64,000 nucleotides of DNA from positions 434,001 to 498,000 of the forward strand of contig NZ_JAASQL010000001.1 in NCBI RefSeq assembly GCF_011762155.1, written 5' to 3'. How positions within the stretch are numbered: position 1 is the stretch's first letter; each line of letters starts with the position of its first letter. This document shows, piece after piece, positions 1-64,000 of the stretch. The notes under the pieces are model-generated. The model was not told where the DNA came from and did not search any database. It worked only from the letters and a program-made list of their open reading frames with translations. The position numbers were made by a program, and so were the translations under genes. The stretch is from Wenyingzhuangia heitensis (GTDB lineage Bacteria > Bacteroidota > Bacteroidia > Flavobacteriales > Flavobacteriaceae).

Positions 1-1
1 T

Positions 2-424
2 AACAATTTAGTGGGAGCTATTAAAAATCAAGCAAAAGATGTAGACCAAGCTTCTGCTGCTTTAATTACCGACTTAAAACAACGTGGTTTGTTAGATGAA
101 ACCTTAGTCATTTGGGGAGGTGAGTTTGGAAGGACTAATTATTGTCAGGGAAAATTAACGCAAAAAAATTACGGAAGAGATCATCATCCAAGATGTTTTA
201 GCATGTTTATGGCCGGTGGTGGTATTAAAGCGGGAACCGTATATGGTGAAACCGATGAATTAGGATATAATATTGTAGAAAACCCTGTTCATATTCACGA
301 TTTACATGCAACTATTATGCACTTAATGGGCTTAGATCATGAGCGATTAACGTATAAGCATTTAGGAAGAAGATTTAGATTGACAGATGTACACGGAAAC
401 GTGGTTAAAGATATTATTTCGTAA
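2..424 (+). CDS. DUF1501 domain protein, C-terminal part (cut by window edge)
   Basis: The reading frame is open from the left edge of the window, so only the last ~140 residues are seen. Motifs typical of the DUF1501 (sulfatase-like, alkaline-phosphatase fold) C-terminus are visible: [16 protein letters not shown], and a terminal part with [23 protein letters not shown]1501 proteins are usually partnered with planctomycete cytochrome c (PSD1/PSCyt) proteins and are thought to act in the periplasm on sulfated or other polysaccharide-derived compounds; the exact reaction is not established. The next gene starts 2 bp after the stop and carries a cytochrome-c motif, so the pair is one operon. 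The true start lies outside the window. Confidence 0.88.
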
Positions 425-426
425 GG

Positions 427-2520
427 ATGAAGAACAAAACAAAATATGTATTACAGTTATTGTTTGTATTACACGTGTTTTTAGGATTTTTATTAGTTTT
501 TGAAAATGCTGTACAAGTGCCTTACTGGGTACAGCCTTTAGGAAGAATGCACCCTATTATATTGCATTTTCCGGTAGCTTTTATTGGTTTGTTGGTGTTG
601 TTTACCTTCGCTAAAAAAAGCACTGAAAAGGAAACGTATCAGAAAATACATTATCAATTATTACTACTTACTGCTTTTACTACCGTAATCGCAACCATTA
701 TGGGGTTTTTACTTTCTTTAGAAGGGTATGAGTCAGACTTAATGCAATTGCACAAATGGTTAGGAGTTGCACTTAGTTTTTACATGTATTTGTTAGTTTC
801 AATTTATTCTAAAAAAGTATACACACCTTTGTTATACATGGGTTTGGTATTGGTGGTTTTTGTTGGACATTATGGTGCTGGACTAACACACGGAAGTACT
901 TTTATAACAGAGCCTTTACAGGTTGAAGAGGAGGTAAACGAAAATAGTTCTGTGTACGCAGCCCACATTCAGCCTATTTTAAACAATAAATGTAAAAGTT
1001 GTCACAATGCAGAAAAACCAAAAGGAGGTTTAGATGTAACGAGTATTGAGGCTATTAAAAAAGGAGGAAAGCACGGAGATTTGTGGTTAGCTCATCAGCC
1101 AGAAAAGAGTGTGTTTTTAAAAAGAGTTTTGTTGCCGTTATCTCATAAAAAACACATGGCTCCAGATGGGAAACCTCAGCTAACAAAAGAAGAAATAGGA
1201 TTGATTTCTTTGTGGATTCATCAAGGGATTAATGATACAATTCGTTTAGCTGACTTAAAAGAAACAGACACTTTAAAACAATTGATTAAAACAAAGTGGA
1301 CAACAAAAGAAACGACTCCTAGTTATGATTTTTCTTTTGCAGATGATCAAGTCATCAATCATTTAAGTACTTCTCCTTATATAAGTATTCATACAAAGTC
1401 TGTAAATTCTCCTGCTTTAGATATAACCGTTTATGGAGGTGCAGCGTATAACACTAAGTTTTTAGAGGATTTAATTCCTGTAAAAGAGCAAATGGTTTCT
1501 TTAAACACATCTAATTTGGCAGTTACAGATAAAGATGTAAGTGTAATAAAAGAATTTAAAAACTTAGAAGTTTTAATATTAAACAATACAAATATTACGA
1601 ATAAGGCGATTGTTGATTTAAAAAGCTTAAAAAATTTAACCAAATTATCTGTTTGTGGAACTCAGCTAGATGGCAAAGCTATAGAGGATTTAAAAGACTT
1701 AAAAAGTTTAAATACATTGTGTATTTGGGGAACTAAAATCACTAAAAAAGACACTCAAAAATTATTGACATATTTACCTAATTTAAACATTGAAAGAGGA
1801 GTGAAAAATTCCGATAAAAAAGGGATTGTAGCTCCTCCTAAAATTATTGGGAAAGAAAACGTAAAACAAAACGGAGACGTAATTTATTTAAAACATTTAG
1901 ATCACAACGCGATTGTTAAATACAGTTTAGGTAAGGAAGTAAACAAAGATTCTGAAACTTATAAAGATGGAATTGTTATTGATTTTAAAGATAAAAATGC
2001 AGTTGTTATAAAAGCAAGAGCCTATAAAGAAGGAAAAAATCCGAGTGATGAAATTAAATTTAAAGTCTTTAAAAACAGTATTAAGATAAATTCTTTAACC
2101 ACTAATTTTCCTAATGAAATGGCCGATTACTTTGGAAATGGAGAAACATTACTTATAGATAATTATTTAGCACAAGGTACTGTTACAAATCAAGGGTGGG
2201 TTTCTTACCTTCCTAAAGAAACATTGGTTGCTGTTTTAGATGTAAAAGATAATACTCAAAAAATAAGCGAATTGGTTTTATACTGTGGTACATTTTATAG
2301 ATTTAGGTTTAATTGTTTAAATGCTGTAAAAGTGTGGGGGAGTAATACTAAAGAAAATTGGAAATTGTTAGATAAGATCACCTATCCTGTTAAGAAAAAA
2401 TTTGACAATCAGTTTCAGATAAGATTAAAGTTAAAGAATACAAATTATTCTTATTATAAAGTAGAGGTTGCTATTGGAAAATCTAAAAAATTATTTATTT
2501 CTCAGGCTTTTTTGTATTAA
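427..2520 (+). CDS. Multidomain membrane protein: DUF2231-like, planctomycete-type cytochrome c, LRR-like and galactose-binding-like domains
   Basis: 697 residues. The N-terminal ~165 residues hold four to five membrane helices and a MHPIILHFPVAF motif as in DUF2231 proteins. At residues 189-193 there is a single CxxCH haem-binding motif (C189, C192, H193) in a PSCyt1-like context (HIQPILNNKCKSCH). Residues ~350-455 look like leucine-rich repeats (spaced NLEVLILNNTNIT, NLTKLSVCGTQLD). Residues ~475-550 resemble a chitobiase C-terminal beta-sandwich, and the last ~145 residues resemble an F5/8 discoidin-like fold. Likely anchored in the inner membrane with the haem domain outside. The start follows the DUF1501 stop by 2 bp, indicating translational coupling. 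A redox partner role for DUF1501 is inferred from gene pairing, not shown. Confidence 0.82.
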   Translation: MKNKTKYVLQLLFVLHVFLGFLLVFENAVQVPYWVQPLGRMHPIILHFPVAFIGLLVLFTFAKKSTEKETYQKIHYQLLLLTAFTTVIATIMGFLLSLEGYESDLMQLHKWLGVALSFYMYLLVSIYSKKVYTPLLYMGLVLVVFVGHYGAGLTHGSTFITEPLQVEEEVNENSSVYAAHIQPILNNKCKSCHNAEKPKGGLDVTSIEAIKKGGKHGDLWLAHQPEKSVFLKRVLLPLSHKKHMAPDGKPQLTKEEIGLISLWIHQGINDTIRLADLKETDTLKQLIKTKWTTKETTPSYDFSFADDQVINHLSTSPYISIHTKSVNSPALDITVYGGAAYNTKFLEDLIPVKEQMVSLNTSNLAVTDKDVSVIKEFKNLEVLILNNTNITNKAIVDLKSLKNLTKLSVCGTQLDGKAIEDLKDLKSLNTLCIWGTKITKKDTQKLLTYLPNLNIERGVKNSDKKGIVAPPKIIGKENVKQNGDVIYLKHLDHNAIVKYSLGKEVNKDSETYKDGIVIDFKDKNAVVIKARAYKEGKNPSDEIKFKVFKNSIKINSLTTNFPNEMADYFGNGETLLIDNYLAQGTVTNQGWVSYLPKETLVAVLDVKDNTQKISELVLYCGTFYRFRFNCLNAVKVWGSNTKENWKLLDKITYPVKKKFDNQFQIRLKLKNTNYSYYKVEVAIGKSKKLFISQAFLY

Positions 2521-2578
2521 AATGTGGTTTTTGGTGTTTTATGTTTAATAAAACAGCGTTTGTGTTGTGATAATTGTT

Positions 2579-2617
2579 GTTTTAGCCTTAGTTTTGTAAC
2601 TAAACTAAGGCTAAAAC
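2579..2617 (+). promoter_or_regulatory. Perfect 16-bp inverted repeat overlapping a promoter -7 box and the leader of the next gene
   Basis: Arms at 2579-2594 and 2602-2617 are perfectly complementary with a 7-base spacer. The left arm contains TAGTTTTG (2589-2596), an exact match to the Bacteroidota -7 consensus TAnnTTTG, with a TTG at 2565-2567 as a possible -33 element. The right arm ends 2 bp before the ATG at 2620. The T-rich arm comes first and the A-rich arm second, with no T-run after, so it is not a normal terminator for the upstream operon. It could be an operator for a dimeric regulator or a leader hairpin that affects initiation. Confidence 0.6.
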
Positions 2618-2619
2618 AA

Positions 2620-3780
2620 ATGAAAACTAAATTATTAATACTATGGATACTTTTGTCGTGTTCTGTTTTTTCTCAAGAGAAGAAAATTGGAATTACAGGA
2701 AAAGTAGTTGACGGAACCGATTTTGGAGTTGCTTTTACTTCAGTAACTATTAGCTCTACCTATATTGGTACAGTTTGTAATGACGAGGGAGAATTTGGAT
2801 TAATAGTATCGGAAAAACATATAAAAGATACGTTAGAAATTTCTACCATTGGATTTAAAACATTAAAAGTCCCTATTAAAGATTACTTAGCTCAGCAAGA
2901 AAAAAAGATTGTACTTAAAGAGGATGTGGTGAGTTTAGATGAGGTTCAAATTTTGTCACCAGAGAAGTATGTGGATCTAGCTAGAAAAGCCATCAAAAAA
3001 ACAACACTAAGAAAAACACATCAGTTAAATATTTTATATCGTAGATTTTCTACAGAAAACCATACTTCTAGGTTTTTGGTAGAACATTATATTAAGGCTT
3101 TAGATAGAGGAATGGGTTCTTATCAGTTAGACAAAAAAGTGATTAGCGAGATTAGAAAGTCTGGAGATTACCGTTTTCTTAAAAAGAAACAAAGTTACCA
3201 CGCCATAGATGTAATGATTAATAGACATCCTATTAGAACAGGTGAGTATAGAAATGGTTACGAATGGAAAAAGACAGGAGGAACTACCTACGATGGTGAG
3301 GACATTATAATTTTAGAAGGAAAGCATAAAAAAAATAAATGGAAAAAAATCACATTATATGTAGGGTTAGACAATTATGGAATTTATAAAATAGAAACTT
3401 CAGATTTAGATGCTGTTTATTTGTATAAAAAACATAAAAATGGAAAATTATTTTTAAGCTACCATAACAGAGAGTGGAAAAGTGATATGAGAATTACCGA
3501 CGTACAGAAAAAGTTACTAAAGATTAACAAAAATAAAATTGAGGTTTCTTATAGGCACGAGGCTATGGTACTAAATATAGAAACCGATAGAAAGAAAATG
3601 GATGTAGAGGGTACCGCAATTGGTAACAAAGATATGGGGGATTATGAATTGCCCTACAACCCTGCTTTTTGGAAAGAATTAAACATGCCACCAGAATCTA
3701 CTTTTTATAAAAAATCTGTAAAAGAGCTAGAATCTATATACAAAGTAAGCTTAGAGGATCAATATAAAAATGCAAATTAA
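2620..3780 (+). CDS. Secreted protein with N-terminal carboxypeptidase-regulatory-like domain
   Basis: 386 residues from the ATG at 2620. The frame is open upstream to 2524, but only this start gives a signal peptide (MKTKLLILWILLSCSVFSQ), and the upstream stretch contains the promoter and a palindrome. Residues ~25-105 match the CarboxypepD_reg-like fold common at the N-terminus of Bacteroidota envelope proteins (ITGKVVDGTDFGVAFTSVTI, NDEGEFGL, ISTIGFKTL). The remaining ~280 residues are charged, lysine-rich and predicted beta-rich; I do not recognise a catalytic domain. No TonB plug or barrel is present. It is transcribed alone and followed by a good terminator. Export to periplasm or outer membrane is likely; the function is unknown. 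Confidence 0.78.
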   Translation: MKTKLLILWILLSCSVFSQEKKIGITGKVVDGTDFGVAFTSVTISSTYIGTVCNDEGEFGLIVSEKHIKDTLEISTIGFKTLKVPIKDYLAQQEKKIVLKEDVVSLDEVQILSPEKYVDLARKAIKKTTLRKTHQLNILYRRFSTENHTSRFLVEHYIKALDRGMGSYQLDKKVISEIRKSGDYRFLKKKQSYHAIDVMINRHPIRTGEYRNGYEWKKTGGTTYDGEDIIILEGKHKKNKWKKITLYVGLDNYGIYKIETSDLDAVYLYKKHKNGKLFLSYHNREWKSDMRITDVQKKLLKINKNKIEVSYRHEAMVLNIETDRKKMDVEGTAIGNKDMGDYELPYNPAFWKELNMPPESTFYKKSVKELESIYKVSLEDQYKNAN

Positions 3781-3787
3781 TACAAGT

Positions 3788-3816
3788 AAAAGCTGTCTGT
3801 TAAAGGCAGCTTTTTT
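3788..3816 (+). terminator. Rho-independent terminator
   Basis: Stem AAAAGCTGTC / GGCAGCTTTT (one G-T pair) with loop TGTTAAA and a run of six T, 8 bp after the stop of the preceding gene. Confidence 0.85.
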
Positions 3817-3871
3817 AATTTAGGACTCTTTTATAAAACAAAATAAAATAGAGTTTACTCAGTAAATAGAC

Positions 3872-5353
3872 ATGTATAAAACATTTTTTATAATCATTTT
3901 TATCAGCTTATTTAGTCTGATTTCTTTTTCACAAGAAAGCAAACAAGATAGTTTGTTGAAAAAAATTGAGATAGATTTAAAATATTCTAAGCAATTAATA
4001 ACCATAGCCAATTATCCAGAGGCTTATGATAAAATTTGGGATGCTTTAATTGCCTCAGATTCTTTAAAAAATCCTGTAATAAAGTACAAGGCTTATCAAA
4101 ATCTGTCTTTGTTGTATTCTATTTTTTATAAAAATAAAAAAGCTATTTCGGCTATAGATTCTATGTTTTTGTACGCTTATAAAAGTAATGTCTTAAAAAA
4201 TATTAATATAAAATCTGACTTATATTACACCGCAGCATTAACGTATAGAATGAACGAAAACTATTCGGAAGCTAAGCGAAATTTAGACATAAGTGAACAT
4301 TTACTCGATTCTATAAACTCAACTTTTAACAGAAAAATTTATGTGTTAACAGAAAAAGCTCACATGTATACTTTAACCAATAAGTATGAGGAGTCTGAAA
4401 AAATATTAACTAAAATTTTAAAAGAAATTTCTGAGGGGCACAATTATGCCTCTATTATTTATTCTATGTTGGGAGATTTGTATGTTAAAAAAAATGAGAG
4501 CTTAAAGGCGTTAACGTTTTATAATAAAAGTCTAAAAATTATTTCAAAACAACACAAACGCATTGGTCTTCAGGTGAGTTTGTTAGAAAAAGCAGCTAAA
4601 ATTAATCATCAGCTAGAGAATTATAAATTGGCTTACCAGCAAGTAAATGAGTCTAAGGTTTTGGGGGATAGTTTATTTGGAAGTCAAAGTATCCAAAACA
4701 AACAACTTTTTGAAATTAAAGATTCTTATAGAAATACCCTGGTAAAAAATAACAAAATTAAAAAAGAGCAAGAATTAAAATTGATAAAAGCAGAAAAAGA
4801 GAAATTGAATTTACAGTTAATTTTTTCTGTTGTTTTGGTTGTAATTACAATTTTGGTATCCTTTTTTGGAATCAGATTGACTCGAAAAAAAATGGTTGTA
4901 GAAAAAAAATTACTTACCGAAAGAGCCAACGCAGAACTTGAAATAAAGAAAAAAGAGTTGGCAGTTACAGCTTTACAGTTGATAGAAAAAGACAAACTGT
5001 TAGAAGAAATTAAAAAAGGATTAGAAGAAATTAAAAGAGACAAAGATGACACTTTTGTAGAACAGATAAAAAGTACGATTAACGTAAATTCTGCCAAAAC
5101 ATGGGAGGAGTTTGAGACTAGATTTATACAGGTAAATAACTCTTTTTACGAGTCTTTAGGACAAAAACATACCAATCTTAGTAGAAATGAATTAAAACTA
5201 TGTGCTTTGGTAAAATTGAATTTCTCTACCAAAGAAATGTCACAGTTATTAGGAGTGTCTGCAGATAGTGTAAACAAAGCACGTTATAGATTACGAAAAA
5301 AATTAGAGCTAAAAAGAGATGATAATTTGGTTACCTATATCAATAGTATTTAA
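3872..5353 (+). CDS. Signal peptide - TPR - transmembrane - LuxR-like HTH regulator
   Basis: 493 residues. A signal peptide (first ~21 residues) is followed by tetratricopeptide-like helical repeats to ~residue 300, one membrane helix at ~314-336 (LIFSVVLVVITILVSFFGI), a charged coiled coil, and a C-terminal helix-turn-helix (residues ~435-490: LSRNELKLCALVKLNFST, EMSQLLGVSADSVNKARYRL). This is the common Bacteroidota membrane regulator layout in which a periplasmic TPR sensor is joined to a cytoplasmic DNA-binding domain; its ligand is not known. Monocistronic, between terminators. The neighbouring convergent GH3 gene shares the downstream terminator only. Confidence 0.87.
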   Translation: MYKTFFIIIFISLFSLISFSQESKQDSLLKKIEIDLKYSKQLITIANYPEAYDKIWDALIASDSLKNPVIKYKAYQNLSLLYSIFYKNKKAISAIDSMFLYAYKSNVLKNINIKSDLYYTAALTYRMNENYSEAKRNLDISEHLLDSINSTFNRKIYVLTEKAHMYTLTNKYEESEKILTKILKEISEGHNYASIIYSMLGDLYVKKNESLKALTFYNKSLKIISKQHKRIGLQVSLLEKAAKINHQLENYKLAYQQVNESKVLGDSLFGSQSIQNKQLFEIKDSYRNTLVKNNKIKKEQELKLIKAEKEKLNLQLIFSVVLVVITILVSFFGIRLTRKKMVVEKKLLTERANAELEIKKKELAVTALQLIEKDKLLEEIKKGLEEIKRDKDDTFVEQIKSTINVNSAKTWEEFETRFIQVNNSFYESLGQKHTNLSRNELKLCALVKLNFSTKEMSQLLGVSADSVNKARYRLRKKLELKRDDNLVTYINSI

Positions 5354-5418
5354 GCATCTCGACTCGATGCCTCGATTTAAAATTAACATTTCGGGTGTTC
5401 GAGCGGAGTTGAGAACCT
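5354..5418. repeat. Fragment of a flavobacterial intergenic repeat (TCGA-rich)
   Basis: Directly after the TPR-HTH stop lies a locally GC-richer stretch with GCATC...GATGC and repeated CTCGA/TCGAG words, including TTCGAGCGGAGTTGAGA. It resembles the degenerate interspersed repeats seen between genes of Flavobacteriaceae, and shares TCGA-centred words with the element at 9181-9341. The rest of the gap to 5591 holds only the terminator at 5511-5543; no gene is seen. Confidence 0.5.
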
Positions 5419-5510
5419 AAATATTTCTTATTACAAAAAGTTTTAATATCTAAAAGAGCTGCATCTTTTCCAAAATATAGGGCTTACTCCATAAGATAAA
5501 TCACATAAAA

Positions 5511-5543
5511 AAACCTCAGACAATTCTATATTGTCTGAGGTTT
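5511..5543. terminator. Bidirectional terminator between convergent genes
   Basis: Perfect 14-bp stem AAACCTCAGACAAT (5511-5524) / ATTGTCTGAGGTTT (5530-5543) with a 5-base loop, A-rich on the left flank and T-rich on the right; serves the TPR-HTH gene and the convergent GH3 gene. Confidence 0.87.
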
Positions 5544-5591
5544 GTCTTTTAGTTATAAATACACGAATATATGTATAAATAAATCTCTGGA

Positions 5592-8171
5592 TTATTTAGA
5601 GGTATCTATAATTTTAGAAATCACAAATGGCTTCACCTTTCCAGGAGGAATTATCTTAATAGATTCATGCTCTACAGTACCACTTCTTGTTTTAATTCTT
5701 AAACGCACTGGCTGACCATATTCTGGAGGAATAGGAATTTTAATAGCAAGGTTACGTTGTTTGTTTAAAATAGTATAGGTTCCAATAGAATTTCCAGACA
5801 TAAAGGTTTCTATCACTGCTTCTTTAGTTGCAAATTTAAAGTTTAGTTCAGCATTCCAAGTATTTACATAAAAACCAGGATCAACAAATGTAATCTCATA
5901 TTCTATCCATTTAGAAGTGTCTTCTTCTTTAATGTTAGTTGTGTTTTTATTAGCTTGATTTTTATATAAGTAGTCCCAGCTTCTTCCGTGTTTGTTCACA
6001 TCAAAATTATAGAACGCACTTTTTTGTCCTACTTTAATTTCTGGAATAGCTCCTGCTTTAACCTGAATGGTTTTTGTAGTGCTAATATTGTCACTAGAGT
6101 TTCCAACCAAAATTTCAAAAGTTCCTTTTTCTACCTTTAGTTTTCCTTTTTTAGAATTGTAGTAAGCAAATGCTTCGTAAGGTATTTTAATTTCTACTTT
6201 GTTAGATTTTCCTGGAGCTACAGACACACGTTTAAAACCTTTTAAAGCTTTTATAGGTGTTTTTTTAGAGCTTTTTAAGTTTCTAATGTATACTTGAACT
6301 ACTTCATCTCCATTTACAGCTCCTGTATTTGTTACATTTGCTGTTACAGTAATAAACTCATCAGCTTTTAATTTTTTCTTATCTATAGCAATAGCATCAA
6401 TTTTAAATTGAGTGTAACTTAATCCATATCCAAAAGGGTATAAAGGCTCTCCTTTAAAATACATATAAGTTCTGTTACCTCCAGCAATTTTATAATTGTG
6501 AAAATCAGGTAAATCGTTGTCAGATTGGTACCAGGTAGCATTTAATTTTCCACCAGGGTTTACATCACCAAATAATACTTTAGCCAACGCAGTTCCTTGC
6601 TCTTGTCCGTTTGGCCAAGCACATACAATTCCGGGTATGTTTTTTTGTTCCCAAGTAATAGCAGTAGGTCCACTAGGAACTAAAACTAAAATCACATTTT
6701 TATTTACTGCTTGTACCGCTTTAATTAATTTGTGTTGATTTCCTGGTAGTTTTATAGAGGTTCTATCTGTGTTTTCGGTAGAGGTGGTCTCATCATTACC
6801 AACTACTAAAATTACTTGTTCCGATTTTTTAGCAAGCTCTACAGCTTCGGCAATTTTTTTAGCATCGTCGTCCTTTGCAGTTACCTCACAACCTTGAGCA
6901 AAACTTACAGTAGCATTGGTATAAGCTTTTATTCCGTCTAACGGACTAATTTTACTTTTAGGATGTCCAGAATATATTCCCATCCAACATCTGTTGGCAA
7001 AAGGACCAATCATAGCAATGCTTTGGATGTCCTTTTTTAAAGGAAGTACCTTTTCGTTTTTTAACAAAACAATAGACTCTTCTGCGGCTTTTAAAGCCAA
7101 TGCTTTGTGGGTGTCACACTCTAAAACACTTTCAGGGATTTTAGAATATGGGTTTAGTTTAGCATCGTCAAAATCACCTGTCATAAAACGCAATCTTAAC
7201 AATCTACTTACAGCAATGTCTAGGTCTTTTTCGGTAAGTAAACCTTGTTCTAGTGCCTTTGGTAAAGCATTTACCATTGGAGCATTTCTTACGTTGTTTC
7301 TAAAACATTCTTGATCTACTCCTGCTTTAATAGCCATGGCAGCTGCTTCGGGTTGCGTTTTTGCATATTTCATACGTTTTTCTAATCCTTGTACGGCTGC
7401 CCAATCTGCAATTACATACCCTTTAAAACCCCATTCGTTACGCAAAACACCGTTTACCAACCAATCGTGTGCAGAACAAGGAATTCCGTTCAATCCATTC
7501 AAAGCAGTCATAATTCCGGTAGCTTGTTCATCAACAATACAAGCTTTGTAAGCAGGAAAATAGTATTCATATAAATCCTTTTTTCCAATGTTAGAATGTA
7601 TTATTTCTCTTTTAGTTTCAACATTATTAGCCACATAGTGTTTTACTGTAGTTACGGTTTTTACATAGTTAGGGTCGTTACCTTGCATTCCTCTAACATA
7701 CATACGTGCTATTTCAGACATTAAAAAAGGATCTTCACTGTAACATTCTCCATTACGTCCCCATCTAGGATCACGAGCCATGTTAACGGTAGGAGAAAAC
7801 ATCATCACTTCTTTTTTACCCATGTTTTTTAAAGCTCTTGCTTCGTTAGAAATAGCAGTAGCTACATCAAACATTAAATCGGGGTTCCAGGTAGCACCCA
7901 TGGCAATGTTTTGTGGAAACTGAGTAGCGTTCCAACCAATTATACCATGTAAAGCTTCTCCATACCATTCAAAAGATGGAATTCCTAATCTTTTAATTTC
8001 TGGAATTCTAGATCCGCAGTAACTAATTTTTTCTTCCAAAGTCATTTTAGAGATTAAATCTTCAACTCGGTCGTTTACATTTGCTTTTGGGTCTTTCCAT
8101 GTTTGAGCATTGATGGTCAAAACACTTGTAAGAAAGTAAACAAAACAAATAATTGTCTTAAAATATTTCAT
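5592..8171 (-). CDS. Secreted glycoside hydrolase family 3 (beta-glucosidase / beta-xylosidase type)
   Basis: 859 residues with signal peptide (cleavage near INA-Q22). The GH3 N-terminal barrel is clear: ERxLISKMTLEEK-like start, EALHG, SPTVNMARDPRWGRN, VKHYVANN, and KGYVIADW, whose Asp256 is the predicted nucleophile (the family usually has SDW; here ADW). The GH3 C-terminal domain and FGYGLSYTQF (~580) follow, then a fibronectin-III-like domain (~600-690, VNGDEVVQVYI, KALKGFKRV) and an extra C-terminal beta-sandwich (~730-850, DTSKWIEYEITF) resembling a carbohydrate-binding module. It removes terminal beta-linked sugars from oligosaccharides; glucose versus xylose specificity cannot be read by eye. 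Not in an obvious polysaccharide utilisation locus: no SusCD beside it. Confidence 0.93.
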   Translation of the reverse strand: MKYFKTIICFVYFLTSVLTINAQTWKDPKANVNDRVEDLISKMTLEEKISYCGSRIPEIKRLGIPSFEWYGEALHGIIGWNATQFPQNIAMGATWNPDLMFDVATAISNEARALKNMGKKEVMMFSPTVNMARDPRWGRNGECYSEDPFLMSEIARMYVRGMQGNDPNYVKTVTTVKHYVANNVETKREIIHSNIGKKDLYEYYFPAYKACIVDEQATGIMTALNGLNGIPCSAHDWLVNGVLRNEWGFKGYVIADWAAVQGLEKRMKYAKTQPEAAAMAIKAGVDQECFRNNVRNAPMVNALPKALEQGLLTEKDLDIAVSRLLRLRFMTGDFDDAKLNPYSKIPESVLECDTHKALALKAAEESIVLLKNEKVLPLKKDIQSIAMIGPFANRCWMGIYSGHPKSKISPLDGIKAYTNATVSFAQGCEVTAKDDDAKKIAEAVELAKKSEQVILVVGNDETTSTENTDRTSIKLPGNQHKLIKAVQAVNKNVILVLVPSGPTAITWEQKNIPGIVCAWPNGQEQGTALAKVLFGDVNPGGKLNATWYQSDNDLPDFHNYKIAGGNRTYMYFKGEPLYPFGYGLSYTQFKIDAIAIDKKKLKADEFITVTANVTNTGAVNGDEVVQVYIRNLKSSKKTPIKALKGFKRVSVAPGKSNKVEIKIPYEAFAYYNSKKGKLKVEKGTFEILVGNSSDNISTTKTIQVKAGAIPEIKVGQKSAFYNFDVNKHGRSWDYLYKNQANKNTTNIKEEDTSKWIEYEITFVDPGFYVNTWNAELNFKFATKEAVIETFMSGNSIGTYTILNKQRNLAIKIPIPPEYGQPVRLRIKTRSGTVEHESIKIIPPGKVKPFVISKIIDTSK

Positions 8172-8302
8172 AGAATAAATGTGTTAATAATTATTCTTTA
8201 AAAGTAGTTTTAAGTCTATAGAGAATTAAAAAAAGGGTATGGACATAATAAGGACAAGTCCTGTTTTAAAGGATTTGTGGTAGGTTTTAGGATAGAATTA
8301 CA

Positions 8303-9070
8303 TCAAACTCCAAAAACATCTTTGCTATTCTGTGTCGTAATTTCTGCAATTTCTGTTAAAGATTTTTGATAAATAGTAGCTAGTTTTTCGGCCACGTTTA
8401 CCGTGTACATAGATTCGTTTCGTTTTCCTCTAAAAGGAGTAGGAGCTAAATAAGGTGCATCGGTTTCTAGTACAATATGTTGTAAAGGAATCTCCGTTAA
8501 AAATTTGTCTATTTTACCATTCTTAAAAGTAGATACTCCACCAATCCCTAATTTTAAATTGTAACCAATGGCTTTTTTAGCATCTTCTAAAGTTCCCGTA
8601 AAACAATGAAAAATCCCGAATAACTTTTCTGATTTTTCTTCTTCTAAAATTTCAAAAACTTCAGTAAAAGCATTTCTACAATGTATGTTAATTGGCAGGC
8701 CTAGTTCTTTTGCCCATTGCACTTGGGTTTTAAAGGCTTCTTTTTGTTGATGGATGTAAGTAGCATCCCAATACAAATCAATACCAATTTCTCCCACAGC
8801 CACAAACTTTCCTGTTTCTAACCATTCTCTAGCAATGGCAAGTTCTTCTTTATAGTTTTCTTTAATGTGAGTAGGGTGTACACCCATCATTAAATGTACA
8901 TTTTCAGGAAAAGCCTCAGACACTTTAAACATACTTTGGGTGTATTCAGAATCTACAGACGGAATAAACATACGTTCTACACCCGCATCAATCGCTCGCT
9001 GAATCATGTCATTTCTGTCTTCATCAAATTGTTCGCTATTTAAATGGGTGTGGGTGTCTGTAAAAATCAT
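8303..9070 (-). CDS. TatD family metal-dependent hydrolase (DNase)
   Basis: 255 residues from ATG at 9070 (MIFTDTHTHLNSEQFDEDR). The frame runs open to 9292, but the extra residues are translated from an intergenic repeat and have no family counterpart; TatD proteins normally begin at the HxH strand. Motifs: DTHTHLN (metal HxH), VAVGEIGIDLYWD (catalytic Glu), PINIHCRNAF (His), FHCFTG (His), ETDAPYLAPTPFRGKRNES (metal Asp). TatD enzymes are Mg2+-dependent nucleases acting in DNA degradation or repair in the cytoplasm. It reads toward the GH3 gene, with 130 bp between. Confidence 0.93.
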   Translation of the reverse strand: MIFTDTHTHLNSEQFDEDRNDMIQRAIDAGVERMFIPSVDSEYTQSMFKVSEAFPENVHLMMGVHPTHIKENYKEELAIAREWLETGKFVAVGEIGIDLYWDATYIHQQKEAFKTQVQWAKELGLPINIHCRNAFTEVFEILEEEKSEKLFGIFHCFTGTLEDAKKAIGYNLKLGIGGVSTFKNGKIDKFLTEIPLQHIVLETDAPYLAPTPFRGKRNESMYTVNVAEKLATIYQKSLTEIAEITTQNSKDVFGV

Positions 9071-9180
9071 CAATCTAAAGTTTGGCACAAATATAAGTAT
9101 CCATTTGTTTTTAGCGGTATGCTTAAAACGAAATAAGTGTTGAGAACGATTTTTATCATAAAAAGCATTCCCCTTCGCAG

Positions 9181-9341
9181 TACTTCTCGATACACCAATT
9201 GTTTTCACGTTGTTACAACAATCGTCACTCGAAGTGACATTTCTTATTGTCACTTCAAGCAGCGACAGCATATCAAGAATTCTTATTGTCACTTCGAGTA
9301 ATTTTGAGAAGCAAAGCGCAACAAAATTGTATCGAGAAGTA
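9181..9341. repeat. Interspersed intergenic repeat element with terminal inverted repeats
   Basis: The gene-free stretch 9071-9480 contains this element. Its ends are perfect 13-bp inverted repeats: TACTTCTCGATAC (9181-9193) and GTATCGAGAAGTA (9329-9341). Inside are two direct copies of TTCTTATTGTCACTTC (9241-9256 and 9280-9295) and a near-palindrome CACTCGAAGTGAC (~9226-9238). The composition and TCGAGAAGT words match the style of flavobacterial intergenic repeats. No transposase is encoded; it may be a MITE-like or REP-like element. In 9342-9480 I see only the AT-rich upstream region of the next gene. Confidence 0.7.
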
Positions 9342-9480
9342 GTTGTTTTAAAAACACATTTGTTACTTCAAATAATTTAAGGGCACAATAAATTGGATTA
9401 AGAAGTATATCTTCTTTTTCAACAAGAAAGACACTATATTAGATAACACTATTTTATAAAAAACACATTTCATAAAAATC

Positions 9481-10470
9481 ATGAACCTCTTTAAAAAGCA
9501 TCTCTTTCTAATTCTTGCATTATTCACATTAGTGTCATGTTCTCAGCAAAAAATAAACGGAGTTAGTTTGGTGTCGCCTCCAAAACCTGTAGATGAATTG
9601 GCAATGTCTGGTGTAAAAAAGATCAATGCCAATTGGGTGGCAATTATTCCTTTTGCGTTTTGTAATAATAGTTCCCCAAATGTATATTACAATCAAAACC
9701 GTCAATGGTGGGGAGAAAAATCAGAAGGAGTTTTAGGATTGATTCACCTAGCCAAACAACAAGGATTAAAAGTGTTTTTAAAACCTCATGTTTGGTATCG
9801 TAAAAGTTGGATTGGAGATTTTACGTTAGAAAAAGAACAAGATTGGAAAACTTGGGAAAAAGAATACACTGCCTATATTGTAAGCTTTGCAAAAATGGCT
9901 CAGGAACAGCAAGTAGATTTGTTTTGTGTGGGAACAGAATTAAAGCAAGTCACTTTACAAAGACCGTTCTTCTTTAAAAAATTAATCAACAAAGTAAGGC
10001 AAGTGTATAAAGGGAACATTACCTATGCTGCCAATTGGGACAATGTAGAGGCAATAAACTTTTGGAGAGATTTAGATTATATAGGAGTAGATGCATATTA
10101 CTCTTTGTCTGATAAAAAACAACCTACTATAGATGAGTTGCTTGCAGCTTGGCAACCCATAAAACAAGAATTACATCAACTAAGTAAAACCAATAACAAA
10201 CCTATTTTGTTTACAGAATATGGTTTTGAAAGTTCTGATTATAACACCAAAGAAACTTGGGGGAGTAACGGTAAATATGCGATAAATCAGCAAGCACAAG
10301 CAAATGCTTATCAATCTTTGTACAACTCTTTTTATAATGAAAATTGGTTTGCAGGAGGGTTTTTATGGAAATGGCACCTAACAGAAAGAACAATGAGGAA
10401 TAAAGACAAAGCGTTTACACCACAAGGAAAAAAAGTAGCAAAAATTATAAGAAAGCAATTTAAAAAATAA
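9481..10470 (+). CDS. Lipoprotein, GH113-like glycoside hydrolase (TIM barrel, mannanase-type)
   Basis: 329 residues. Lipoprotein signal with lipobox LVSC at residue 20. The fold pattern matches GH113: ANWVAIIPFAF early strand, WWGEKSEGVLGLIHLAKQQGLKVFLKPHVW, CVGTELKQ with Glu153 as predicted acid/base, and KPILFTEYGFES with Glu246 as predicted nucleophile, then GGFLWKWHL. GH113 members characterised elsewhere are beta-mannanases; substrate here is inferred from family only. Length is normal. It stands alone, convergent with the CLC gene one base after its stop codon. A nearby secreted GH3 (5.6-8.2 kb) could act on released oligosaccharides, but they are not co-operonic. Confidence 0.78.
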   Translation: MNLFKKHLFLILALFTLVSCSQQKINGVSLVSPPKPVDELAMSGVKKINANWVAIIPFAFCNNSSPNVYYNQNRQWWGEKSEGVLGLIHLAKQQGLKVFLKPHVWYRKSWIGDFTLEKEQDWKTWEKEYTAYIVSFAKMAQEQQVDLFCVGTELKQVTLQRPFFFKKLINKVRQVYKGNITYAANWDNVEAINFWRDLDYIGVDAYYSLSDKKQPTIDELLAAWQPIKQELHQLSKTNNKPILFTEYGFESSDYNTKETWGSNGKYAINQQAQANAYQSLYNSFYNENWFAGGFLWKWHLTERTMRNKDKAFTPQGKKVAKIIRKQFKK

Positions 10471-10471
10471 A

Positions 10472-11764
10472 CTAATCTCTATGTATTTTTCCTAGTAAAC
10501 TACCTTCTTCAGTTGTGTATTTATTGGTTTTAGAGGTTCCAACTATTTGTGAGGTGTAAATTCCTGTGTGACCCGAAAATACATAAGCAGTTACACAAGC
10601 AATGGCTATATAAACTCCGCTATCCATTCCAAACAATTCAATTCCCATTAAGGTACAAGCAATAGGGGTGTTGGTAGCTCCAGAAAACACGGCTACAAAA
10701 CCCATTCCGGCCAACAAACCAATAGGCAAAGGAAAAAAGAAAGCCATAGCACTACCCAAAGTAGCCCCAATAAAAAATAAAGGAGTTACCTCTCCACCCT
10801 TAAAACCAAAGGCAATACAAAAAGTGGTTAAAATTAGTTTTAGGGCAAAATCGTAGCCATTCATACTTGTGGTAAAAGACTCTAAAATGGTAGGGATTCC
10901 TAATCCTATGTATTTAGTTCCTATAAAATAAACCAATATAGCAATTGCAAATCCACCTACAACAGGTCTAAGTGGTGGGTATTTTATGTGTTTAGAAAAT
11001 TGTGCAAAAAAGTGAACACCTTTTGAAAAAAAAGTGCTGACGATTCCAAAAATAATTCCAGCAAGTACACACCAAAAAAAGTTAATAAGGGTAAGTTTAG
11101 GAACCAAATTAACAATATAATTTGTATGTGGTACATGTAAGTAATGTGCTACTTCTCTTGATACAGAATTAGACACAACCGCCACTAACAAACAAGGTAA
11201 AATGGCATTATATTTAATTTTACCAATTAACAAAACTTCTAAAGCAAACACTGCACCAGCTAGCGGAGTTCCAAACAAACCTGCAAAACCACTACTAATA
11301 CCCATTAAGATGATAATTCGTCTGTCGTGTTTGTTCATTTTTAACCAGCCCGAAAATTGATCGGCAATGGCACCACCAATTTGTACAGCGGTTCCTTCAC
11401 GTCCTACAGAAGCTCCAAACAAATGGGAGACTACGGTTCCTATAAAAATAAGTGGAGCCATTTTAAAGGGAATAATATCTTTAGGAATGTTTAATTCTTC
11501 TAACAATTGATTGTTTCCTTTGGCAACAGATTGTCCGTAATAATGGTACAAAAGACCTACAATTAAACCACCAATAGGCAATAACCAAATAATGACTTTG
11601 TGTGCTTCTCTATAATTTGTAGACCAATTTAAAGAAGCTAATAAAGCAGCAGAAGCCACACCTACCAACGCACCAATAACCAAAGACAACACCAACCATT
11701 TTAAAAATTCTTTTAGAATAGTTGGGTATTCAGAGATGGAATATTGTTTGCGTATAACATTCAT
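10472..11764 (-). CDS. CLC family anion transporter, motifs of the fluoride/proton antiporter subtype
   Basis: 430 residues with ~10 membrane helices. CLC signatures are present: GREGTAVQIGG with gating Glu123, ISSGFAGLFGTPLAGAVFALEVL, and GFKGGEVTPLFFIGATLG. The usual chloride motif GSGIP is replaced by GNNQL (residues 83-87), and GREGP is GREGT. Those two substitutions are the ones reported for the CLC-F (fluoride-exporting) clade rather than chloride channels, so fluoride/H+ antiport at the inner membrane is inferred. No regulatory CBS domains. It follows an outer-membrane protein gene with a 9-bp gap, so probably co-transcribed. I see no fluoride riboswitch upstream of the pair. Confidence 0.85.
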   Translation of the reverse strand: MNVIRKQYSISEYPTILKEFLKWLVLSLVIGALVGVASAALLASLNWSTNYREAHKVIIWLLPIGGLIVGLLYHYYGQSVAKGNNQLLEELNIPKDIIPFKMAPLIFIGTVVSHLFGASVGREGTAVQIGGAIADQFSGWLKMNKHDRRIIILMGISSGFAGLFGTPLAGAVFALEVLLIGKIKYNAILPCLLVAVVSNSVSREVAHYLHVPHTNYIVNLVPKLTLINFFWCVLAGIIFGIVSTFFSKGVHFFAQFSKHIKYPPLRPVVGGFAIAILVYFIGTKYIGLGIPTILESFTTSMNGYDFALKLILTTFCIAFGFKGGEVTPLFFIGATLGSAMAFFFPLPIGLLAGMGFVAVFSGATNTPIACTLMGIELFGMDSGVYIAIACVTAYVFSGHTGIYTSQIVGTSKTNKYTTEEGSLLGKIHRD

Positions 11765-11773
11765 AATTGGAAT

Positions 11774-12286
11774 TTAGAATTGTTTTCCTACACTAATTCC
11801 AAATCTTGGCACAAATTGACGAGATACTTTAGCGTTGAATAAATTTCTACCTATACCAGCGTTAAATTCAAAAACATATCCGTTTTTAGACACGTGCTTG
11901 GCACCAGCTCCTAGTCCTAAGGCAAAGTCAGAATAGTTTTTAGATTCTTCTACAACAAGACCGTTTTCTGTTTTTTCATCGGTTTCACCAAAATTTAAGC
12001 TACCAAACAATTCTCCAAAAACATCAAAACCATTGCTAGTAGTTATGTATTGACGAAAGTATGGAGTGATTTGAAAATCTTCGTTATATCTAAACTTAGT
12101 GTCTTTGTCTTCAAAGTTTATAAAGACAGACAAACCAATAGAAGCCTCATCATTTAGTTGTTTTTCATAAGATACATCCAAAGTTCTCATGACCAAAATA
12201 TCTAATAAATCTAGTTTTATTTGACTGTTTTGAGCGTTTGCACCCATCGCAATAAACAAGGTAAAAATGAATACTATTTTTTTCAT
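11774..12286 (-). CDS. Small outer-membrane beta-barrel protein
   Basis: 170 residues from ATG at 12286 (MKKIVFIFTLFIAMGANAQ, a signal peptide); the frame is open 8 codons further but those have no signal character. The mature part alternates hydrophobic and polar residues in short strands and ends in an aromatic C-terminus (FGISVGKQF), typical of an 8-stranded outer-membrane barrel. Precedes the CLC gene in the same direction by 9 bp. Function unknown; no specific family could be assigned. Confidence 0.72.
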   Translation of the reverse strand: MKKIVFIFTLFIAMGANAQNSQIKLDLLDILVMRTLDVSYEKQLNDEASIGLSVFINFEDKDTKFRYNEDFQITPYFRQYITTSNGFDVFGELFGSLNFGETDEKTENGLVVEESKNYSDFALGLGAGAKHVSKNGYVFEFNAGIGRNLFNAKVSRQFVPRFGISVGKQF

Positions 12287-12343
12287 ACTAATTTGTGTTT
12301 TACACCCCAAAAATAGGGCATTTCTATGAGCTTGCCTAATGTT

Positions 12344-15300
12344 TTAAAAGTTAGCTCTTAATTGTACACTACCTACGTGAATAGTGTTGGTACTTGTATT
12401 TTTTCGTCCATTGTAATTTATACTTAGGTCTAACAATTGTGTTAGTTTTCTCTGAATAATTAAAGACCATGTATAGTTTCTATTAGGTTCTAAACCTTCT
12501 AAAATTCTGTAAGATGCAGGGGTGTTAATAGCTCCTTTATAGTTGTTTTCTATAATGTTAATACTTGCTAAAACAGATCCTTTACCTAGGTTGTTATAAT
12601 TGTAATTCAATCCAAAATCATGACTTATTAACGCTTCTTCTCCTATTTTATTTTTTTCGTTTCTGTAGGTGTAAGTTGCTTTTAAGGTAGAAAATTCATC
12701 TTTTAAAAAATCAACAGAGGGATTTAACGTATAGGAAGCAAGATTAAAATTTCTGCTGCTATAAGATTGGCTTGTGTTTTCAATATTTTTAGTTCTTAAC
12801 ACCGTTCCTAGCACCCAAGAACTCTGTGTGTTGTGTTGAAAGTTTAATTCGTGAGATTCTTGTGTTGCTGTTTCAATATCTGATGAGGTATTTTGTGTGT
12901 TTTGATTGTTTTGGTACGTGTAGGTAGTGCTGTAATTTTGCAAACCTCTGTTAAAATAGAAACTAGTAAATACGTTTTGTTGCAGGGCTACTACATTTTT
13001 ATTGTTTGTGTTAAAAGGATTTATGTTAAAAGCTTTTCCTTGTTTTAATTGATCTTTATTGATAAGTATACTTGACTGATTGGAAAAATGAGATAACAAT
13101 TGTAACCATTTAGAGGTATGATTTTGGTATTGCATAAAATTGATAAAAATAGATTGACTTAGTTTTGCTTTTTGAGTGGCAACCCTGTTGGTGTTGGGCA
13201 AAATTACTCTTAAATAATTTGCCTGATCTGTAAATTGAGCAACTTCAAATTCATCAAAATCTTTTTTCCCGTTGTTGTTTAAATCTCCCAGGTAATAATA
13301 ATATCCTTGACCGGGTTCTGTTTCTATGTAGGTAAAATTTTGTTGTAACGTATTTCCAGAACTGGTTTCATAAACCGTTGATAAACGGATAATATCTTTA
13401 AATAATTGTTGGTTATAAAGTGTTCTTGCATTCATAATATCAACATCTTCAAAAAAGAGATGATTTACTTTTCTGTAATTGATAAAGGTGTGTAGTGAGG
13501 CCTGTTTGTTTTTTATAATTTGACTTTCTATGCTGTAGTTGTGCGTGTTTTGTACTCGCTCGAGTCGATTTGTTTTTACACTGTCTATTTTTACCAAAGA
13601 ATAGCTAAATTTAGTGTATACTTTTGTAGAGTCTCCCACACCAAAATCTGCTCCTATGGCACTATATTTCTGACTCTGTATAGAATCTAATAGTTGAGTT
13701 TTTTTGTTTTTTTGATGATTGTTTTCATAATCTAACAAACCAGTTACCCATATTTTTTTTAAACGATACTTTAAAGAAGAATGGTGTCTAATAAACGTTC
13801 CTTTTTCTAAGATGTTTTTACTATTAACAAAACTGTTTTCTGTTTTTAAACTCAATTTTTTTACAGAGTTAAAGGTGTTCAATGCATTTTTTAAACCCGT
13901 AAAATCAGCACCAAAACTTAGGTATTCATTGTTTAACACAAACTGATGTTGTTCGTCTTTTTGTAGGGTAAAAGCATTTCTTAAATAAGATTGATTTCCT
14001 AAAAAATTAGGAGTCAAATTTACGTCTATATTCCAATCTCTATTAAATTCAGCATTGTACAAACCTTCTATGTTGTTAAAGTTTTTTTGCACAAAATCTA
14101 CATCAAGTAAATTATAGCTTTTCCAATCTTTGTCGCTTATTTGTTGTTGCCAAGCTAAGGTGGTTGCAATTCCTTTGTTTTGCTTGTCATCTATAGTAGA
14201 AAACAAATTTTGATCGTTATCACTATAGGCTAATTCTGCATTTATAAATGACTTTTTATTAATTTTATAAGAGGTGTTTACCACCGCCATTTGTGTTTTG
14301 GTAGGAGCAAATAACTGTGTAATTGGGCTGTAATTACCTTGAGAAATTCCGTTTATAGGAGCAATATACTCATAAATAGAACCTGTCGCAACGGTTTCAC
14401 TAAGTATATAATCTCCTTGATTATTGCCCACAAAACTAAAAATCACATTGTATAGTGTTTCGTTTTCATTGCTACTTTGTATAAAATTACCGTCTTCATT
14501 TTTTAGATATTGAATTCTATTTTCGTCGTAATTACTTGTTTGTGCGCTAGGAGCCACCATATTGGCAGGATTGTTACCTGCTTGCTGTAGTGTTTGTTTT
14601 TGAACATCACTTAAATTTTGCTGAATGGGTTGGTTTTTTACATCGTTCTCATTGTAAAAATAAGTTCCAATACTAAATTTTTCGGTTTCATATTTTACAC
14701 CATCATGTGTTACAAATCGGTTGTAGTTCTGATCGCTATACTGATAATCTACAATAATTCTTTGTGACGAGTTAATGGGGAAAGTGGGGTTAAAAGTTAT
14801 TTCTGATAAATTGTAATCTATAGTATAATCGTACTGTTCTCCTCTTTTAAGGGTAACACCGTTTACGTAGATAGTTTCGCTGTTAGATATAATAACAATG
14901 TTTTGTTCTCCGTTAACTCCTAATAACCTGTAGGGTCCTTGGTTTCCTTCTTGCGTGGTAATGTTTTGAGTGTTAAATCGTCCTTTTGCCAATGCTCCAG
15001 AAGCGGTAATGGTTGTTTTTTGATCTCCATTGTCTAATACAACATCTAACTTAGCTCCGTTAATCTTTTTGGTAAAATTTAAAAAGTAACTGTCATGATT
15101 GGTTAAATCTACATCTCCTGCTTTTAAATTCCAGGTGTCTGTAAACAATTCAATAAACACTCTATCAAATTCGTTGATGTTTTGTGATACTCCGTTTTCT
15201 TGAATGGGTACATTAGAGTCTTTAATGCTGGCTCTAATCTTTAAGTTTTCTGATAGGTTTCCTGTGATTTGTAAATCCAATCCAGAATTTAATACAGATC

Positions 15301-15745
15301 CTTGATTGTTTCCCACTGTAATTCCTCTAGTAATGTTTCCGTAAGTGTTAATACCTCCAAAAAAATCTTTTTTGCTGTATTCTTTTTTTAAAGAATAGGT
15401 TTGAGCTTGTGGAGTTGCTTTAGAAATGATTAATTTTTTGTCAAAAGGACTGTAGGTTTGTGTTAAAAATGTAGGGTAGTTAAAATAGCTTACTGTTATT
15501 TGTTGAGGTTGTTGCGTGTTAAAAAACAATTGTCCCTTAGCGTAGTTAACATTGTATTTATTGGATGAAATAAGTTGACCTTTTTGATTTTTAATTTCAA
15601 AATTAACGGGACTTATGGCAACGTTTTCTAGCTGAATGGTGTCTTTACTAGTTGTCAGTCTTTTAGATACACGGTTTTTGTTCACTATTTGCCCATAGGA
15701 GCTATAGAAACAAGTAAAAATAAGAAGTAAGTATACTACTTTCAT
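12344..15745 (-). CDS. Very large outer-membrane beta-barrel / cell-surface protein, uncharacterised
   Basis: 1133 residues with signal peptide (MKVVYLLLIFTCFYSSYGQ). Nearly all of the protein is amphipathic beta strands with YNYNNLGKGSVLASINI-type repeats and it ends ...GSVQLRANF, a barrel-like aromatic terminus. Around residues 285-335 is a motif block (ETIYVNGVTLKRGEQYDYTI, then PINSSQRIIVDYQYSD) that recurs in large Bacteroidota surface proteins. No TonB box, plug or SusC features, so it is not a standard TonB receptor. It contains a calcium-site-like DLNNNGKKDFDEFE stretch. Lies upstream of the small barrel gene (57 bp) and downstream of the polyprenyl synthase gene. Function not known. 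Confidence 0.72.
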   Translation of the reverse strand: MKVVYLLLIFTCFYSSYGQIVNKNRVSKRLTTSKDTIQLENVAISPVNFEIKNQKGQLISSNKYNVNYAKGQLFFNTQQPQQITVSYFNYPTFLTQTYSPFDKKLIISKATPQAQTYSLKKEYSKKDFFGGINTYGNITRGITVGNNQGSVLNSGLDLQITGNLSENLKIRASIKDSNVPIQENGVSQNINEFDRVFIELFTDTWNLKAGDVDLTNHDSYFLNFTKKINGAKLDVVLDNGDQKTTITASGALAKGRFNTQNITTQEGNQGPYRLLGVNGEQNIVIISNSETIYVNGVTLKRGEQYDYTIDYNLSEITFNPTFPINSSQRIIVDYQYSDQNYNRFVTHDGVKYETEKFSIGTYFYNENDVKNQPIQQNLSDVQKQTLQQAGNNPANMVAPSAQTSNYDENRIQYLKNEDGNFIQSSNENETLYNVIFSFVGNNQGDYILSETVATGSIYEYIAPINGISQGNYSPITQLFAPTKTQMAVVNTSYKINKKSFINAELAYSDNDQNLFSTIDDKQNKGIATTLAWQQQISDKDWKSYNLLDVDFVQKNFNNIEGLYNAEFNRDWNIDVNLTPNFLGNQSYLRNAFTLQKDEQHQFVLNNEYLSFGADFTGLKNALNTFNSVKKLSLKTENSFVNSKNILEKGTFIRHHSSLKYRLKKIWVTGLLDYENNHQKNKKTQLLDSIQSQKYSAIGADFGVGDSTKVYTKFSYSLVKIDSVKTNRLERVQNTHNYSIESQIIKNKQASLHTFINYRKVNHLFFEDVDIMNARTLYNQQLFKDIIRLSTVYETSSGNTLQQNFTYIETEPGQGYYYYLGDLNNNGKKDFDEFEVAQFTDQANYLRVILPNTNRVATQKAKLSQSIFINFMQYQNHTSKWLQLLSHFSNQSSILINKDQLKQGKAFNINPFNTNNKNVVALQQNVFTSFYFNRGLQNYSTTYTYQNNQNTQNTSSDIETATQESHELNFQHNTQSSWVLGTVLRTKNIENTSQSYSSRNFNLASYTLNPSVDFLKDEFSTLKATYTYRNEKNKIGEEALISHDFGLNYNYNNLGKGSVLASINIIENNYKGAINTPASYRILEGLEPNRNYTWSLIIQRKLTQLLDLSINYNGRKNTSTNTIHVGSVQLRANF

Positions 15746-15816
15746 TCGCTAACAAACGTGTGTAGAACTAATTTAGTGAATGATCTTTTAAAAAGGATAG
15801 TTATTAAGTGGAATGG

Positions 15817-16794
15817 TTATTTTTTACGTTCTACTACGTAATCAATCATGGTTTGTAAAGATTCCTTGTATTCTGATTCTGGATACGTGTTTAATATTTC
15901 TAATGCTAAGTTTTTGTACTCGTGCATTTTGGTAATAGTGTATTCTAGTCCGTTATTGTCTTTTACAAACTGAATAACTTCTTTAACTCTTTTTTTATCG
16001 GTGTTGTGATTTTTAACAGAATTGATGATCCATTTTCTATCCTTATCGCTACAGTTGTTTAAGGTATAAATTAAAGGAAGTGTCATTTTTTGTTCTTTAA
16101 TGTCAATTCCTGTAGGTTTTCCTATTTGTTCGTCAGAGTAATCAAACAAATCATCTTTTATCTGGAAAGCAATTCCAATATACTCTCCAAAGGTTCTCAT
16201 TCTTTCTACCTCTTCCTTTGCTGCTCCTACGGATGCTGCTCCAATACCACAGCAAGCTGCAATTAAGGTAGCTGTTTTTTGTCTGATAATTTCAAAATAA
16301 ACCTCCTCGGTAATGTCTAAACGTCTGGCTTTTTCTATTTGTAAAAGCTCTCCTTCACTCATTTCTCTTACCGCAATAGAAATCAGTTTTAAAATATCAA
16401 AATCATCATTATCTATGCTAAGTAACAATCCTTTAGATAATAAAAAATCACCTACTAAAACAGCAATTTTATTTTTCCAAAGCGCATTGATCGAAAAGAA
16501 TCCTCTGCGTTTGTTACTATCATCCACAACATCATCGTGTACTAAAGTAGCTGTGTGAATCAATTCAATAATAGAAGCGCCACGATAGGTACGTTCGTTA
16601 AAATTTCCATTAGAAACCATTTTGGCGACTAAAAAAACAAACATAGGTCGCATTTGTTTTCCTTTTCTGCGAACAATGTAATGGGTAATACGATTTAACA
16701 ACGGCACTTTGGTTGCCATGGCTTCTTTGAATTTGTTTTCAAAGGCAGCCATTTCTTGATGTATGGGTTGTTGAATACGTTCTGTTATTTTCAT
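15817..16794 (-). CDS. ispB: Polyprenyl diphosphate synthase (octaprenyl/heptaprenyl type)
   Basis: 325 residues, normal length. First aspartate-rich motif VHDDVVDDSNKRRG and second FQIKDDLFDYSDEQIGKPTG are both intact, as is the KGKQMRPMF region binding IPP. These enzymes chain isopentenyl units onto farnesyl diphosphate in the cytoplasm to make the side chain of menaquinone. Symbol ispB is used for the E. coli homologue; chain length cannot be deduced here. Located 43 bp downstream of purE and in the same direction, possibly read through from purKE. Confidence 0.93.
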   Translation of the reverse strand: MKITERIQQPIHQEMAAFENKFKEAMATKVPLLNRITHYIVRRKGKQMRPMFVFLVAKMVSNGNFNERTYRGASIIELIHTATLVHDDVVDDSNKRRGFFSINALWKNKIAVLVGDFLLSKGLLLSIDNDDFDILKLISIAVREMSEGELLQIEKARRLDITEEVYFEIIRQKTATLIAACCGIGAASVGAAKEEVERMRTFGEYIGIAFQIKDDLFDYSDEQIGKPTGIDIKEQKMTLPLIYTLNNCSDKDRKWIINSVKNHNTDKKRVKEVIQFVKDNNGLEYTITKMHEYKNLALEILNTYPESEYKESLQTMIDYVVERKK

Positions 16795-16837
16795 TCCTAA
16801 TGGATCAGTTTAGAGCTATAAACTTACTTAAAAAAGT

Positions 16838-17329
16838 TTATTGTTGAGCAGCTTTTACACGTTCTGCAGCTTCTATTACTTTAGTTTTTAAACTTTCTTT
16901 ATAAGCAACAATTATATCTAATACAGTGCTGTTTGTTGCTCCAATAATTTGAGCTGCTAAAATTCCAGCATTTTTAGCTCCGTTTAAAGCTACAGTAGCT
17001 ACAGGAACTCCCCCTGGCATTTGTAAAATAGAAAGTACAGAATCCCAACCATCTATAGAATTGCTAGATTTTACGGGTACTCCAATAACGGGTAACGGAC
17101 TCATACTAGCTACCATTCCTGGTAAGTGAGCAGCACCACCAGCACCAGCAATAATTACAGAAATTCCTCTTTTGTGTGCGTTGTTAGAAAAATCTACTAA
17201 TTTTTCTGGAGTTCTATGTGCAGATACAATATCTACTTCTGTTTCAATTTCAAATTCTTTTAAAATATCTATGGCTTGTTGCATAATTGGTAAATCTGAA
17301 TCAGATCCCATAACGATAGCTACTTTCAT
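16838..17329 (-). CDS. purE: N5-carboxyaminoimidazole ribonucleotide mutase, class I PurE
   Basis: 163 residues. Class I PurE motifs: MGSDSDLPIMQQA at the N-terminus, SAHRTPEKL with the catalytic His, AGAGGAAHLPGMVAS, and GVPVKSSNSIDGWDSVLSI. Converts N5-CAIR to CAIR in de novo purine synthesis. The presence of purK 34 bp upstream confirms the two-step PurK/PurE route. Confidence 0.97.
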   Translation of the reverse strand: MKVAIVMGSDSDLPIMQQAIDILKEFEIETEVDIVSAHRTPEKLVDFSNNAHKRGISVIIAGAGGAAHLPGMVASMSPLPVIGVPVKSSNSIDGWDSVLSILQMPGGVPVATVALNGAKNAGILAAQIIGATNSTVLDIIVAYKESLKTKVIEAAERVKAAQQ

Positions 17330-17363
17330 AATTTTATTTTTATATAGATTTAGTTAAAGAGGT

Positions 17364-18512
17364 TTATTTGCTAATTACTTTAACAGTATTTTTTACCAAT
17401 TCTGCTGTTTTACGAGCCACATTAATATCTTTATTCACAATGGTAACGTGTCCCATTTTACGGAAAGGTTTGGTTATTTTTTTACCGTATAAGTGTGGGG
17501 TTACTCCGTCTATTTTTAAAATGTCTTCTATTTTTTCGTAGACTACTTCACCTTCATATCCTTCGGCACCTACTAAGTTTACCATAATACCTGCTAATTT
17601 GCTATCGGTATTTCCTAAAGGTAAATTTAAAACAGTACGCAAGTGTTGTTCAAATTGACTGGTGTGAGATGCCTCAATACTATAATGCCCACTATTGTGT
17701 GTTCTTGGTGCAACTTCGTTTATAATGATGTCATCATTTTCTGTTTGAAACATTTCTACTGCTAATAAACCAACATGTTTAAAAGCATCGGCAACATCCA
17801 TCGCTACTCTACGAGCTTTGGCGGCAACAGCATCACTAATACGGGCAGGACAAATTACATATTCTACTTGATTGGCTTCAGGATGAAATTCCATTTCTAC
17901 CACAGGATATGTTTTTACTTTTCCGTTAGCATTTCTGGCTACAATTACAGCCAATTCGTTTTTAAACGGAATTAAATCTTCTGTAATACATTCTGTATCT
18001 GGCAAGTTGTTGATGTCTGCAACAGAACGAACAATTTTTACTCCCATTCCGTCGTATCCAAATTGTGCAGATTTCCATACAAAAGGAAAGTCTGTTAAGT
18101 TGGCTGCTTTTAATTCTGATAGAGAATTAAAACGTTGATGTGGAGAAGTTGGAATCTTATTTTTTTTGTAAAAATCTTTTTGTTTTCCTTTGTGTTGAAT
18201 GGTTTCTATAACACTAGGTTGTGGGTATACTTTTACACCTTCTTGTTCTAATTGGTAAAGTGCTTTAATGTTTACGTGCTCTATTTCTATGGTAAGCACA
18301 TCTACTTTTTTACCAAATTTATAGACATCGTTATAGTCTAATAAATTTCCTATAAAAAACTCGTTACAATAAGGGGCACAAGGAGCATCTTTAGAACTGT
18401 CTAATATGCAGGTGTGTACATCAAATTTTTGAGTTTCTGCTAAAAGCATTCTTCCTAATTGACCTCCACCAAGTACTCCTAATTTAAAGTTAGAAGAAAA
18501 ATAATTTTCCAT
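17364..18512 (-). CDS. purK: N5-carboxyaminoimidazole ribonucleotide synthase (ATP-grasp)
   Basis: 382 residues. GVLGGGQLGRMLLAETQK at the N-terminus, VWKSAQFGYDGMGV in the ATP-grasp loop, and VNEVAPRTHNSGHYSIEAS-like metal region (INEVAPRTHNSGHY, TSQFEQHLR) are characteristic of PurK. It makes N5-CAIR from AIR, ATP and bicarbonate. First gene of the purK-purE pair; a perfect -7 box lies just upstream. Confidence 0.97.
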   Translation of the reverse strand: MENYFSSNFKLGVLGGGQLGRMLLAETQKFDVHTCILDSSKDAPCAPYCNEFFIGNLLDYNDVYKFGKKVDVLTIEIEHVNIKALYQLEQEGVKVYPQPSVIETIQHKGKQKDFYKKNKIPTSPHQRFNSLSELKAANLTDFPFVWKSAQFGYDGMGVKIVRSVADINNLPDTECITEDLIPFKNELAVIVARNANGKVKTYPVVEMEFHPEANQVEYVICPARISDAVAAKARRVAMDVADAFKHVGLLAVEMFQTENDDIIINEVAPRTHNSGHYSIEASHTSQFEQHLRTVLNLPLGNTDSKLAGIMVNLVGAEGYEGEVVYEKIEDILKIDGVTPHLYGKKITKPFRKMGHVTIVNKDINVARKTAELVKNTVKVISK

Positions 18513-18529
18513 GTAAGTGTATTTGGTCG

Positions 18530-18537
18530 CAAAAGTA
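18530..18537 (-). promoter_or_regulatory. Promoter -7 box of purK
   Basis: On the minus strand the sequence reads TACTTTTG, an exact TAnnTTTG match, 18 bp ahead of the purK ATG, implying a very short leader. No convincing -33 element is seen. Confidence 0.5.
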
Positions 18538-18561
18538 CAAATAAAAGCGTTAATCTACCTT

Positions 18562-19014
18562 TTAAAAATTGGTGATTCTAACAGATCCATTTTCTAAAAA
18601 GGCACTATATTCTCTTAAATAATAGGTTTTTTCGCTATCACCTTCTCCTATAGTTACTCCAGTTATCTGTTGTGTAAAAGTAATATCATCATTAGCACAA
18701 TTGGCACAAGACATTTCACCTGTTCCATTTTCAATGGTCATAGGAACTTGGCATTCATTTGGGTTTACGTATGGACATCCCAGATCAAATGCTCTAAATG
18801 TATTCCCGTCAATATTAAAAACTATAACGCCCATAAATCCTTGTCCAGCTTCTATATGATAATTCCCTATTCCAGATAGAGATATAAAAGAGGGGGTTGA
18901 GATACTAAAATTTACATTTGTATTGGGCACCATTGTGTTTTGTTGGTTAAAACCTTGGTTGGTGCAAGCTGTAAGTATTAAAAGAGTAAAAAAGAAAATG
19001 ATATTTTTAATCAT
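18562..19014 (-). CDS. Lipoprotein with degenerate Rieske-like cysteine motifs
   Basis: 150 residues. Lipobox LTAC with Cys17. The body resembles flavobacterial Rieske-fold lipoproteins: GFMGVIVFN, FRAFDLGCPYVNPNECQVPM, GEMSCANC, ITGVTI. In a functional Rieske the pairs are CxH and CxxH; here they are C80-P-Y82 and C103-A-N-C106, with an additional C88, so the histidine ligands are missing. It may bind no cluster, or a different metal site with four cysteines. Monocistronic, divergent from greA. Family assignment is moderate. Confidence 0.6.
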   Translation of the reverse strand: MIKNIIFFFTLLILTACTNQGFNQQNTMVPNTNVNFSISTPSFISLSGIGNYHIEAGQGFMGVIVFNIDGNTFRAFDLGCPYVNPNECQVPMTIENGTGEMSCANCANDDITFTQQITGVTIGEGDSEKTYYLREYSAFLENGSVRITNF

Positions 19015-19079
19015 GGGGATATTTTCTATAAAATTTAGGAGGTAAAGATACAGAAATTTTTAGCTATCAATAATTTCTT

Positions 19080-19087
19080 TATATTTG
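19080..19087 (+). promoter_or_regulatory. Promoter -7 box of greA
   Basis: TATATTTG, an exact TAnnTTTG match, about 60 bp before the greA start; leader of ~55 nt. Confidence 0.5.
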
Positions 19088-19147
19088 TATAGGTCTCATT
19101 TCCAAAAGTGGTAATGAGATTTTTTGTGTTATAAAAATTTAGAGAAG

Positions 19148-19621
19148 ATGAGCGAAGTATCATATTATTCAGAAGAAGGACTTAAAAAACTAAAGGGAGA
19201 GTTAGAATTTTTAGAGCAAGTAGAACGTCCTAGGGTAACTAACGAAATTGCAGAAGCAAGAGATAAAGGAGATTTAAGTGAAAATGCAGAATACCACGCA
19301 GCCAAAGAAGAGCAGTCTTTGTTGGAATTTAAAATAGCTAAATTAAAAAACGTGGTTGCAAATGCTCGTGTATTAGATGAGTCTCAGTTAGATACTTCTA
19401 AAATTTTAATACATTCTAAGGTAAAGCTTAAGAATATTGCCAATGGTATGGAGTTTAATTATCAGTTAGTAGCAGATTCGGAAACGGATATTCGCAATGG
19501 TAAGCTATCAGTAAATTCTCCTATAGGAAAAGGTTTATTAGGGTACAAGAAAGGTGAGGTTGCTGAAATTCAGGCTCCAAATGGAGTAATGAAATTTGAA
19601 ATTATTGAAATTTCTAGATAG
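19148..19621 (+). CDS. greA: Transcription elongation factor GreA
   Basis: 157 residues from ATG at 19148 (MSEVSYYSEEGLKKLKGEL); the frame is open 8 codons upstream but the family begins here. Contains the N-terminal coiled coil with the acidic tip region (ARDKGDLSENAEYHAAKEEQ) and the FKBP-like C-terminal domain ending in SPIGKGLLGYKKGEVAEIQAP. It stimulates RNA cleavage in backtracked RNA polymerase. Monocistronic with strong terminator downstream. Confidence 0.97.
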   Translation: MSEVSYYSEEGLKKLKGELEFLEQVERPRVTNEIAEARDKGDLSENAEYHAAKEEQSLLEFKIAKLKNVVANARVLDESQLDTSKILIHSKVKLKNIANGMEFNYQLVADSETDIRNGKLSVNSPIGKGLLGYKKGEVAEIQAPNGVMKFEIIEISR

Positions 19622-19685
19622 ATTTCTAACGAAATTAAGAATTACTTAGGTTCTTAAAAACAGAGTTTTTAAGTCTATGTACAAT

Positions 19686-19727
19686 AAAAATTAAGAGCAT
19701 AAATTATTTTTTATGCTCTTAATTTTT
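19686..19727. terminator. Terminator after greA
   Basis: Perfect 18-bp stem (19686-19703 / 19710-19727) with a 6-base loop; core AAGAGCATAAA / TTTATGCTCTT flanked by A-run and T-run. Confidence 0.88.
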
Positions 19728-19804
19728 ATCTTTTTTTAAACAAAAAACAGCTATACAAATAAAGAAAGTTAAGTAATCATGTTTTTCTTTTTGTATTTTT
19801 AAAT

Positions 19805-20869
19805 ATGCAAAATCAAAAGGTTCCTAACAGAGTTATAGTGGCTCCATTAAATTGGGGGTGGGGACATGCAACACGTTGTATTCCTATTATAAAAGAACTT
19901 ATAAATTTAGGGATTAAGCCTGTAGTGGCATCTGATGGTCAGGCTCTTGTTTTTTTGCAAAAAGAATTTCCAGAGATTGAATTTTTAGAACTACCGTCCT
20001 ATAACATTCGTTATGGAAAACAGTTTAAATGGTCTATGTTTTTAAATATTCCTGCTATTTTAAGAGGGGTTTACAAAGAACATCAAGCGATTAAGGTATA
20101 TATAAAAGCTCATAAAAATTCTTTGTTAGGTATGATATCAGACAATAGATTAGGGGTTTTTTCTAAACATCTTCCTTCGGTTTATATAACTCATCAATTA
20201 AGTGTTAAAGCGGGTGTAGGCTCTTTTTTTGTAAATAAATTCCATCATTATTTTATTAAAAAACATAAGGAATGTTGGGTTCCGGATGAAGAGAATAGTC
20301 TTTTGTCTGGAGCTTTGTCTAGATCTTTAAAAATTAAGATTCATTATATAGGAGTATTGTCGCGGTTTAAAAAACAAGAAATTCCTGTTGCGTATGAGTT
20401 GCTGATATTATTGTCTGGAATTGAATATCAAAGAAATGAATTAGAGTTAAAAATAAATAAGGCTTTATTGACTTATAAAAAACCTGTTTTGGTAGTTAGG
20501 GGAACTTTTGAACCATGTAAATATATGTATCCTAAAAATTGTACCGTGGTTAATTATTTACTGTCTAAAGATTTAGAAACGGCATTAAATAGTAGTCGTA
20601 GGGTTGTGTCTAGATCTGGTTACAGTTCGGTAATGGATTTGGCTACATTAAACAAAGAGGTTTTGTTTGTGCCTACTCCGGGGCAAACTGAGCAAGAGTA
20701 TTTGGCTAGTTATTTAAAAGAAAGTGGATTGGCTAGTTTTTGTACTCAAAAGGAATTTGATGTTGAATTTTTACAATATAAAAAAACTGCTCAGTGGCCT
20801 GTGTTAACATCCAATGAGCAGTCTTTGTCTCTATGTATAAAAACTTTTTTTAACCTTTCTCTAGTGTAA
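19805..20869 (+). CDS. Glycosyltransferase, MurG/GT28-like
   Basis: 354 residues. N-terminal VIVAPLNWGWGHATRCIPII matches the GHxxR-type sugar-acceptor loop of GT-B enzymes such as MurG; the C-terminal half has RGTFEPCKY and VVSRSGYSSVMDLATLNKEVLFVPTPGQTEQEYLA, the nucleotide-sugar-binding site pattern. Substrate unknown. Common in Flavobacteriia as a conserved protein of envelope glycan or lipid glycosylation, by inference. Its last 20 bp overlap the convergent histidine kinase gene. Confidence 0.83.
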   Translation: MQNQKVPNRVIVAPLNWGWGHATRCIPIIKELINLGIKPVVASDGQALVFLQKEFPEIEFLELPSYNIRYGKQFKWSMFLNIPAILRGVYKEHQAIKVYIKAHKNSLLGMISDNRLGVFSKHLPSVYITHQLSVKAGVGSFFVNKFHHYFIKKHKECWVPDEENSLLSGALSRSLKIKIHYIGVLSRFKKQEIPVAYELLILLSGIEYQRNELELKINKALLTYKKPVLVVRGTFEPCKYMYPKNCTVVNYLLSKDLETALNSSRRVVSRSGYSSVMDLATLNKEVLFVPTPGQTEQEYLASYLKESGLASFCTQKEFDVEFLQYKKTAQWPVLTSNEQSLSLCIKTFFNLSLV

Positions 20870-21884
20870 AGTAAAAAGTGGAACCCTGTCCAATGGTGCT
20901 TTCAACATCTATAGTTTGCTCGTGTGCTTCTATAATATGTTTTACAATAGACAACCCTAAACCAGATCCTCCTTGGTCTCTAGACCTACTTTTTTCTACT
21001 CTATAAAAACGTTCAAACAAACGTTCTACATCTTCTTGTTTTACGCCTTCACCATTATCGGTTACGTTAATGGCTATTTTTTCATCATCTACATATTCTA
21101 TAGAAACAATGGTGGTTCCTCCTATTTTTCCGTATTTAATAGAGTTCATAACTAAGTTGATTAGTACTTGTTCTATTTTGGCTTCATCTGCCAATACAAA
21201 TTCAGGAATGTCGTAAAATTTATCAAGCCTTAATTTAATACTTCGCTTTTTAGCTTGCATTTCTAACAAATCAAACACTTTTTGAATAACTTTGATAATG
21301 TTAAACGTGTCTATTTTAAGTTTTAAATCGTTGGTTTCTAGTTTTGTAATCATGTCTAGGTCACCTACAATTTCACTTAATCTTGTGATGGCTAAGTTGG
21401 CTCTTTTTAAATATTTTTCTCTAATTTCTACATCTTCGGCAGCTCCCTCTATTAGTGTAAGTAAATAGCCTTGTACGGTAAATAAAGGAGTCTTAAGTTC
21501 GTGAGCTACGTTTCCTAAAAAGTCTCGTCTATAGTTTTCTCTAAAATTAAGTTTTTTAATTTCTTGTTTCTTTTTATAGGTATACTTTAAAATATCTCTA
21601 GCTAAAAAATCAAACTCATCAGCATTAATATTCGCGATTCTTCTTTTTTTAAGAGAGGTTACTTGTTTGTATATTTTATCTATTCTAAAGTTTATGTAGG
21701 TTTCTACTCCGTTGTTTATTATAATAATAAGGACTACAAAAAGTACAGCCGATAGAATTATAAAAACTTTGGTAGGGAGTATTACGTCTGTAAAGTACAT
21801 AAACATTAATAGTACTACGTTTATACAACCAATAAGTATAAGTACGATGGCTATAGAAAAAAAGAAAAAGTTTTTAATCTTCAT
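20850..21884 (-). CDS. Sensor histidine kinase, PhoR-like
   Basis: 344 residues. Two N-terminal membrane helices (~7-30 and ~38-58) with almost no periplasmic loop, a linker, HisKA domain with phospho-acceptor H128 in GNVAHELKTPLFTV, and HATPase with N-box (VLINLVMNSIKYG), DNGEGV and QGGSGLGLSIVKH. The absence of a periplasmic sensor domain is like PhoR of the phosphate system, which senses through membrane partners. Overlaps the response regulator gene by 11 bp (translation coupled). Convergent with the glycosyltransferase. Confidence 0.92.
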   Translation of the reverse strand: MKIKNFFFFSIAIVLILIGCINVVLLMFMYFTDVILPTKVFIILSAVLFVVLIIIINNGVETYINFRIDKIYKQVTSLKKRRIANINADEFDFLARDILKYTYKKKQEIKKLNFRENYRRDFLGNVAHELKTPLFTVQGYLLTLIEGAAEDVEIREKYLKRANLAITRLSEIVGDLDMITKLETNDLKLKIDTFNIIKVIQKVFDLLEMQAKKRSIKLRLDKFYDIPEFVLADEAKIEQVLINLVMNSIKYGKIGGTTIVSIEYVDDEKIAINVTDNGEGVKQEDVERLFERFYRVEKSRSRDQGGSGLGLSIVKHIIEAHEQTIDVESTIGQGSTFYFTLEKG

Positions 21885-22566
21885 TTAATATAAACTTATA
21901 TCCAACACCTTTAACTGTTTTAAAGTGATCGTCTCCAATTTTTTCTCTTAATTTTCTAATGTGAACATCAATAGTTCTATCTCCTACAACCACATCACTA
22001 CCCCAAACTTTTTTCATAATGTTTTCACGGTTAAAAACTTTACCGGGTTTAGATGTTAACAAAGAAAACAATTCAAACTCTTTACGAGGTAAAATAATCT
22101 TCTCGTTGTCTTTAATCACTAAGTATTCGTCTCTATCTATAACAATACCTCCTAAATCGGTTGTGTTGTTGCTTTCTCCATCTTCTTTTAATCTTCTTAA
22201 TAAAGATTTAATCTTGCTGGTTAAAACTTTAGGTTTAATTGGTTTGGTAATGTAGTCATCTGCCCCTGCATCAAACCCAGCTACCTGGCTATAATCTTCT
22301 CCTCTGGCAGTAAAGAAAGAGATAATTACATTCCCTAATTCTGGAATTTCTCTAATTTTTTCACAAGCTTCAACACCGTCCATTTCTGGCATCATTACAT
22401 CTAATAAAATTAAGTGTGGTTGTATCTTTTTTGCTTGACTTACAGCTTCTAAGCCGTTGCTTGCTGTGTATATATCGTATCCTTCTTTTTTAAGGTTGTA
22501 ACCTACAATTTCTAAAATATCTGGTTCATCGTCTACCAAAAGAATTTTAATCTGATTTTTCTCCAT
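21874..22566 (-). CDS. Response regulator, OmpR/PhoB family
   Basis: 230 residues from ATG at 22566 (MEKNQIKILLVDDEPDIL); 8 further upstream codons are probably untranslated. Receiver domain with phospho-acceptor D56 in LILLDVMMPEMDG, ADDYITKPI lysine, and a C-terminal winged helix (LPRKEFELFSLLTSKPGKVF, VVGDRTIDVHIRKLREKIGD, TVKGVGYKF). The PhoB-type DNA-binding domain binds direct repeats with 11-bp spacing, and exactly such repeats lie in the adjacent intergenic region. PhoB identity is therefore well supported but inferred. Confidence 0.92.
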   Translation of the reverse strand: MEKNQIKILLVDDEPDILEIVGYNLKKEGYDIYTASNGLEAVSQAKKIQPHLILLDVMMPEMDGVEACEKIREIPELGNVIISFFTARGEDYSQVAGFDAGADDYITKPIKPKVLTSKIKSLLRRLKEDGESNNTTDLGGIVIDRDEYLVIKDNEKIILPRKEFELFSLLTSKPGKVFNRENIMKKVWGSDVVVGDRTIDVHIRKLREKIGDDHFKTVKGVGYKFILNED

Positions 22567-22587
22567 TATGTCTTGAATTAGTCGGTG

Positions 22588-22595
22588 CAAATTTA
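22588..22595 (-). promoter_or_regulatory. Promoter -7 box of the response regulator / kinase operon
   Basis: Minus strand reads TAAATTTG, an exact TAnnTTTG match, 22 bp before the ATG at 22566. A TTTG on the same strand lies at 22611-22614, though the spacing is shorter than usual. Confidence 0.5.
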
Positions 22596-22621
22596 TGATT
22601 TTCTAATATACAAAAGAGTTT

Positions 22622-22688
22622 CTTAACAATGATTTAATACTGTGGCGTAGTTAACATAATATACAAAACCTCTTAACGCTATGTTAAC
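22622..22688 (+). promoter_or_regulatory. Pho-box-like tandem repeats between PhoB-like gene and TonB receptor gene
   Basis: Hexamers related to (C/G)TTAAC start at 22622 (CTTAAC), 22633 (TTTAAT), 22650 (GTTAAC), 22672 (CTTAAC) and 22683 (GTTAAC). Distances are 11, 17, 22 and 11 bp, so two blocks each keep an 11-bp phase. PhoB/PhoP-type regulators bind direct repeats with this spacing, and the word TTAACA matches the known Bacillus PhoP half-site. The block sits between divergent genes and could control both. Confidence 0.65.
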
Positions 22689-22769
22689 ACAAAGGTAATG
22701 GTAGCTTAGGCTCTTTAAGGTATTTATTATAGATTTTTGCACCGCTTTTAAACAAATATAGCATTGATA

Positions 22770-25553
22770 ATGAGAAATTTATTAGTTACATTTTTTACTT
22801 TAATGACCGTGTTTACGTACGCACAGTCTAAAGGGACAATTTCAGGATTAGTACAAGACAAAGATATGGACTTGGAGCCATTACCATTTGTAAGTGTTTA
22901 TGTAGAAGGTAATACAAGTTTAGGTACTACTACAGACTTTGATGGAGTTTACCGTTTGCAATTAAAACCTGGTGTCTATACCGTGGTTTATGATTTTGTT
23001 GGTTACAAATCTGTAAAAAAACAAATAGTTGTTAAAGGAGGAGCTTCTCAAAAAATTACGGTTGTTATGGAATCTGTTGCCGATGCTTTAGATGCAGTGG
23101 TTTTAACGGCTGTTACTAACAAACAGAGTGAGGCAGCGTTAGTAGATGTTCAAAGAGAAGCTGTTGAAATTGTTACTGCAATTGGATCAGATGAAATGTC
23201 AAAAAAAGGTGTAAGCGATGTGGCTGCTGCAGTTACTAAGGCAGCAGGAGTTACTAAGCAAGAAGGAGGTTCTGGTAGTATCTTTGTTAGAGGTTTAGGG
23301 GATCGTTATAACGTTACTACTTTAAACGGATTACCACTACCGTCTAATAATCCATCTAATAAAAATATAAGTTTAGATATCTTTTCTACTGACATTGTTG
23401 AATATGTAGGGATTAGCAAAACATTTGAATCTCAAAATTATGCTGATTTTGGAGGTGCAAATATTGATATCAATTCAAAAAAATTCTCAGGAAGCCCTTA
23501 TGTGAAATTAGGATTAGGAGCTGGAGTAAATTCAAATGTTTTAGGAGAAAGTTCTTTTTATTTACAAGATGGACCAAGTTATTTTGGTTTTGCTACAGGT
23601 GAAGCATCTTCTACTCCTTTTAATCCGAGTAGCTATGGAACAAGTTGGGATAGAAAAAAATCAACAAATAATGTGTTAAACAATAGTTTGTCTCTTTCAG
23701 GTGGTAGAAAATTTGACTTAGGAAATGCTGGTAAAATAAGTGCTTTTTTAACAGCTTCATTTGATAATGATAGTAAGTTTATTGAAGGTATTAGTAGAAG
23801 CAGTGTAACTGCTCAAGGGGATAAAAATTCAGATTTTTATAAAAAAGCTTATAAATATAGTACCAACTCTACTTTAATGGGTACGGCTGATTATAAAATA
23901 AACTCAACAAACTCTATTTTGTTTACAACATTGTTTTTGAATTCTTCATCGCAGCAATATGCAGAGTACCAGGGTGAAAATCAAAATTTTGATGGTGGGG
24001 CTCCTGGGGCAAATGATTTAAGTGGTTTTATTAAGAGAAGTACTTTTGATAAAACTCAATTAATAGTAAATCAGTTAGTAGGTAAACACAATGTTAATGA
24101 TCAATTGGATGTTAATTGGGCTTTAGGATATAGTCTTTTAAATAATGAAATTCCAGATCGTATGCAGAATACTTTTATTCCTGCAAGAGATGGTTCTGAT
24201 GATTATACTTTTTTCTCGAATGGTGGAATTAACAATCACCGTTACTACCAGAACTTAGATGAAAATGAATTTTCTAGTAATATAGCTGTTTCATATCGTT
24301 TTAGTAAAGATGAAGACGATGCGTATAAAGGAAAAATAACTTTAGGGTATGCAAATAGATTTAAGTCAGTAGAGTTTAATTCAAACCAATATTCTTTTCA
24401 ACCATTGAATGATAGATATGTGTTTTCAGAAGATCTAATTCATAATGTAGATCAAATTTTTGAAGCAACTCCTTTTTCTACATCAGCAGGTGATAAAGTT
24501 AGTCTGTTGGAACAAGAGTATAGCGGTGATCTATTTGTAAACTCTATATTTACAAATTTACAATATAAATTATCAAAAAAATTAACAGCTATCTTAGGAG
24601 TAAGATTTGAGTCTGTAAATCAAAACGTGTCTTTTTCAAACTCCACAATACCAGATGGAGATGAATCTGAATTTAATGCTTTTAAGGTTTTACCTAGTTT
24701 GATTTCTAAATATAAAATTAACGATAAACAAAACGTGAAATTAGCATTTAGTCAAACTTATACTTTACCTCAGTTTAAAGAAAAAGTAGCTTTGCCTTAT
24801 GAAGAGGTAACTCAAGTTTATCAAGGGAATCCTGATTTATATGAGTCTACTAATTATAACTTAGACTTAGGATGGGAGCTGTTCCCTGGTAATGCAGAGT
24901 TGTTATCTGTGACCACTTTTGGTAAAATAATTCAAAATCCTATTAATGAGGTTTTTGTGAATTCTGCATCGGGAGATATTAGTTATGTAAATAGTGGAGA
25001 GCAAGCGTTAGCTGTTGGTGTTGAGCTTGAGTTAAAGAAAAATATTTTTGTTATTGAGAGTAAAGATATGTTGCAAACAAAGTTATCTTATGGTTTAAAT
25101 GCTTCATATATATATACGGATCAAGATTTGGATGCAGACAAAGTAAGTAGTGAAAATGATTTTGGAGCAAGTTTTACGTTTGAGAATTCTAAGTTAGCGG
25201 GTGCTTCTGATATTTTAGCAAATGCTGATGTTAGTTTTTTTCAAGAGTTTTCTGACAATAAAGACATAACAGCAACGGTTTCTTATTCTTATTTTTCAGA
25301 TAAATTGGCCGTAATTGGAACTAGAAATAGAGGTAATTATATTGATAAAGCTGTAAATAAATTAGATTTTATTGCAAAAGCAAGTTTATCAAAACAATTA
25401 AAACTAGGACTTTCTTTTAAGAATATTTTAAATCCTAAATATGAAAGAATACAGGCACAAAGTGAGGTAGAGGGTAGAAATAACCCAGATGTAGTTATTA
25501 GCTCATATAAGCTAGGGTCTAGTTTAAGCGTCTCTTTAGGGTATACATTCTAA
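22770..25553 (+). CDS. TonB-dependent outer-membrane receptor
   Basis: 927 residues from ATG at 22770 (MRNLLVTFFTLMTVFTYAQ signal peptide); a TTG two codons upstream is less likely. Carboxypeptidase-regulatory domain (~22-110: GTISGLVQDKD, FDGVYRLQL), TonB plug (SGSIFVRGLGDRYNVTTLNGLPLPS), and a 22-strand-type barrel ending VSLGYTF. Single-component receptor rather than SusC: no SusD gene follows. Upstream are 11-bp-phased TTAAC repeats, and downstream is a lipoprotein gene with the same repeats, suggesting a phosphate-controlled uptake pair. The ligand, perhaps a phosphorylated compound, is inferred from regulation only. Confidence 0.93.
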   Translation: MRNLLVTFFTLMTVFTYAQSKGTISGLVQDKDMDLEPLPFVSVYVEGNTSLGTTTDFDGVYRLQLKPGVYTVVYDFVGYKSVKKQIVVKGGASQKITVVMESVADALDAVVLTAVTNKQSEAALVDVQREAVEIVTAIGSDEMSKKGVSDVAAAVTKAAGVTKQEGGSGSIFVRGLGDRYNVTTLNGLPLPSNNPSNKNISLDIFSTDIVEYVGISKTFESQNYADFGGANIDINSKKFSGSPYVKLGLGAGVNSNVLGESSFYLQDGPSYFGFATGEASSTPFNPSSYGTSWDRKKSTNNVLNNSLSLSGGRKFDLGNAGKISAFLTASFDNDSKFIEGISRSSVTAQGDKNSDFYKKAYKYSTNSTLMGTADYKINSTNSILFTTLFLNSSSQQYAEYQGENQNFDGGAPGANDLSGFIKRSTFDKTQLIVNQLVGKHNVNDQLDVNWALGYSLLNNEIPDRMQNTFIPARDGSDDYTFFSNGGINNHRYYQNLDENEFSSNIAVSYRFSKDEDDAYKGKITLGYANRFKSVEFNSNQYSFQPLNDRYVFSEDLIHNVDQIFEATPFSTSAGDKVSLLEQEYSGDLFVNSIFTNLQYKLSKKLTAILGVRFESVNQNVSFSNSTIPDGDESEFNAFKVLPSLISKYKINDKQNVKLAFSQTYTLPQFKEKVALPYEEVTQVYQGNPDLYESTNYNLDLGWELFPGNAELLSVTTFGKIIQNPINEVFVNSASGDISYVNSGEQALAVGVELELKKNIFVIESKDMLQTKLSYGLNASYIYTDQDLDADKVSSENDFGASFTFENSKLAGASDILANADVSFFQEFSDNKDITATVSYSYFSDKLAVIGTRNRGNYIDKAVNKLDFIAKASLSKQLKLGLSFKNILNPKYERIQAQSEVEGRNNPDVVISSYKLGSSLSVSLGYTF

Positions 25554-25572
25554 TAGGAAAGTAAATCTTAAA

Positions 25573-25611
25573 CTAAAAAGCCATACTTATAAAATAAGTA
25601 TGGCTTTTTAG
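25573..25611. terminator. Terminator after the TonB receptor gene
   Basis: Perfect 18-bp stem (25573-25590 / 25594-25611) with a 3-base loop; core AAAAAGCCATACTTAT followed on the other arm by a T-run. Confidence 0.87.
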
Positions 25612-25669
25612 TTAACAAAAAGTTCACAAATCAAAAGTATACTTAACAAGAACTTAATAAGTTCTTAAC
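25611..25669 (+). promoter_or_regulatory. Pho-box-like tandem repeats before the surface lipoprotein gene
   Basis: Hexamers start at 25611 (GTTAAC), 25622 (GTTCAC), then 25642 (CTTAAC), 25653 (CTTAAT) and 25664 (CTTAAC). Spacing is 11 bp inside each block. The same words and the same spacing occur upstream of the TonB receptor gene. A near-match -7 element TTTCTTTG lies about 25 bp downstream. Confidence 0.65.
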
Positions 25670-25744
25670 TTATTAAAATAAACAGTTGTTCTTTCTTTGT
25701 ATCAACAAAATTTGAAACAAAAACATAACAAAATTTTTATTAAA

Positions 25745-26845
25745 ATGAAAAAATCAATTTTATCAATTTTAGCAATTGCTACTTTAGTTTTTACAAGTTG
25801 TTCAAGTGACAATGGAGATGATAACAAAAAGAGTTCTTTTGTGTTAACAGCTAGTGATTTAAAAGGGGATATTACAGATGGAACTGTAACTTTAAAAGCT
25901 TCTGATGAATATACGTTAACAGGAGCCTTAGTTGTTAGATCTGGTGCTTCTTTAAAAATTCCTGCAGGAACTACTATTAAGTCTTCTGCTACTGCAAGTG
26001 CACAATCTTTATATATTGCTGTTGAAAGAGGAGCTAAAATCTTTATCGAAGGAGAAGCAAATAATCCAGTGGTAATGACTTCAGGTAAATCGTCTCCATC
26101 TCAAAGTGACTGGGGAGGATTAGTAATTTGTGGTGATGGAATAACAAATGTAGGAACTGATGCTACTTCTGAAGTTGCAAGTTTAAAGTATGGAGGAGCT
26201 AATAATAACGATTCTTCAGGATCTATAGAGTTCTTAAAGATTTCTTACACAGGAGCTAATAACGGTTCTGATAAAGAATTTAATGGAGTTTCTTTCTTTG
26301 CTGTTGGTTCTGGAACTGTAGTAGAAAACATATACACTTTTGAAAGTGGAGATGATGGAATCGAATTCTTTGGAGGTGCTGTAGCTGCAACTAACTTAAG
26401 AATTGAAAACTCTTATGATGATTCTTTAGATTTTGCTGATGGATTTGTAGGTTCTGTAACTAATGTATACATCAAAGGTGTTACTAAAGCTGGAATTGAA
26501 GGTTCTAACAATGGAGAAGATACTGCTGCTTTACCATTAACAGATGCTAAAATTAGTAATGTATCAATTATTAAAGGAGAAGGTTTTGGAGCATCTGAAC
26601 AAGCAATTAACTTAAAAGAAGGTACTGGTAAACAAGCTTACACTAACTTATTTGCTGAAGGTACTGCTAGTTTTGCTAAAATTTCTAGTGATAGTAATAC
26701 TACTGCAAGAATTGCAGCTGGAGATGTAAAAGTTAACGGAAGTGCGTTTGTTTCAGCAAATAATACTATTGCTGATTATGTTTCAACTGAAACTGGAGCT
26801 GGAAACGGAGCTACTGTACCAACTTGGGCTACTAAAATTCAATAA
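25745..26845 (+). CDS. Surface-exposed beta-helix-like lipoprotein
   Basis: 366 residues from ATG at 25745 (MKKSILSILAIATLVFTSC); an upstream in-frame start is inside AT-rich leader. Lipobox Cys19 is followed by SSDNGDD, which matches the Bacteroidota lipoprotein export signal for transfer to the cell surface. The rest is low-complexity, G/N/S/D-rich and resembles a right-handed parallel beta-helix (repeats such as GDDGIEFFGGAVAATNLRIE, SLDFADGFVGSVTNVYIKG). No catalytic motif is evident. It probably acts with the TonB receptor upstream as the surface-binding partner, with shared Pho-box-like control; that is inference. Codon use is strongly biased to A/T-ending codons as in a highly expressed gene. 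Confidence 0.8.
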   Translation: MKKSILSILAIATLVFTSCSSDNGDDNKKSSFVLTASDLKGDITDGTVTLKASDEYTLTGALVVRSGASLKIPAGTTIKSSATASAQSLYIAVERGAKIFIEGEANNPVVMTSGKSSPSQSDWGGLVICGDGITNVGTDATSEVASLKYGGANNNDSSGSIEFLKISYTGANNGSDKEFNGVSFFAVGSGTVVENIYTFESGDDGIEFFGGAVAATNLRIENSYDDSLDFADGFVGSVTNVYIKGVTKAGIEGSNNGEDTAALPLTDAKISNVSIIKGEGFGASEQAINLKEGTGKQAYTNLFAEGTASFAKISSDSNTTARIAAGDVKVNGSAFVSANNTIADYVSTETGAGNGATVPTWATKIQ

Positions 26846-26878
26846 TTTTTTATGATTGTTTAAATCAATCTAAAATAT

Positions 26879-26907
26879 AAAACCCCACCTTTATGAGGTG
26901 GGGTTTT
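26879..26907. terminator. Terminator after the surface lipoprotein gene
   Basis: 12-bp stem AAAACCCCACCT / AGGTGGGGTTTT with a 5-base loop and additional T residue. Confidence 0.88.
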
Positions 26908-26963
26908 TGCATTTTGTCTGTTTTTGTCTTGGTCAATAAAATTGTATTTTTAAAAGAAAAAAG

Positions 26964-27668
26964 ATGAATACAAAAATTGAAAAAGAAAATATTCTGTTCT
27001 TAGATATAGAAACAGTGCCTTTATATGCTACTTTTAACCAAGCACCCGAACTAGAACAAGAATTATTTGCTGCCAAAACAACTTACAAAAGAGGAGAAGA
27101 ATATACTCCCGAAGAGTTTTACGATCGAGCAGGTATTTGGGCAGAGTTTGGTAAAATAGTCTGTATCTCGGTTGGCTATTTTGTAAACCAGCAATTAAGA
27201 ATCACCTCATTTGCATCAGACAACGAAAAGGAATTGCTTACCGAGTTTAAAAATTTATTAGAAAGCTATTTTAACAAGCCTAATCATATTTTGTGTGGTC
27301 ATAATGCCAAAGAGTTTGATTTTCCTTTTATAGCGCGTAGAATGATTATTTTAGACATTGCTTTGCCTAACTCATTAAACCTTGCAGGAAAAAAACCATG
27401 GGAAATACCACATTTAGATACGTTGGAAATGTGGAAGTTTGGAGATTACAAACATTATACATCCTTAAAACTATTAACTTATATTTTAGGAGTTCCCAGT
27501 CCCAAAGGAGATATAGATGGTAGCCAAGTAGGAAACGTATATTACAACGACAAAGACTTGCCAAGAATTGTACGCTATTGCGAACAAGATGTTTTGGCAC
27601 TAGCTAGGGTGTATTTAAGGTTTACGCATGACAAAGTTGTTACCGATGAAGATGTTGTTTTTGTTTAG
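26964..27668 (+). CDS. Predicted 3'-5' exonuclease, PolB-exonuclease-like family
   Basis: 234 residues. RNase H-like exonuclease motifs: Exo I ILFLDIETVP (Asp and Glu), Exo II HNAKEFDFPFIARRM, Exo III YCEQDVLALARVYLRF. Also HLDTLEMWKFGDYKHYTSLKLL. The family (DNA_pol_B_exo2) occurs as a stand-alone protein in Bacteroidota; it likely trims single-stranded DNA ends, but the pathway is not defined. Monocistronic. Confidence 0.85.
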   Translation: MNTKIEKENILFLDIETVPLYATFNQAPELEQELFAAKTTYKRGEEYTPEEFYDRAGIWAEFGKIVCISVGYFVNQQLRITSFASDNEKELLTEFKNLLESYFNKPNHILCGHNAKEFDFPFIARRMIILDIALPNSLNLAGKKPWEIPHLDTLEMWKFGDYKHYTSLKLLTYILGVPSPKGDIDGSQVGNVYYNDKDLPRIVRYCEQDVLALARVYLRFTHDKVVTDEDVVFV

Positions 27669-27859
27669 TACTTGTATTAAGGTTAAGTTTGATGATTTTA
27701 TTTTTTGCGATAAATAATAACTAAATTTTATCAATATGCTTATCTTCATTTTTTATTTAGTGCTACCTGATTTCTTGTTTTTTAAGATTTAAACAAATAA
27801 TAAAATCTAAATAAATTAGAGGTGTAGAACTTGGTCATTATAGATTTAATATTAAAGAC

Positions 27860-28246
27860 ATGAGTATTTTTACAAAGATTATTAAAGGGGAAATTCCCTC
27901 TTATAAAATTGCAGAAAACGAAGATTTTTTTGTGTTTCTAGACATCAACCCAAATGCAGAAGGACATACGTTGGTAGTTCCTAAACAAGAAGTAGATAAG
28001 CTGTTTGACTTGGATGATGAATTGTACGCAAAACTATTTAACTATTCTAAAACCATTGCAGCGGCTATAGAAAAAGCAGTGCCTTGTAACAGAGTAGGTT
28101 TATCTGTAATAGGCTTGGAGGTTCCGCACGTACATGTGCACTTAGTACCTTTAAACCAAATGGCAGATGCCACTTTTGAAAAAAAAGTAAAATTAACCGA
28201 AGAAGAATTTAAAGCATTGGCAGTAAAAATTGCAAGTTATTTGTAA
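27860..28246 (+). CDS. HIT family nucleotide hydrolase
   Basis: 128 residues. N-terminal SIFTKIIKGEIPSYKI and C-terminal VPHVHVHLVPL (HxHxH triad) are typical of Hint-like HIT proteins, which hydrolyse nucleoside phosphoramidates and related compounds in the cytoplasm. Normal length. In many Flavobacteriaceae this gene is next to greA; here greA is 8 kb away. A bidirectional terminator separates it from the convergent kinase gene. Confidence 0.94.
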   Translation: MSIFTKIIKGEIPSYKIAENEDFFVFLDINPNAEGHTLVVPKQEVDKLFDLDDELYAKLFNYSKTIAAAIEKAVPCNRVGLSVIGLEVPHVHVHLVPLNQMADATFEKKVKLTEEEFKALAVKIASYL

Positions 28247-28272
28247 TTCTTAAATCCTGCTTTAGAATATAT

Positions 28273-28303
28273 AAAACCTCCATCATTTTATGATGGAGGT
28301 TTT
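28273..28303. terminator. Bidirectional terminator
   Basis: Perfect 13-bp stem AAAACCTCCATCA / TGATGGAGGTTTT with loop TTTTA between the convergent HIT and kinase genes. Confidence 0.88.
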
Positions 28304-28304
28304 G

Positions 28305-29450
28305 TTATTTAGGAATCTTAATTAAAAAAGTGGTTCCTGTGTGTTTTTGAGACTGCTTTACAAATACTTTTCCATTGTGATATTTGGTAATAATTCTTTT
28401 GGTTAAAGAAAGTCCCAATCCCCAACCACGTTCTTTGGTGGTAAAGCCAGGTTCGAATATTTTTTTCTGCAAGTTTTTTGGAATTCCTTTTCCTGTATCT
28501 GTAATTAAAATTTGTATTTCGTTAGAAGTATCTCGTAACTGAATGTCTATGTTTCCTTTACCAGACATGGCATCAATAGCGTTTTTAATAATGTTTTCTA
28601 ACACCCATCCAAATAAGTCTTTGTTTAGTTTTACAGATAGTTTATTGTTTGGTTTGTTGTAGTTAAAAACTACATTTTTAGAGCTTCTAGATTTAAAATA
28701 AGCAATAGTATCTTCTATAATTAAAGATGGATTGTGGATGTTTAGAATAGGTTCTGATCCTATTTTAGAAAATCTATTAGCAATAATATTTAAATGTTCT
28801 ACATCTTTCTGAATTTCATCTACGTAGGTTTGATCAATGTTTTCGCTTCTAAGAATTTCTACCCAGCCTAATAGAGAAGAAAGGGGAGTTCCTATTTGGT
28901 GTGCTGTTTCCTTAGCCATACCACTCCATAGCTTGTTTTTATCAGAAATAGACGAAGCATTAAATACATTGTAAATAATTAAAAGAAAAATAACAAAGAT
29001 AAAAGCCAGTGCTAGTGGGTAAAATCTTAATCTGTTTAAAATCTCAGAATTGGAATAATAGATATACTGATTTTTATCTTTAGAGATGTTTATTTCTATA
29101 GGGAGATGAACTTTTTTCATTTCCTCTAATCGTTTAGAAAGAACTTTTTGTTTGTTATTTTCTTTATAAGGAATGTTTTGGTCTAATAAAATGGTGCCTT
29201 CAACATCGGTAACAATCATAGGAATAGAATTGTTGTTTTCTATAATTTTTACCAATAAGCTAATATCTTCATTGTTGGTGGCTTTGTTAAACTGCACATA
29301 AGCTTCTGCCAATATTTCCATTTTAATTTCTTCCTGCTTTTGAAAGCTATTAAAAAAGATATAGGTGTACCATAAAATAACGCTAATTATTCCAGTGGCA
29401 AGAACCAAAAGCATTTGCTTTGATTTTATAAATTGAAAAACAAGTTTCAT
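28305..29450 (-). CDS. Membrane sensor histidine kinase (orphan)
   Basis: 381 residues. Two membrane helices (~13-33 and ~145-165) bracket a periplasmic domain of ~110 residues. The dimerisation/phospho-acceptor helix is MAKETAHQIGTPLSSLLGW, then HATPase with NIIKNAIDAM, DTGKGI and RGWGLGLSLTKRI. No response regulator gene is adjacent. Its start codon overlaps the stop codon of the upstream methyltransferase gene by one base, so it is the last gene of the minus-strand mutS operon. Signal unknown. Confidence 0.9.
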   Translation of the reverse strand: MKLVFQFIKSKQMLLVLATGIISVILWYTYIFFNSFQKQEEIKMEILAEAYVQFNKATNNEDISLLVKIIENNNSIPMIVTDVEGTILLDQNIPYKENNKQKVLSKRLEEMKKVHLPIEINISKDKNQYIYYSNSEILNRLRFYPLALAFIFVIFLLIIYNVFNASSISDKNKLWSGMAKETAHQIGTPLSSLLGWVEILRSENIDQTYVDEIQKDVEHLNIIANRFSKIGSEPILNIHNPSLIIEDTIAYFKSRSSKNVVFNYNKPNNKLSVKLNKDLFGWVLENIIKNAIDAMSGKGNIDIQLRDTSNEIQILITDTGKGIPKNLQKKIFEPGFTTKERGWGLGLSLTKRIITKYHNGKVFVKQSQKHTGTTFLIKIPK

Positions 29451-29911
29451 TATAGGTTTATAGGTGTTTTAGCTCCTCTATCATACATAACAATGCTCCC
29501 AGCAACAGCTACATTTAGGCTTAAGGTTGATTTAAATTTAACTAAAAAATGTGATTTATCAATAGCTTCTTTAGACAAACCGTGATCCTCAGCACCTAAT
29601 AAATAAACGCATCTTTTTGGATGCTCAAACGTTTCTAACGGAACCGATTTTTCATCTAATTCTACACCTACAAGTACAGCGCTTTTAGGAATGTGTTTGT
29701 AAAACTCTTCAAAACTATCATAATGAAAATAAGGCATGGCACCAACAGCTTTGTGCGTATCACAAGCTTGTTTAGCGTATCGATTGCCAATGGTGTAAAT
29801 AAAACTAGCCCCCATGTTTTGAGCAGATCTCCATAAAACCCCCAAATTTTCGGGAGTTTTTCCGTTGTATATTCCAATACCAAAATATCCTTGTTCTAAA
29901 TTATTGATCAT
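29450..29911 (-). CDS. SpoU/TrmH family RNA 2'-O-methyltransferase (short form)
   Basis: 153 residues forming only the SPOUT methyltransferase domain. Motif 1 NLGVLWRSAQNMGASFIY (Asn and Arg), motif 2 CVYLLGAEDHGLSKEAI, motif 3 KSTLSLNVAVAGSIVMYD. No N-terminal substrate-binding domain. Methylates tRNA or rRNA ribose; the target is not predictable from sequence. Overlaps the upstream TRIC-type gene by 11 bp. Confidence 0.9.
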   Translation of the reverse strand: MINNLEQGYFGIGIYNGKTPENLGVLWRSAQNMGASFIYTIGNRYAKQACDTHKAVGAMPYFHYDSFEEFYKHIPKSAVLVGVELDEKSVPLETFEHPKRCVYLLGAEDHGLSKEAIDKSHFLVKFKSTLSLNVAVAGSIVMYDRGAKTPINL

Positions 29912-30521
29912 GTTTTTTTTTGTAAATAGTGGGTAACGATACTTTAAAATATACAGCTGCTAATCTAATTAGAATGGTAAAAATAACAGGAATAATTTGT
30001 GAGTATGGATTGGGTATATTTAATTTAAGTAATAATAAATAAAGAAATCCTCCTAAAATACTAGCGGTGGCATAAATTTCTTTTTTAAAAATAACGGGAA
30101 TTCTATTTACCATTACATCACGTAAAACTCCACCAAAAACACCTGTTACAGTTCCTAATAAAATACAAATAGAATTATCTAATTGGTTTTGTAAGCCAAT
30201 TTGCACACCTGTTATGGTAAATAAACCCAGACCTAAAGCATCGTAAAAAAACATAGGTTTAGAAAAAAAATCTAATCTATTTTTTAAGACCATAGCCAAA
30301 ATAGCACCTGCAAGTACGGCATAAAGCATAGAGGTGTTGTAGAGCCAAAAAACTTCTTTGGCTAATAAAATATCTCTTAAAGTTCCTCCTCCAACAGCCG
30401 TAATAAAAGCAACAATTAAGACTCCAAAAGGGTCTAATCTTTTTTTAATGGCAATTAATGCCCCCGAAATGGCAAAAACAAAAGATCCAGAAACGTTTAT
30501 GTATTCAATAATAGTGATCAT
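29901..30521 (-). CDS. TRIC/UPF0126 family cation channel-like membrane protein
   Basis: 206 residues with seven hydrophobic helices and the two-fold repeated glycine motif: AVGGGTLRDILL and GVFGGVLRDVMVNRIPVIF. Bacterial TRIC proteins form trimeric K+-selective channels in the inner membrane. Normal length. Starts 6 bp after mutS and overlaps the methyltransferase gene, so it belongs to the mutS operon. Confidence 0.9.
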   Translation of the reverse strand: MITIIEYINVSGSFVFAISGALIAIKKRLDPFGVLIVAFITAVGGGTLRDILLAKEVFWLYNTSMLYAVLAGAILAMVLKNRLDFFSKPMFFYDALGLGLFTITGVQIGLQNQLDNSICILLGTVTGVFGGVLRDVMVNRIPVIFKKEIYATASILGGFLYLLLLKLNIPNPYSQIIPVIFTILIRLAAVYFKVSLPTIYKKKHDQ

Positions 30522-30527
30522 TTAAGT

Positions 30528-33140
30528 TTATTTACCAGTTAACATTCGTTTAATTTCGTTTAATTTCATCAACGCTTCTACAGGAGTTAAGTTATTAATG
30601 TCTGTGGCTAAAATTTCTTCTTTAATACCGTCTAACAAGGGGTCGTCTAATTGAAAAAAGCTCAATTGAAAATCTTCTTCTTGAGTTGCGTTTTCTATTT
30701 TTGCTTTGTTGTTTTCTAGTCCGTGACTTTTCTCCAATTGTGTTAGCATTTTGTTGGCTCTGTGAATTACCGCTTGTGGCATTCCGGCTAGTTTTGCTAC
30801 ATGAATACCAAAACTATGCTCACTACCTCCTGGGGTTAATTTACGCAAGAAAATAACTTTGTCTTTTAGTTCTTTTACAGAAACATTAAAGTTTTTGATT
30901 CTAGCAAAGGTGCTAGACATATCGTTTAGTTCGTGATAATGTGTGGCGAATAATGTTTTTGCCTGACTAGGGTGTTCGTGTAAATATTCTGCAATAGCCC
31001 ATGCAATAGAAATTCCATCATAGGTACTGGTTCCTCTACCAATTTCGTCTAATAAAATCAAACTTCGTTCGGATACGTTGTTTAGAATACTAGCGGTTTC
31101 GTTCATTTCTACCATAAAAGTAGATTCTCCCATAGAAATGTTATCACTAGCTCCTACACGTGTAAATATTTTGTCAACCACACCAATTCTGGCTTGTTGT
31201 GCAGGTACATAACTCCCCATTTGTGCTAACAAAACAATCAATGCTGTTTGTCTTAATATGGCCGATTTACCCGACATGTTAGGTCCGGTAATCATAATAA
31301 TTTGTTGCTGATTTCTGTTTAAAACAATATCATTGGCAATGTATTCTTCTCCAAAAGCCAGTTGTTTTTCTATTACAGGATGACGACCGTTTTTAATTTC
31401 TATTTCGGTAGTTTCATCAATACTAGGTCTTACGTAACTATTATTAATTGCTAAGGTGGCAAAACCACACAAACAATCTAACTGAGCAATTAAATTTGCG
31501 TTTAGCTGAATGGGTTGTATGTAGTCTGTTAAAAACTGGATTAATTTAGAAAATAATTGTTGTTCTAATTGTGCAATTTTTTCTTCGGCTCCTAAAATTT
31601 TAGTTTCATATTCTTTTAATTCTTCGGTAATGTAACGTTCTGCATTTACCAAGGTTTGTTTACGAATCCAATCATCTGGAACTTTGTCTTTATGGGTGTT
31701 TCTAACTTCTATATAATAACCAAAAACGTTGTTAAATGCTATTTTTAAGGTTGTAATTCCGGTACGTTCTATTTCTCTTTTTAGTAAATTGTCTAAATAC
31801 TGTTTTCCCGAATTAGAAATGTTTCTTAATTCGTCTAATTCATCAGAAACACCTGTAGCAATTGCATTCCCTTTGTTAATGCTTACGGGAGCATCGTTTA
31901 CTAAAGTAGTGGCAATTTTTTGTCTAAGTAAAGTACAATCTTGTAATTGTTCTCCAATGGCTTTTAAAGTGATGTTATCGCTTTCTTCTGCTGCTTTTTT
32001 GATGGGAATAATAGCATCTAAAGATTGTTTTAAGTAGGTTACTTCTCTAGGGTTTATTTTTCCGGTAGCTACTTTAGAGATTAAACGTTCTATGTCGCTA
32101 ATTTGCTTAATTTGATATTCGGTAGTTTTGTAAAATTCATCGTGATTCATAAAGTAATTCACTACTTCATGTCTCTTGGTAATTTGAGTCGCTTCTTTTA
32201 AAGGCAAAGCCAACCAGCGTTTTAGCAAACGAGCTCCCATAGGAGAGTTGGTTTGGTCTATAATGCTTAAAAGAGTGACAGCGTTTTCGTTGGTAGAATG
32301 ATACAATTCTAAGTTACGAATGGTAAAACGATCCATCCAAACGTAATCATTTTCATGTACGCGTTGAATACTTGTAATATGGTTTAGTTGATTGTGTTGT
32401 GTTTCTGATAAATAATATAAAATCGCTCCAGAAGAAATTACTCCTTCTGACAAGTTTTCTACTCCATATCCTTTTAAAGAATTTACTTTAAAGTGATTCA
32501 ATAAATTTTCGGTGGCAAATTCTATCTGAAAAACCCAATCGTCTAAATAAAAAGTATGAAATCTATCTCCAAACGTATCTTTAAATATTACTTTGTTTTT
32601 CTTTTCGACTAAAATTTCGCTAGGGGCAAAGTTTTGTAATAATTTATCAATGTAGCTTTCATCTCCCTGAGCCGCTAAAAATTCTCCTGTAGAAATATCT
32701 AAAAAAGAAACTCCCATGTTTTTTTTTCCAAAATGTACAGCCGCTAAAAAATTGTTGTTTTTAGACTGTAGTACTTCATCATTTAAGGCTACTCCTGGGG
32801 TAACCAATTCTGTAACACCACGTTTTACAATAGTTTTGGTCATTTTAGGATCCTCTAACTGGTCGCAAATAGCCACACGTAAGCCCGATTTTACCAATTT
32901 AGGTAAATAAGTATTTAAAGAATGATGTGGGAATCCTGCCAAAGCTGTTTCAGAATCGCTGCCTGCACCACGCTTGGTTAGGGTAATATTTAAAACTTGT
33001 GCGGCTTTAATGGCATCGGTACCAAAAGTTTCGTAAAAGTCACCAACTCTAAACAACAACATAGCATCTGGGTATTTTGTTTTAATACCGTTGTATTGCT
33101 TCATTAAAGGAGTCTCTTTTTTTACTTTGGTTTTAGCCAC
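30528..33140 (-). CDS. mutS: DNA mismatch repair protein MutS
   Basis: 870 residues, full length. Mismatch-binding F-x-E motif in [13 protein letters not shown], core and clamp domains, ATPase Walker [14 protein letters not shown] with K625, then signature region [15 protein letters not shown], Walker [18 protein letters not shown] and FATHYHEL. The start is GTG at 33140: the codons upstream lead to a stop without ATG, and the MAKTKVKK start fits the family. It recognises base mismatches and recruits MutL. First gene of the operon mutS - TRIC - methyltransferase - kinase. Confidence 0.98.
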
Positions 33141-33259
33141 AATGATGATTTTTTTGGATTCTTAGCGAAATTAAATTTTTTAAAGAAACTGATGAAAGAT
33201 ACACGTAAAAGTTATTAAGGTTCTATTGACAATTTGTACAATTTTATCAGAAATTACCC

Positions 33260-33267
33260 TAATTTTG
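33260..33267 (+). promoter_or_regulatory. Promoter of the TrmH-type methyltransferase gene
   Basis: TAATTTTG at 33260-33267 is an exact TAnnTTTG, with TTTG at 33233-33236 as the -33 element, 23 bp between them. The start codon follows 21 bp downstream. Confidence 0.6.
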
Positions 33268-33288
33268 AAACTTCTTAAATTTAAAGCA

Positions 33289-33816
33289 ATGCGTAAACTT
33301 AAAAACAGCGAATTAAATAGATTAGATGTAGAAGCTTTTAAAACGACTAAAAAAACACCTTTGATTGTTGTTTTAGACAATATTAGAAGTTTAAATAATA
33401 TTGGATCTGTATTTAGAACTAGCGATGCCTTTGCGATTGAAAAAATTTATTTATGTGGAATTACGGCAATCCCTCCTAATAAAGAAATTCATAAAACAGC
33501 TTTGGGTGCTACGGAATCTGTTGCGTGGGAATATGTAGAAGACACATTAAGTTTGATTGAAAAATTAAAAGCAGACGGAATTGTAACTGCGGCTATAGAG
33601 CAAGCAGAAAACAGTGTAAAACTGCAAGATTTTACTGTTAATTCTACAGAAAAGTATGCTATTGTAATGGGTAACGAGGTAAAAGGAGTACAGCAAGAAG
33701 TAATAAATGCTTGTGATTATTGCATAGAAATTCCTCAATTTGGAACCAAACATTCTTTAAATATATCGGTAACTACAGGGGTTGTACTTTGGGATTTGTT
33801 TAAACAGTTTCAGTTT
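33289..33816 (+). CDS. SpoU/TrmH family RNA 2'-O-methyltransferase
   Basis: 175 residues from ATG at 33289 (MRKLKNSELNRLDVEAFK); the frame is open upstream to 33226 but that region holds the promoter. Motifs: DNIRSLNNIGSVFRTSDAF, VMGNEVKGVQQEVI, and HSLNISVTTGVVLWDLF. Slightly longer N-terminus than the short methyltransferase at 29.5 kb. Target RNA unknown. Monocistronic; divergent from mutS. The stop codon occupies the three bases after the end given. Confidence 0.9.
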
Positions 33817-33851
33817 TAAAACCTTTTTGCTGTTTTATTCGTACCTAAGGT

Positions 33852-34589
33852 ATGAGAAAATATATTTACTTTTTAGCGATAGGTTGTTCTTTGTGTTTGT
33901 TTGGATGTGATAAAGAATCTAACGAAATAGATGTTTTAATAGAAAATCCAATAGAGCCTGAGAGTCCAATAGATATTGAGGAGAATTCTGATTTTATTTA
34001 TAAACTCCTTTCTTTAGGAGATAGCTATACCATTGGAGAAAGTGTGTGTACAACTTGCCGTTTTCCGGAGCAATTAAAGTCTAAAATAGAAGAAAATAGC
34101 AATGCAACGGTAAATTTAAAAATAATTGCCAGAACTGGCTGGACCACTACAGATTTAAAAAGCAATATAAATTTAAGCCTTGCAACAGATTACGATTTTG
34201 TAACCTTGTTGATTGGGGTGAATAATCAGTTTCAGGGAATTGATTTTGAAGTGTATAAACAAGAATTTCCTGAGTTAGTACATATAGCAATAAAAGCAGC
34301 AAAAGGGAATATAAATAATTTGGTGGTGGTTTCTATACCCGATTATGCATTTACTCCATTTGGAGGAGGAGATGTTACTATTACAAAAGAAATAGAAAAA
34401 TACAATCAGTTTGCGAAAGCGTATTGTTTAAACAATAATATTGAGTTTTTAAACATTACAGATATTACACAGCAAGGATTTAGTCAGCCAAGTTTAGTTG
34501 CGAGTGATGGATTACATCCGTCAGAGTTGGCTTATCAAAAAGTAATAGAAAGGTTGTATCCGTTGTTTTTACAAAAAGTTACAAACTAA
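33852..34589 (+). CDS. SGNH/GDSL hydrolase lipoprotein
   Basis: 245 residues. Lipobox LFGC at Cys19. Block I LLSLGDSYTIGE with nucleophile S58, block II region ARTGW, block III LLIGVNNQF (GxN), block V SDGLHPSELAYQ with D219 and H222. SGNH enzymes are esterases or lipases acting on acyl or acetyl groups, here outside the inner membrane. Substrate unknown. The 3' end overlaps the convergent anti-sigma-like gene by 4 bp. Confidence 0.88.
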   Translation: MRKYIYFLAIGCSLCLFGCDKESNEIDVLIENPIEPESPIDIEENSDFIYKLLSLGDSYTIGESVCTTCRFPEQLKSKIEENSNATVNLKIIARTGWTTTDLKSNINLSLATDYDFVTLLIGVNNQFQGIDFEVYKQEFPELVHIAIKAAKGNINNLVVVSIPDYAFTPFGGGDVTITKEIEKYNQFAKAYCLNNNIEFLNITDITQQGFSQPSLVASDGLHPSELAYQKVIERLYPLFLQKVTN

Positions 34590-35842
34590 AATTTGTAGTT
34601 GATTCCTGAAGAAACTCCCAGTAAATAAGGATTGTTGTTAGAGCTGTTAAATGTTTGTGTCTGAATTTTTAGAGAAGGAGCAAGATTTAAAAACCATTTT
34701 TTCGAAAAATGATATTCAAAATCAGTTCCAATATTAAAACTAAAATTAAGACTGTTTAAGTTGTTGGCTTCTCCTTCAGATAAAATAAATTGATCTTGTT
34801 GAACCTCTACTTTATTTTCTGTTAAAAACAACGTACTAAGTCCGCCCACTGCATAAATGGTAAATTTACGAGCTTCAATAAGTTTAAAGTCAATTTCTAC
34901 AGGAATTTCTATATAGCCAATAGTTTGTTTTAGTTCGCTGTTGGGATTATTTACAAAACTAAGTGCCGATAAATTCTCAGAGTCAGAAGACCTACTTTCT
35001 TCTAATAAAGGAGTACCATCTCTGGAGATTTGTTGTGTAGAGTTTGCAAAAGAAGAGTTTGCCTGAATTCCAGAAACTAAATTTCCGGAGGTAGTTTGTA
35101 GTAGGTTAATTCTATGAATTCCTGTTTTTATTCTTAATTTGTCAGAAGCATTGTAAGCAATGTTAAGACCAAAAGCGGTAGACATTTCTCCTGTTTTTTC
35201 GGCATTGTCTAATCTTGAATCTACAGGAGAATCGTTAGAAAATGCACCGTAGTAATATTGAGAAATCACAGGAGCAATGCTCCATCCCTTTTTTGTTGAT
35301 TTTTGTTTTTTAATGCTTTTAATTGTTTTTTCTTCTAATTTTTTTTTGGGGACTAAAATAGTTTTGTTTTGTAAATTAGTAGTAAGTACCTTTTTTGGTT
35401 TGCTGTTTTTGCTATGTGGATTGGTTTCTGTTTTTTGATTGAAAGCGATGGTGTTATCTAATTTTTGTAGCTTGGCATTTTTGCTACTAGTCACTGTTTT
35501 CTTTTTAAAAGATTGATGTTTAACTTTTTTTTTTGTTTTTTGTAAAAAGGCTAAGGTGTTGGTATTCAGTAATGAATCTTTTTTGGTAGATAAAGGAGTG
35601 CTAGCTTGTTTTAAATAAGCGTGATTGTAAATAGGTTGTGTTGCGTTTTGTTTTATAATAAAAAAGCCTAAAAGTAGTAATGCCGCAATGGCTCCAGAGG
35701 TCCAGTACCAAACAAATCCTTTAGTAGCGTTTTGTTGAGCTACTAAAGAACCTTCAATTTTAGACCATACAGCAGCACTAGGATTTATTTCTAAATCCCT
35801 TAGCTTTTCTTGATACAACCTTTCTATGTTTTTAGGTTCCAT
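34586..35842 (-). CDS. Anti-sigma-factor-like membrane protein with C-terminal beta-barrel domain
   Basis: 418 residues. N-terminal ~50 cytoplasmic residues (ERLYQEKLRDLEINPSAAVW), one membrane helix (~45-65, WYWTSGAIAALLLLGFFII), a lysine-rich linker (~70-185), and a C-terminal ~220-residue beta-rich porin-like domain (FGLNIAYNASDKLRIKTGIH ... GVSSGINYKF). This layout accompanies ECF sigma factor genes in Bacteroidota. It starts 2 bp after the shifted stop of the sigma gene, so the two are co-transcribed. Anti-sigma function is inferred from this pairing. Confidence 0.72.
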   Translation of the reverse strand: MEPKNIERLYQEKLRDLEINPSAAVWSKIEGSLVAQQNATKGFVWYWTSGAIAALLLLGFFIIKQNATQPIYNHAYLKQASTPLSTKKDSLLNTNTLAFLQKTKKKVKHQSFKKKTVTSSKNAKLQKLDNTIAFNQKTETNPHSKNSKPKKVLTTNLQNKTILVPKKKLEEKTIKSIKKQKSTKKGWSIAPVISQYYYGAFSNDSPVDSRLDNAEKTGEMSTAFGLNIAYNASDKLRIKTGIHRINLLQTTSGNLVSGIQANSSFANSTQQISRDGTPLLEESRSSDSENLSALSFVNNPNSELKQTIGYIEIPVEIDFKLIEARKFTIYAVGGLSTLFLTENKVEVQQDQFILSEGEANNLNSLNFSFNIGTDFEYHFSKKWFLNLAPSLKIQTQTFNSSNNNPYLLGVSSGINYKF

Positions 35843-35844
35843 AC

Positions 35845-36386
35845 TTAAAAATTGTTTTGATTTTGTTGTGCTCCATTTTCGAGTTCTTTCTTTAGAATTG
35901 CTTTAGCTCTAGACAAATTAGATTTAGAGGTTCCTACAGAAATAGCTAACATGTTGGCTATTTCTTTATGAGAATATCCATCTAAAACATAGAGGTTAAA
36001 AACCAATCTGTGTATCTATTGGGTAGTTTTTGAATACTTTGTAGAAGTGTTTCTAAATCTAAGTTGTCATCATTTATTTCTACAGTTATTTCGTCCTTAA
36101 TTTCCTCATTTATCAAAGGAAAAACTTTGTCTTTTCTGTATTTTTCTAGAGCTGTATTTATTACAATTCTTTTCATCCATCCTTCAAAAGATCCTTGGTG
36201 TTTAAATTGGTCTATTTTTTGTAAAATAGTTAAAAACCCATCATGCAAATTATCTTCTGCCTCTTGTTTGTTATTTGAGTATTTATAGGATACAGCATAA
36301 AGTTTAGCAGCAAATAATTTGTACAAACTAGCTTGGGCTTTGGAGTTGTTTTGCTGACACTGCTTTATGATTTTTTTTAAATGCAT
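35845..36386 (-). pseudogene. ECF sigma-70 factor, frameshifted by a 2-bp insertion
   Basis: The first 124 residues have an intact sigma region 2 (YSNNKQEAEDNLHDGFLTIL, GSFEGWMKRIVINTALEKYR) and run to KLPNRY; then the frame closes after TDWFLTSMF. If two bases are removed within the GATACACAG stretch near 36012-36017 (minus strand), the reading continues as RLVFNLYVLDGYSHKEIANM, a perfect region 4 helix-turn-helix, to the stop at 35845, for a 179-residue protein of normal length. So this is either a real inactivating mutation or a sequencing error. The intact region 2 alone would be 134 residues. Adjacent to its putative anti-sigma gene. Confidence 0.85.
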
Positions 36387-36425
36387 GTTTAGTTGCTGGC
36401 TAAGTAGTTTTTTTAATTCTAAAAC

Positions 36426-36857
36426 TTATTCTACTTCACCTTCCTCAATAACTCTTACAATTTTTTCCTCATAAATGGATTCGTTGTCATCATTTACCCC
36501 TTTGTAAAGTTTAAAAATATAATCCTCTTTTTGATTGGCAGTTATTTTATAAACTTGTTCCTCTTCTATTGTAGCCTGATTACAATTAGAGTCTTCATCA
36601 ACATAAGCAACTATAGCCATAGTTTTTATAGAGTCATTCTCTTTATTAGCTACATAATACAGGTTGTTATAATAGTAACAGCTGTTGGGTAAAGTGTATT
36701 TTAAGGTAATATCATATTGTTCGTTGTAGTTTAAACTGTCTGGAATAATTAGTTCATCCACAGAAATGTATTCGTGATGAAAATTTGGTAATTCCTGATC
36801 GTTGGAACAAGACACAAGACTATAAAATAGTAGGGATACAATTAATAAATGTTTCAT
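36426..36857 (-). CDS. Small lipoprotein, unknown function
   Basis: 143 residues. Lipobox LVSC with Cys17 (SCSNDQE follows). The mature domain is beta-rich with a central disulphide-capable pair (NSCYYY, SNCNQ). No family recognised. In the same direction as the sigma gene, 39 bp upstream of it, and could be in its transcription unit. Confidence 0.65.
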   Translation of the reverse strand: MKHLLIVSLLFYSLVSCSNDQELPNFHHEYISVDELIIPDSLNYNEQYDITLKYTLPNSCYYYNNLYYVANKENDSIKTMAIVAYVDEDSNCNQATIEEEQVYKITANQKEDYIFKLYKGVNDDNESIYEEKIVRVIEEGEVE

Positions 36858-36950
36858 AAGTAACGTGTTTTTAAAATTCTCTTACCCCATAGATGTTAAA
36901 AAGATAAAAAGGTTGCTTGTAAAATTTTAAAAAAAAATATGGATAAAAAA

Positions 36951-37427
36951 TTAATGGGATTGTATAACTAGCGGTAGCGTGTAAGTACTTGTAATTGGAA
37001 TTCCTCTTTTTTGAGCAGGAGCAATACTAGGTAATTCATGAATAATTTCTTGAATATTGATAGACAACTTAGGAAACACAAGTAAAAGAGAATCTTTGGC
37101 TTTAATGCGATTAAAAATAAATTGTCCTTTTTGATTAATGCTAAAATGAATAAAAACAGTGTCTATGATATTTTTGTCTGTTTTGAAATGTAGATTTTGA
37201 ACACGTTGATTGATTTTTTTATACATTGTTTTTTCAAAGCAAATTTTATTTTCTTCAAAACTTAACAAAGCTTCGCAGTCTTTAAATTGAGGGAACTGAT
37301 CTACTTGAGTAAAATCGATAGGATCTTGTTTTTCCACATTCCCTTTACATAAAATAGAGGCTACTGAGCATATTTTCTGGCAAGAGAAAAGAGATAGGGT
37401 TAAAAGAATGGCAATCAGTTTGTTCAT
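36951..37427 (-). CDS. Lipoprotein with TonB-C-terminal-like domain
   Basis: 158 residues. Lipobox LFSC (Cys16), cysteine-rich N-terminal part, and from ~residue 75 a pattern as in TonB C-termini and related periplasmic proteins: IDTVFIHFSINQKGQFIFNR, ELPSIAPAQKRGIPITSTYTLPLVI. No membrane anchor of true TonB, so it may be a TonB-like partner in the periplasm; this is a guess from the fold only. Confidence 0.6.
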   Translation of the reverse strand: MNKLIAILLTLSLFSCQKICSVASILCKGNVEKQDPIDFTQVDQFPQFKDCEALLSFEENKICFEKTMYKKINQRVQNLHFKTDKNIIDTVFIHFSINQKGQFIFNRIKAKDSLLLVFPKLSINIQEIIHELPSIAPAQKRGIPITSTYTLPLVIQSH

Positions 37428-37503
37428 AGTGTAAACCTGTGTCGGGTCAAAAATACATTTTTTTAGGAAGATTGCTGTATATTGCTTTAAAAGAAAGGCT
37501 TTT

Positions 37504-38001
37504 ATGGATTATATATTGTTGTTTTTTGGTTTTGTATTGGTCGTTGGAGGGATTATTGGTTCCTTTTTGCCAATTGTACCAGGTCCTCCTACAGGTTGGT
37601 TGGGTTTATTACTATTAAATTTAACAGATAAAATAACTGCTGATTGGACATTTTTAGGGATAACGTTTACAGTTGCTTTGGTTGTTTTTATGTTAGATTA
37701 TGTGATTCCGGCTATAACCACTAAAAAATTTGGAGGAAGTAAATATGGAGTTTGGGGTTCTACTATTGGTTTAATTGTAGGCTTACTGTTTACTCCAGTA
37801 GGAATGATTTTAGGTTTGTTCCTGGGTGCTTTTATAGGAGAACTCATTAATGATACTAAGGATGTAAAAAAAGCAATAAAAGCTTCTTTAGGTTCTGTGT
37901 TAGGTTTCTTTTTATCTACCGGAATTAAATTTGTAGTAAGTCTGGTGTTTTTAGGGTATTTTATAAAAATAGTGATAGCATATAAAACCAGCTTCTTTTA
38001 A
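37504..38001 (+). CDS. DUF456 family membrane protein
   Basis: 165 residues with four hydrophobic segments; typical DUF456 words GSFLPIVPGPPTGWLGLL, FGGSKYGVWGSTIGLIVG and LFLGAFIGELIND. Cytoplasmic membrane, function unknown. Monocistronic. Confidence 0.88.
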   Translation: MDYILLFFGFVLVVGGIIGSFLPIVPGPPTGWLGLLLLNLTDKITADWTFLGITFTVALVVFMLDYVIPAITTKKFGGSKYGVWGSTIGLIVGLLFTPVGMILGLFLGAFIGELINDTKDVKKAIKASLGSVLGFFLSTGIKFVVSLVFLGYFIKIVIAYKTSFF

Positions 38002-38018
38002 AGATGAGTACAAACAAA

Positions 38019-38047
38019 AAAAGCAACCCGTAAAAGGGAAGCTTTCC
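38019..38047 (+). terminator. Possible imperfect terminator hairpin
   Basis: AAAGC-AA-CCC and GGG-AA-GCTTT pair around a GTAAAA loop with an internal AA/AA mismatch; no long T-run. Between convergent genes. Confidence 0.35.
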
Positions 38048-38067
38048 ATTGGTAATTAAACCTAAAA

Positions 38068-38104
38068 CTACAAATGTAGTTCTACAACAACAGTACAAAT
38101 GTAC
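38068..38104. repeat. Two related 12-bp dyads in the convergent intergenic region
   Basis: CTACAAATGTAG at 38068-38079 and GTACAAATGTAC at 38093-38104, centres 25 bp apart, both with arms CTACA/TGTAG or GTACA/TGTAC around AA. Neither gene beside it has its promoter here, so the role is unknown; chance cannot be ruled out. Confidence 0.4.
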
Positions 38105-38155
38105 TTTAAAAAAAATCAATATAAAAATTACCGTATTTAATATGCAAAGTAATTT

Positions 38156-39448
38156 TTAACAATTCATAATTTCTTCAATTTCTTCAACCTCAATAGGGAT
38201 GTTAGCCATTAAATTAATAGGATCTCCATTTTTTTGAACGACAATATCATCTTCTAAACGAATTCCCAATTTTTCTTTAGGAATGTAAATTCCAGGTTCT
38301 ACGGTTAGCACCATGTTCGTTTTCATTTCGTTTTCAAAATTACCGTAATCATGGGTGTCTAAACCTAAATGATGAGAGGTGCCATGCATAAAGTATTTTT
38401 TATAAGCAGGTTTTTCTTTGGTTTGGTTTTGAAGATCTACTTTGTTTAATAGTTTTAAAGTAATTAGTTCAGCAGTCATTAATTCTCCAACTTCTGTATT
38501 ATAATCTTTCCATTGTAGGCCTTCTCTAATTATTTTTGTAGCCTGATTTTTTACATTTAAAACAGCTTGGTACACTGCTTTTTGTCTGTCTGTAAAACGA
38601 CCGTTAGCGGGAATCGTTCTTGTTAAATCGCTAGAGTAATTTGCGTATTCCGCAGCAACATCCATTAAAATTAAGTCGCCACTTTTACATTGTTTGTTGT
38701 TTTCTATATAATGTAATACACAAGCACTGTAACCAGAAGCTACAATAGGGGTGTAGGCAAATCCTTTAGAACGATTTCTCAAAAATTCGTGCATCAATTC
38801 GGCTTCAATTTCATATTCCCACACGTTGGGTTTTACAAAATTTAAAACACGCTGAAATCCCTTTTGGGTAATGTTACAAGCGTGTTGAATTAAGGCAATT
38901 TCTATGTCTGATTTTATGCCTCTTAATTGAAATAAAATATCAAAAGAAGAAAGGTAATTGTGTCTTGGGTAATCGTTTTTTAATGTTGCAATAAATCGAT
39001 CTTCACGAGTTTGCATGTATCTTGGTGCTCTCTTATGATGATTTTCATTAATATAAATGTTTTTTGCTGTAGGAATTAACTCTTTTAAAACCGTTTCCAT
39101 TTCATCAAGCCAATAGACTGTAGCAATTCCAGAAACATGGGTTGCTTGTTGCTTGCTTAACTTTTCACCCTCCCAAATGGCAATTAATTCACTTGTTTCT
39201 TTTACAAACAAAATTTCTTTGTGGTTTGGGTTTATAGCGTTAGGAAATAAAACCAATACAGATTCTTCTTGATCTACTCCGCTTAAATAAAACAAATCTC
39301 TATGCTGATGAAATGGCAATGTGCTGTCTGCACCCGTTACAAAAATATCGTTAGCATTAAAAAACGCAATGGAATTTGGTTCCATTTTTTCAGTAAAACG
39401 TTTTCTGTTTTCTATAAATAATTGTGGGTTGATTGGATGGTATTTCAT
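38156..39448 (-). CDS. Aminopeptidase P family protein (Xaa-Pro aminopeptidase, M24B)
   Basis: 430 residues from ATG at 39448 (MKYHPINPQLFIENRKRF); the frame is open 9 codons upstream. N-terminal AMP_N domain, then the pita-bread metallopeptidase: LILMDVAAEYANYSSDLTRTIPANGRF (metal Asp), GTSHHLGLDTHD (metal His), NMVLTVEPGIYIP (Glu) and GIRLEDDIVV (Glu). Removes N-terminal residues preceding proline. No signal peptide, so cytoplasmic. Confidence 0.94.
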   Translation of the reverse strand: MKYHPINPQLFIENRKRFTEKMEPNSIAFFNANDIFVTGADSTLPFHQHRDLFYLSGVDQEESVLVLFPNAINPNHKEILFVKETSELIAIWEGEKLSKQQATHVSGIATVYWLDEMETVLKELIPTAKNIYINENHHKRAPRYMQTREDRFIATLKNDYPRHNYLSSFDILFQLRGIKSDIEIALIQHACNITQKGFQRVLNFVKPNVWEYEIEAELMHEFLRNRSKGFAYTPIVASGYSACVLHYIENNKQCKSGDLILMDVAAEYANYSSDLTRTIPANGRFTDRQKAVYQAVLNVKNQATKIIREGLQWKDYNTEVGELMTAELITLKLLNKVDLQNQTKEKPAYKKYFMHGTSHHLGLDTHDYGNFENEMKTNMVLTVEPGIYIPKEKLGIRLEDDIVVQKNGDPINLMANIPIEVEEIEEIMNC

Positions 39449-39474
39449 AAAAGTAAAGGTAAAATAAAAGCACA

Positions 39475-39506
39475 AAAAAACCTCTTCGGTAAGGAAGAGG
39501 TTTTTT
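39475..39506. terminator. Terminator of the CsgG lipoprotein operon
   Basis: Perfect 13-bp stem AAAAAACCTCTTC / GAAGAGGTTTTTT with a 6-base loop, one base after the stop of the DUF799 gene as read on the minus strand. Confidence 0.88.
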
Positions 39507-39507
39507 G

Positions 39508-40224
39508 TTAAAATGAATTTTGTTTACGTTTGTAATCAAGAGGAATAGTTTTACTTTGATTGTCTTTAACAGTAACTTGTTCACTGCCGTCTTTTAGATA
39601 ATTGTAATGATACTTTCCTTTAGGTAAACTTTCTAAAGTATAAAGGTTTGTTGCTCTAGCTACGTTCACATATTTTGTTTTAGAAGTGTTTATTGCAGTA
39701 GCGGCAATGCTTATTAAAGCACCCGCTAATCCACCTCCGCTAACATTTATTGATGTGTTAACAGAAATATCTCCTCTTCTATGATAAAGAATATTAGAAT
39801 TTTTTGAAGATTTAATTGTGTATTCTATATCAACATTAATCTTACCTCCAATATGATTTTTTTTCCAGTCATGGATCGTTGTAAACAATATTAAATCAGC
39901 ACCAAAAGATTCTTTAAAAATGCTTAAATCATCTCTATCTACAAATAACTCAGAATCATAAGCACTTTCTTTTTTTAAAACGTCCATCATTAAAAACTGA
40001 GGAAAAACATAATAACCGTCCTCTGCAATTTCATGGTTAAGAGTGCTGTAGAAATATTCTTTAGCTTCTACATGAGTAGATTTGTTAATAGGCGGCATTA
40101 TAAGTACACTAACTGCTTTTTCGTTGTATAGGTCTTTATATGCTTCAGACTTTAAGTTAGTTGCAGCACAACTTGATAAAATAATTACACTAATAAATAT
40201 GTATAAATATTTAACTATTTTCAT
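39508..40224 (-). CDS. DUF799 / GNA1162-like lipoprotein
   Basis: 238 residues. Lipobox LSSC with Cys19. Pattern of the DUF799 (Neisseria GNA1162-type) family: SVLIMPPINKSTHVEAKEYFYSTL, GYYVFPQFLMMDVLKKE, FGADLILFTTIHDWKKN, then a glycine-rich hydrophobic segment GGGLAGALISIAATAI. The C-terminal 50 residues add a beta-rich tail. Last gene of the operon that begins with the CsgG-like gene; overlaps the DUF4810 gene by 14 bp. It resembles the periplasm-facing partner of CsgG, which is inference. Confidence 0.82.
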   Translation of the reverse strand: MKIVKYLYIFISVIILSSCAATNLKSEAYKDLYNEKAVSVLIMPPINKSTHVEAKEYFYSTLNHEIAEDGYYVFPQFLMMDVLKKESAYDSELFVDRDDLSIFKESFGADLILFTTIHDWKKNHIGGKINVDIEYTIKSSKNSNILYHRRGDISVNTSINVSGGGLAGALISIAATAINTSKTKYVNVARATNLYTLESLPKGKYHYNYLKDGSEQVTVKDNQSKTIPLDYKRKQNSF

Positions 40225-40579
40225 CTTCTAATTTTTTTAATATTCTGTCAATAAATAATTTAGATTCTGGATATAATACTATCTCCTGCTTAAACATTTT
40301 AATTGCATCCTCTCTATTTCCTTTTTTTAGTAAAAAATAGCCGTAATCAGCACATATACCAGGAGCAACTTTAGATTTAATATCTCTTTTAAATCTAGGT
40401 GTTCCTTCAATTAACTCTTTAAGTGTAGCTTCAAATTTGGCTAAGGATTCTTCGTCTAAACTTTTTAAATAATCATAACTGTTCTGGTCATAATTATTCC
40501 ATATGTAAAGATTCTTAGGAGTAGTACATGAAGCTATTAAAAGGGGTATAATCCCTATATAAAATAGTTTTTTTAGCAT
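40211..40579 (-). CDS. DUF4810 lipoprotein
   Basis: 122 residues. Lipobox IASC at Cys18, followed by the DUF4810 signature KNLYIWNNYDQNSYDYLK and a TPR-like pair of helices (VAPGICADYGYFLLKKGNREDAIKMFKQEI, PESKLFIDRILKKL). Known in gamma-proteobacteria next to CsgG- and DUF799-type genes; that arrangement is repeated here. Confidence 0.85.
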   Translation of the reverse strand: MLKKLFYIGIIPLLIASCTTPKNLYIWNNYDQNSYDYLKSLDEESLAKFEATLKELIEGTPRFKRDIKSKVAPGICADYGYFLLKKGNREDAIKMFKQEIVLYPESKLFIDRILKKLEDENS

Positions 40580-40592
40580 TTTTTATTTTTAT

Positions 40593-40958
40593 TTATGGTA
40601 ACACAATTGTTCTAACCTCTTGATTGTTTAAAAAAAGGATTTTTTCATATATTTTCTTTTCTTGATAAAAAACGGATATTTTGCTTTTTCCTGTAGGGAC
40701 TGAAAAAACTTTCCCTTTAGATGCTTTTTTTAGTTTTTCTTTTTCAATCTTCTCGTCAGGGATTTCATCTCCTCTATTATAGGGTTTTGCATAAAAGGTA
40801 TCTCCATTATTTATTTTAACATCAACTACCTGATAATTGGTGGTAGTTTCTTTAAAAACCAAAAAAGATTGATTTTCAATTCCTTTGGAAGATGTTACCG
40901 AATAGGTAGAACAACCAACAGCTAACACGGCTACTATTATTAACAATAATTTTTTCAT
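40593..40958 (-). CDS. Small lipoprotein, PEGA-like, in CsgG operon
   Basis: 121 residues. Lipobox AVGC at Cys16. The final ~40 residues (VFSVPTGKSKISVFYQEKKI, FLNNQEVRTIVLP) resemble a PEGA-like beta-sandwich. Lies between the CsgG-like and DUF4810 genes with gaps of 6 and 13 bp. Function unknown; likely one subunit of the same envelope complex. Confidence 0.68.
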   Translation of the reverse strand: MKKLLLIIVAVLAVGCSTYSVTSSKGIENQSFLVFKETTTNYQVVDVKINNGDTFYAKPYNRGDEIPDEKIEKEKLKKASKGKVFSVPTGKSKISVFYQEKKIYEKILFLNNQEVRTIVLP

Positions 40959-40964
40959 AACATT

Positions 40965-41897
40965 TTATTTAATCTCTAAAACTTCATAAGTATTCAATAG
41001 GTCTTTGTTTATTGAACCTGAAACTAAGTTTACAATTGAAAATTCGCCTTCAGATTCACCTCCAGTAAAAGTAACTTCTATTTCGGCAACTTTTTTTCCA
41101 GGTAATTGAATCATTAAACCAGTTTGTGGATTTTTTAATTTTTTTCCAATAGAATTCACATTAAACCTCATTCCAGCTTTCAAATTCTGGCTTTTCCCAC
41201 CAGAAATAATAATCCCGTTTTCATCATAAGAAAGTATGTATGATTTCCAAGGTCTGTCAGAGCAATTATTAATTATGTTTTCTACTAATTTTGAAATTGC
41301 TGTAGAAATAGCTTTATCTGCTAAAGAAGAATCATATCCTGCATGTTTCCCTAGGCCCATTACGTTTTTTGTGGTGGTTGATGCCTCTCCTTTTGCCTCT
41401 TCAGAGTAAATTATTTGTCCTGTACTTGCATCAATAAGTCTTAGACTGACTCCAGCTTCTACTATTTGAGATTTTGAATTCGAAAAAACATCAACATCTC
41501 CTATGTGCTTCCTACCATATTCAGTAACTGAACCTACTATTATGTAATCTGCCCCAATTTTCTGGAAATTTTGATTGTATTCATTTTCCTTTAAAACTAA
41601 ATCTAAACTTTCTCTTTCCAAGAGAATAAACTTTCCGCTAGATGTTAGTTTGGTGCTTAATATATCTAAAGCTTGTTTTCCTATTGGATCGTTTTTTTTA
41701 TCATAAAACAAACCTTTAGCATATTGGGTTTCGTTAGAGAAACGAGCGATAGCTACTTTTCGTTTTAAAAATTGTTGATCTATATTATTGAGTTCTACTG
41801 ATTGCTGTGCGTTAATAGCAGGAGTTTGTATTATTTTTTGAGACGTGTTACAGCTTATAATTATTAGAAAGCATATTGAGTAAAATATCTTTTTCAT
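40965..41897 (-). CDS. CsgG/HfaB family outer-membrane lipoprotein
   Basis: 310 residues. Lipobox IISC at Cys16. CsgG-type core: KVAIARFSNETQYAKG, LDILSTKLTSSGKFILLER, IGADYIIVGSVTEYGRK, AGVSLRLIDASTGQIIYSEEAKGEA, DSSLADKAISTAISKLV. In curli systems CsgG forms a nonameric secretion pore in the outer membrane. Here there are no curli genes (csgA, B, E, F) nearby; instead the gene heads an operon with three small lipoproteins (PEGA-like, DUF4810, DUF799). A pore or envelope-assembly role is plausible but unproven. Confidence 0.88.
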   Translation of the reverse strand: MKKIFYSICFLIIISCNTSQKIIQTPAINAQQSVELNNIDQQFLKRKVAIARFSNETQYAKGLFYDKKNDPIGKQALDILSTKLTSSGKFILLERESLDLVLKENEYNQNFQKIGADYIIVGSVTEYGRKHIGDVDVFSNSKSQIVEAGVSLRLIDASTGQIIYSEEAKGEASTTTKNVMGLGKHAGYDSSLADKAISTAISKLVENIINNCSDRPWKSYILSYDENGIIISGGKSQNLKAGMRFNVNSIGKKLKNPQTGLMIQLPGKKVAEIEVTFTGGESEGEFSIVNLVSGSINKDLLNTYEVLEIK

Positions 41898-41969
41898 TTA
41901 ATAGTTTTTAATTATGCCGAAAAATAATTAAAACTGATAAATAACAAACCTGTGTCATTACTCAGTTTT

Positions 41970-44900
41970 TTATATATTCCTCAACACTTCTAAAGCTTTC
42001 TTAATACTATCAATTCTAATAAAAGTAATTAGCAATTTAAGACCTGTTTTAGTTTCTTTCTCTTTCATAACACACATTTTAGAGTTGTTTTGCACATATT
42101 TTAAAACATTGGTAAAGGCTTGTGTGGTGTAATATTCGCTTTGTTGATTGGAGACAAAATACCCAATCATGCGTTTTTGCTTTAAGACCAATTTCTCAAT
42201 TCCTAATTTTTTAGCCAACCATTTTATTCTCACAGAGTCTAACAAATCTACAACCTGAGTTGGTATTTCTCCAAAACGGTCTGTTAAGTGTTTTTCAAAT
42301 TCTTGTAGTTGAATTTCTTCGGTTAATTCTCCTAGTTTTTTGTACAAGGTCAATCGTTCTGAAATGGAGTTTACATAATCATCTGGGAATAAAATTTCAA
42401 AATCGGTGTCTATTTGTATGTCAGACACAAATTCTTTTTCTCCTTTTTCTTCCTCGTTGTACAAGTCTTTAAACTCGTTTTCTTTTAATTCTTTAACAGC
42501 TTCTTCTAATATTTTTTGATACGTATCAAAACCAATGTCTGTAATAAATCCGCTTTGTTCTCCTCCTAATAAATCTCCTGCTCCACGAATTTCTAAATCC
42601 TTCATAGCAATATTAATTCCGCTACCTAACTCGCTAAACATTTCTAAGGCTTGTATACGTTTACGGGCATCTTCGGTCATCATATGGTAAGGCGGACATA
42701 TAAAATAACAAAATGCTTTTTTGTTAGAACGACCTACACGACCACGCATTTGGTGTAAATCAGACAATCCAAAGTTATTGGCATGGTTGATAAAAATGGT
42801 ATTGGCATTAGGAACATCTAATCCAGATTCTATAATAGTGGTGGCTACTAAAATGTCAAAAGCACCTTCCATAAAGTTTACCATTACTTCTTCTAGCTTT
42901 CTACCTTCTAACTGCCCGTGTCCAATTCCAATTTTTGCATCTGGAACCAAACGTTGTAGCATTCCGGCTACTTCTTTAATATTGTCTACTCGGTTGTGAA
43001 TAAAGAAAATTTGACCTCCTCTAGAAATTTCATACATCACGGCATCTCTAATAGTTTCTTCGCTAAAACTAATTACGTTTGTTTCTATGGGATGGCGATT
43101 AGGTGGTGGAGTTGCAATTACCGATAAATCTCTAGCAGCCATTAAGCTAAATTGTAGCGTACGTGGAATTGGAGTTGCGGTAAGTGTTAATGTATCTACA
43201 TTTTCTTTAATGGTTTTTAGTTTGTCTTTTGCGGCAACACCAAATTTTTGTTCTTCATCTATAATTAACAAACCAAGATCTTTGTATTTAATTTTATCAG
43301 AAACTAATTGATGTGTTCCTATAATAATATCTAACCTACCTTCAGCCAAATCTTCGGTAATAATTCGTTTTTGTTTAGCCGTTTTAAAACGGTTAAGGTA
43401 GTTGATGTTTACGGGTAAATCTTCCAGTCTTTTTTTAAAAGATTTAAAGTGTTGAAATGCTAAAATAGTGGTAGGGACTAGAACAGCTACTTGCTTGCTA
43501 TTGTCTACCGCTTTAAAGGCTGCACGTATGGCAACTTCTGTTTTTCCAAAACCAACATCTCCACAAACCAATCGATCCATAGGTTTATCACTTTCCATGT
43601 CTGCTTTTACATCTTGGGTAGCGGTAAATTGATCTGGAGTGTCTTCGTACATAAAACTAGCTTCTAGTTCATGTTGTAAATAACTGTCAGGATCGTATCT
43701 AAATCCTATTTGGTTTTTACGTTTTGCGTACAACTGAATCAAATCAAACGCAATTTGTTTTACTCTAGTTTTGGCTTTTTGTTTGGCTTTTTTCCATGCA
43801 GGAGAACCTAGCTTGTGTACTTTAGGTTCCTTACCATCTTTACCAGTAAATTTTGATATTTTATGAAGTGAGTGAATGCTGATGTACAATACATCTGCAT
43901 CTCCGTAAATTAGCTTAATCGCTTCTTGTTTTTTTCCGTTAACGTCAATTTTTTGAAGTCCACCAAATTTTCCTATACCGTGATCTATATGCGTTACAAA
44001 ATCTCCAATTTCTAAATTGTTAATTTCTTGTAGGGTAACGGCTTGTTTTTTGGCAAAACCATTTTTTAGTTGAAATTTGTTATAGCGTTCAAAAATTTGA
44101 TGATCTGTATAACAAGCTATTTTATGTTGATGATCTACAAAGCCTTGGTGAATTTGAAATACAATAGTTTCATATTCTATTTCTTGCTCATGTTCACTCT
44201 CGTTAAAAATATCATGAAAACGTTGCGCTTGTTTTTCGCTAGCACAAAATAAATAATTAGTATATCCTTTTGTGGTGTTTTGTTGTAGGTTTTCTATTAA
44301 TAAATTAAAGTGTTTGTTAAAAGAGGGTTGTGGTTCTGTTTGTCCGTTAATAGAGGTGGTATTACTACTGTTCTGAATAGAAATTCTATTGTAGCCTTTT
44401 AGTTGTTCTTTTATTTGAATTCCATCTAAAAATAACTCGCTAGGTAAGGTGTGGTTTAGGGTTGCTGATAAGTTTTGAAAACGAGTACTTGCTTTTTCAA
44501 ACAAAGTATTTAGGTCGTTTAAAAGAATGTCCATATTGTTGGTAAAAACAATACTGTTGTTGGGTATAAATTTTAAAAAGGATTCTCTTTTTTCAGAAAA
44601 CTGTTTGTTTTCCACATTGGGCATTATGTGAATTTTGTTTGGTTTTCCTGTAGATAGTTGACTTTCTACATCAAAGGTTCTAATGCTGTCAATTTCATCT
44701 CCAAAAAACTCTAAACGATAAGGTTCATCATTGGCAAAAGAAAATACATCTACAATTCCACCACGAACTGCAAATTCACCTGGTTCTGTAACAAAATCAA
44801 CTCTGTTAAATTTGTACTCAAACAATACCTCATTAATAAAATCTATGCTAAATTCATCTCCTGTAGTAATTTTAAAAGTGTTGCTGTTTAGGTCTTTTTT

Positions 44901-45323
44901 TGTAACCACTTTTTCAAACAAAGCGTTTGGGTAGGTTACAATTATAGAGGTTTTTTTTCTAGAGTTTAATCGGTTTAAAACCTCTGCACGCATTAATACA
45001 TTGGCATTGTCTACATCTTCTATTTCATAAGGTCTTCGGTACGACCCTGGATAAAATAATACATCTTTGTCATTAATTAAACGCTCTAAATCATTTAGGT
45101 GATAAGCAGCAGTTTCTTTATCGTCAAAAATAAGCAAGAAGGTTTTGTCTGTTTGTTTAAAACTTTCTGAAATAAGAAAAGATAAGGAAGCACCATTAAA
45201 TTTGGTTAATATATGAACGTCTTTTTCTTTAGCAACCTGATCAATAAGTTGTTGAGTAGTACTTGCGTTTTGATATTTTTCTAAGATAGATTGAATTTTC
45301 AAGACCGAAATATTTTTTGACAA
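41970..45323 (-). CDS. mfd: Transcription-repair coupling factor Mfd
   Basis: 1117 residues. UvrB-like N-terminal half, RNA-polymerase-interacting domain (EIGDFVTHIDHGIGKFGGLQKI), superfamily 2 translocase with Walker A VCGDVGFGKTEVAIRAAF, DEEQ-type Walker B IIDEEQKFGV, TLTATPIPRTL, and a C-terminal domain. Removes stalled RNA polymerase and recruits excision repair. The annotated start at 45323 is TTG (TTG-TCA-AAA); no ATG is available, and an in-frame TTG at 45302 is an alternative. A -7 box TACATTTG at 45321-45328 overlaps the first TTG, which favours the shorter form or a leaderless mRNA. Confidence 0.97.
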   Translation of the reverse strand: MSKNISVLKIQSILEKYQNASTTQQLIDQVAKEKDVHILTKFNGASLSFLISESFKQTDKTFLLIFDDKETAAYHLNDLERLINDKDVLFYPGSYRRPYEIEDVDNANVLMRAEVLNRLNSRKKTSIIVTYPNALFEKVVTKKDLNSNTFKITTGDEFSIDFINEVLFEYKFNRVDFVTEPGEFAVRGGIVDVFSFANDEPYRLEFFGDEIDSIRTFDVESQLSTGKPNKIHIMPNVENKQFSEKRESFLKFIPNNSIVFTNNMDILLNDLNTLFEKASTRFQNLSATLNHTLPSELFLDGIQIKEQLKGYNRISIQNSSNTTSINGQTEPQPSFNKHFNLLIENLQQNTTKGYTNYLFCASEKQAQRFHDIFNESEHEQEIEYETIVFQIHQGFVDHQHKIACYTDHQIFERYNKFQLKNGFAKKQAVTLQEINNLEIGDFVTHIDHGIGKFGGLQKIDVNGKKQEAIKLIYGDADVLYISIHSLHKISKFTGKDGKEPKVHKLGSPAWKKAKQKAKTRVKQIAFDLIQLYAKRKNQIGFRYDPDSYLQHELEASFMYEDTPDQFTATQDVKADMESDKPMDRLVCGDVGFGKTEVAIRAAFKAVDNSKQVAVLVPTTILAFQHFKSFKKRLEDLPVNINYLNRFKTAKQKRIITEDLAEGRLDIIIGTHQLVSDKIKYKDLGLLIIDEEQKFGVAAKDKLKTIKENVDTLTLTATPIPRTLQFSLMAARDLSVIATPPPNRHPIETNVISFSEETIRDAVMYEISRGGQIFFIHNRVDNIKEVAGMLQRLVPDAKIGIGHGQLEGRKLEEVMVNFMEGAFDILVATTIIESGLDVPNANTIFINHANNFGLSDLHQMRGRVGRSNKKAFCYFICPPYHMMTEDARKRIQALEMFSELGSGINIAMKDLEIRGAGDLLGGEQSGFITDIGFDTYQKILEEAVKELKENEFKDLYNEEEKGEKEFVSDIQIDTDFEILFPDDYVNSISERLTLYKKLGELTEEIQLQEFEKHLTDRFGEIPTQVVDLLDSVRIKWLAKKLGIEKLVLKQKRMIGYFVSNQQSEYYTTQAFTNVLKYVQNNSKMCVMKEKETKTGLKLLITFIRIDSIKKALEVLRNI

Positions 45324-45328
45324 ATGTA
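45321..45328 (-). promoter_or_regulatory. -7 box overlapping the first mfd start codon
   Basis: Minus strand TACATTTG, exact TAnnTTTG, includes the TTG at 45321-45323. Transcription would begin inside the longest reading frame. Confidence 0.4.
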
Positions 45329-45439
45329 GCGTTCTATAGCATTTAATAAAAATAGAATTAGAGTTCTAATCATAATTAAAAGATTTTTTGTTTGTAAATA
45401 ATAAAAGGAGTTATAAATTTAAGATTCTTAAAAAATACA

Positions 45440-46270
45440 ATGTTAGATAAAAACTACAATCATACGATTGCTTATGTAAGCACTATTAAAAACGTATTAC
45501 TAGAGCAAGAATTATTACGCTGTAATACTAGTGTTTTAAAATTGTCGAGTCTTGCAGATCGGACTCATGATTGGGAAGTTTTGCCTGATGTAATTATTTT
45601 TGATGATGTGCATTTGGATAATTGGAAGGATGAATGGGAGTGCGTAAAGCAAAGTAGTTTGTTAAAAGCGATCCCTTGTTTGTTGCTAACAAATTTTACA
45701 AAAGAAGAGCAGGGGCTAATTAATTTTTTAAAAGATGGACTTTATGGTTATGTTTTTAATTCTAAAATAACTTTGTTAGTTCCTTTGTGTACGTCTGCTA
45801 TAGTACAAGGGCAAAAAATAAAAAATGAACAATTAAAAGTAAATGAATTAAATAGGGTTTTAAGCACCAATTATTTAGTAATAGATGCTAAGAATACATT
45901 GTTGGATGATATTAAAAAAAAAATAGACAAGTTTATAGATAGTGAAAAACAAATGTTGCTTTCTGATGTGAAAGAATTATCTAGAAAAATTGATCAAAAA
46001 ATTAAAAAAGAATATCACTATCAACTGTTTAAAATTCATTTTGAAGAAGTCCATCCTCTTTTTTATAAAAAACTATTAAAAATTGATCATACACTAACAG
46101 ATTATAACCTAAAATTTTTAGCTTTTTTAAAAATGGGATTTAATAATAATGAAATCTCTTTCTTGTTAAATATATCTATAGCTGCAGTAAAAAAAACAAT
46201 TCAAAGAATAAAGCCTAAATTAAAATTAAAAGGCAAAGATTCTATTAGAGAATTTGTGTTTGGCTTATAG
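45440..46270 (+). CDS. Orphan regulator: receiver-like N-terminus and LuxR-type HTH
   Basis: 276 residues. N-terminal ~125 residues have the alpha/beta pattern of a receiver (HTIAYVSTIKNVLLEQELLR, LPDVIIFDDVHL, AIPCLLLTNFTKEE, LKDGLYGYVFNSK) but without a clear conserved phosphorylation set, so possibly a pseudo-receiver. A central helical stretch follows, then a C-terminal HTH (~215-270: LTDYNLKFLAFLKMGFNN, EISFLLNISIAAVKKTIQRI). No cognate kinase. Transcribed toward the two STAS-like genes, 107 bp upstream of the first. Confidence 0.72.
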   Translation: MLDKNYNHTIAYVSTIKNVLLEQELLRCNTSVLKLSSLADRTHDWEVLPDVIIFDDVHLDNWKDEWECVKQSSLLKAIPCLLLTNFTKEEQGLINFLKDGLYGYVFNSKITLLVPLCTSAIVQGQKIKNEQLKVNELNRVLSTNYLVIDAKNTLLDDIKKKIDKFIDSEKQMLLSDVKELSRKIDQKIKKEYHYQLFKIHFEEVHPLFYKKLLKIDHTLTDYNLKFLAFLKMGFNNNEISFLLNISIAAVKKTIQRIKPKLKLKGKDSIREFVFGL

Positions 46271-46377
46271 AATTGTGTTAGGGAGACATTTGGGATACAT
46301 TAGTAAAACTCTTAATTAAAGAAATAAAATTTTATTCAAAAAAAACTAGCTTTATACTATTAAGTGTAAATTAATAT

Positions 46378-46752
46378 GTGCTGTTGGGAGAAGAAGTATC
46401 GTGGAGAGTTAAAAACAATAATAAGTTTCTAAAAGTAGATTTTTCTAATGTTAAAAGCGATGTAGCTGCAGTTTTGGTGGCAAAAAACGCTTTTAATTCC
46501 TGTATACCTTGTGAAAATAAAACTGTACGAGCTTTGGTAGTTGTAAATGGTGGTCAAATTACTCCAATGGCTATGCGAGAGATAATGGAGATGGGAAAAA
46601 ATGTTCAAGACAAATTAAAAAAATCTGCTATTGTAGGAGTTGTCGGAATGTTGTCTCTGTTATTTAGAATTTACATGTCTTATACAGGTAGTAAACTCCG
46701 TTTTTTTACAGATGAGAGTGCTGCTTTAGAATATATTTTATCAGACAATTAA
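46378..46752 (+). CDS. STAS/SpoIIAA-like small protein, copy 1
   Basis: 124 residues. Aligns along its length with the next gene at 46907: shared core LKVDFSNV / LLIDFRNV, TPMAMREI / TPSALRKL, VQDKLKKSAIVGVVGM / VQPKIKKSAVVGAVGI, LLFRIYMSYTGSKLRFFTDE / LLFRVYISYTGSKVKFFTSE, AALEYIL / AALNYLL. The alternating pattern is like SpoIIAA/STAS domains. The start is GTG at 46378; an ATG two bases before (46376) is out of frame and gives only a short peptide. The GTG gives an N-terminus of the same length as the copy. Ligand or partner unknown. Confidence 0.68.
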   Translation: MLLGEEVSWRVKNNNKFLKVDFSNVKSDVAAVLVAKNAFNSCIPCENKTVRALVVVNGGQITPMAMREIMEMGKNVQDKLKKSAIVGVVGMLSLLFRIYMSYTGSKLRFFTDESAALEYILSDN

Positions 46753-46796
46753 AATACCAATACAAAATATCTACCCCTATTTATTATGGTATTTGT

Positions 46797-46828
46797 GCCC
46801 AGTCTATTTTTGTAGATTGGGCTTTTTT
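46797..46828 (+). terminator. Terminator after STAS-like copy 1
   Basis: Stem GCCCAGTCTA / TAGATTGGGC (one G-T pair), loop TTTTTG, T-run after. It is directly followed by the repeated promoter block at 46829. Confidence 0.85.
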
Positions 46829-46855
46829 TATAGGTTCACTATTAATATTTTTGTA
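46829..46855 (+). promoter_or_regulatory. Repeated promoter block, copy A
   Basis: 27-bp block nearly identical to 47378-47404 (two swapped bases) with -7 box TATTTTTG at 46846-46853. It lies 52 bp before the second STAS-like gene. Confidence 0.62.
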
Positions 46856-46906
46856 AACTAAGCAAGTTTGTCCTAGGATGAAAAGGGTTTAGAATTATAA
46901 ATTATT

Positions 46907-47284
46907 ATGATTGATTACAAAGATTATTCTTATTGGGCGGTTTATAACAATGTAAAATATTTGTTAATAGATTTTAGAAATGTTACTGATGATGATTTGG
47001 GAATTCGTATTTTAAATAATGCTTATGATAAATGCTCGACTAGTCCTGATAAGAGTGTGATTATTTTAGGATTGGTTAAAGGAGCAAGATTAACTCCTTC
47101 TGCATTGCGAAAATTAATAAAAACAGGTGTTGATGTTCAGCCAAAAATAAAAAAATCTGCAGTTGTTGGTGCTGTAGGAATCATACCCTTGTTGTTTCGT
47201 GTATATATATCTTATACAGGAAGTAAAGTAAAGTTTTTTACAAGTGAGGAGGCTGCTCTAAATTATCTGTTATCAAGAACTTAA
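46907..47284 (+). CDS. STAS/SpoIIAA-like small protein, copy 2
   Basis: 125 residues, ATG start. Paralogue of the preceding gene (roughly half of the positions similar by eye, best in the C-terminal 60 residues). Central DSVIILGLVKGARLTPSAL-like strand-helix, then IKKSAVVGAVGIIPLLFRVY and KVKFFTSEEAALNYLL. No membrane segment long enough for certainty, although the GAVGIIPLLF stretch is hydrophobic. It has its own promoter block, and precedes an alpha/beta hydrolase gene. Confidence 0.68.
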   Translation: MIDYKDYSYWAVYNNVKYLLIDFRNVTDDDLGIRILNNAYDKCSTSPDKSVIILGLVKGARLTPSALRKLIKTGVDVQPKIKKSAVVGAVGIIPLLFRVYISYTGSKVKFFTSEEAALNYLLSRT

Positions 47285-47377
47285 AAGTGATAATAAGATG
47301 GTTGTTAAGAGTGTTTGTCTTTTATTCTGTTTATTCAGTTACTACCTAGGCCTAATCTATTGATAGCTTATTTTTTT

Positions 47378-47404
47378 TATAGGTCTACTATTAATATTTT
47401 TGTA
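47378..47404 (+). promoter_or_regulatory. Repeated promoter block, copy B
   Basis: Near-copy of the block at 46829-46855. -7 box TATTTTTG at 47395-47402, ending only 4 bp before the ATG at 47407. Transcription would start at about the start codon, so the hydrolase mRNA may be leaderless. Confidence 0.6.
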
Positions 47405-47406
47405 GT

Positions 47407-48195
47407 ATGAGCACATTTATTACCTACAAAAATACTCCAATACACTATACCCAATCTGGTAAAGGAACTACAATTGTTTTATTACATGGTTTTTTAGAAA
47501 ATGTTACTATGTGGCAAAGTTTAGAAAAGATATTAAACATTAAATTTAGAGTAGTTTGTATAGATTTATTGGGGCACGGACAAACAGAAAGTTTAGGTTA
47601 TGTGCACACAATGACAGAAATGGCAGAGGCTGTAAAAGCAGTGTTGGATGTGTTAAATATCCGTAGATCTTTTTTTGTGGGGCATTCTATGGGTGGTTAT
47701 GTGGCTTTGGCTTTTGCCGATATGTATCCCGATAATGTAAAAGGGTTGGTGTTGTTAAATTCAACTGCCAGACCAGATTCCGAAGAGAAAAAAATTGGGA
47801 GAGATAGAGCTATTGCTGTGGTAAAAGAAAATCACAAATCTTTTATTAGAACTTCTATTCCTATGTTGTTTCGTTCTAAGTGTAGAAAAATTTATGCAGA
47901 TGAAATTGCAAAGGTTAAAAAAGAAGCTTTAAAAACATCAAGACAAGGTATTATAGCGGCTTTGGAAGGAATGAAGCTTAGATTGGATAGAGAGGTTCTA
48001 TTGCATTTTGGACCGTATCCATCGTTGTTAATTTTAGGAAAAAAAGATCCCGTATTAAATTATAATGATTTGATAGAGCAAACACATAGCGCAAAAACGG
48101 AATTGATAGAATTAGAGAACGGGCATATGAGTTTGATAGAAGATAAAGAAAAGGCAGAGCAAGCTATTTTAAACTTTGTAAAAACTCACCTTTAA
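47407..48195 (+). CDS. Alpha/beta hydrolase
   Basis: 262 residues. VLLHGFLENVTMW (oxyanion), IDLLGHGQTES, nucleophile elbow GHSMGGYVAL with S94, then LGKKDPVLNY (Asp) and ENGHMSLIED (His). Typical of small cytoplasmic esterases or C-C hydrolases; substrate cannot be deduced. Single gene after the STAS-like pair. Confidence 0.92.
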   Translation: MSTFITYKNTPIHYTQSGKGTTIVLLHGFLENVTMWQSLEKILNIKFRVVCIDLLGHGQTESLGYVHTMTEMAEAVKAVLDVLNIRRSFFVGHSMGGYVALAFADMYPDNVKGLVLLNSTARPDSEEKKIGRDRAIAVVKENHKSFIRTSIPMLFRSKCRKIYADEIAKVKKEALKTSRQGIIAALEGMKLRLDREVLLHFGPYPSLLILGKKDPVLNYNDLIEQTHSAKTELIELENGHMSLIEDKEKAEQAILNFVKTHL

Positions 48196-48231
48196 TTTTT
48201 TTTGATGAGCTTTCACAAAATTTATAGGTTA

Positions 48232-48891
48232 TTACAATTCAACTATCTGTAAGTTTTTCCATTGTACAGTTAGGTGTTCTTTAGTTCCTAATTTATTTTT
48301 AGAAATAGCATGTACTTGCAAACCAATATGACCTTTTGGGTGTGATTTATAAGCTTCTTCATCGGTTAAATCTTCTATAAGATGACCGTTAATATACGTT
48401 TTAATTTGAGCTCCTTTGGCTATTATTTTGTATTGGTTCCATTTTTCAATCTTAAAGTAATTGTGGGGATTTCTGTTTTGTGATCTCCAACCATTTCCCA
48501 TAGACTCTCCATAAACATAACCAGAAACCCCATCTTTAGATTCTATTTCTACCTGAGGTCCATAAAATCTCCCTGCTGCTAATTTCCCTTCAGAAGTTTC
48601 TCTTTGTCTAGATCTAATCTGAACTCCAGAATTTAAAGCTGCATCTACTTTTACTTCAAAAGTTAATTTAAAATCACCATAGGTTTTTTTAGTAGCTAAA
48701 AAAGTATTAGGACTCTGTAATGCGGTGTGCCCTGTTATAATTCCGTCTTTGGTGGTATAGGTTGCTTTTCCTCCTTCAATAGTAAAATCATTTAAGTTTT
48801 TTTGATTGTAGAAAGGTGTTCGTTTTTGCGCAAAAAAAACGGTGTTGATGCTAAGGCATAAAAGAATGTATAGAGCAGTTCTATTTTTCAT
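48232..48891 (-). CDS. DUF1080 (3-keto-disaccharide hydrolase-like) secreted protein
   Basis: 219 residues. Signal peptide (MKNRTALYILLCLSINTVFFA-Q) and a single DUF1080 jelly-roll: DGIITGHTALQSPNTFLATKKTYGDFKLTFEVKVD, SGVQIRSRQ, GPQVEIESKDGVSGYVYGES, WNQYKIIAKGAQIKTYING, GHIGLQVH. Members act on 3-keto sugars or simply bind carbohydrate; no dehydrogenase of that pathway is nearby in the window. Confidence 0.9.
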   Translation of the reverse strand: MKNRTALYILLCLSINTVFFAQKRTPFYNQKNLNDFTIEGGKATYTTKDGIITGHTALQSPNTFLATKKTYGDFKLTFEVKVDAALNSGVQIRSRQRETSEGKLAAGRFYGPQVEIESKDGVSGYVYGESMGNGWRSQNRNPHNYFKIEKWNQYKIIAKGAQIKTYINGHLIEDLTDEEAYKSHPKGHIGLQVHAISKNKLGTKEHLTVQWKNLQIVEL

Positions 48892-48976
48892 AAAATTTAG
48901 AAATTTAATTTGGTTGTTAAAATAAGATAATATTTGATAGTTTGTATCTTTAAAAATAATTTAGACTGTATAGCAT

Positions 48977-50245
48977 ATGAATCACATTGCCGTTTTTAAT
49001 AAATCTACAGGGCAAACTAATTTTATTAAAAATTTATTAGCTGGGAATGAGCAGAATCTATTTCCTGAATTTAAGAATAAGAAAGGAGCTTTATTTAGTT
49101 CTTCTGTATTAGAAAAATACATTAAAGAGGAATTGCATCATGATGATTTTACGTTGACAAGTAATTGTGTAGACGGGAATGGAAATATAAGGAGTTTAAC
49201 TTCTTTTTCTAGCGGTCAACAAAAAAAAATGTTATTAGATTTTTTGATTAAAAATTCTGACAATCATAAAGTTGATTTTTTAGTGTTAGACAAACCTTAT
49301 GATTGTTTAGATGTAGAAAAACAAGCGGAATTATCTGAGTATTTAATCGAAATTTCAAAAACAATAACTTTAGTTCAGGTCTTTAAAATTAGAGATGAGG
49401 TTCTTCCTTTTATTGGTGAAGTTTATTTAGTAGCTGATGAATGTATTGAGTTTAAAGGAGATTTAAAAAAATACGATAGTTATTTTTTTAAGCAGCAAAA
49501 ACCATATCAATTTAAAGGAGATCTTCCTGGCGGTCTGCACAAAATTGAAGTCACAAATCCGTTGGTAAAATTTACGGATGTAAATATTTTTTATGAGCAA
49601 ACAAGACAAATAGTAAACAATATTAATTGGGAAATTAACAAAGGAGAGTTTTGGCATTTAAAAGGACCTAACGGAGCAGGAAAAACAAGTTTATTAACCA
49701 TGATTACAGGTGACAATCCCAAAGCTTTTGGAGAAAATATTATCTTGTTTGGTAAATTAAAAGGAAGTGGAGAAACTGTTTGGGATCTTAAAAAAAAGAT
49801 AGGTTATTTTTCTCCTAGTTTAACTCAGTTTTTTGGGAAATTATTTACGGTTCAGCACATGGTGTTGTCTGGTTTTTACGATTCTGTAGGGTTGTATGAA
49901 ACGCCCACGGGGCATCAAATTAACGAAGCAGATAAGTGGTTAGATTTGGTAGGTTTAAAAGATAAAAAACAACATTATTTTGTGCGTTTGTCTCCAGAAT
50001 TACAACGAATTGTATTAATTATTCGTGCTATGGTAAAACAACCTCCTTTGCTTATTTTAGATGAACCTACAAATGAGCTAGATGATTATGCAACGGCAAT
50101 GTTAACGGCTTTTATCAACAAAATTCATAAAGAAACCAATACCGCTATTTTATATGTTTCTCATAGAATTTTACAAGGTTTGCAACCGGATAAAATATAT
50201 CAATTAATTCCTACTGAAAATGGTTCTGTAGGAAAAGTACTTTAA
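48977..50245 (+). CDS. ModF-like double ABC ATPase, one half degenerate
   Basis: 422 residues. NBD2 has Walker A GPNGAGKT (230-237) and Walker B LLILDEPTNELD (D362, E363) but a broken signature LSPELQ (338-343). NBD1 lacks a Walker A, has SSGQQ (78-82) as its signature, and LVLDKP with K106 in place of the catalytic Glu. Thus only the composite site made of NBD2 Walker A and NBD1 signature can be functional. No transmembrane part and no partner permease; the closest known type is ModF/PhrA, of uncertain role. Monocistronic. Confidence 0.85.
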   Translation: MNHIAVFNKSTGQTNFIKNLLAGNEQNLFPEFKNKKGALFSSSVLEKYIKEELHHDDFTLTSNCVDGNGNIRSLTSFSSGQQKKMLLDFLIKNSDNHKVDFLVLDKPYDCLDVEKQAELSEYLIEISKTITLVQVFKIRDEVLPFIGEVYLVADECIEFKGDLKKYDSYFFKQQKPYQFKGDLPGGLHKIEVTNPLVKFTDVNIFYEQTRQIVNNINWEINKGEFWHLKGPNGAGKTSLLTMITGDNPKAFGENIILFGKLKGSGETVWDLKKKIGYFSPSLTQFFGKLFTVQHMVLSGFYDSVGLYETPTGHQINEADKWLDLVGLKDKKQHYFVRLSPELQRIVLIIRAMVKQPPLLILDEPTNELDDYATAMLTAFINKIHKETNTAILYVSHRILQGLQPDKIYQLIPTENGSVGKVL

Positions 50246-50259
50246 GCCATTAAAAAAAG

Positions 50260-50291
50260 AAACCCTTTAGCTTAGTTAGACTAAAGGGTTT
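50260..50291. terminator. Bidirectional terminator
   Basis: Perfect 11-bp stem AAACCCTTTAG / CTAAAGGGTTT with a 10-base loop between the ABC gene and convergent thiL. Confidence 0.85.
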
Positions 50292-50369
50292 TGCTATAGC
50301 AATTGCTATAGATATGTTTTCATAGTTATTGTTAGGACACTGTTTTATGCAACAGGTCACAAAAAAAAA

Positions 50370-51434
50370 CTATTCTTCTTTGTCTTTATCCAGTAATGCA
50401 TTCCAACCTTGTGCTGTTAACGGTACAGATTGATTGGCACCACGAGTTATCAAATTCATTCCGCTATTTGCATCTGTCATATGACCAATTACAGTTAAAT
50501 GCGGATTTCCTTTAATTTTGTCAAAATCACTTTGTGTAATGGTAAATAGCAACTCGTAATCTTCACCCCCGCTTAGCGCTACAGTTGTACTGTTTAAATC
50601 AAACTCTTCACAAACAGAAATTACTTGTGGGTCTAAAGGAATTTTTTCTTCGTATAAATTACACCCTACTTTAGATTGCTTACAAAGGTGTATGATTTCA
50701 GAAGATAAGCCATCAGAAATATCTATCATAGAAGTAGGTACAACATCTAAGTCGCTTAAAATTCTAACAATATCTTTTCTGGCTTCAGGTTTTAGCTGTC
50801 TTTCAATTAAATACGTATAAGCATCTAAGTCTGGTTGATTGTTTGGGTCAACTTCAAAAACTTGTTTTTCACGTTCTAATACCTGAAAACCTAAATATGC
50901 AGCTCCTAAATCTCCAGAAACTACCAGTAAATCATTTTCTTTAGCGGTATTTCTATACGTTATTTTTTTAGCATCAGAATGACCAATAGCAGTTACGCTA
51001 ATTAGTAAACCGGTGGTAGATGATGTGGTGTCTCCACCAATCAAATCAATGTTATATTTTTCGCAAGCCAATAAAATTCCGCTATACAATTCTTCTACGG
51101 CTTCTAAAGGAAATCGGTTAGACAGAGCAATAGATACAGTAATTTGAGAAGCATCAGCATTCATAGCATATACGTCAGATAAATTCACCATAACAGCCTT
51201 GTATCCTAAATGTTTTAAAGGCATATAGGATAAGTTAAAATGAACACCTTCTACCAATAAATCTGTAGTTATTAAGGTTTTTAATCCGTTAGCATCCAAT
51301 ACCGCACAATCATCTCCTACTGCTTTTACTGTAGAGGTGTGGTTTATTTTAAAATGTTCGGTTAAGTGTTCAATCAATCCAAATTCACCCAAACTAGCGA
51401 TGTCTGTTTTTTGTGGAGTTTTATCTTCTAACAT
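50370..51434 (-). CDS. thiL: Thiamine-monophosphate kinase
   Basis: 354 residues. N-terminal GEFGLIEHLTEHF, AVGDDCAVLD, TTDLLVEGVHFNLSYMP, HLGYKAVMVNLSDVYAMNADASQ and IGGDTTSSTTGL are characteristic of ThiL; SGGEDYELLFT near the C-terminus. Phosphorylates thiamine phosphate to the active pyrophosphate. Divergent from the suf genes. Confidence 0.95.
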   Translation of the reverse strand: MLEDKTPQKTDIASLGEFGLIEHLTEHFKINHTSTVKAVGDDCAVLDANGLKTLITTDLLVEGVHFNLSYMPLKHLGYKAVMVNLSDVYAMNADASQITVSIALSNRFPLEAVEELYSGILLACEKYNIDLIGGDTTSSTTGLLISVTAIGHSDAKKITYRNTAKENDLLVVSGDLGAAYLGFQVLEREKQVFEVDPNNQPDLDAYTYLIERQLKPEARKDIVRILSDLDVVPTSMIDISDGLSSEIIHLCKQSKVGCNLYEEKIPLDPQVISVCEEFDLNSTTVALSGGEDYELLFTITQSDFDKIKGNPHLTVIGHMTDANSGMNLITRGANQSVPLTAQGWNALLDKDKEE

Positions 51435-51503
51435 TTGCTCTTACTTTGAAAGGTTTATGTATTAAAACTACTAATAGTTTATAAAGAACATTAATAGCGG
51501 TTG

Positions 51504-51511
51504 CAAAGATA
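51504..51511 (-). promoter_or_regulatory. Promoter -7 box of thiL
   Basis: Minus strand TATCTTTG, exact TAnnTTTG, ~70 bp before the thiL ATG. Confidence 0.45.
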
Positions 51512-51588
51512 CATTTTACATTGATGAAGTCTATGGTGTAATAAATATTATTAATCAAGGCATATGATAAAAATCAGTTTTAAATTGG

Positions 51589-51596
51589 TAAATTTG
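51589..51596 (+). promoter_or_regulatory. Promoter -7 box of the suf operon
   Basis: TAAATTTG, exact TAnnTTTG, 30 bp before the first suf gene. No Fe-responsive operator was recognised. Confidence 0.5.
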
Positions 51597-51625
51597 CAGA
51601 CGTTTATATTTAAACTAATAAAGTT

Positions 51626-51955
51626 ATGATAAAAGTATCAGACATAGCAAAAAAAAAGGTAGTAGAATTAATGACCGATGATGGTTATGATGCTATCAAT
51701 GATTTTGTAAGAGTAGGAGTAAAGAGTGGTGGTTGTTCTGGATTATCGTATGATTTAAAATTTGATAAAGAAGAACAAGAAGGAGATAAAGTTTTTGTAG
51801 ACAATGGAGTAAAATTAATTGTTGATAAAAAAAGCTTTTTGTACCTAGTTGGAACTACTTTAGAGTATTCTGGAGGATTAAATGGAACAGGATTTGTTTT
51901 TAACAACCCTAATGCCAATAGAACTTGTGGATGCGGAGAGAGTTTCTCTTTGTAA
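51626..51955 (+). CDS. A-type iron-sulfur carrier, SufA/IscA/ErpA-like
   Basis: 109 residues. Conserved cysteines in KSGGCSGLSYDL and the C-terminal NRTCGCGESFSL (CxC). Carries Fe-S clusters to apoproteins. First gene of the suf operon, ahead of sufB. Confidence 0.95.
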   Translation: MIKVSDIAKKKVVELMTDDGYDAINDFVRVGVKSGGCSGLSYDLKFDKEEQEGDKVFVDNGVKLIVDKKSFLYLVGTTLEYSGGLNGTGFVFNNPNANRTCGCGESFSL

Positions 51956-52047
51956 ACGCTGAACACTAAAATATTTAGAAAAAAGTGAAATAAGATAAAT
52001 TTGAGAAAGTCTTAAATTTTGACGATTAAATCTTTAATTACGAAGTA

Positions 52048-53496
52048 ATGAGTAAATATACTGAAGACGATTTAAGAGAAGAGTTAAAAACCCAAGAGTA
52101 TGAATATGGATTCTATACTTATTTGGATGCTGAAACTTTTCCTAAAGGATTAAATGAAGATGTAATTCGTGCTATTTCTGCAAAAAAGGAAGAGCCAGAA
52201 TGGATGACGGAATGGAGATTAGATGCTTTTCGTAAGTGGGAAGCTATGGAAGAGCCAGAGTGGGCTAACGTAACTTATGAAAAACCAAATTTTCAAGAAA
52301 TTAGTTACTATTCTGCACCTAAAAAAGCAGACCCTAATAAAAGCTTAGATGATGTAGATCCTGAGTTGTTAGAAATGTATAGAAAATTAGGGATTTCTGT
52401 AGATGAACAGAAAAAACTACAAAACGTTGCTGTAGACATTGTTGTAGATTCAGTTTCTGTAGCTACTACATTTAAAAAGACTTTAAACGAAAAAGGAATT
52501 ATTTTTTGTCCAATTTCTGAAGCGATAAAAGAGCATCCAGAATTGGTAAAGAAATACATGGGTTCTGTAGTTCCTAAAACAGATAACTTTTATGCAGCCT
52601 TAAATTCAGCTGTTTTTACAGATGGATCTTTTTGTTACATTCCAAAAGGAGTTACTTGTCCTATGGAATTGTCTACTTATTTTCGTATTAACGAAGGAGG
52701 AACAGGGCAATTTGAACGTACTTTGGTAGTTGCTGATGAAGGTTCTTTTGTTAGTTATTTAGAAGGATGTACTGCACCAAGTAGAGATGAAAATCAATTG
52801 CACGCAGCGGTAGTTGAGTTAGTAGCTATGGACGATGCAGAGATTAAATATTCTACAGTTCAAAACTGGTTTCCAGGAGATAAGAATGGAAAAGGAGGAG
52901 TGTTTAACTTTGTAACTAAGCGAGCGGTTTGTGAAACCAATGCAAAAGTGTCTTGGACACAAGTAGAAACAGGTTCTGCCGTAACATGGAAATATCCTTC
53001 TTGTATTTTAAAAGGAGATAATTCTACAGGTGAATTTTATTCTATTGCAGTTACTAATAATTATCAGCAAGCAGATACAGGTACTAAAATGATACACTTA
53101 GGTAAAAATACCAAGAGTACTATTATTTCTAAGGGTATTTCTGCAGGTCATTCTCACAACAGTTACCGTGGTTTGGTTAAGGTAAATTCTAAAGCCGAAA
53201 ATGCTCGTAACTTTTCACAATGTGATTCTTTATTAATGGGAGATTTGTGTGGAGCACATACGTTTCCTTATATAGAGGTTAAAAATAAATCGGCACAAAT
53301 AGAACACGAGGCTACAACAAGTAAAATTGGAGAAGATCAATTATTCTATTGTAACCAAAGAGGAATTGATACAGAAAAAGCCATTGCATTAATTGTAAAC
53401 GGGTTTAGTAAAGATGTACTAAATAAATTACCAATGGAATTTGCTGTAGAAGCACAAAAATTATTAGAAATCAGTTTAGAAGGATCGGTAGGATAA
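52048..53496 (+). CDS. sufB: Fe-S cluster assembly scaffold SufB
   Basis: 482 residues, full length. Core SUF beta-helix motifs: [109 protein letters not shown]. Forms the SufBC2D complex with the two downstream products. Confidence 0.98.
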
Positions 53497-53648
53497 ACCG
53501 AATATTTTTTGTTAGGTGTTTTTCTTTAATAGTATAAACTATAGAAAAAAGTCATAAAGATGGATATCACTATCAAGAAACAAAAACTGATAAGAAGGGA
53601 ACCAAAACATATCAAGTAGAAAAATTTCAAAAGCCAAAAGCTAGAATA

Positions 53649-54389
53649 ATGTTAAAGATTGAAAATTTACACGCAAAAGTAGAAGATAACGATATTTTAA
53701 AGGGATTAAATATTGAAGTAAAAGCAGGAGAGGTTCATGCAATTATGGGACCTAATGGTGCCGGAAAAAGTACGTTAGCTTCTGTAGTAGCAGGAAATGA
53801 AAATTACGAAGTTACGGAAGGAACAATTTCTTTAGAAGGAGAAGATTTAGAAGATTTGTCTCCAGACGAAAGAGCTCACAAAGGTGTTTTCTTGTCATTC
53901 CAATACCCAGTAGAAATTCCGGGAGTATCTGTAACTAACTTTATCAAAACAGCTATCAATGCTAAAAGAAAAGCAAATGGTTTACAAGATATGCCAGCTG
54001 GAGAAATGTTAAAGATGATTAGAGAAAAATCTGCTTTATTAGAAATTAAAAAAGATTTCTTATCTCGTTCTTTAAACGAAGGGTTTTCTGGAGGTGAAAA
54101 GAAACGTAACGAGATTTTTCAAATGGCAATGTTAGAACCAAAACTAGCTATTTTAGATGAAACAGATTCTGGATTAGATATTGATGCTTTGCGTATTGTA
54201 GCTAACGGAGTTAACAAGTTAAAATCTAAAGACAATGCTGTAATTGTAATTACGCACTATCAACGTTTGTTAGACTACATAGTTCCAGATTTTGTACATG
54301 TTTTAGCAGATGGAAAAATCATTAAATCTGGTGGTAAAGAATTAGCTTTAGAGTTAGAAGAAAAAGGATACGATTGGTTGGTAAAATAG
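53649..54389 (+). CDS. sufC: SufC, Fe-S assembly ATPase
   Basis: 246 residues. Walker A GPNGAGKST, signature SGGEKKRNEIFQMA (SufC type), Walker B LAILDETDSGLDIDAL. The ATG at 53649 begins MLKIENLHAKVEDND. Within the 152-bp gap from sufB the same frame is open for ~30 codons with coding-like composition but no start; it may be a remnant or chance. Confidence 0.97.
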   Translation: MLKIENLHAKVEDNDILKGLNIEVKAGEVHAIMGPNGAGKSTLASVVAGNENYEVTEGTISLEGEDLEDLSPDERAHKGVFLSFQYPVEIPGVSVTNFIKTAINAKRKANGLQDMPAGEMLKMIREKSALLEIKKDFLSRSLNEGFSGGEKKRNEIFQMAMLEPKLAILDETDSGLDIDALRIVANGVNKLKSKDNAVIVITHYQRLLDYIVPDFVHVLADGKIIKSGGKELALELEEKGYDWLVK

Positions 54390-54455
54390 TATTGGTAAAA
54401 TATAAAGAGATAAATTTCTCTCATCATTTTTTACAAATCACTTAAAACTTATAAA

Positions 54456-55766
54456 ATGAGTTTACAAGATAAATTAGCAGCAGCATTTAAAGGAGATTCT
54501 AAAAATGCAACTGTAGAAAATTATAAAAAAGAAGCTTTTGAAGCCTTTTCTCAAAAAGGATTTCCTACAACTAAAGACGAAGAGTGGAAATACACTAGTT
54601 TAAGAAGTGTGTTAAAAAACGAATACGGAATTGAGTCTGCTAAGGCAACAAATATTACTCAAGACAGTATTACTCCATTTTTAGTAGCAGGTTTAGATTC
54701 TTACAAATTGGTTTTTGTAGATGGAGTCTTTCAAGCTTCGTTGTCAGATTCTATAGAAGAAGTTTCTGTAAAATTATTGTCAGAAGCTATTGAAGATGCT
54801 TCTTATCAAGAAATTTTTAAAAACAAATACAATACGCTAGCAAAAGGATTTACAAGTTTAACAGACTTAAACACTGCTTTTACTACAGAGGGTGTTGTAA
54901 TTCAGGTTGCTAAAAGCAAAGCTGTTTCTAAACCTATAGAGTTAATTTATTTAGCTTCAGGAGAAACATCAGCAATGTTGTTACAGCCTAGAAATTTAAT
55001 CACAGTTGGAGAAAATGCTGAGGTTAAATTTATAGAACGTCATCAGTCTGTTGCCAATGTAGCTACATTTAACAATGTAGTAACGGAGGTTTTTGTTGCA
55101 AAAAACGGAATTTTTGATTTGTATAAAATCCAAAATGACAAAGACGATGCTTCTTTAGTAGATGCAACTTTTGTCGCTCAAGAAAGAGATACAGTTGCTT
55201 CTGTGTATACATTTTCTTTTGGGGGAAATATAACAAGAAATAATTTGTCGTTTTATCAAAATGGACCTGGGTGTGATTCTATTTTAAATGGAGTTACAAT
55301 TTTAGAGGGTAGTCAATTGGTAGACAGTCATACATTAGTGGCTCACAAGTCTCCAGATTGTCAATCTAATGAGACTTATAAAGGTGTTTACGGAGGAAAG
55401 TCTACAGGAGTTTTTAACGGAAAGGTAATTGTAGATCAAGCAGCACAAAGAATTAATGCGTATCAACAAAATGATTCTGTGTTAATTTCAGATGATGCAA
55501 CAATCAATTCTAAACCCCAGTTAGAAATTTTTGCAGATGATGTAAAATGTTCTCACGGATGTACTATTGGGCAGTTAGACAAATCAGCTTTGTTTTATAT
55601 GCAGCAAAGAGGTATTCCTGCTAAAGAGGCAGAAGCATTGTTAATGTTTGCTTTTTGTTCTGATGCGATTAAAGATGTAAAAATACCAGCGCTTAAAATA
55701 AAAATTAATCAAATGGTAGCAGATAAATTAAAAGTAAATATTCAATTTGATGAAATAGCTGAATAA
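54456..55766 (+). CDS. sufD: SufD, Fe-S assembly scaffold
   Basis: 436 residues. N-terminal QKGFPTTKDEEWKYTSLR, and C-terminal VKCSHGCTIGQLDKSALFYMQQRGIPAKEAEALLMFAF, typical of SufD. Third partner of the SufBC2D complex. A strong terminator follows; sufS and sufE are not in this window downstream. Confidence 0.97.
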   Translation: MSLQDKLAAAFKGDSKNATVENYKKEAFEAFSQKGFPTTKDEEWKYTSLRSVLKNEYGIESAKATNITQDSITPFLVAGLDSYKLVFVDGVFQASLSDSIEEVSVKLLSEAIEDASYQEIFKNKYNTLAKGFTSLTDLNTAFTTEGVVIQVAKSKAVSKPIELIYLASGETSAMLLQPRNLITVGENAEVKFIERHQSVANVATFNNVVTEVFVAKNGIFDLYKIQNDKDDASLVDATFVAQERDTVASVYTFSFGGNITRNNLSFYQNGPGCDSILNGVTILEGSQLVDSHTLVAHKSPDCQSNETYKGVYGGKSTGVFNGKVIVDQAAQRINAYQQNDSVLISDDATINSKPQLEIFADDVKCSHGCTIGQLDKSALFYMQQRGIPAKEAEALLMFAFCSDAIKDVKIPALKIKINQMVADKLKVNIQFDEIAE

Positions 55767-55788
55767 TCCTTTTAAAATTTAATAATTT

Positions 55789-55820
55789 AATAATCCCCTC
55801 AAGCAATTGAGGGGATTATT
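55789..55820. terminator. Terminator of the suf operon
   Basis: Perfect 14-bp stem AATAATCCCCTCAA / TTGAGGGGATTATT with loop GCAA and a T-run. Confidence 0.88.
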
Positions 55821-55859
55821 TTTTTAAGAAAATACTTACCTTGTCTGTTTAACTATTTT

Positions 55860-57077
55860 ATGGAAAGATTTATAGGGGTAATAGGAATTATAGTTTTGTT
55901 GTTGATCGCTTTTTTATTAAGTAACAATCGAAAAAAAATTAATTATGGTATTGTTCTTAAGGGCTTTGGTCTTCAATTAATATTTGCACTTGTCATATTA
56001 AAAACACCAATAGGACTTCCGTTTTTTAAGTATTTTGACGTGGCTATTAATAAACTTTTGTCGTATGCAGATAAAGGAGGTGATTTTTTGTTCGCTTCTT
56101 TTGTAACAGGGCAGGTAGAGTCCCCTATTATTAACTTTGCAGTACGAGTTTTACCTACAATTATTTTCTTTTCTGCTTTTATGAGCTTACTCTATCATTT
56201 AGGAATTATGCAGTTTCTTATTAAAGGGATTTCTAAATTTGTACAAAAAGTATTAGGAACTAGTGGAGGAGAAACATTAAGCGTAGTTGGTAGTATTTTT
56301 GTTGGGCAAACAGAGGCTCCTTTGTTAGTGAAACCTTTTGTGAAGTCTATGACAAAATCGGAACTAATGACGGTAATGGTAGGTGGTTTTGCAACTGTAG
56401 CGGGGGGTGTAATGGCTATTTATGTAAAAATGCTAACGCATATACCTGGTATTGCAGGACATTTAATGGCGGCCTCTATTATGAGTGCTCCTGCTGCTAT
56501 TATGATTGCTAAAATCATATGCCCAGAAACTGAAAAATCACTAACAACAGGTGCTGTTGTTCTAAAAGATGAAAAAAAGGATTGTAATGCAGTTGAGGCT
56601 GTTGCAGATGGTGCTATAGATGGTTTAAAACTAGCGGCTAATATTGCAGCTATGTTAATTGCTATTGTGGGTATGGTTGCTTTAGTAGATGGATTGTTAA
56701 GTTTAATAGACTTATCTCTGTCTCAGTTGTTAGGTTATATCTTTAAGCCATTGGCTTATCTAATGGGGGTTTCTTGGGATGAAGCTGGAGTTTTCGGAAC
56801 TTTATTAGGTGAGAAAATTGCCTTAACGGAATTAATAGCTTACAAAGATTTAGGGGAAATGGTAAAAAATAATCAGATGTCGGCAAGAACAGCACAAATA
56901 GCAAGTTATGCCTTGTGTGGATTTGCCAATTTTGCTTCTATCGGAATTCAAATAGGGGGTATAGCTGGTATTGCACCTAATCAAAAAGGAAAGGTTGCTA
57001 AGCTTGCTTTTAAAGCTATGATTGGTGGTGCTTTGGCTAGTTGGATTACTGCTTGCATTGCAGGAATTATTTTATAA
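55860..57077 (+). CDS. Concentrative nucleoside transporter (NupC/CNT family)
   Basis: 405 residues, ~10 hydrophobic segments. CNT motifs GQTEAPLLVKPFVKSMTKSELMTVMVGGFATVAGGVMA, APAAIMIAKIICPETE, ALCGFANFASIGIQIGGIA. Na+- or H+-coupled uptake of nucleosides at the inner membrane; coupling ion not predictable here. Monocistronic. Confidence 0.94.
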   Translation: MERFIGVIGIIVLLLIAFLLSNNRKKINYGIVLKGFGLQLIFALVILKTPIGLPFFKYFDVAINKLLSYADKGGDFLFASFVTGQVESPIINFAVRVLPTIIFFSAFMSLLYHLGIMQFLIKGISKFVQKVLGTSGGETLSVVGSIFVGQTEAPLLVKPFVKSMTKSELMTVMVGGFATVAGGVMAIYVKMLTHIPGIAGHLMAASIMSAPAAIMIAKIICPETEKSLTTGAVVLKDEKKDCNAVEAVADGAIDGLKLAANIAAMLIAIVGMVALVDGLLSLIDLSLSQLLGYIFKPLAYLMGVSWDEAGVFGTLLGEKIALTELIAYKDLGEMVKNNQMSARTAQIASYALCGFANFASIGIQIGGIAGIAPNQKGKVAKLAFKAMIGGALASWITACIAGIIL

Positions 57078-57173
57078 AAAAAATATTTTTTGTATGTTTC
57101 TATAAGATTGAATTAAAGTTAAGGTTTTGTTTCTTAGTGATTTATAGTTGAATTGTATTCAAAAATTTAAACT

Positions 57174-58037
57174 ATGAAAAAGATTATTCAATTTTTAGTA
57201 TTCGTATGCTCCAGTTTTATTTATGCTCAATCTTCTGGTGATATACTTTTTATTGGCTTTAATGCTGATGGTGAGAAAGATTTAGCAATCGTTGTATTAA
57301 AAGATTTAGGAGCAAACACAATTATTTATTTTACAGATAGTGAACCCAATATTTCAGGTGATGGAAATTCTGATACTGAAGGGATATTAAGGTGGGATAC
57401 AGGGCTATCTTTAATTCCTGCAGGAACTGTTGTTGTTTTTACAGATGTAGATAGTGCTTCAAATCCTAGTTTTGGTAGTTCCATTGGGAATTTGACTGTT
57501 ACAGATGCTGGTTTTAATATTGCTACTAGTGGAGATGCTGTATATGCAACATATGGTGATCCAGGAAATAATATGGTAACTACGTGGATTGCCGGTATTC
57601 AAAATAATAATGAAGGTTTGGAAGCTAATTTTTCTGCAACTGGATTGAGTATTACTAGTAACTTTGTTGTTATTGATAATACAGCTAGTAAAGATGGGGG
57701 TGCTTATTCTGGAGTAAGAACGAACAAAACAGTTAGTGAGTACAAAACATTAATCGTTGATGAAGAAAATTGGACTACAATGACTGATAGTACTGATGAT
57801 CTTCTTCCGTTTAATAGTACTTCTTTTACCTTTCCTACTTTAGGATTAAATAATTTAACATCTAATAAAGTTATATTCTCTAATGTTTCTGGTCAAATTG
57901 TTGTGAATAAAGGTAATGTTGTTGATATTATTAATTTAATGGGACAGAAAGTTCATAACATACATTTGGTTTCTGGTGTCTATTTTGTAACAGTTAATAT
58001 AAATGATGTTGTGGTGAGATATAAAGTGTTTATGTAA
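57174..58037 (+). CDS. Secreted protein with T9SS type A C-terminal sorting domain
   Basis: 287 residues. Signal peptide (MKKIIQFLVFVCSSFIYA-Q). The body (~20-215) has a beta-rich domain with FTDSEPNISGDGNSD and GTVVVFTDVD, possibly a lamin-tail-like fold; no catalytic residues recognised. The last ~70 residues are a T9SS type A sorting domain (NKVIFSNVSGQIVV, VVDIINLMGQKVHNI, LVSGVYFVTVN, VRYKVFM). It is thus expected to be exported through the type IX secretion system to the cell surface. Confidence 0.82.
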   Translation: MKKIIQFLVFVCSSFIYAQSSGDILFIGFNADGEKDLAIVVLKDLGANTIIYFTDSEPNISGDGNSDTEGILRWDTGLSLIPAGTVVVFTDVDSASNPSFGSSIGNLTVTDAGFNIATSGDAVYATYGDPGNNMVTTWIAGIQNNNEGLEANFSATGLSITSNFVVIDNTASKDGGAYSGVRTNKTVSEYKTLIVDEENWTTMTDSTDDLLPFNSTSFTFPTLGLNNLTSNKVIFSNVSGQIVVNKGNVVDIINLMGQKVHNIHLVSGVYFVTVNINDVVVRYKVFM

Positions 58038-58050
58038 TTTATAGACTGAT

Positions 58051-58105
58051 TTTATATCATAAAAAAACCGAACACAAATTGTGTTCGGTTTTTTTATGAT
58101 ATAAA
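58051..58105. terminator. Long bidirectional terminator
   Basis: Perfect 27-bp inverted repeat (58051-58077 / 58079-58105) around a single base; core AAAAAAACCGAACACAA / TTGTGTTCGGTTTTTTT. Placed between the T9SS cargo gene and convergent rpmA. Confidence 0.9.
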
Positions 58106-58117
58106 CTTTGTTTACTA

Positions 58118-58390
58118 CTATGCTTCAGCTTCTAAATGAACTGGAGTAATAGAAACATAAGATTTGTTGTTTCTTTTCTTTTGGAATTCTACAATTCCAT
58201 CAACTTTTGCATGTAAAGTATGATCTTTTCCCATGTAAACGTTTTCACCTGGATTGTGAGTAGTACCTCTTTGACGTACTAAAATGTTTCCAGCTAAAGC
58301 AGCTTGACCACCAAAAATCTTTACACCTAATCGTTTCGATTCTGATTCTCTACCGTTCTTCGAACTTCCGACACCTTTCTTATGAGCCAT
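58118..58390 (-). CDS. rpmA: 50S ribosomal protein L27
   Basis: 90 residues. [29 protein letters not shown] and [28 protein letters not shown] are diagnostic. 55 bp downstream of rplU. Confidence 0.98.
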
Positions 58391-58445
58391 AATATTGTGT
58401 TTTTAAGGTTATTTTTTCTTTAATAATTTAATTTAGACAGTCAAA

Positions 58446-58757
58446 TTAAGCGTTAATAGCTTCAATTTGGATTTCAGTTAAATACTGACGGTGTCCGTTT
58501 TTCTTTTTGTAACCTTTTCTTCTTTTTTTCTTGAAAACGATTACCTTATCACCTTTTAAGTGACCTAAAACTTTAGCTTTCACTGAAGCTCCTTCTATAG
58601 CTGGGGCGCCAATAGTAACATCTCCACCATTGTCTACTAATAAAACGTTGTCAAAAGAAACTGAATCTCCTTCTTCGTTTTGCAAACGGTGAACGTATAC
58701 TTTTTGGTCTTGCGCTACTTTAAACTGCTGCCCTGCTATCTCTACAATTGCGTACAT
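58446..58757 (-). CDS. rplU: 50S ribosomal protein L21
   Basis: 103 residues. MYAIVEIAGQQFKVAQDQKVYVHRL at the start and VIVFKKKRRKGYKKKNGHRQ near the end, characteristic of L21. First gene of the rplU-rpmA operon; a -7 box lies just upstream. Confidence 0.98.
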   Translation of the reverse strand: MYAIVEIAGQQFKVAQDQKVYVHRLQNEEGDSVSFDNVLLVDNGGDVTIGAPAIEGASVKAKVLGHLKGDKVIVFKKKRRKGYKKKNGHRQYLTEIQIEAINA

Positions 58758-58795
58758 ACTTAAATAATTTAAAATGCTTGTTAATAAAATGGACG

Positions 58796-58803
58796 CAAAT
58801 ATA
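58796..58803 (-). promoter_or_regulatory. Promoter -7 box of rplU-rpmA
   Basis: Minus strand TATATTTG, exact TAnnTTTG, ~40 bp before the rplU ATG. Confidence 0.5.
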
Positions 58804-58980
58804 CATATTATTTTTCAACAAAAGTGTTGTGAGTGATGTTTTTTTAATTATTTATGGGCTTGATTATAATATAGTTATCAGCTTGTTTTTAAATTTGAAA
58901 ATTGTTGAAAACTAATACAAAGCACAAAGTAGTTAGTTGTGTTAATTAATCTGTGTGAAAATGTATTAAAGATGATTTGA

Positions 58981-58988
58981 TAGTTTTG
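58981..58988 (+). promoter_or_regulatory. Promoter -7 box of HMA lipoprotein gene
   Basis: TAGTTTTG, exact TAnnTTTG, 30 bp before the ATG at 59019. Confidence 0.5.
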
Positions 58989-59018
58989 TATATTTGAATT
59001 GAATATAAATTAGAAATT

Positions 59019-59477
59019 ATGAAAATTATAAGAGTTGTATTTATTGCTTTACTAGCTGTTAACTTGATAGGATGTAAGCCATCTATAAAAGAAAAGCAAA
59101 CAACGGAAACCCAAGAAATCGATTTACCAGCTAAACTATTAACGGTTAGTCTTGATATTAAAGGGATGACTTGCGAAATAGGGTGTGCAAAAACTATAGA
59201 ATCCAAAATATCTAAATTAGAAGGAGTAACAGAATCTAAGGTGAATTTTGAAGAAAAGAAAGGAATTTTTGTTTTTGATGCTAATAAAACATCAAAAGAA
59301 AAAATTATAAGTACTATTAATAATTTGATAGATGGGAAAATGTATTCTGCAACAGATTCTAAAGAAAGAGCGGTATGTTCTAAAGAATGTGCAGAAAAAT
59401 GTAAGCATAAAGAAGATCAAAAATGTATAAAAGCTTGTGCTGAGAAGTGTGAGGAAGCTAAAAAAGAAACTAAGTAA
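59019..59477 (+). CDS. Cysteine-rich metal-binding lipoprotein with HMA domain
   Basis: 152 residues. Lipobox IGC with Cys19. Residues ~41-105 form a heavy-metal-associated (ferredoxin-like) domain with GMTCEIGC: C52 and C56, i.e. C-x3-C instead of the canonical C-x2-C. The C-terminal tail is almost wholly charged and carries two copies of C-x3-C-x3-C (C120/C124/C128 and C136/C140/C144) with H130 between. On a helix these cysteines face one side, so Cu(I) or similar soft-metal binding is likely. No copper ATPase is adjacent. Metal identity is inferred. Confidence 0.82.
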   Translation: MKIIRVVFIALLAVNLIGCKPSIKEKQTTETQEIDLPAKLLTVSLDIKGMTCEIGCAKTIESKISKLEGVTESKVNFEEKKGIFVFDANKTSKEKIISTINNLIDGKMYSATDSKERAVCSKECAEKCKHKEDQKCIKACAEKCEEAKKETK

Positions 59478-59519
59478 GGTTTTCTTAAACAAGAAATAAT
59501 TCAAATTAAAAGAATTAAT

Positions 59520-59546
59520 AAAAGCTACTCTATGTGAGTAGCTTTT
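59520..59546 (+). terminator. Terminator after HMA lipoprotein gene
   Basis: Stem AAAAGCTACTC / GAGTAGCTTTT with loop TATGT and T-run. Confidence 0.87.
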
Positions 59547-59552
59547 TTTGTA

Positions 59553-59560
59553 TAATTTTG
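59553..59560 (+). promoter_or_regulatory. Promoter -7 box of ctaA
   Basis: TAATTTTG, exact TAnnTTTG, 19 bp before the ATG at 59579. Confidence 0.5.
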
Positions 59561-59578
59561 TTCAGCAAATATATATTT

Positions 59579-60613
59579 ATGAATAAATCACTCATTAAAA
59601 CAATTAATGTAGCTATTGTGTCCGTTTATTTAATTTTTCTTGCAGGTTCTGTTGTAAGAATGACTGGGTCTGGAATGGGGTGTCCAGATTGGCCTAAGTG
59701 TTTTGGTTATTACATTCCTCCAACTTCTCAAGATCAACTAGAGTGGAAAGGTGACACGGAGTTTAAAAAAGGAGCAATCATTATTCATAACGAGGCTTTG
59801 TATGTTGCTAAAAGTACTATTACCACAGATAATGATTTTAAGGAACATAATTGGGAGGTTTATACCAAGCACGAATATGCAGAGTTTAACGTTTATCATA
59901 CTTATACAGAGTATATAAACAGGCTTAGTTCTGTTGTTGCAGGTTTTGTTTTTTTGGTTCTTTTGTGGAAAGTTACTTTTAATAAAAATAAAATAAGAGG
60001 GGTTGCTTTGTTAACATATTTAGCTTTTGTAGGGATGTTATTTGAAGCTTGGTTAGGAAAAGTGGTGGTTGATAGTTATTTAACACCTTATATAATTACA
60101 ATTCATATGATTGGTGGTTTGTTGATTATTGGGCTTTTATTAAGAGCTAAGTTTTTAATCAGTTCTAAAAATTTATCTTTTGTTTATAAATACAATAAAA
60201 CATTTCATTGGTTGTTGTTTAGTTTGTTGTTAATGATGATTGTTCAGATTTTATTGGGAACTCAAGTAAGACAATTTGTAGATGAGCAAGTGAAAGAATA
60301 TGGTTTTGAGCAAAAGGAGTTTAGATTGTTAGATCCTAATTTTAACTTTTATTTTCATAGATCGTTTACTATTGTAGTGGTGTTGGTGAGTTCTTTTATA
60401 TTCTGGTTGAATCAAAAATATATTTTAGGATACAAACAGGTGAGGTGGATATTGGCTTTTTTATTTTTTGAAGCTTTTACGGGTATACTAATGTATTATG
60501 TGCATTTTCCTTTTGGAACACAAGCCATCCATTTGCTTTCTGGAGCTTTATTGTTTGGGGTAATTATTTACAGTCTTTTTATATCTTATAGATTAAAAAG
60601 ATTTGACTCTTAG
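59579..60613 (+). CDS. ctaA: Haem A synthase, COX15/CtaA family
   Basis: 344 residues from ATG at 59579 (MNKSLIKTINVAIVSVYLIF); the frame extends 15 codons upstream through the terminator and promoter, so those are not translated. RMTGSGMGCPDWPKCFG, TYIEYINRLSS-like region (TEYINRLSS with His upstream), QVRQFVDEQV, and FHRSFTIVVV with haem-ligand His; eight membrane helices. Oxidises the methyl group of haem O to haem A for cytochrome c oxidase. The 3' end overlaps convergent gldD by 4 bp. Confidence 0.94.
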   Translation: MNKSLIKTINVAIVSVYLIFLAGSVVRMTGSGMGCPDWPKCFGYYIPPTSQDQLEWKGDTEFKKGAIIIHNEALYVAKSTITTDNDFKEHNWEVYTKHEYAEFNVYHTYTEYINRLSSVVAGFVFLVLLWKVTFNKNKIRGVALLTYLAFVGMLFEAWLGKVVVDSYLTPYIITIHMIGGLLIIGLLLRAKFLISSKNLSFVYKYNKTFHWLLFSLLLMMIVQILLGTQVRQFVDEQVKEYGFEQKEFRLLDPNFNFYFHRSFTIVVVLVSSFIFWLNQKYILGYKQVRWILAFLFFEAFTGILMYYVHFPFGTQAIHLLSGALLFGVIIYSLFISYRLKRFDS

Positions 60614-61158
60614 TTTGTCCACTCTAAGGTTTCTATAATTTGTTGAATGTCTTTTTTAACAAAATTTATTGATGGTAAAATAGAATCATAGTTAGGCCTT
60701 ATATTAAAGTATAAAGATCCACTAATAAAGTGTTTTACAGAATCTGTAGCTTGAAATTGAATTGGAGAGGCTACATTTCCTGTAATTTGAAACAACCGAG
60801 CGTATACTCTTTTTTGTTTGTTTTCAAAAGGATAGACCTCAATATGATCTGCAATTAAAGTGTGTTTGTAAGTAAGTTTTTCTGCATCTAAAACAAGTTG
60901 TTTTAGATTGTTGTTTACTGTTTGATATGTAATATTAATATCTGCCTTTAGTTGTGGGTAATGTATGTTTGACCAACTTTTATTTTCTATTGTATAAACA
61001 GCATTTTTTGATGTTTTAAATTGAAAGGGAAGGCCTGGTTCTGTTTTTTGATAGGTAGGTTTGGGATAATTTAAACTTAAATAAGCGTTTGGTTTTGGAA
61101 TTGGATTTTGTTTGCAGCAAATACAACATAATACCAAGATAATTGCAAAATATTTCAT
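60610..61158 (-). CDS. gldD: Gliding motility lipoprotein GldD
   Basis: 182 residues. Lipobox region LCCICC (Cys14/15). NPIPKPNAYLSLNYPKPTYQ start and SGSLYFNIRPNYDSILPSINFVKKDI match GldD of Flavobacterium. Needed with other Gld proteins for gliding and type IX secretion in F. johnsoniae. Follows gldE by 14 bp, an order conserved in Bacteroidota. Confidence 0.93.
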   Translation of the reverse strand: MKYFAIILVLCCICCKQNPIPKPNAYLSLNYPKPTYQKTEPGLPFQFKTSKNAVYTIENKSWSNIHYPQLKADINITYQTVNNNLKQLVLDAEKLTYKHTLIADHIEVYPFENKQKRVYARLFQITGNVASPIQFQATDSVKHFISGSLYFNIRPNYDSILPSINFVKKDIQQIIETLEWTN

Positions 61159-61172
61159 GGGAAGTTTAGGGT

Positions 61173-62483
61173 TTAAAGAATGGCTACTTTAATTTGCTTA
61201 ATTCTTTTTCTTTCTATGGCCTCTACCGTAAAAACTAAATTTTGGTAATTTACTTTTTCAAATTTACGAGGAAACTTACCTGATAATTCTAAAATTAATC
61301 CAGCTAAGGTTTCGGATTCTCCTTTGTCTTTTTCAAAACCTACTTCATCTAAACTAAGAACTTTACAGAAATCTTTTAAATTTATTTTTCCGTCAAATAC
61401 ATAATTATTATCGTCAATTTTAGAGTAAGATAAATCGTCATCGTCAAACTCATCGCTAATATCTCCTACAATTTCTTCTATTACATCCTCTAGAGTAACC
61501 AGTCCGCTTGTTCCTCCATATTCATCAACAACAATGGCTAGGTGATTTTTTCTTTCCTGAAAAGCAGTCAATAAATCATCTAGTTTTTTGTTTTCGGGCA
61601 CAAAAAAAGGTTCTCTAACTAGGGCGAGCCAATTGAATGTTTTTTTGTGTAAGTGAGGTAGTAAATCTTTGGCATAAATTACACCTACAATTTCGTCAAT
61701 ATTATTATCATATACAGGGTTTCTAGAGAAACCTTTGTCTGTTATAATTTCTAAAACTTCGGTAAAATTGGCTCTTTTAGAAATGGCACAAATATCCATT
61801 CTAGGATTCATAATTTGTACAGTTTCTGTGTTTCCAAAATTTACAATTCCTTCTAAAATATTTTTTTGTTCTGCGGTAGTGTCTCGTTCGTTGGTAAGTT
61901 CTAGTGCTTGAGATAAGTCATCAACAGAAAAATTACTTTTACTACTACGTAATTGTTTTTCAATTACATTAGATAATGCGGTTAAGGGACCACTAATAAA
62001 AATAAAAAGCTTTCCTAAAATTAAGAGTACAGGACTCATTAACAGGGCAAAACTTTTGGCATTTCTGTTTGCATACACTTTAGGTAGTACTTCTCCAAAA
62101 ATAAGAATTACAAAAGTGATAAGAATTACCTCTATAAAGAAACGAATATCTAACGTAAAATAATAAAGATCTAGGTTAATGCTTAGTCCTCCAAAAAACA
62201 CATCACCTAAAGAAGCAAAAAGTAATACAATTAAAATGTTGATAGCATTGTTGGCTACTAAAATATTTGCAAGCAGTCTTTTGGGTCTGGAAATTAGCTG
62301 GGTTACTTTTTTAGAATTATTGGTTCCTGATGCTTCAATTTCATCTAATTCTATTTTTGTAAGTGAAAAAAAGGCAACTTCGGATCCAGAAATTAGGGCA
62401 GAACAAAGTAATAAACAAAGGGTGAATAAACAATTAATAATTGTTTCTAGTTGAAATCCGGTATTGTATATGGGCTCAGGCAA
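61173..62483 (-). CDS. gldE: Gliding motility-associated protein GldE (DUF21-CBS-CorC_HlyC)
   Basis: 436 residues. N-terminal DUF21 membrane domain with LCSALISGSEVAFFSLTKIELDEIE and SRPKRLLANILVANNAINI, two CBS domains (IMNPRMDICAISKRANFTEV, VGVIYAKDLLPHL, HLAIVVDEYGGTSGLVTLEDVIEEIVGDI), then a CorC_HlyC domain. Start is TTG at 62483 (TTG-CCT-GAG); no ATG precedes the first helix. GldE is similar to metal-transporting CNNM/CorC proteins. Follows ssb by 11 bp. Confidence 0.93.
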   Translation of the reverse strand: MPEPIYNTGFQLETIINCLFTLCLLLCSALISGSEVAFFSLTKIELDEIEASGTNNSKKVTQLISRPKRLLANILVANNAINILIVLLFASLGDVFFGGLSINLDLYYFTLDIRFFIEVILITFVILIFGEVLPKVYANRNAKSFALLMSPVLLILGKLFIFISGPLTALSNVIEKQLRSSKSNFSVDDLSQALELTNERDTTAEQKNILEGIVNFGNTETVQIMNPRMDICAISKRANFTEVLEIITDKGFSRNPVYDNNIDEIVGVIYAKDLLPHLHKKTFNWLALVREPFFVPENKKLDDLLTAFQERKNHLAIVVDEYGGTSGLVTLEDVIEEIVGDISDEFDDDDLSYSKIDDNNYVFDGKINLKDFCKVLSLDEVGFEKDKGESETLAGLILELSGKFPRKFEKVNYQNLVFTVEAIERKRIKQIKVAIL

Positions 62484-62494
62484 TGGTTTGTGAA

Positions 62495-62902
62495 TTAAAA
62501 GGGTAAATCATCAATAATTCCGTTGGGATTCTGTTTTTCAGAATTAGAATTAGTGTTTTTTTGTTCTGATTTTGGAGATAAAAAATTCATTTCTTGAACG
62601 TGAATTTCGTAAGTTGTTTTTTTAACACCTTCTAGCTCCCATTCGCGAGATTTAATTTTTCCTTCGCAATAAACTTTATCTCCTTTGGTTAAATGTTTTT
62701 CACATATTTCTGCAAGTTTATTTTTTACAACAATATTGTGCCACTCTACAGTGGTTGTTCTTTCGCCAGTGGTTTTGTTGGTGTATGTTTCGTTGGTTGC
62801 TAAAGAAAACCTAGCAATAGATCCACCACCCTCAAAGTAATGAATTTTCACATCATCTCCTAAGTGACCAATGAGCATAACTTTGTTAAGTGTACCAGCC
62901 AT
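62495..62902 (-). CDS. ssb: Single-stranded DNA-binding protein
   Basis: 135 residues. OB fold start MAGTLNKVMLIGHLGDDVKI, TVEWHNIVVKNKLAEI, KGDKVYCEGKIKSREWELEG, and the acidic C-terminal tip DDLPF. Slightly shorter than E. coli SSB, with a short linker. Lies between mutY (35 bp) and gldE (11 bp). Confidence 0.97.
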   Translation of the reverse strand: MAGTLNKVMLIGHLGDDVKIHYFEGGGSIARFSLATNETYTNKTTGERTTTVEWHNIVVKNKLAEICEKHLTKGDKVYCEGKIKSREWELEGVKKTTYEIHVQEMNFLSPKSEQKNTNSNSEKQNPNGIIDDLPF

Positions 62903-62937
62903 AATTAATTTATTAATAGATCAAAAATAATGAAAAT

Positions 62938-63972
62938 TTATTTGGTTTTGTAGCTATCTAAAAATTTGTGTATCAGTTTAGGAACCGCAAAATTATCTAT
63001 GTTTTCCCAATGTACACTGTTGGTTTGACTTATGTTTTGGGTGTCTACAATCCAGAATTGTGTAAATAAATGTTGATGAGATAGCTTATGTACCCAAGGT
63101 TCTGGATTAAAAAGCTTTATTGTAGATGTGTTGTAGTCTTTTAGTAATGGTTTTTTTATCAACTCTTTTTGAGTCGCAATTTCATCAAATTCTAACAAGG
63201 GAAACTGATATAAGTTTTGCCAAATACCACTACCTGTTCTTTTTTCAAGTATTGTTTGTTCTCCATTGGTAAAAACAATAAAGTTTAAATATCTATTTTT
63301 AATTTTAATCTTTTTTTCTTTAACAGGTAGGCTGCTAATCATGTTTTTTGCTTTGGCCAAACAACCGTTTTCTAACGGACAATTTTCGCAATTAGGGTTT
63401 TGAGGTTTGCAAACCATAGATCCAAAATCCATAATAGCCTGGTTGTATTCTTTTGGGTTCGCATTTATGATTAATTCTTGTGCTAATTCTTTAAAATATT
63501 TAATTCCTTTAGATGAGTTGATGGGGATGTCTATGTTAAAGTATCTAGACAAAACTCTATATACATTTCCATCAACAACTGCAGTTTTTTCATTAAAACA
63601 AATAGATGCAATAGCTGATGCTGTATAATCTCCCACACCTTTTAGCTTGATAATTTCTTTATATGTGGTAGGAAATTTTCCGTCAAGTTCATTACAAATG
63701 TATTTTGCCGAAAAATGTAAATTTCTGGCTCTGGAATAATATCCCAAACCTTGCCAATTTTTTAAAACATTATCTTCTTTTGCGTTTGCAAGATCTAAAA
63801 CGGTTGGATAATGGTTTGTAAAGGTGTTGTAATAAGACAATCCTTGCTGAATTCTGGTTTGTTGTAAAATAATTTCTGAAAGCCAAACAAAGTACGGATT
63901 TGATGATTTTCGCCATGGTAAATCTCGTTTGTTGTTTAAGTACCACATTTCTAGTGTCTTATAAAATTCCAT
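62938..63972 (-). CDS. mutY: A/G-specific adenine glycosylase MutY
   Basis: 344 residues. Helix-hairpin-helix LKGVGDYTASAIASICF, catalytic E33 in LSEIILQQTRI and D134 in AVVDGNVYRV, [4Fe-4S] cluster cysteines C188, C195, C198 and C204 (C-x6-C-x2-C-x5-C), and a C-terminal NUDIX-like domain (RYLNFIVFTNG, GSGIWQNLYQFPL). Removes adenine mispaired with 8-oxoguanine. First gene of the conserved mutY-ssb-gldE-gldD block. Confidence 0.97.
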   Translation of the reverse strand: MEFYKTLEMWYLNNKRDLPWRKSSNPYFVWLSEIILQQTRIQQGLSYYNTFTNHYPTVLDLANAKEDNVLKNWQGLGYYSRARNLHFSAKYICNELDGKFPTTYKEIIKLKGVGDYTASAIASICFNEKTAVVDGNVYRVLSRYFNIDIPINSSKGIKYFKELAQELIINANPKEYNQAIMDFGSMVCKPQNPNCENCPLENGCLAKAKNMISSLPVKEKKIKIKNRYLNFIVFTNGEQTILEKRTGSGIWQNLYQFPLLEFDEIATQKELIKKPLLKDYNTSTIKLFNPEPWVHKLSHQHLFTQFWIVDTQNISQTNSVHWENIDNFAVPKLIHKFLDSYKTK

Positions 63973-64000
63973 ATATTTGTGCTTAGGAATGCAAACTTAC

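Follow-up and report, generated by a model that had tools for sequence, protein, structure and literature searches.

The Pho boxes of E. coli and Bacillus consist of direct repeats spaced by 11 bp and bound by PhoB or PhoP dimers, and direct repeats are typical binding sites of the OmpR family as a whole. The closest described relative of the locus presented here is PUSIV of Flavobacterium johnsoniae, reported in 2020, in which low phosphate strongly raises the expression of the receptor and the lipoprotein (PMC8115612). The changes listed at phosphate depletion for Fjoh_0541, Fjoh_0543, Fjoh_0544, Fjoh_0545, and Fjoh_0546, which we read as log2 values, are 5.42, 0.76 (not significant), 3.06, 8.02, and 9.91, respectively (PMC8115612 Table 1), and the F. 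johnsoniae counterparts of our genes are described as being under tight repression during nitrogen and iron limitation (PMC8115612). In the list of phosphate-induced genes of that study, 95 transcripts exceed log2 4. The expression data that we found in the literature come from Flavobacterium strains. The terms "motif" and "Pho box" are absent from the main text of PMC8115612. A second relative, described in the portion of a 2010 report available to us (PMC2996285), is the ElpS/CC0171 system of Caulobacter crescentus, where a surface lipoprotein produced under phosphate starvation is encoded beside a TonB receptor; the F. johnsoniae proteins FI-FIII are reported to be 31-36% identical to ElpS over about half their length (PMC8115612). 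Unlike the picture drawn below, the same portion of PMC2996285 describes a release of ElpS that needs the type II secretion system and a constitutive expression of CC0171. Finally, the PhoP motif of Riemerella anatipestifer, whose most conserved bases are TTTAACA and which was supported by gel shifts at several promoters, can be likened to the repeats described below, although this PhoP is credited with roles beyond phosphate and the accessible part of the article notes no spacing rule (PMC9603813).

The locus analyzed here lies in a stretch of 64,000 nucleotides from Wenyingzhuangia heitensis, hereafter the window. Like PUSIV, it combines a GT28 gene, PhoR, PhoB, a TonB receptor, and a lipoprotein without Pfam match, the correspondence being one of gene type and order (PMC8115612). 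The glycosyltransferase 28-like gene (19805..20869, plus strand; Pfam PF04101, 31.2 bits for a cut-off of 22) is by position the counterpart of the phosphate-induced Fjoh_0541 (pf04101). It is followed on the minus strand by a PhoR-like sensor histidine kinase with HisKA and HATPase_c domains (20850..21884), whose best NCBIfam models, PnpS (236.6 bits, cut-off 400) and PhoR (230.1, cut-off 334.2), both stay below cut-off, and by an OmpR-family response regulator (21874..22566, minus strand). The best NCBIfam model for the latter is PhoB, but since the curated cut-offs were missed (203.9 against 296.2 for PhoB TIGR02154 and 201.7 against 270 for Bacteroides PhoB NF053854), we name it only PhoB-like. 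The plus strand then encodes a TonB-dependent receptor of 927 aa (22770..25553; CarbopepD_reg_2, plug, and barrel domains; 143.3 bits with TIGR01782, short of the cut-off of 310) and a lipoprotein of 366 aa (25745..26845; lipobox Cys19, predicted right-handed beta-helix). The two-component genes, the receptor, and the lipoprotein with SSDNGDD after Cys19 confirm what an earlier sequence-only reading of this DNA had described, and the receptor immediately upstream of the lipoprotein, adjoining phoBR, reproduces the PUSIV gene order. In contrast to PUSIV, no OprP gene sits beside phoR; the porin O/P gene of this genome is found elsewhere, downstream of Pit. Among 100 fetched loci, a non-random set of best-matching relatives in which some species, F. 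limi among them, appear twice, a receptor relative lies directly upstream of the lipoprotein gene in 99 and a GT28 relative is present in 20; the pair also occurs in one Pseudoalteromonas and one Bacteroides record. The proposal that such a system had not been assigned before does not hold, as the layout matches PUSIV (PMC8115612) and the related ElpS/CC0171 had been reported in 2010 (PMC2996285). The gene set was thus already known from a soil relative, and what is new is that the promoters follow a phased architecture, which seems to extend to porin and Pit genes.

Both the receptor and the lipoprotein gene are preceded by arrays of short direct repeats. Ten (C/G)TTAAC hexamers had been listed; seven are exact (22622, 22650, 22672, 22683, 25611, 25642, and 25664), whereas 22633 (TTTAAT), 25622 (GTTCAC), and 25653 (CTTAAT) are degenerate. 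The 11-bp register stands, with the groups 22622/22633, 22650/22672/22683, 25611/25622, and 25642/25653/25664. Array A (22622..22710, plus strand) continues in phase beyond the listed sites with GGTAAT at 22694 and CTTAGG at 22705, and array B (25611..25669, plus strand) comprises the five sites from 25611 to 25664. The two best matrix matches in the window fall in array A (20.9 at 22673) and array B (19.4 at 25643), while the matches ranked third and fourth, at 21874 and 30539, lie outside the promoters of the receptor and lipoprotein genes. Downstream of array A lies TTTGC (22736..22740, plus strand), the probable −7 core of the receptor promoter with TAAC or TAAT 40, 51, 62, and 84 bp upstream; the sequence TTTGCA is invariant across nine aligned promoters. 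The probable −7 core of the lipoprotein promoter, TTTG (25696..25699, plus strand), has TAAY 30, 41, and 52 bp upstream, a spacer one base longer than the receptor-type geometry. The TTTG(C) element resembles the −7 element of Bacteroidota. A 20-bp hairpin between the two genes (25571..25613, plus strand; −25.6 kcal/mol, z −10.1) could be a terminator that splits two transcription units; it was not listed by a simple terminator scan.

Taken locally, these repeats might have arisen by chance in intergenic DNA rich in A and T. In the window, the hexamer shows no enrichment (67 occurrences against an expected 100.6), and although exactly two places in the window, the receptor and lipoprotein promoters, have four or more TTAAY within 90 bp of which three share an 11-bp phase, shuffled windows yield 0.68 such clusters on average and up to 4. 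The local statistic is thus modest on its own. It is conservation across species, position by position in 117 nonredundant promoters of relatives and against control sets, that lifts the repeats far above chance and leaves this explanation contradicted and barely credible. In 84 receptor promoters, TAAC precedes TTTG(C/T) by 29, 40, 62, and 73 bp in 59, 34, 43, and 56 cases, respectively, against a mean of 0.61 at off-phase distances (calculated without 81, 92 (29 cases), and 103); TAAC at 51 and 84 bp is found in only 5 and 3. TTAAY pairs at 11 bp number 51 in 92 receptor promoters for an expected 1.8, and the exact pair occurs in 45 of the 92, compared with 5 on the reverse strand. The lipoprotein upstream regions follow less strongly, with exact pairs in 11 of 102, compared with 6 for the reverse strand. 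At least three half-sites share a phase in 65 of 91 receptor promoters (7.2 in shuffles, maximum 12) and in 20 of 88 lipoprotein upstream regions (3.5 in shuffles, maximum 5). Two in-phase sites, found in 75 of 91 receptor promoters, are barely above the 59.9 of shuffles; as this control was weak, we used the three-site count alone. TTTG(C/T) is the conserved core downstream of the repeats, where the strict −7 pattern TAnnTTTG returned almost nothing. Fixed half-sites in direct repeat at 11-bp spacing, as in PhoB-type Pho boxes, are therefore a feature of these promoters, and the earlier description of the repeats as Pho-box-like is borne out by a motif and a fixed geometry that are conserved in relatives and recur at other phosphate-transport genes. 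They differ from the E. coli and Bacillus boxes in that several TAAC or TAAT half-sites share one phase that is locked to TTTG(C). We came across no published account of this spacing rule.

A promoter model was built without the window. The source was 194 upstream regions, with the window's own two left out and identical or <60-base regions dropped beforehand (243 to 194), and promoters with at least two phased TAA and a TTTG no more than 80 nt from the start were retained, giving 126 before and 117 after the removal of near-identical entries. In its rigid form, the model places the receptor promoter first in the window (17.4, next 5.7), and the lipoprotein promoter is not among the 15 best window matches. 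With the spacer allowed to differ by one base, a tolerance introduced after the shift in this window had been seen, the two promoters rank 1 and 2 of 127,870 positions (29.5 at 25696, 19.6 at 22736, next 10.1), and no other position in 112 loci of the same genome (359 kb, overlaps included) reaches 19. The glycosyltransferase gene has no nearby match among the 12 listed, though its counterpart is induced. A genome-wide motif search, suggested with the sequence-only reading, was less favorable: the raw motif is common elsewhere, and three of the four 11-bp patterns were rarer than their reversed controls (40 vs. 46, 25 vs. 34, and 13 vs. 22), while one was commoner (25 vs. 15). The bare motif is an unreliable predictor in this genome. 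As it is mostly unenriched, we relied on conservation and geometry and gave no weight to its mere presence.

Applied to other phosphate genes, the tolerant model reaches at least 15 upstream of porin O/P in 26 of 29 best-matching relatives, a non-random set, and in one of 29 on the reverse strand; four of these 26 matches are 188-210 bp upstream of the gene and the others 15-34 bp. A Pit gene flanks 26 of these 29 porin loci. Of 27 pattern matches in F. limi, only the receptor promoter and the DUF47-Pit operon score 20 or more. Several phosphate genes, namely porin O/P of relatives and F. limi DUF47-Pit, therefore carry the box. In W. heitensis itself, the outcome at phosphate genes is mixed. 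The Pit and porin O/P genes carry 11-bp TAAC pairs, but they score low or depart from the distance rule: the porin promoter is missing from the five highest model matches of its locus, and the Pit promoter, at 6.7, does no better than a match on the other strand. PafA (715.1 bits, cut-off 650) is without a box (best score 1.7), the surroundings of another PF01663 gene reach at most 6.4, at a distance from the gene start, and PhoX is absent from the genome. Since PafA is reported to be phosphate-insensitive, the missing box is no surprise and no failure, and equally lends no support.

These comparisons bear on which regulator reads the repeats. They could be conserved sites of another OmpR-family regulator, responding for instance to metals or envelope stress, with the adjacency of phoRB a mere ancestral synteny. 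Direct repeats are general for this family, and the genome encodes two other Trans_reg_C regulators, one of which still scores 193.5 with the PhoB model. Moreover, a PhoB-like gene lies within the fetched stretch in only 38 of the 100 loci, and the exact pair persists in 17 of 54 receptor promoters without one. However, the pair is commoner with a PhoB-like gene nearby (28 of 38), both other regulators fit other models best (CzcR/CopR-like and RppA-like, below cut-off), the same architecture recurs at the porin O/P genes and the F. limi DUF47-Pit operon, and the F. johnsoniae counterparts answer to phosphate and are described as repressed under nitrogen and iron limitation (PMC8115612). We consider another regulator quite improbable. 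The suggested control by the adjacent PhoB-like regulator is probable in view of the conserved geometry, the other phosphate-transport genes, and the published induction in F. johnsoniae (PMC8115612).

The lipoprotein has no Pfam or NCBIfam match, with Pfam returning none even at E 10, and against solved structures its sequence gave three chance-level matches only (E 0.17 or worse). Its structure model (pLDDT 90.5) predicts a right-handed beta-helix, and the closest solved folds, those of pectate lyases and phage tailspikes, all fall short of E ≤ 0.001. No SusD-type domain (pf07980/pf14322) was found in it, which agrees with the earlier view that the pair is not of the SusCD type and also speaks against the PusCD type. 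Cys19 is invariant in 39 aligned sequences, the window's own included, and the protein is probably surface-exposed. Relatives are present in 180 of the 199 family genomes sampled, own genome counted; those of F. limi (41% identity) and F. hibernum (40%) lie in the same gene order. By position it is the counterpart of FII of PUSIV, whose family is reportedly related to Caulobacter ElpS. That relation brings in a different role for the receptor, which would import no phosphorus compound but help to export, release, or sense a lipoprotein that aids extracellular phosphatase activity. In the part of PMC2996285 at hand, ElpS secretion accompanies higher extracellular phosphatase activity and a sensing role of CC0171 is considered, and the fold nearest to polysaccharide lyases and tailspikes would suit such a role. 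Against it, deletion of cc0171 left ElpS production intact according to the same part of that report (data not shown there), the receptor has importer-type plug and barrel domains, and 15 of 80 named loci have porin O/P and/or Pit downstream on the same strand, with 7 more having them beside the pair in another arrangement. We regard this role as unlikely, if less so than control by another regulator.

Promoter anatomy, conservation, geometry, and gene linkage are seen directly here, and phosphate-depletion induction of the same gene set was shown by others in F. johnsoniae (PMC8115612); the arrays very probably switch on the receptor and lipoprotein genes when phosphate runs out. We are confident that this is a PhoRB-linked outer-membrane phosphorus-acquisition locus of Flavobacteriaceae, of the PUSIV type, and that it works broadly as follows. 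At low phosphate, PhoR would phosphorylate the PhoB-like regulator, whose dimers would align head to tail on the 11-bp-spaced TTAAC/TAAY half-sites, on one helix face and at a fixed distance from the −7 TTTG element. There they would probably substitute for the upstream core element and bring RNA polymerase to each of two distinct promoters, one for the TonB-dependent receptor and the other, behind the terminator-like hairpin, for the beta-helix lipoprotein that would be exported to the cell surface. We infer that the lipoprotein binds, or helps to process, a phosphorus-bearing polymer or organophosphate and that the receptor imports this compound; in this genome, porin O/P and Pit permease, whose genes carry similar repeats, may provide the inner steps.

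A wider proposal can be offered only tentatively. No PF01895 (PhoU) match at E ≤ 0.001 was found in this genome by a search that was positive in 13 of 14 control genomes, and PMC8115612 states that PstSABC is absent in plant-associated Bacteroidetes. It is possible, though we would not count on it, that Flavobacteriaceae have a Pho regulon without PhoU and probably without Pst, in which phased TAAY at 29, 40, 51, 62, and 73 bp from TTTG(C) let one switch build a route from surface to cytoplasm (lipoprotein, receptor, porin O/P, and Pit), and Pit with a PitR-like DUF47 protein takes the sensing role of Pst-PhoU. The locus raises the question of the means by which PhoR detects phosphate when PhoU is absent from the genome. 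PitR was recently reported, in the part of the article available, to control PhoPR in Staphylococcus aureus (PMC13170248). For the family, the half-site, its 11-bp phase, and the fixed distance to TTTG would together provide a predictor of phosphate-starvation genes that needs nothing but sequence, and this promoter rule ties a widespread, uncharacterized lipoprotein to phosphorus supply.

Gene calls and profile matches place at this locus a GT28-like glycosyltransferase (19805-20869, forward strand), a PhoR-like kinase (20850-21884, reverse), a PhoB-like regulator (21874-22566, reverse), a TonB-dependent receptor (22770-25553, forward), and a lipoprotein (25745-26845, forward). The sequence-only reading had taken the last two for an uptake system not assigned before, but the locus belongs to a known kind: PUSIV of Flavobacterium johnsoniae, induced by phosphate depletion, has already been described with GT28 Fjoh_0541, PhoR 0543, PhoB 0544, receptor 0545, and lipoprotein FII 0546, whose fold changes in that order, taken as log2, are 5.42, 0.76, 3.06, 8.02, and 9.91 (PMC8115612). 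The same source ties FI-FIII of F. johnsoniae to the Caulobacter lipoprotein of the ElpS paper. In Riemerella, the most conserved part of the PhoP motif is TTTAACA (PMC9603813).

Pho-box-like half-sites form array A (22622-22710) before the receptor gene and array B (25611-25669) before the lipoprotein gene. Ten (C/G)TTAAC hexamers had been claimed here; those at 22622, 22650, 22672, 22683, 25611, 25642, and 25664 are exact, and those at 22633, 25622, and 25653 proved degenerate. Clusters of at least four TTAAY half-sites, three of them in 11-bp phase, occur within the window only at these two promoters. Shuffled windows also yield such clusters (0.68 per window on average, up to 4), so the repeats, judged from the window alone, are only moderately convincing. 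The gap between the receptor and lipoprotein genes contains a 20-bp hairpin (z -10.1), not listed by a simple terminator scan, that runs into the start of array B; by splitting the two genes into separate transcription units, it would explain why each has its own array.

A relative of the lipoprotein is present in 180 of the 199 sampled family genomes, its own included. Among 100 larger loci, taken from the best-matching relatives, a receptor relative lies just upstream in 99, and a PhoB-like gene is also found in 38. Removing identical or very short sequences left 92 upstream regions for receptors and 102 for lipoproteins, with the window's own region in each set. At 11-bp spacing, the receptor regions had 51 TTAAY pairs (1.8 expected) and the lipoprotein regions 15 (1.2 expected). 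Among other spacings, 19 was raised in both sets, 8 and 33 in the receptor regions, and 22 and 44 in the lipoprotein regions. The exact 11-bp pair occurs in 45/92 receptor regions (reverse strand, 5) and in just 11/102 lipoprotein regions (reverse strand, 6). A 37-position matrix built from the relatives' pairs gave its best score in the window at 22673 and its second best at 25643; the third and fourth (21874 and 30539) lie away from both promoters.

The phasing is anchored to a TTTG(C/T) element close to the start codon, probably the core of a -7 promoter element, from which TAAC distances were measured upstream. Across 84 receptor promoters, TAAC lies at 29 (59 cases), 73 (56), 62 (43), and 40 (34), rarely at 51 (5) or 84 (3), and in 29 cases at 92, outside the 11-bp series. 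Off-phase distances, with 81, 92, and 103 excluded, average 0.61 cases and reach 5 at most. For 63 lipoprotein promoters, the positions are 51 (25), 29 (23), and 84 (11), with an off-phase mean of 0.81 and a maximum of 6. At least three in-phase half-sites were found in 65/91 receptor promoters versus 7.2 in shuffles and in 20/88 lipoprotein regions versus 3.5; with the threshold lowered to two, the receptor set gave 75/91 versus 59.9. Both window promoters obey this rule: the receptor promoter has TTTGC at 22736 with TAAC/TAAT 40, 51, 62, and 84 bp upstream, and the lipoprotein promoter has TTTG at 25696 with TAAY one base further out, at 30, 41, and 52 bp. A rigid 112-position model from 117 nonredundant promoters of relatives placed the receptor promoter first in the window (17.4; next 5.7), and the lipoprotein promoter was absent from its listed matches. 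A split model, in which a one-base spacer change was permitted only after the lipoprotein shift had been noticed, scored 29.5 for the lipoprotein, 19.6 for the receptor, and 10.1 for the next of 127,870 window positions. In 112 loci of the 3.67-Mb genome (359 kb, overlaps included), nothing else reached 19, the next scores being 18.4, 18.1, and 17.3.

Compared with Wenyingzhuangia marina, the PhoB-like regulator shows 90% identity and the PhoR-like kinase 79%, and the receptor promoter region is closely kept in the alignment, whereas identity drops sharply to 42% for the receptor and 45% for the lipoprotein, both of which stand nearer to other genomes (56/65% identity at locus L072). This suggests that the pair may have been replaced behind a retained promoter. 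Cys19 of the lipoprotein is kept without exception in an alignment of 39 sequences, and the SSDNGDD tail after it resembles the export signals SDDFE of F. johnsoniae and SDDDD of B. fragilis (PMC5080379). The predicted structure (pLDDT 90.5) is nearly all strand; the closest matches among known structures are beta-helix proteins, pectate lyases, and tailspikes, with no match at E<=0.001, so the structure does not reveal the function. In several relatives (L046, L047, L049, L055, and others), the lipoprotein unit is repeated inside single open frames of ~740-1070 aa. The pair also occurs in one Bacteroides and one Pseudoalteromonas record. In the latter, a megaplasmid (L298, 1-8544), a TonB protein, a TPR protein, a 1366-aa protein containing the lipoprotein match (which the record shows at three places), and a TonB receptor stand in a row, a proteobacterial version of the pair.

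As for other phosphate genes, the genome search proposed earlier gave 25 matches to TTAACNNTNNNTTAAY against 34 in the control, hence no enrichment, and the PafA phosphatase gene (715.1 bits, cut-off 650) has no box. A PF01663 profile search of this genome returned 41 matches, mostly weak, sulfatase-like in size, and many on contigs C1 and C3; our guess is that the organism perhaps degrades sulfated polysaccharides. Matches to TTAACNNTNNNTTAAY in promoter position precede seven genes, among them the receptor gene (two matches) and a porin O/P gene (PF07396) that immediately follows a Pit-type gene (PF01384); the other five have no recognised phosphate link. At L208, a gene whose opening residues, inspected by eye, suggest a phosphoglycerate mutase is preceded at 57 bp by a TTAAY pair scoring 16.1 on the matrix, which may be due to chance. 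The porin O/P promoter has the 11-bp pair and misses the distance rule; ahead of the Pit gene, TAAC pairs stand 29 and 40 bp upstream of TTTC. The Pit-type permease itself (749 aa; L255:2563-4812, C1) is roughly double the PF01384 model (350 positions) in length and has two PF01384 stretches, and its unassigned rest might hold a regulator domain. In S. aureus, PitR is reported as a regulator of PhoPR (PMC13170248).

Porin O/P matches occur in 128/199 genomes. In the 29 best-matching relatives, own genome excluded, 26/29 upstream regions score at least 15 on the split model (reverse strand, 1/29), 4 of these 26 matches sitting 188-210 bp upstream; the fetched flanks include a Pit gene in 26/29 and a lipoprotein relative in 8/29. 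Conversely, 15 of the 80 named lipoprotein loci have a porin O/P gene, a Pit gene, or both downstream in the same orientation, and a further 7 have either gene beside the pair in another arrangement. A pattern search of F. limi gave 27 matches (control 23), of which only two scored at least 20, one at the receptor promoter with 39.1 and the other at a DUF47-Pit operon with 27.9, and one of the own genome gave 13 (control 22), where the lipoprotein promoter alone scored at least 20.

We infer control by PhoB, as well as the substrate and transport direction of the receptor/lipoprotein pair. No description of the spacing rule was found among open-licence full texts, and the new part is the promoter architecture, with its apparent reach to the porin and Pit genes.
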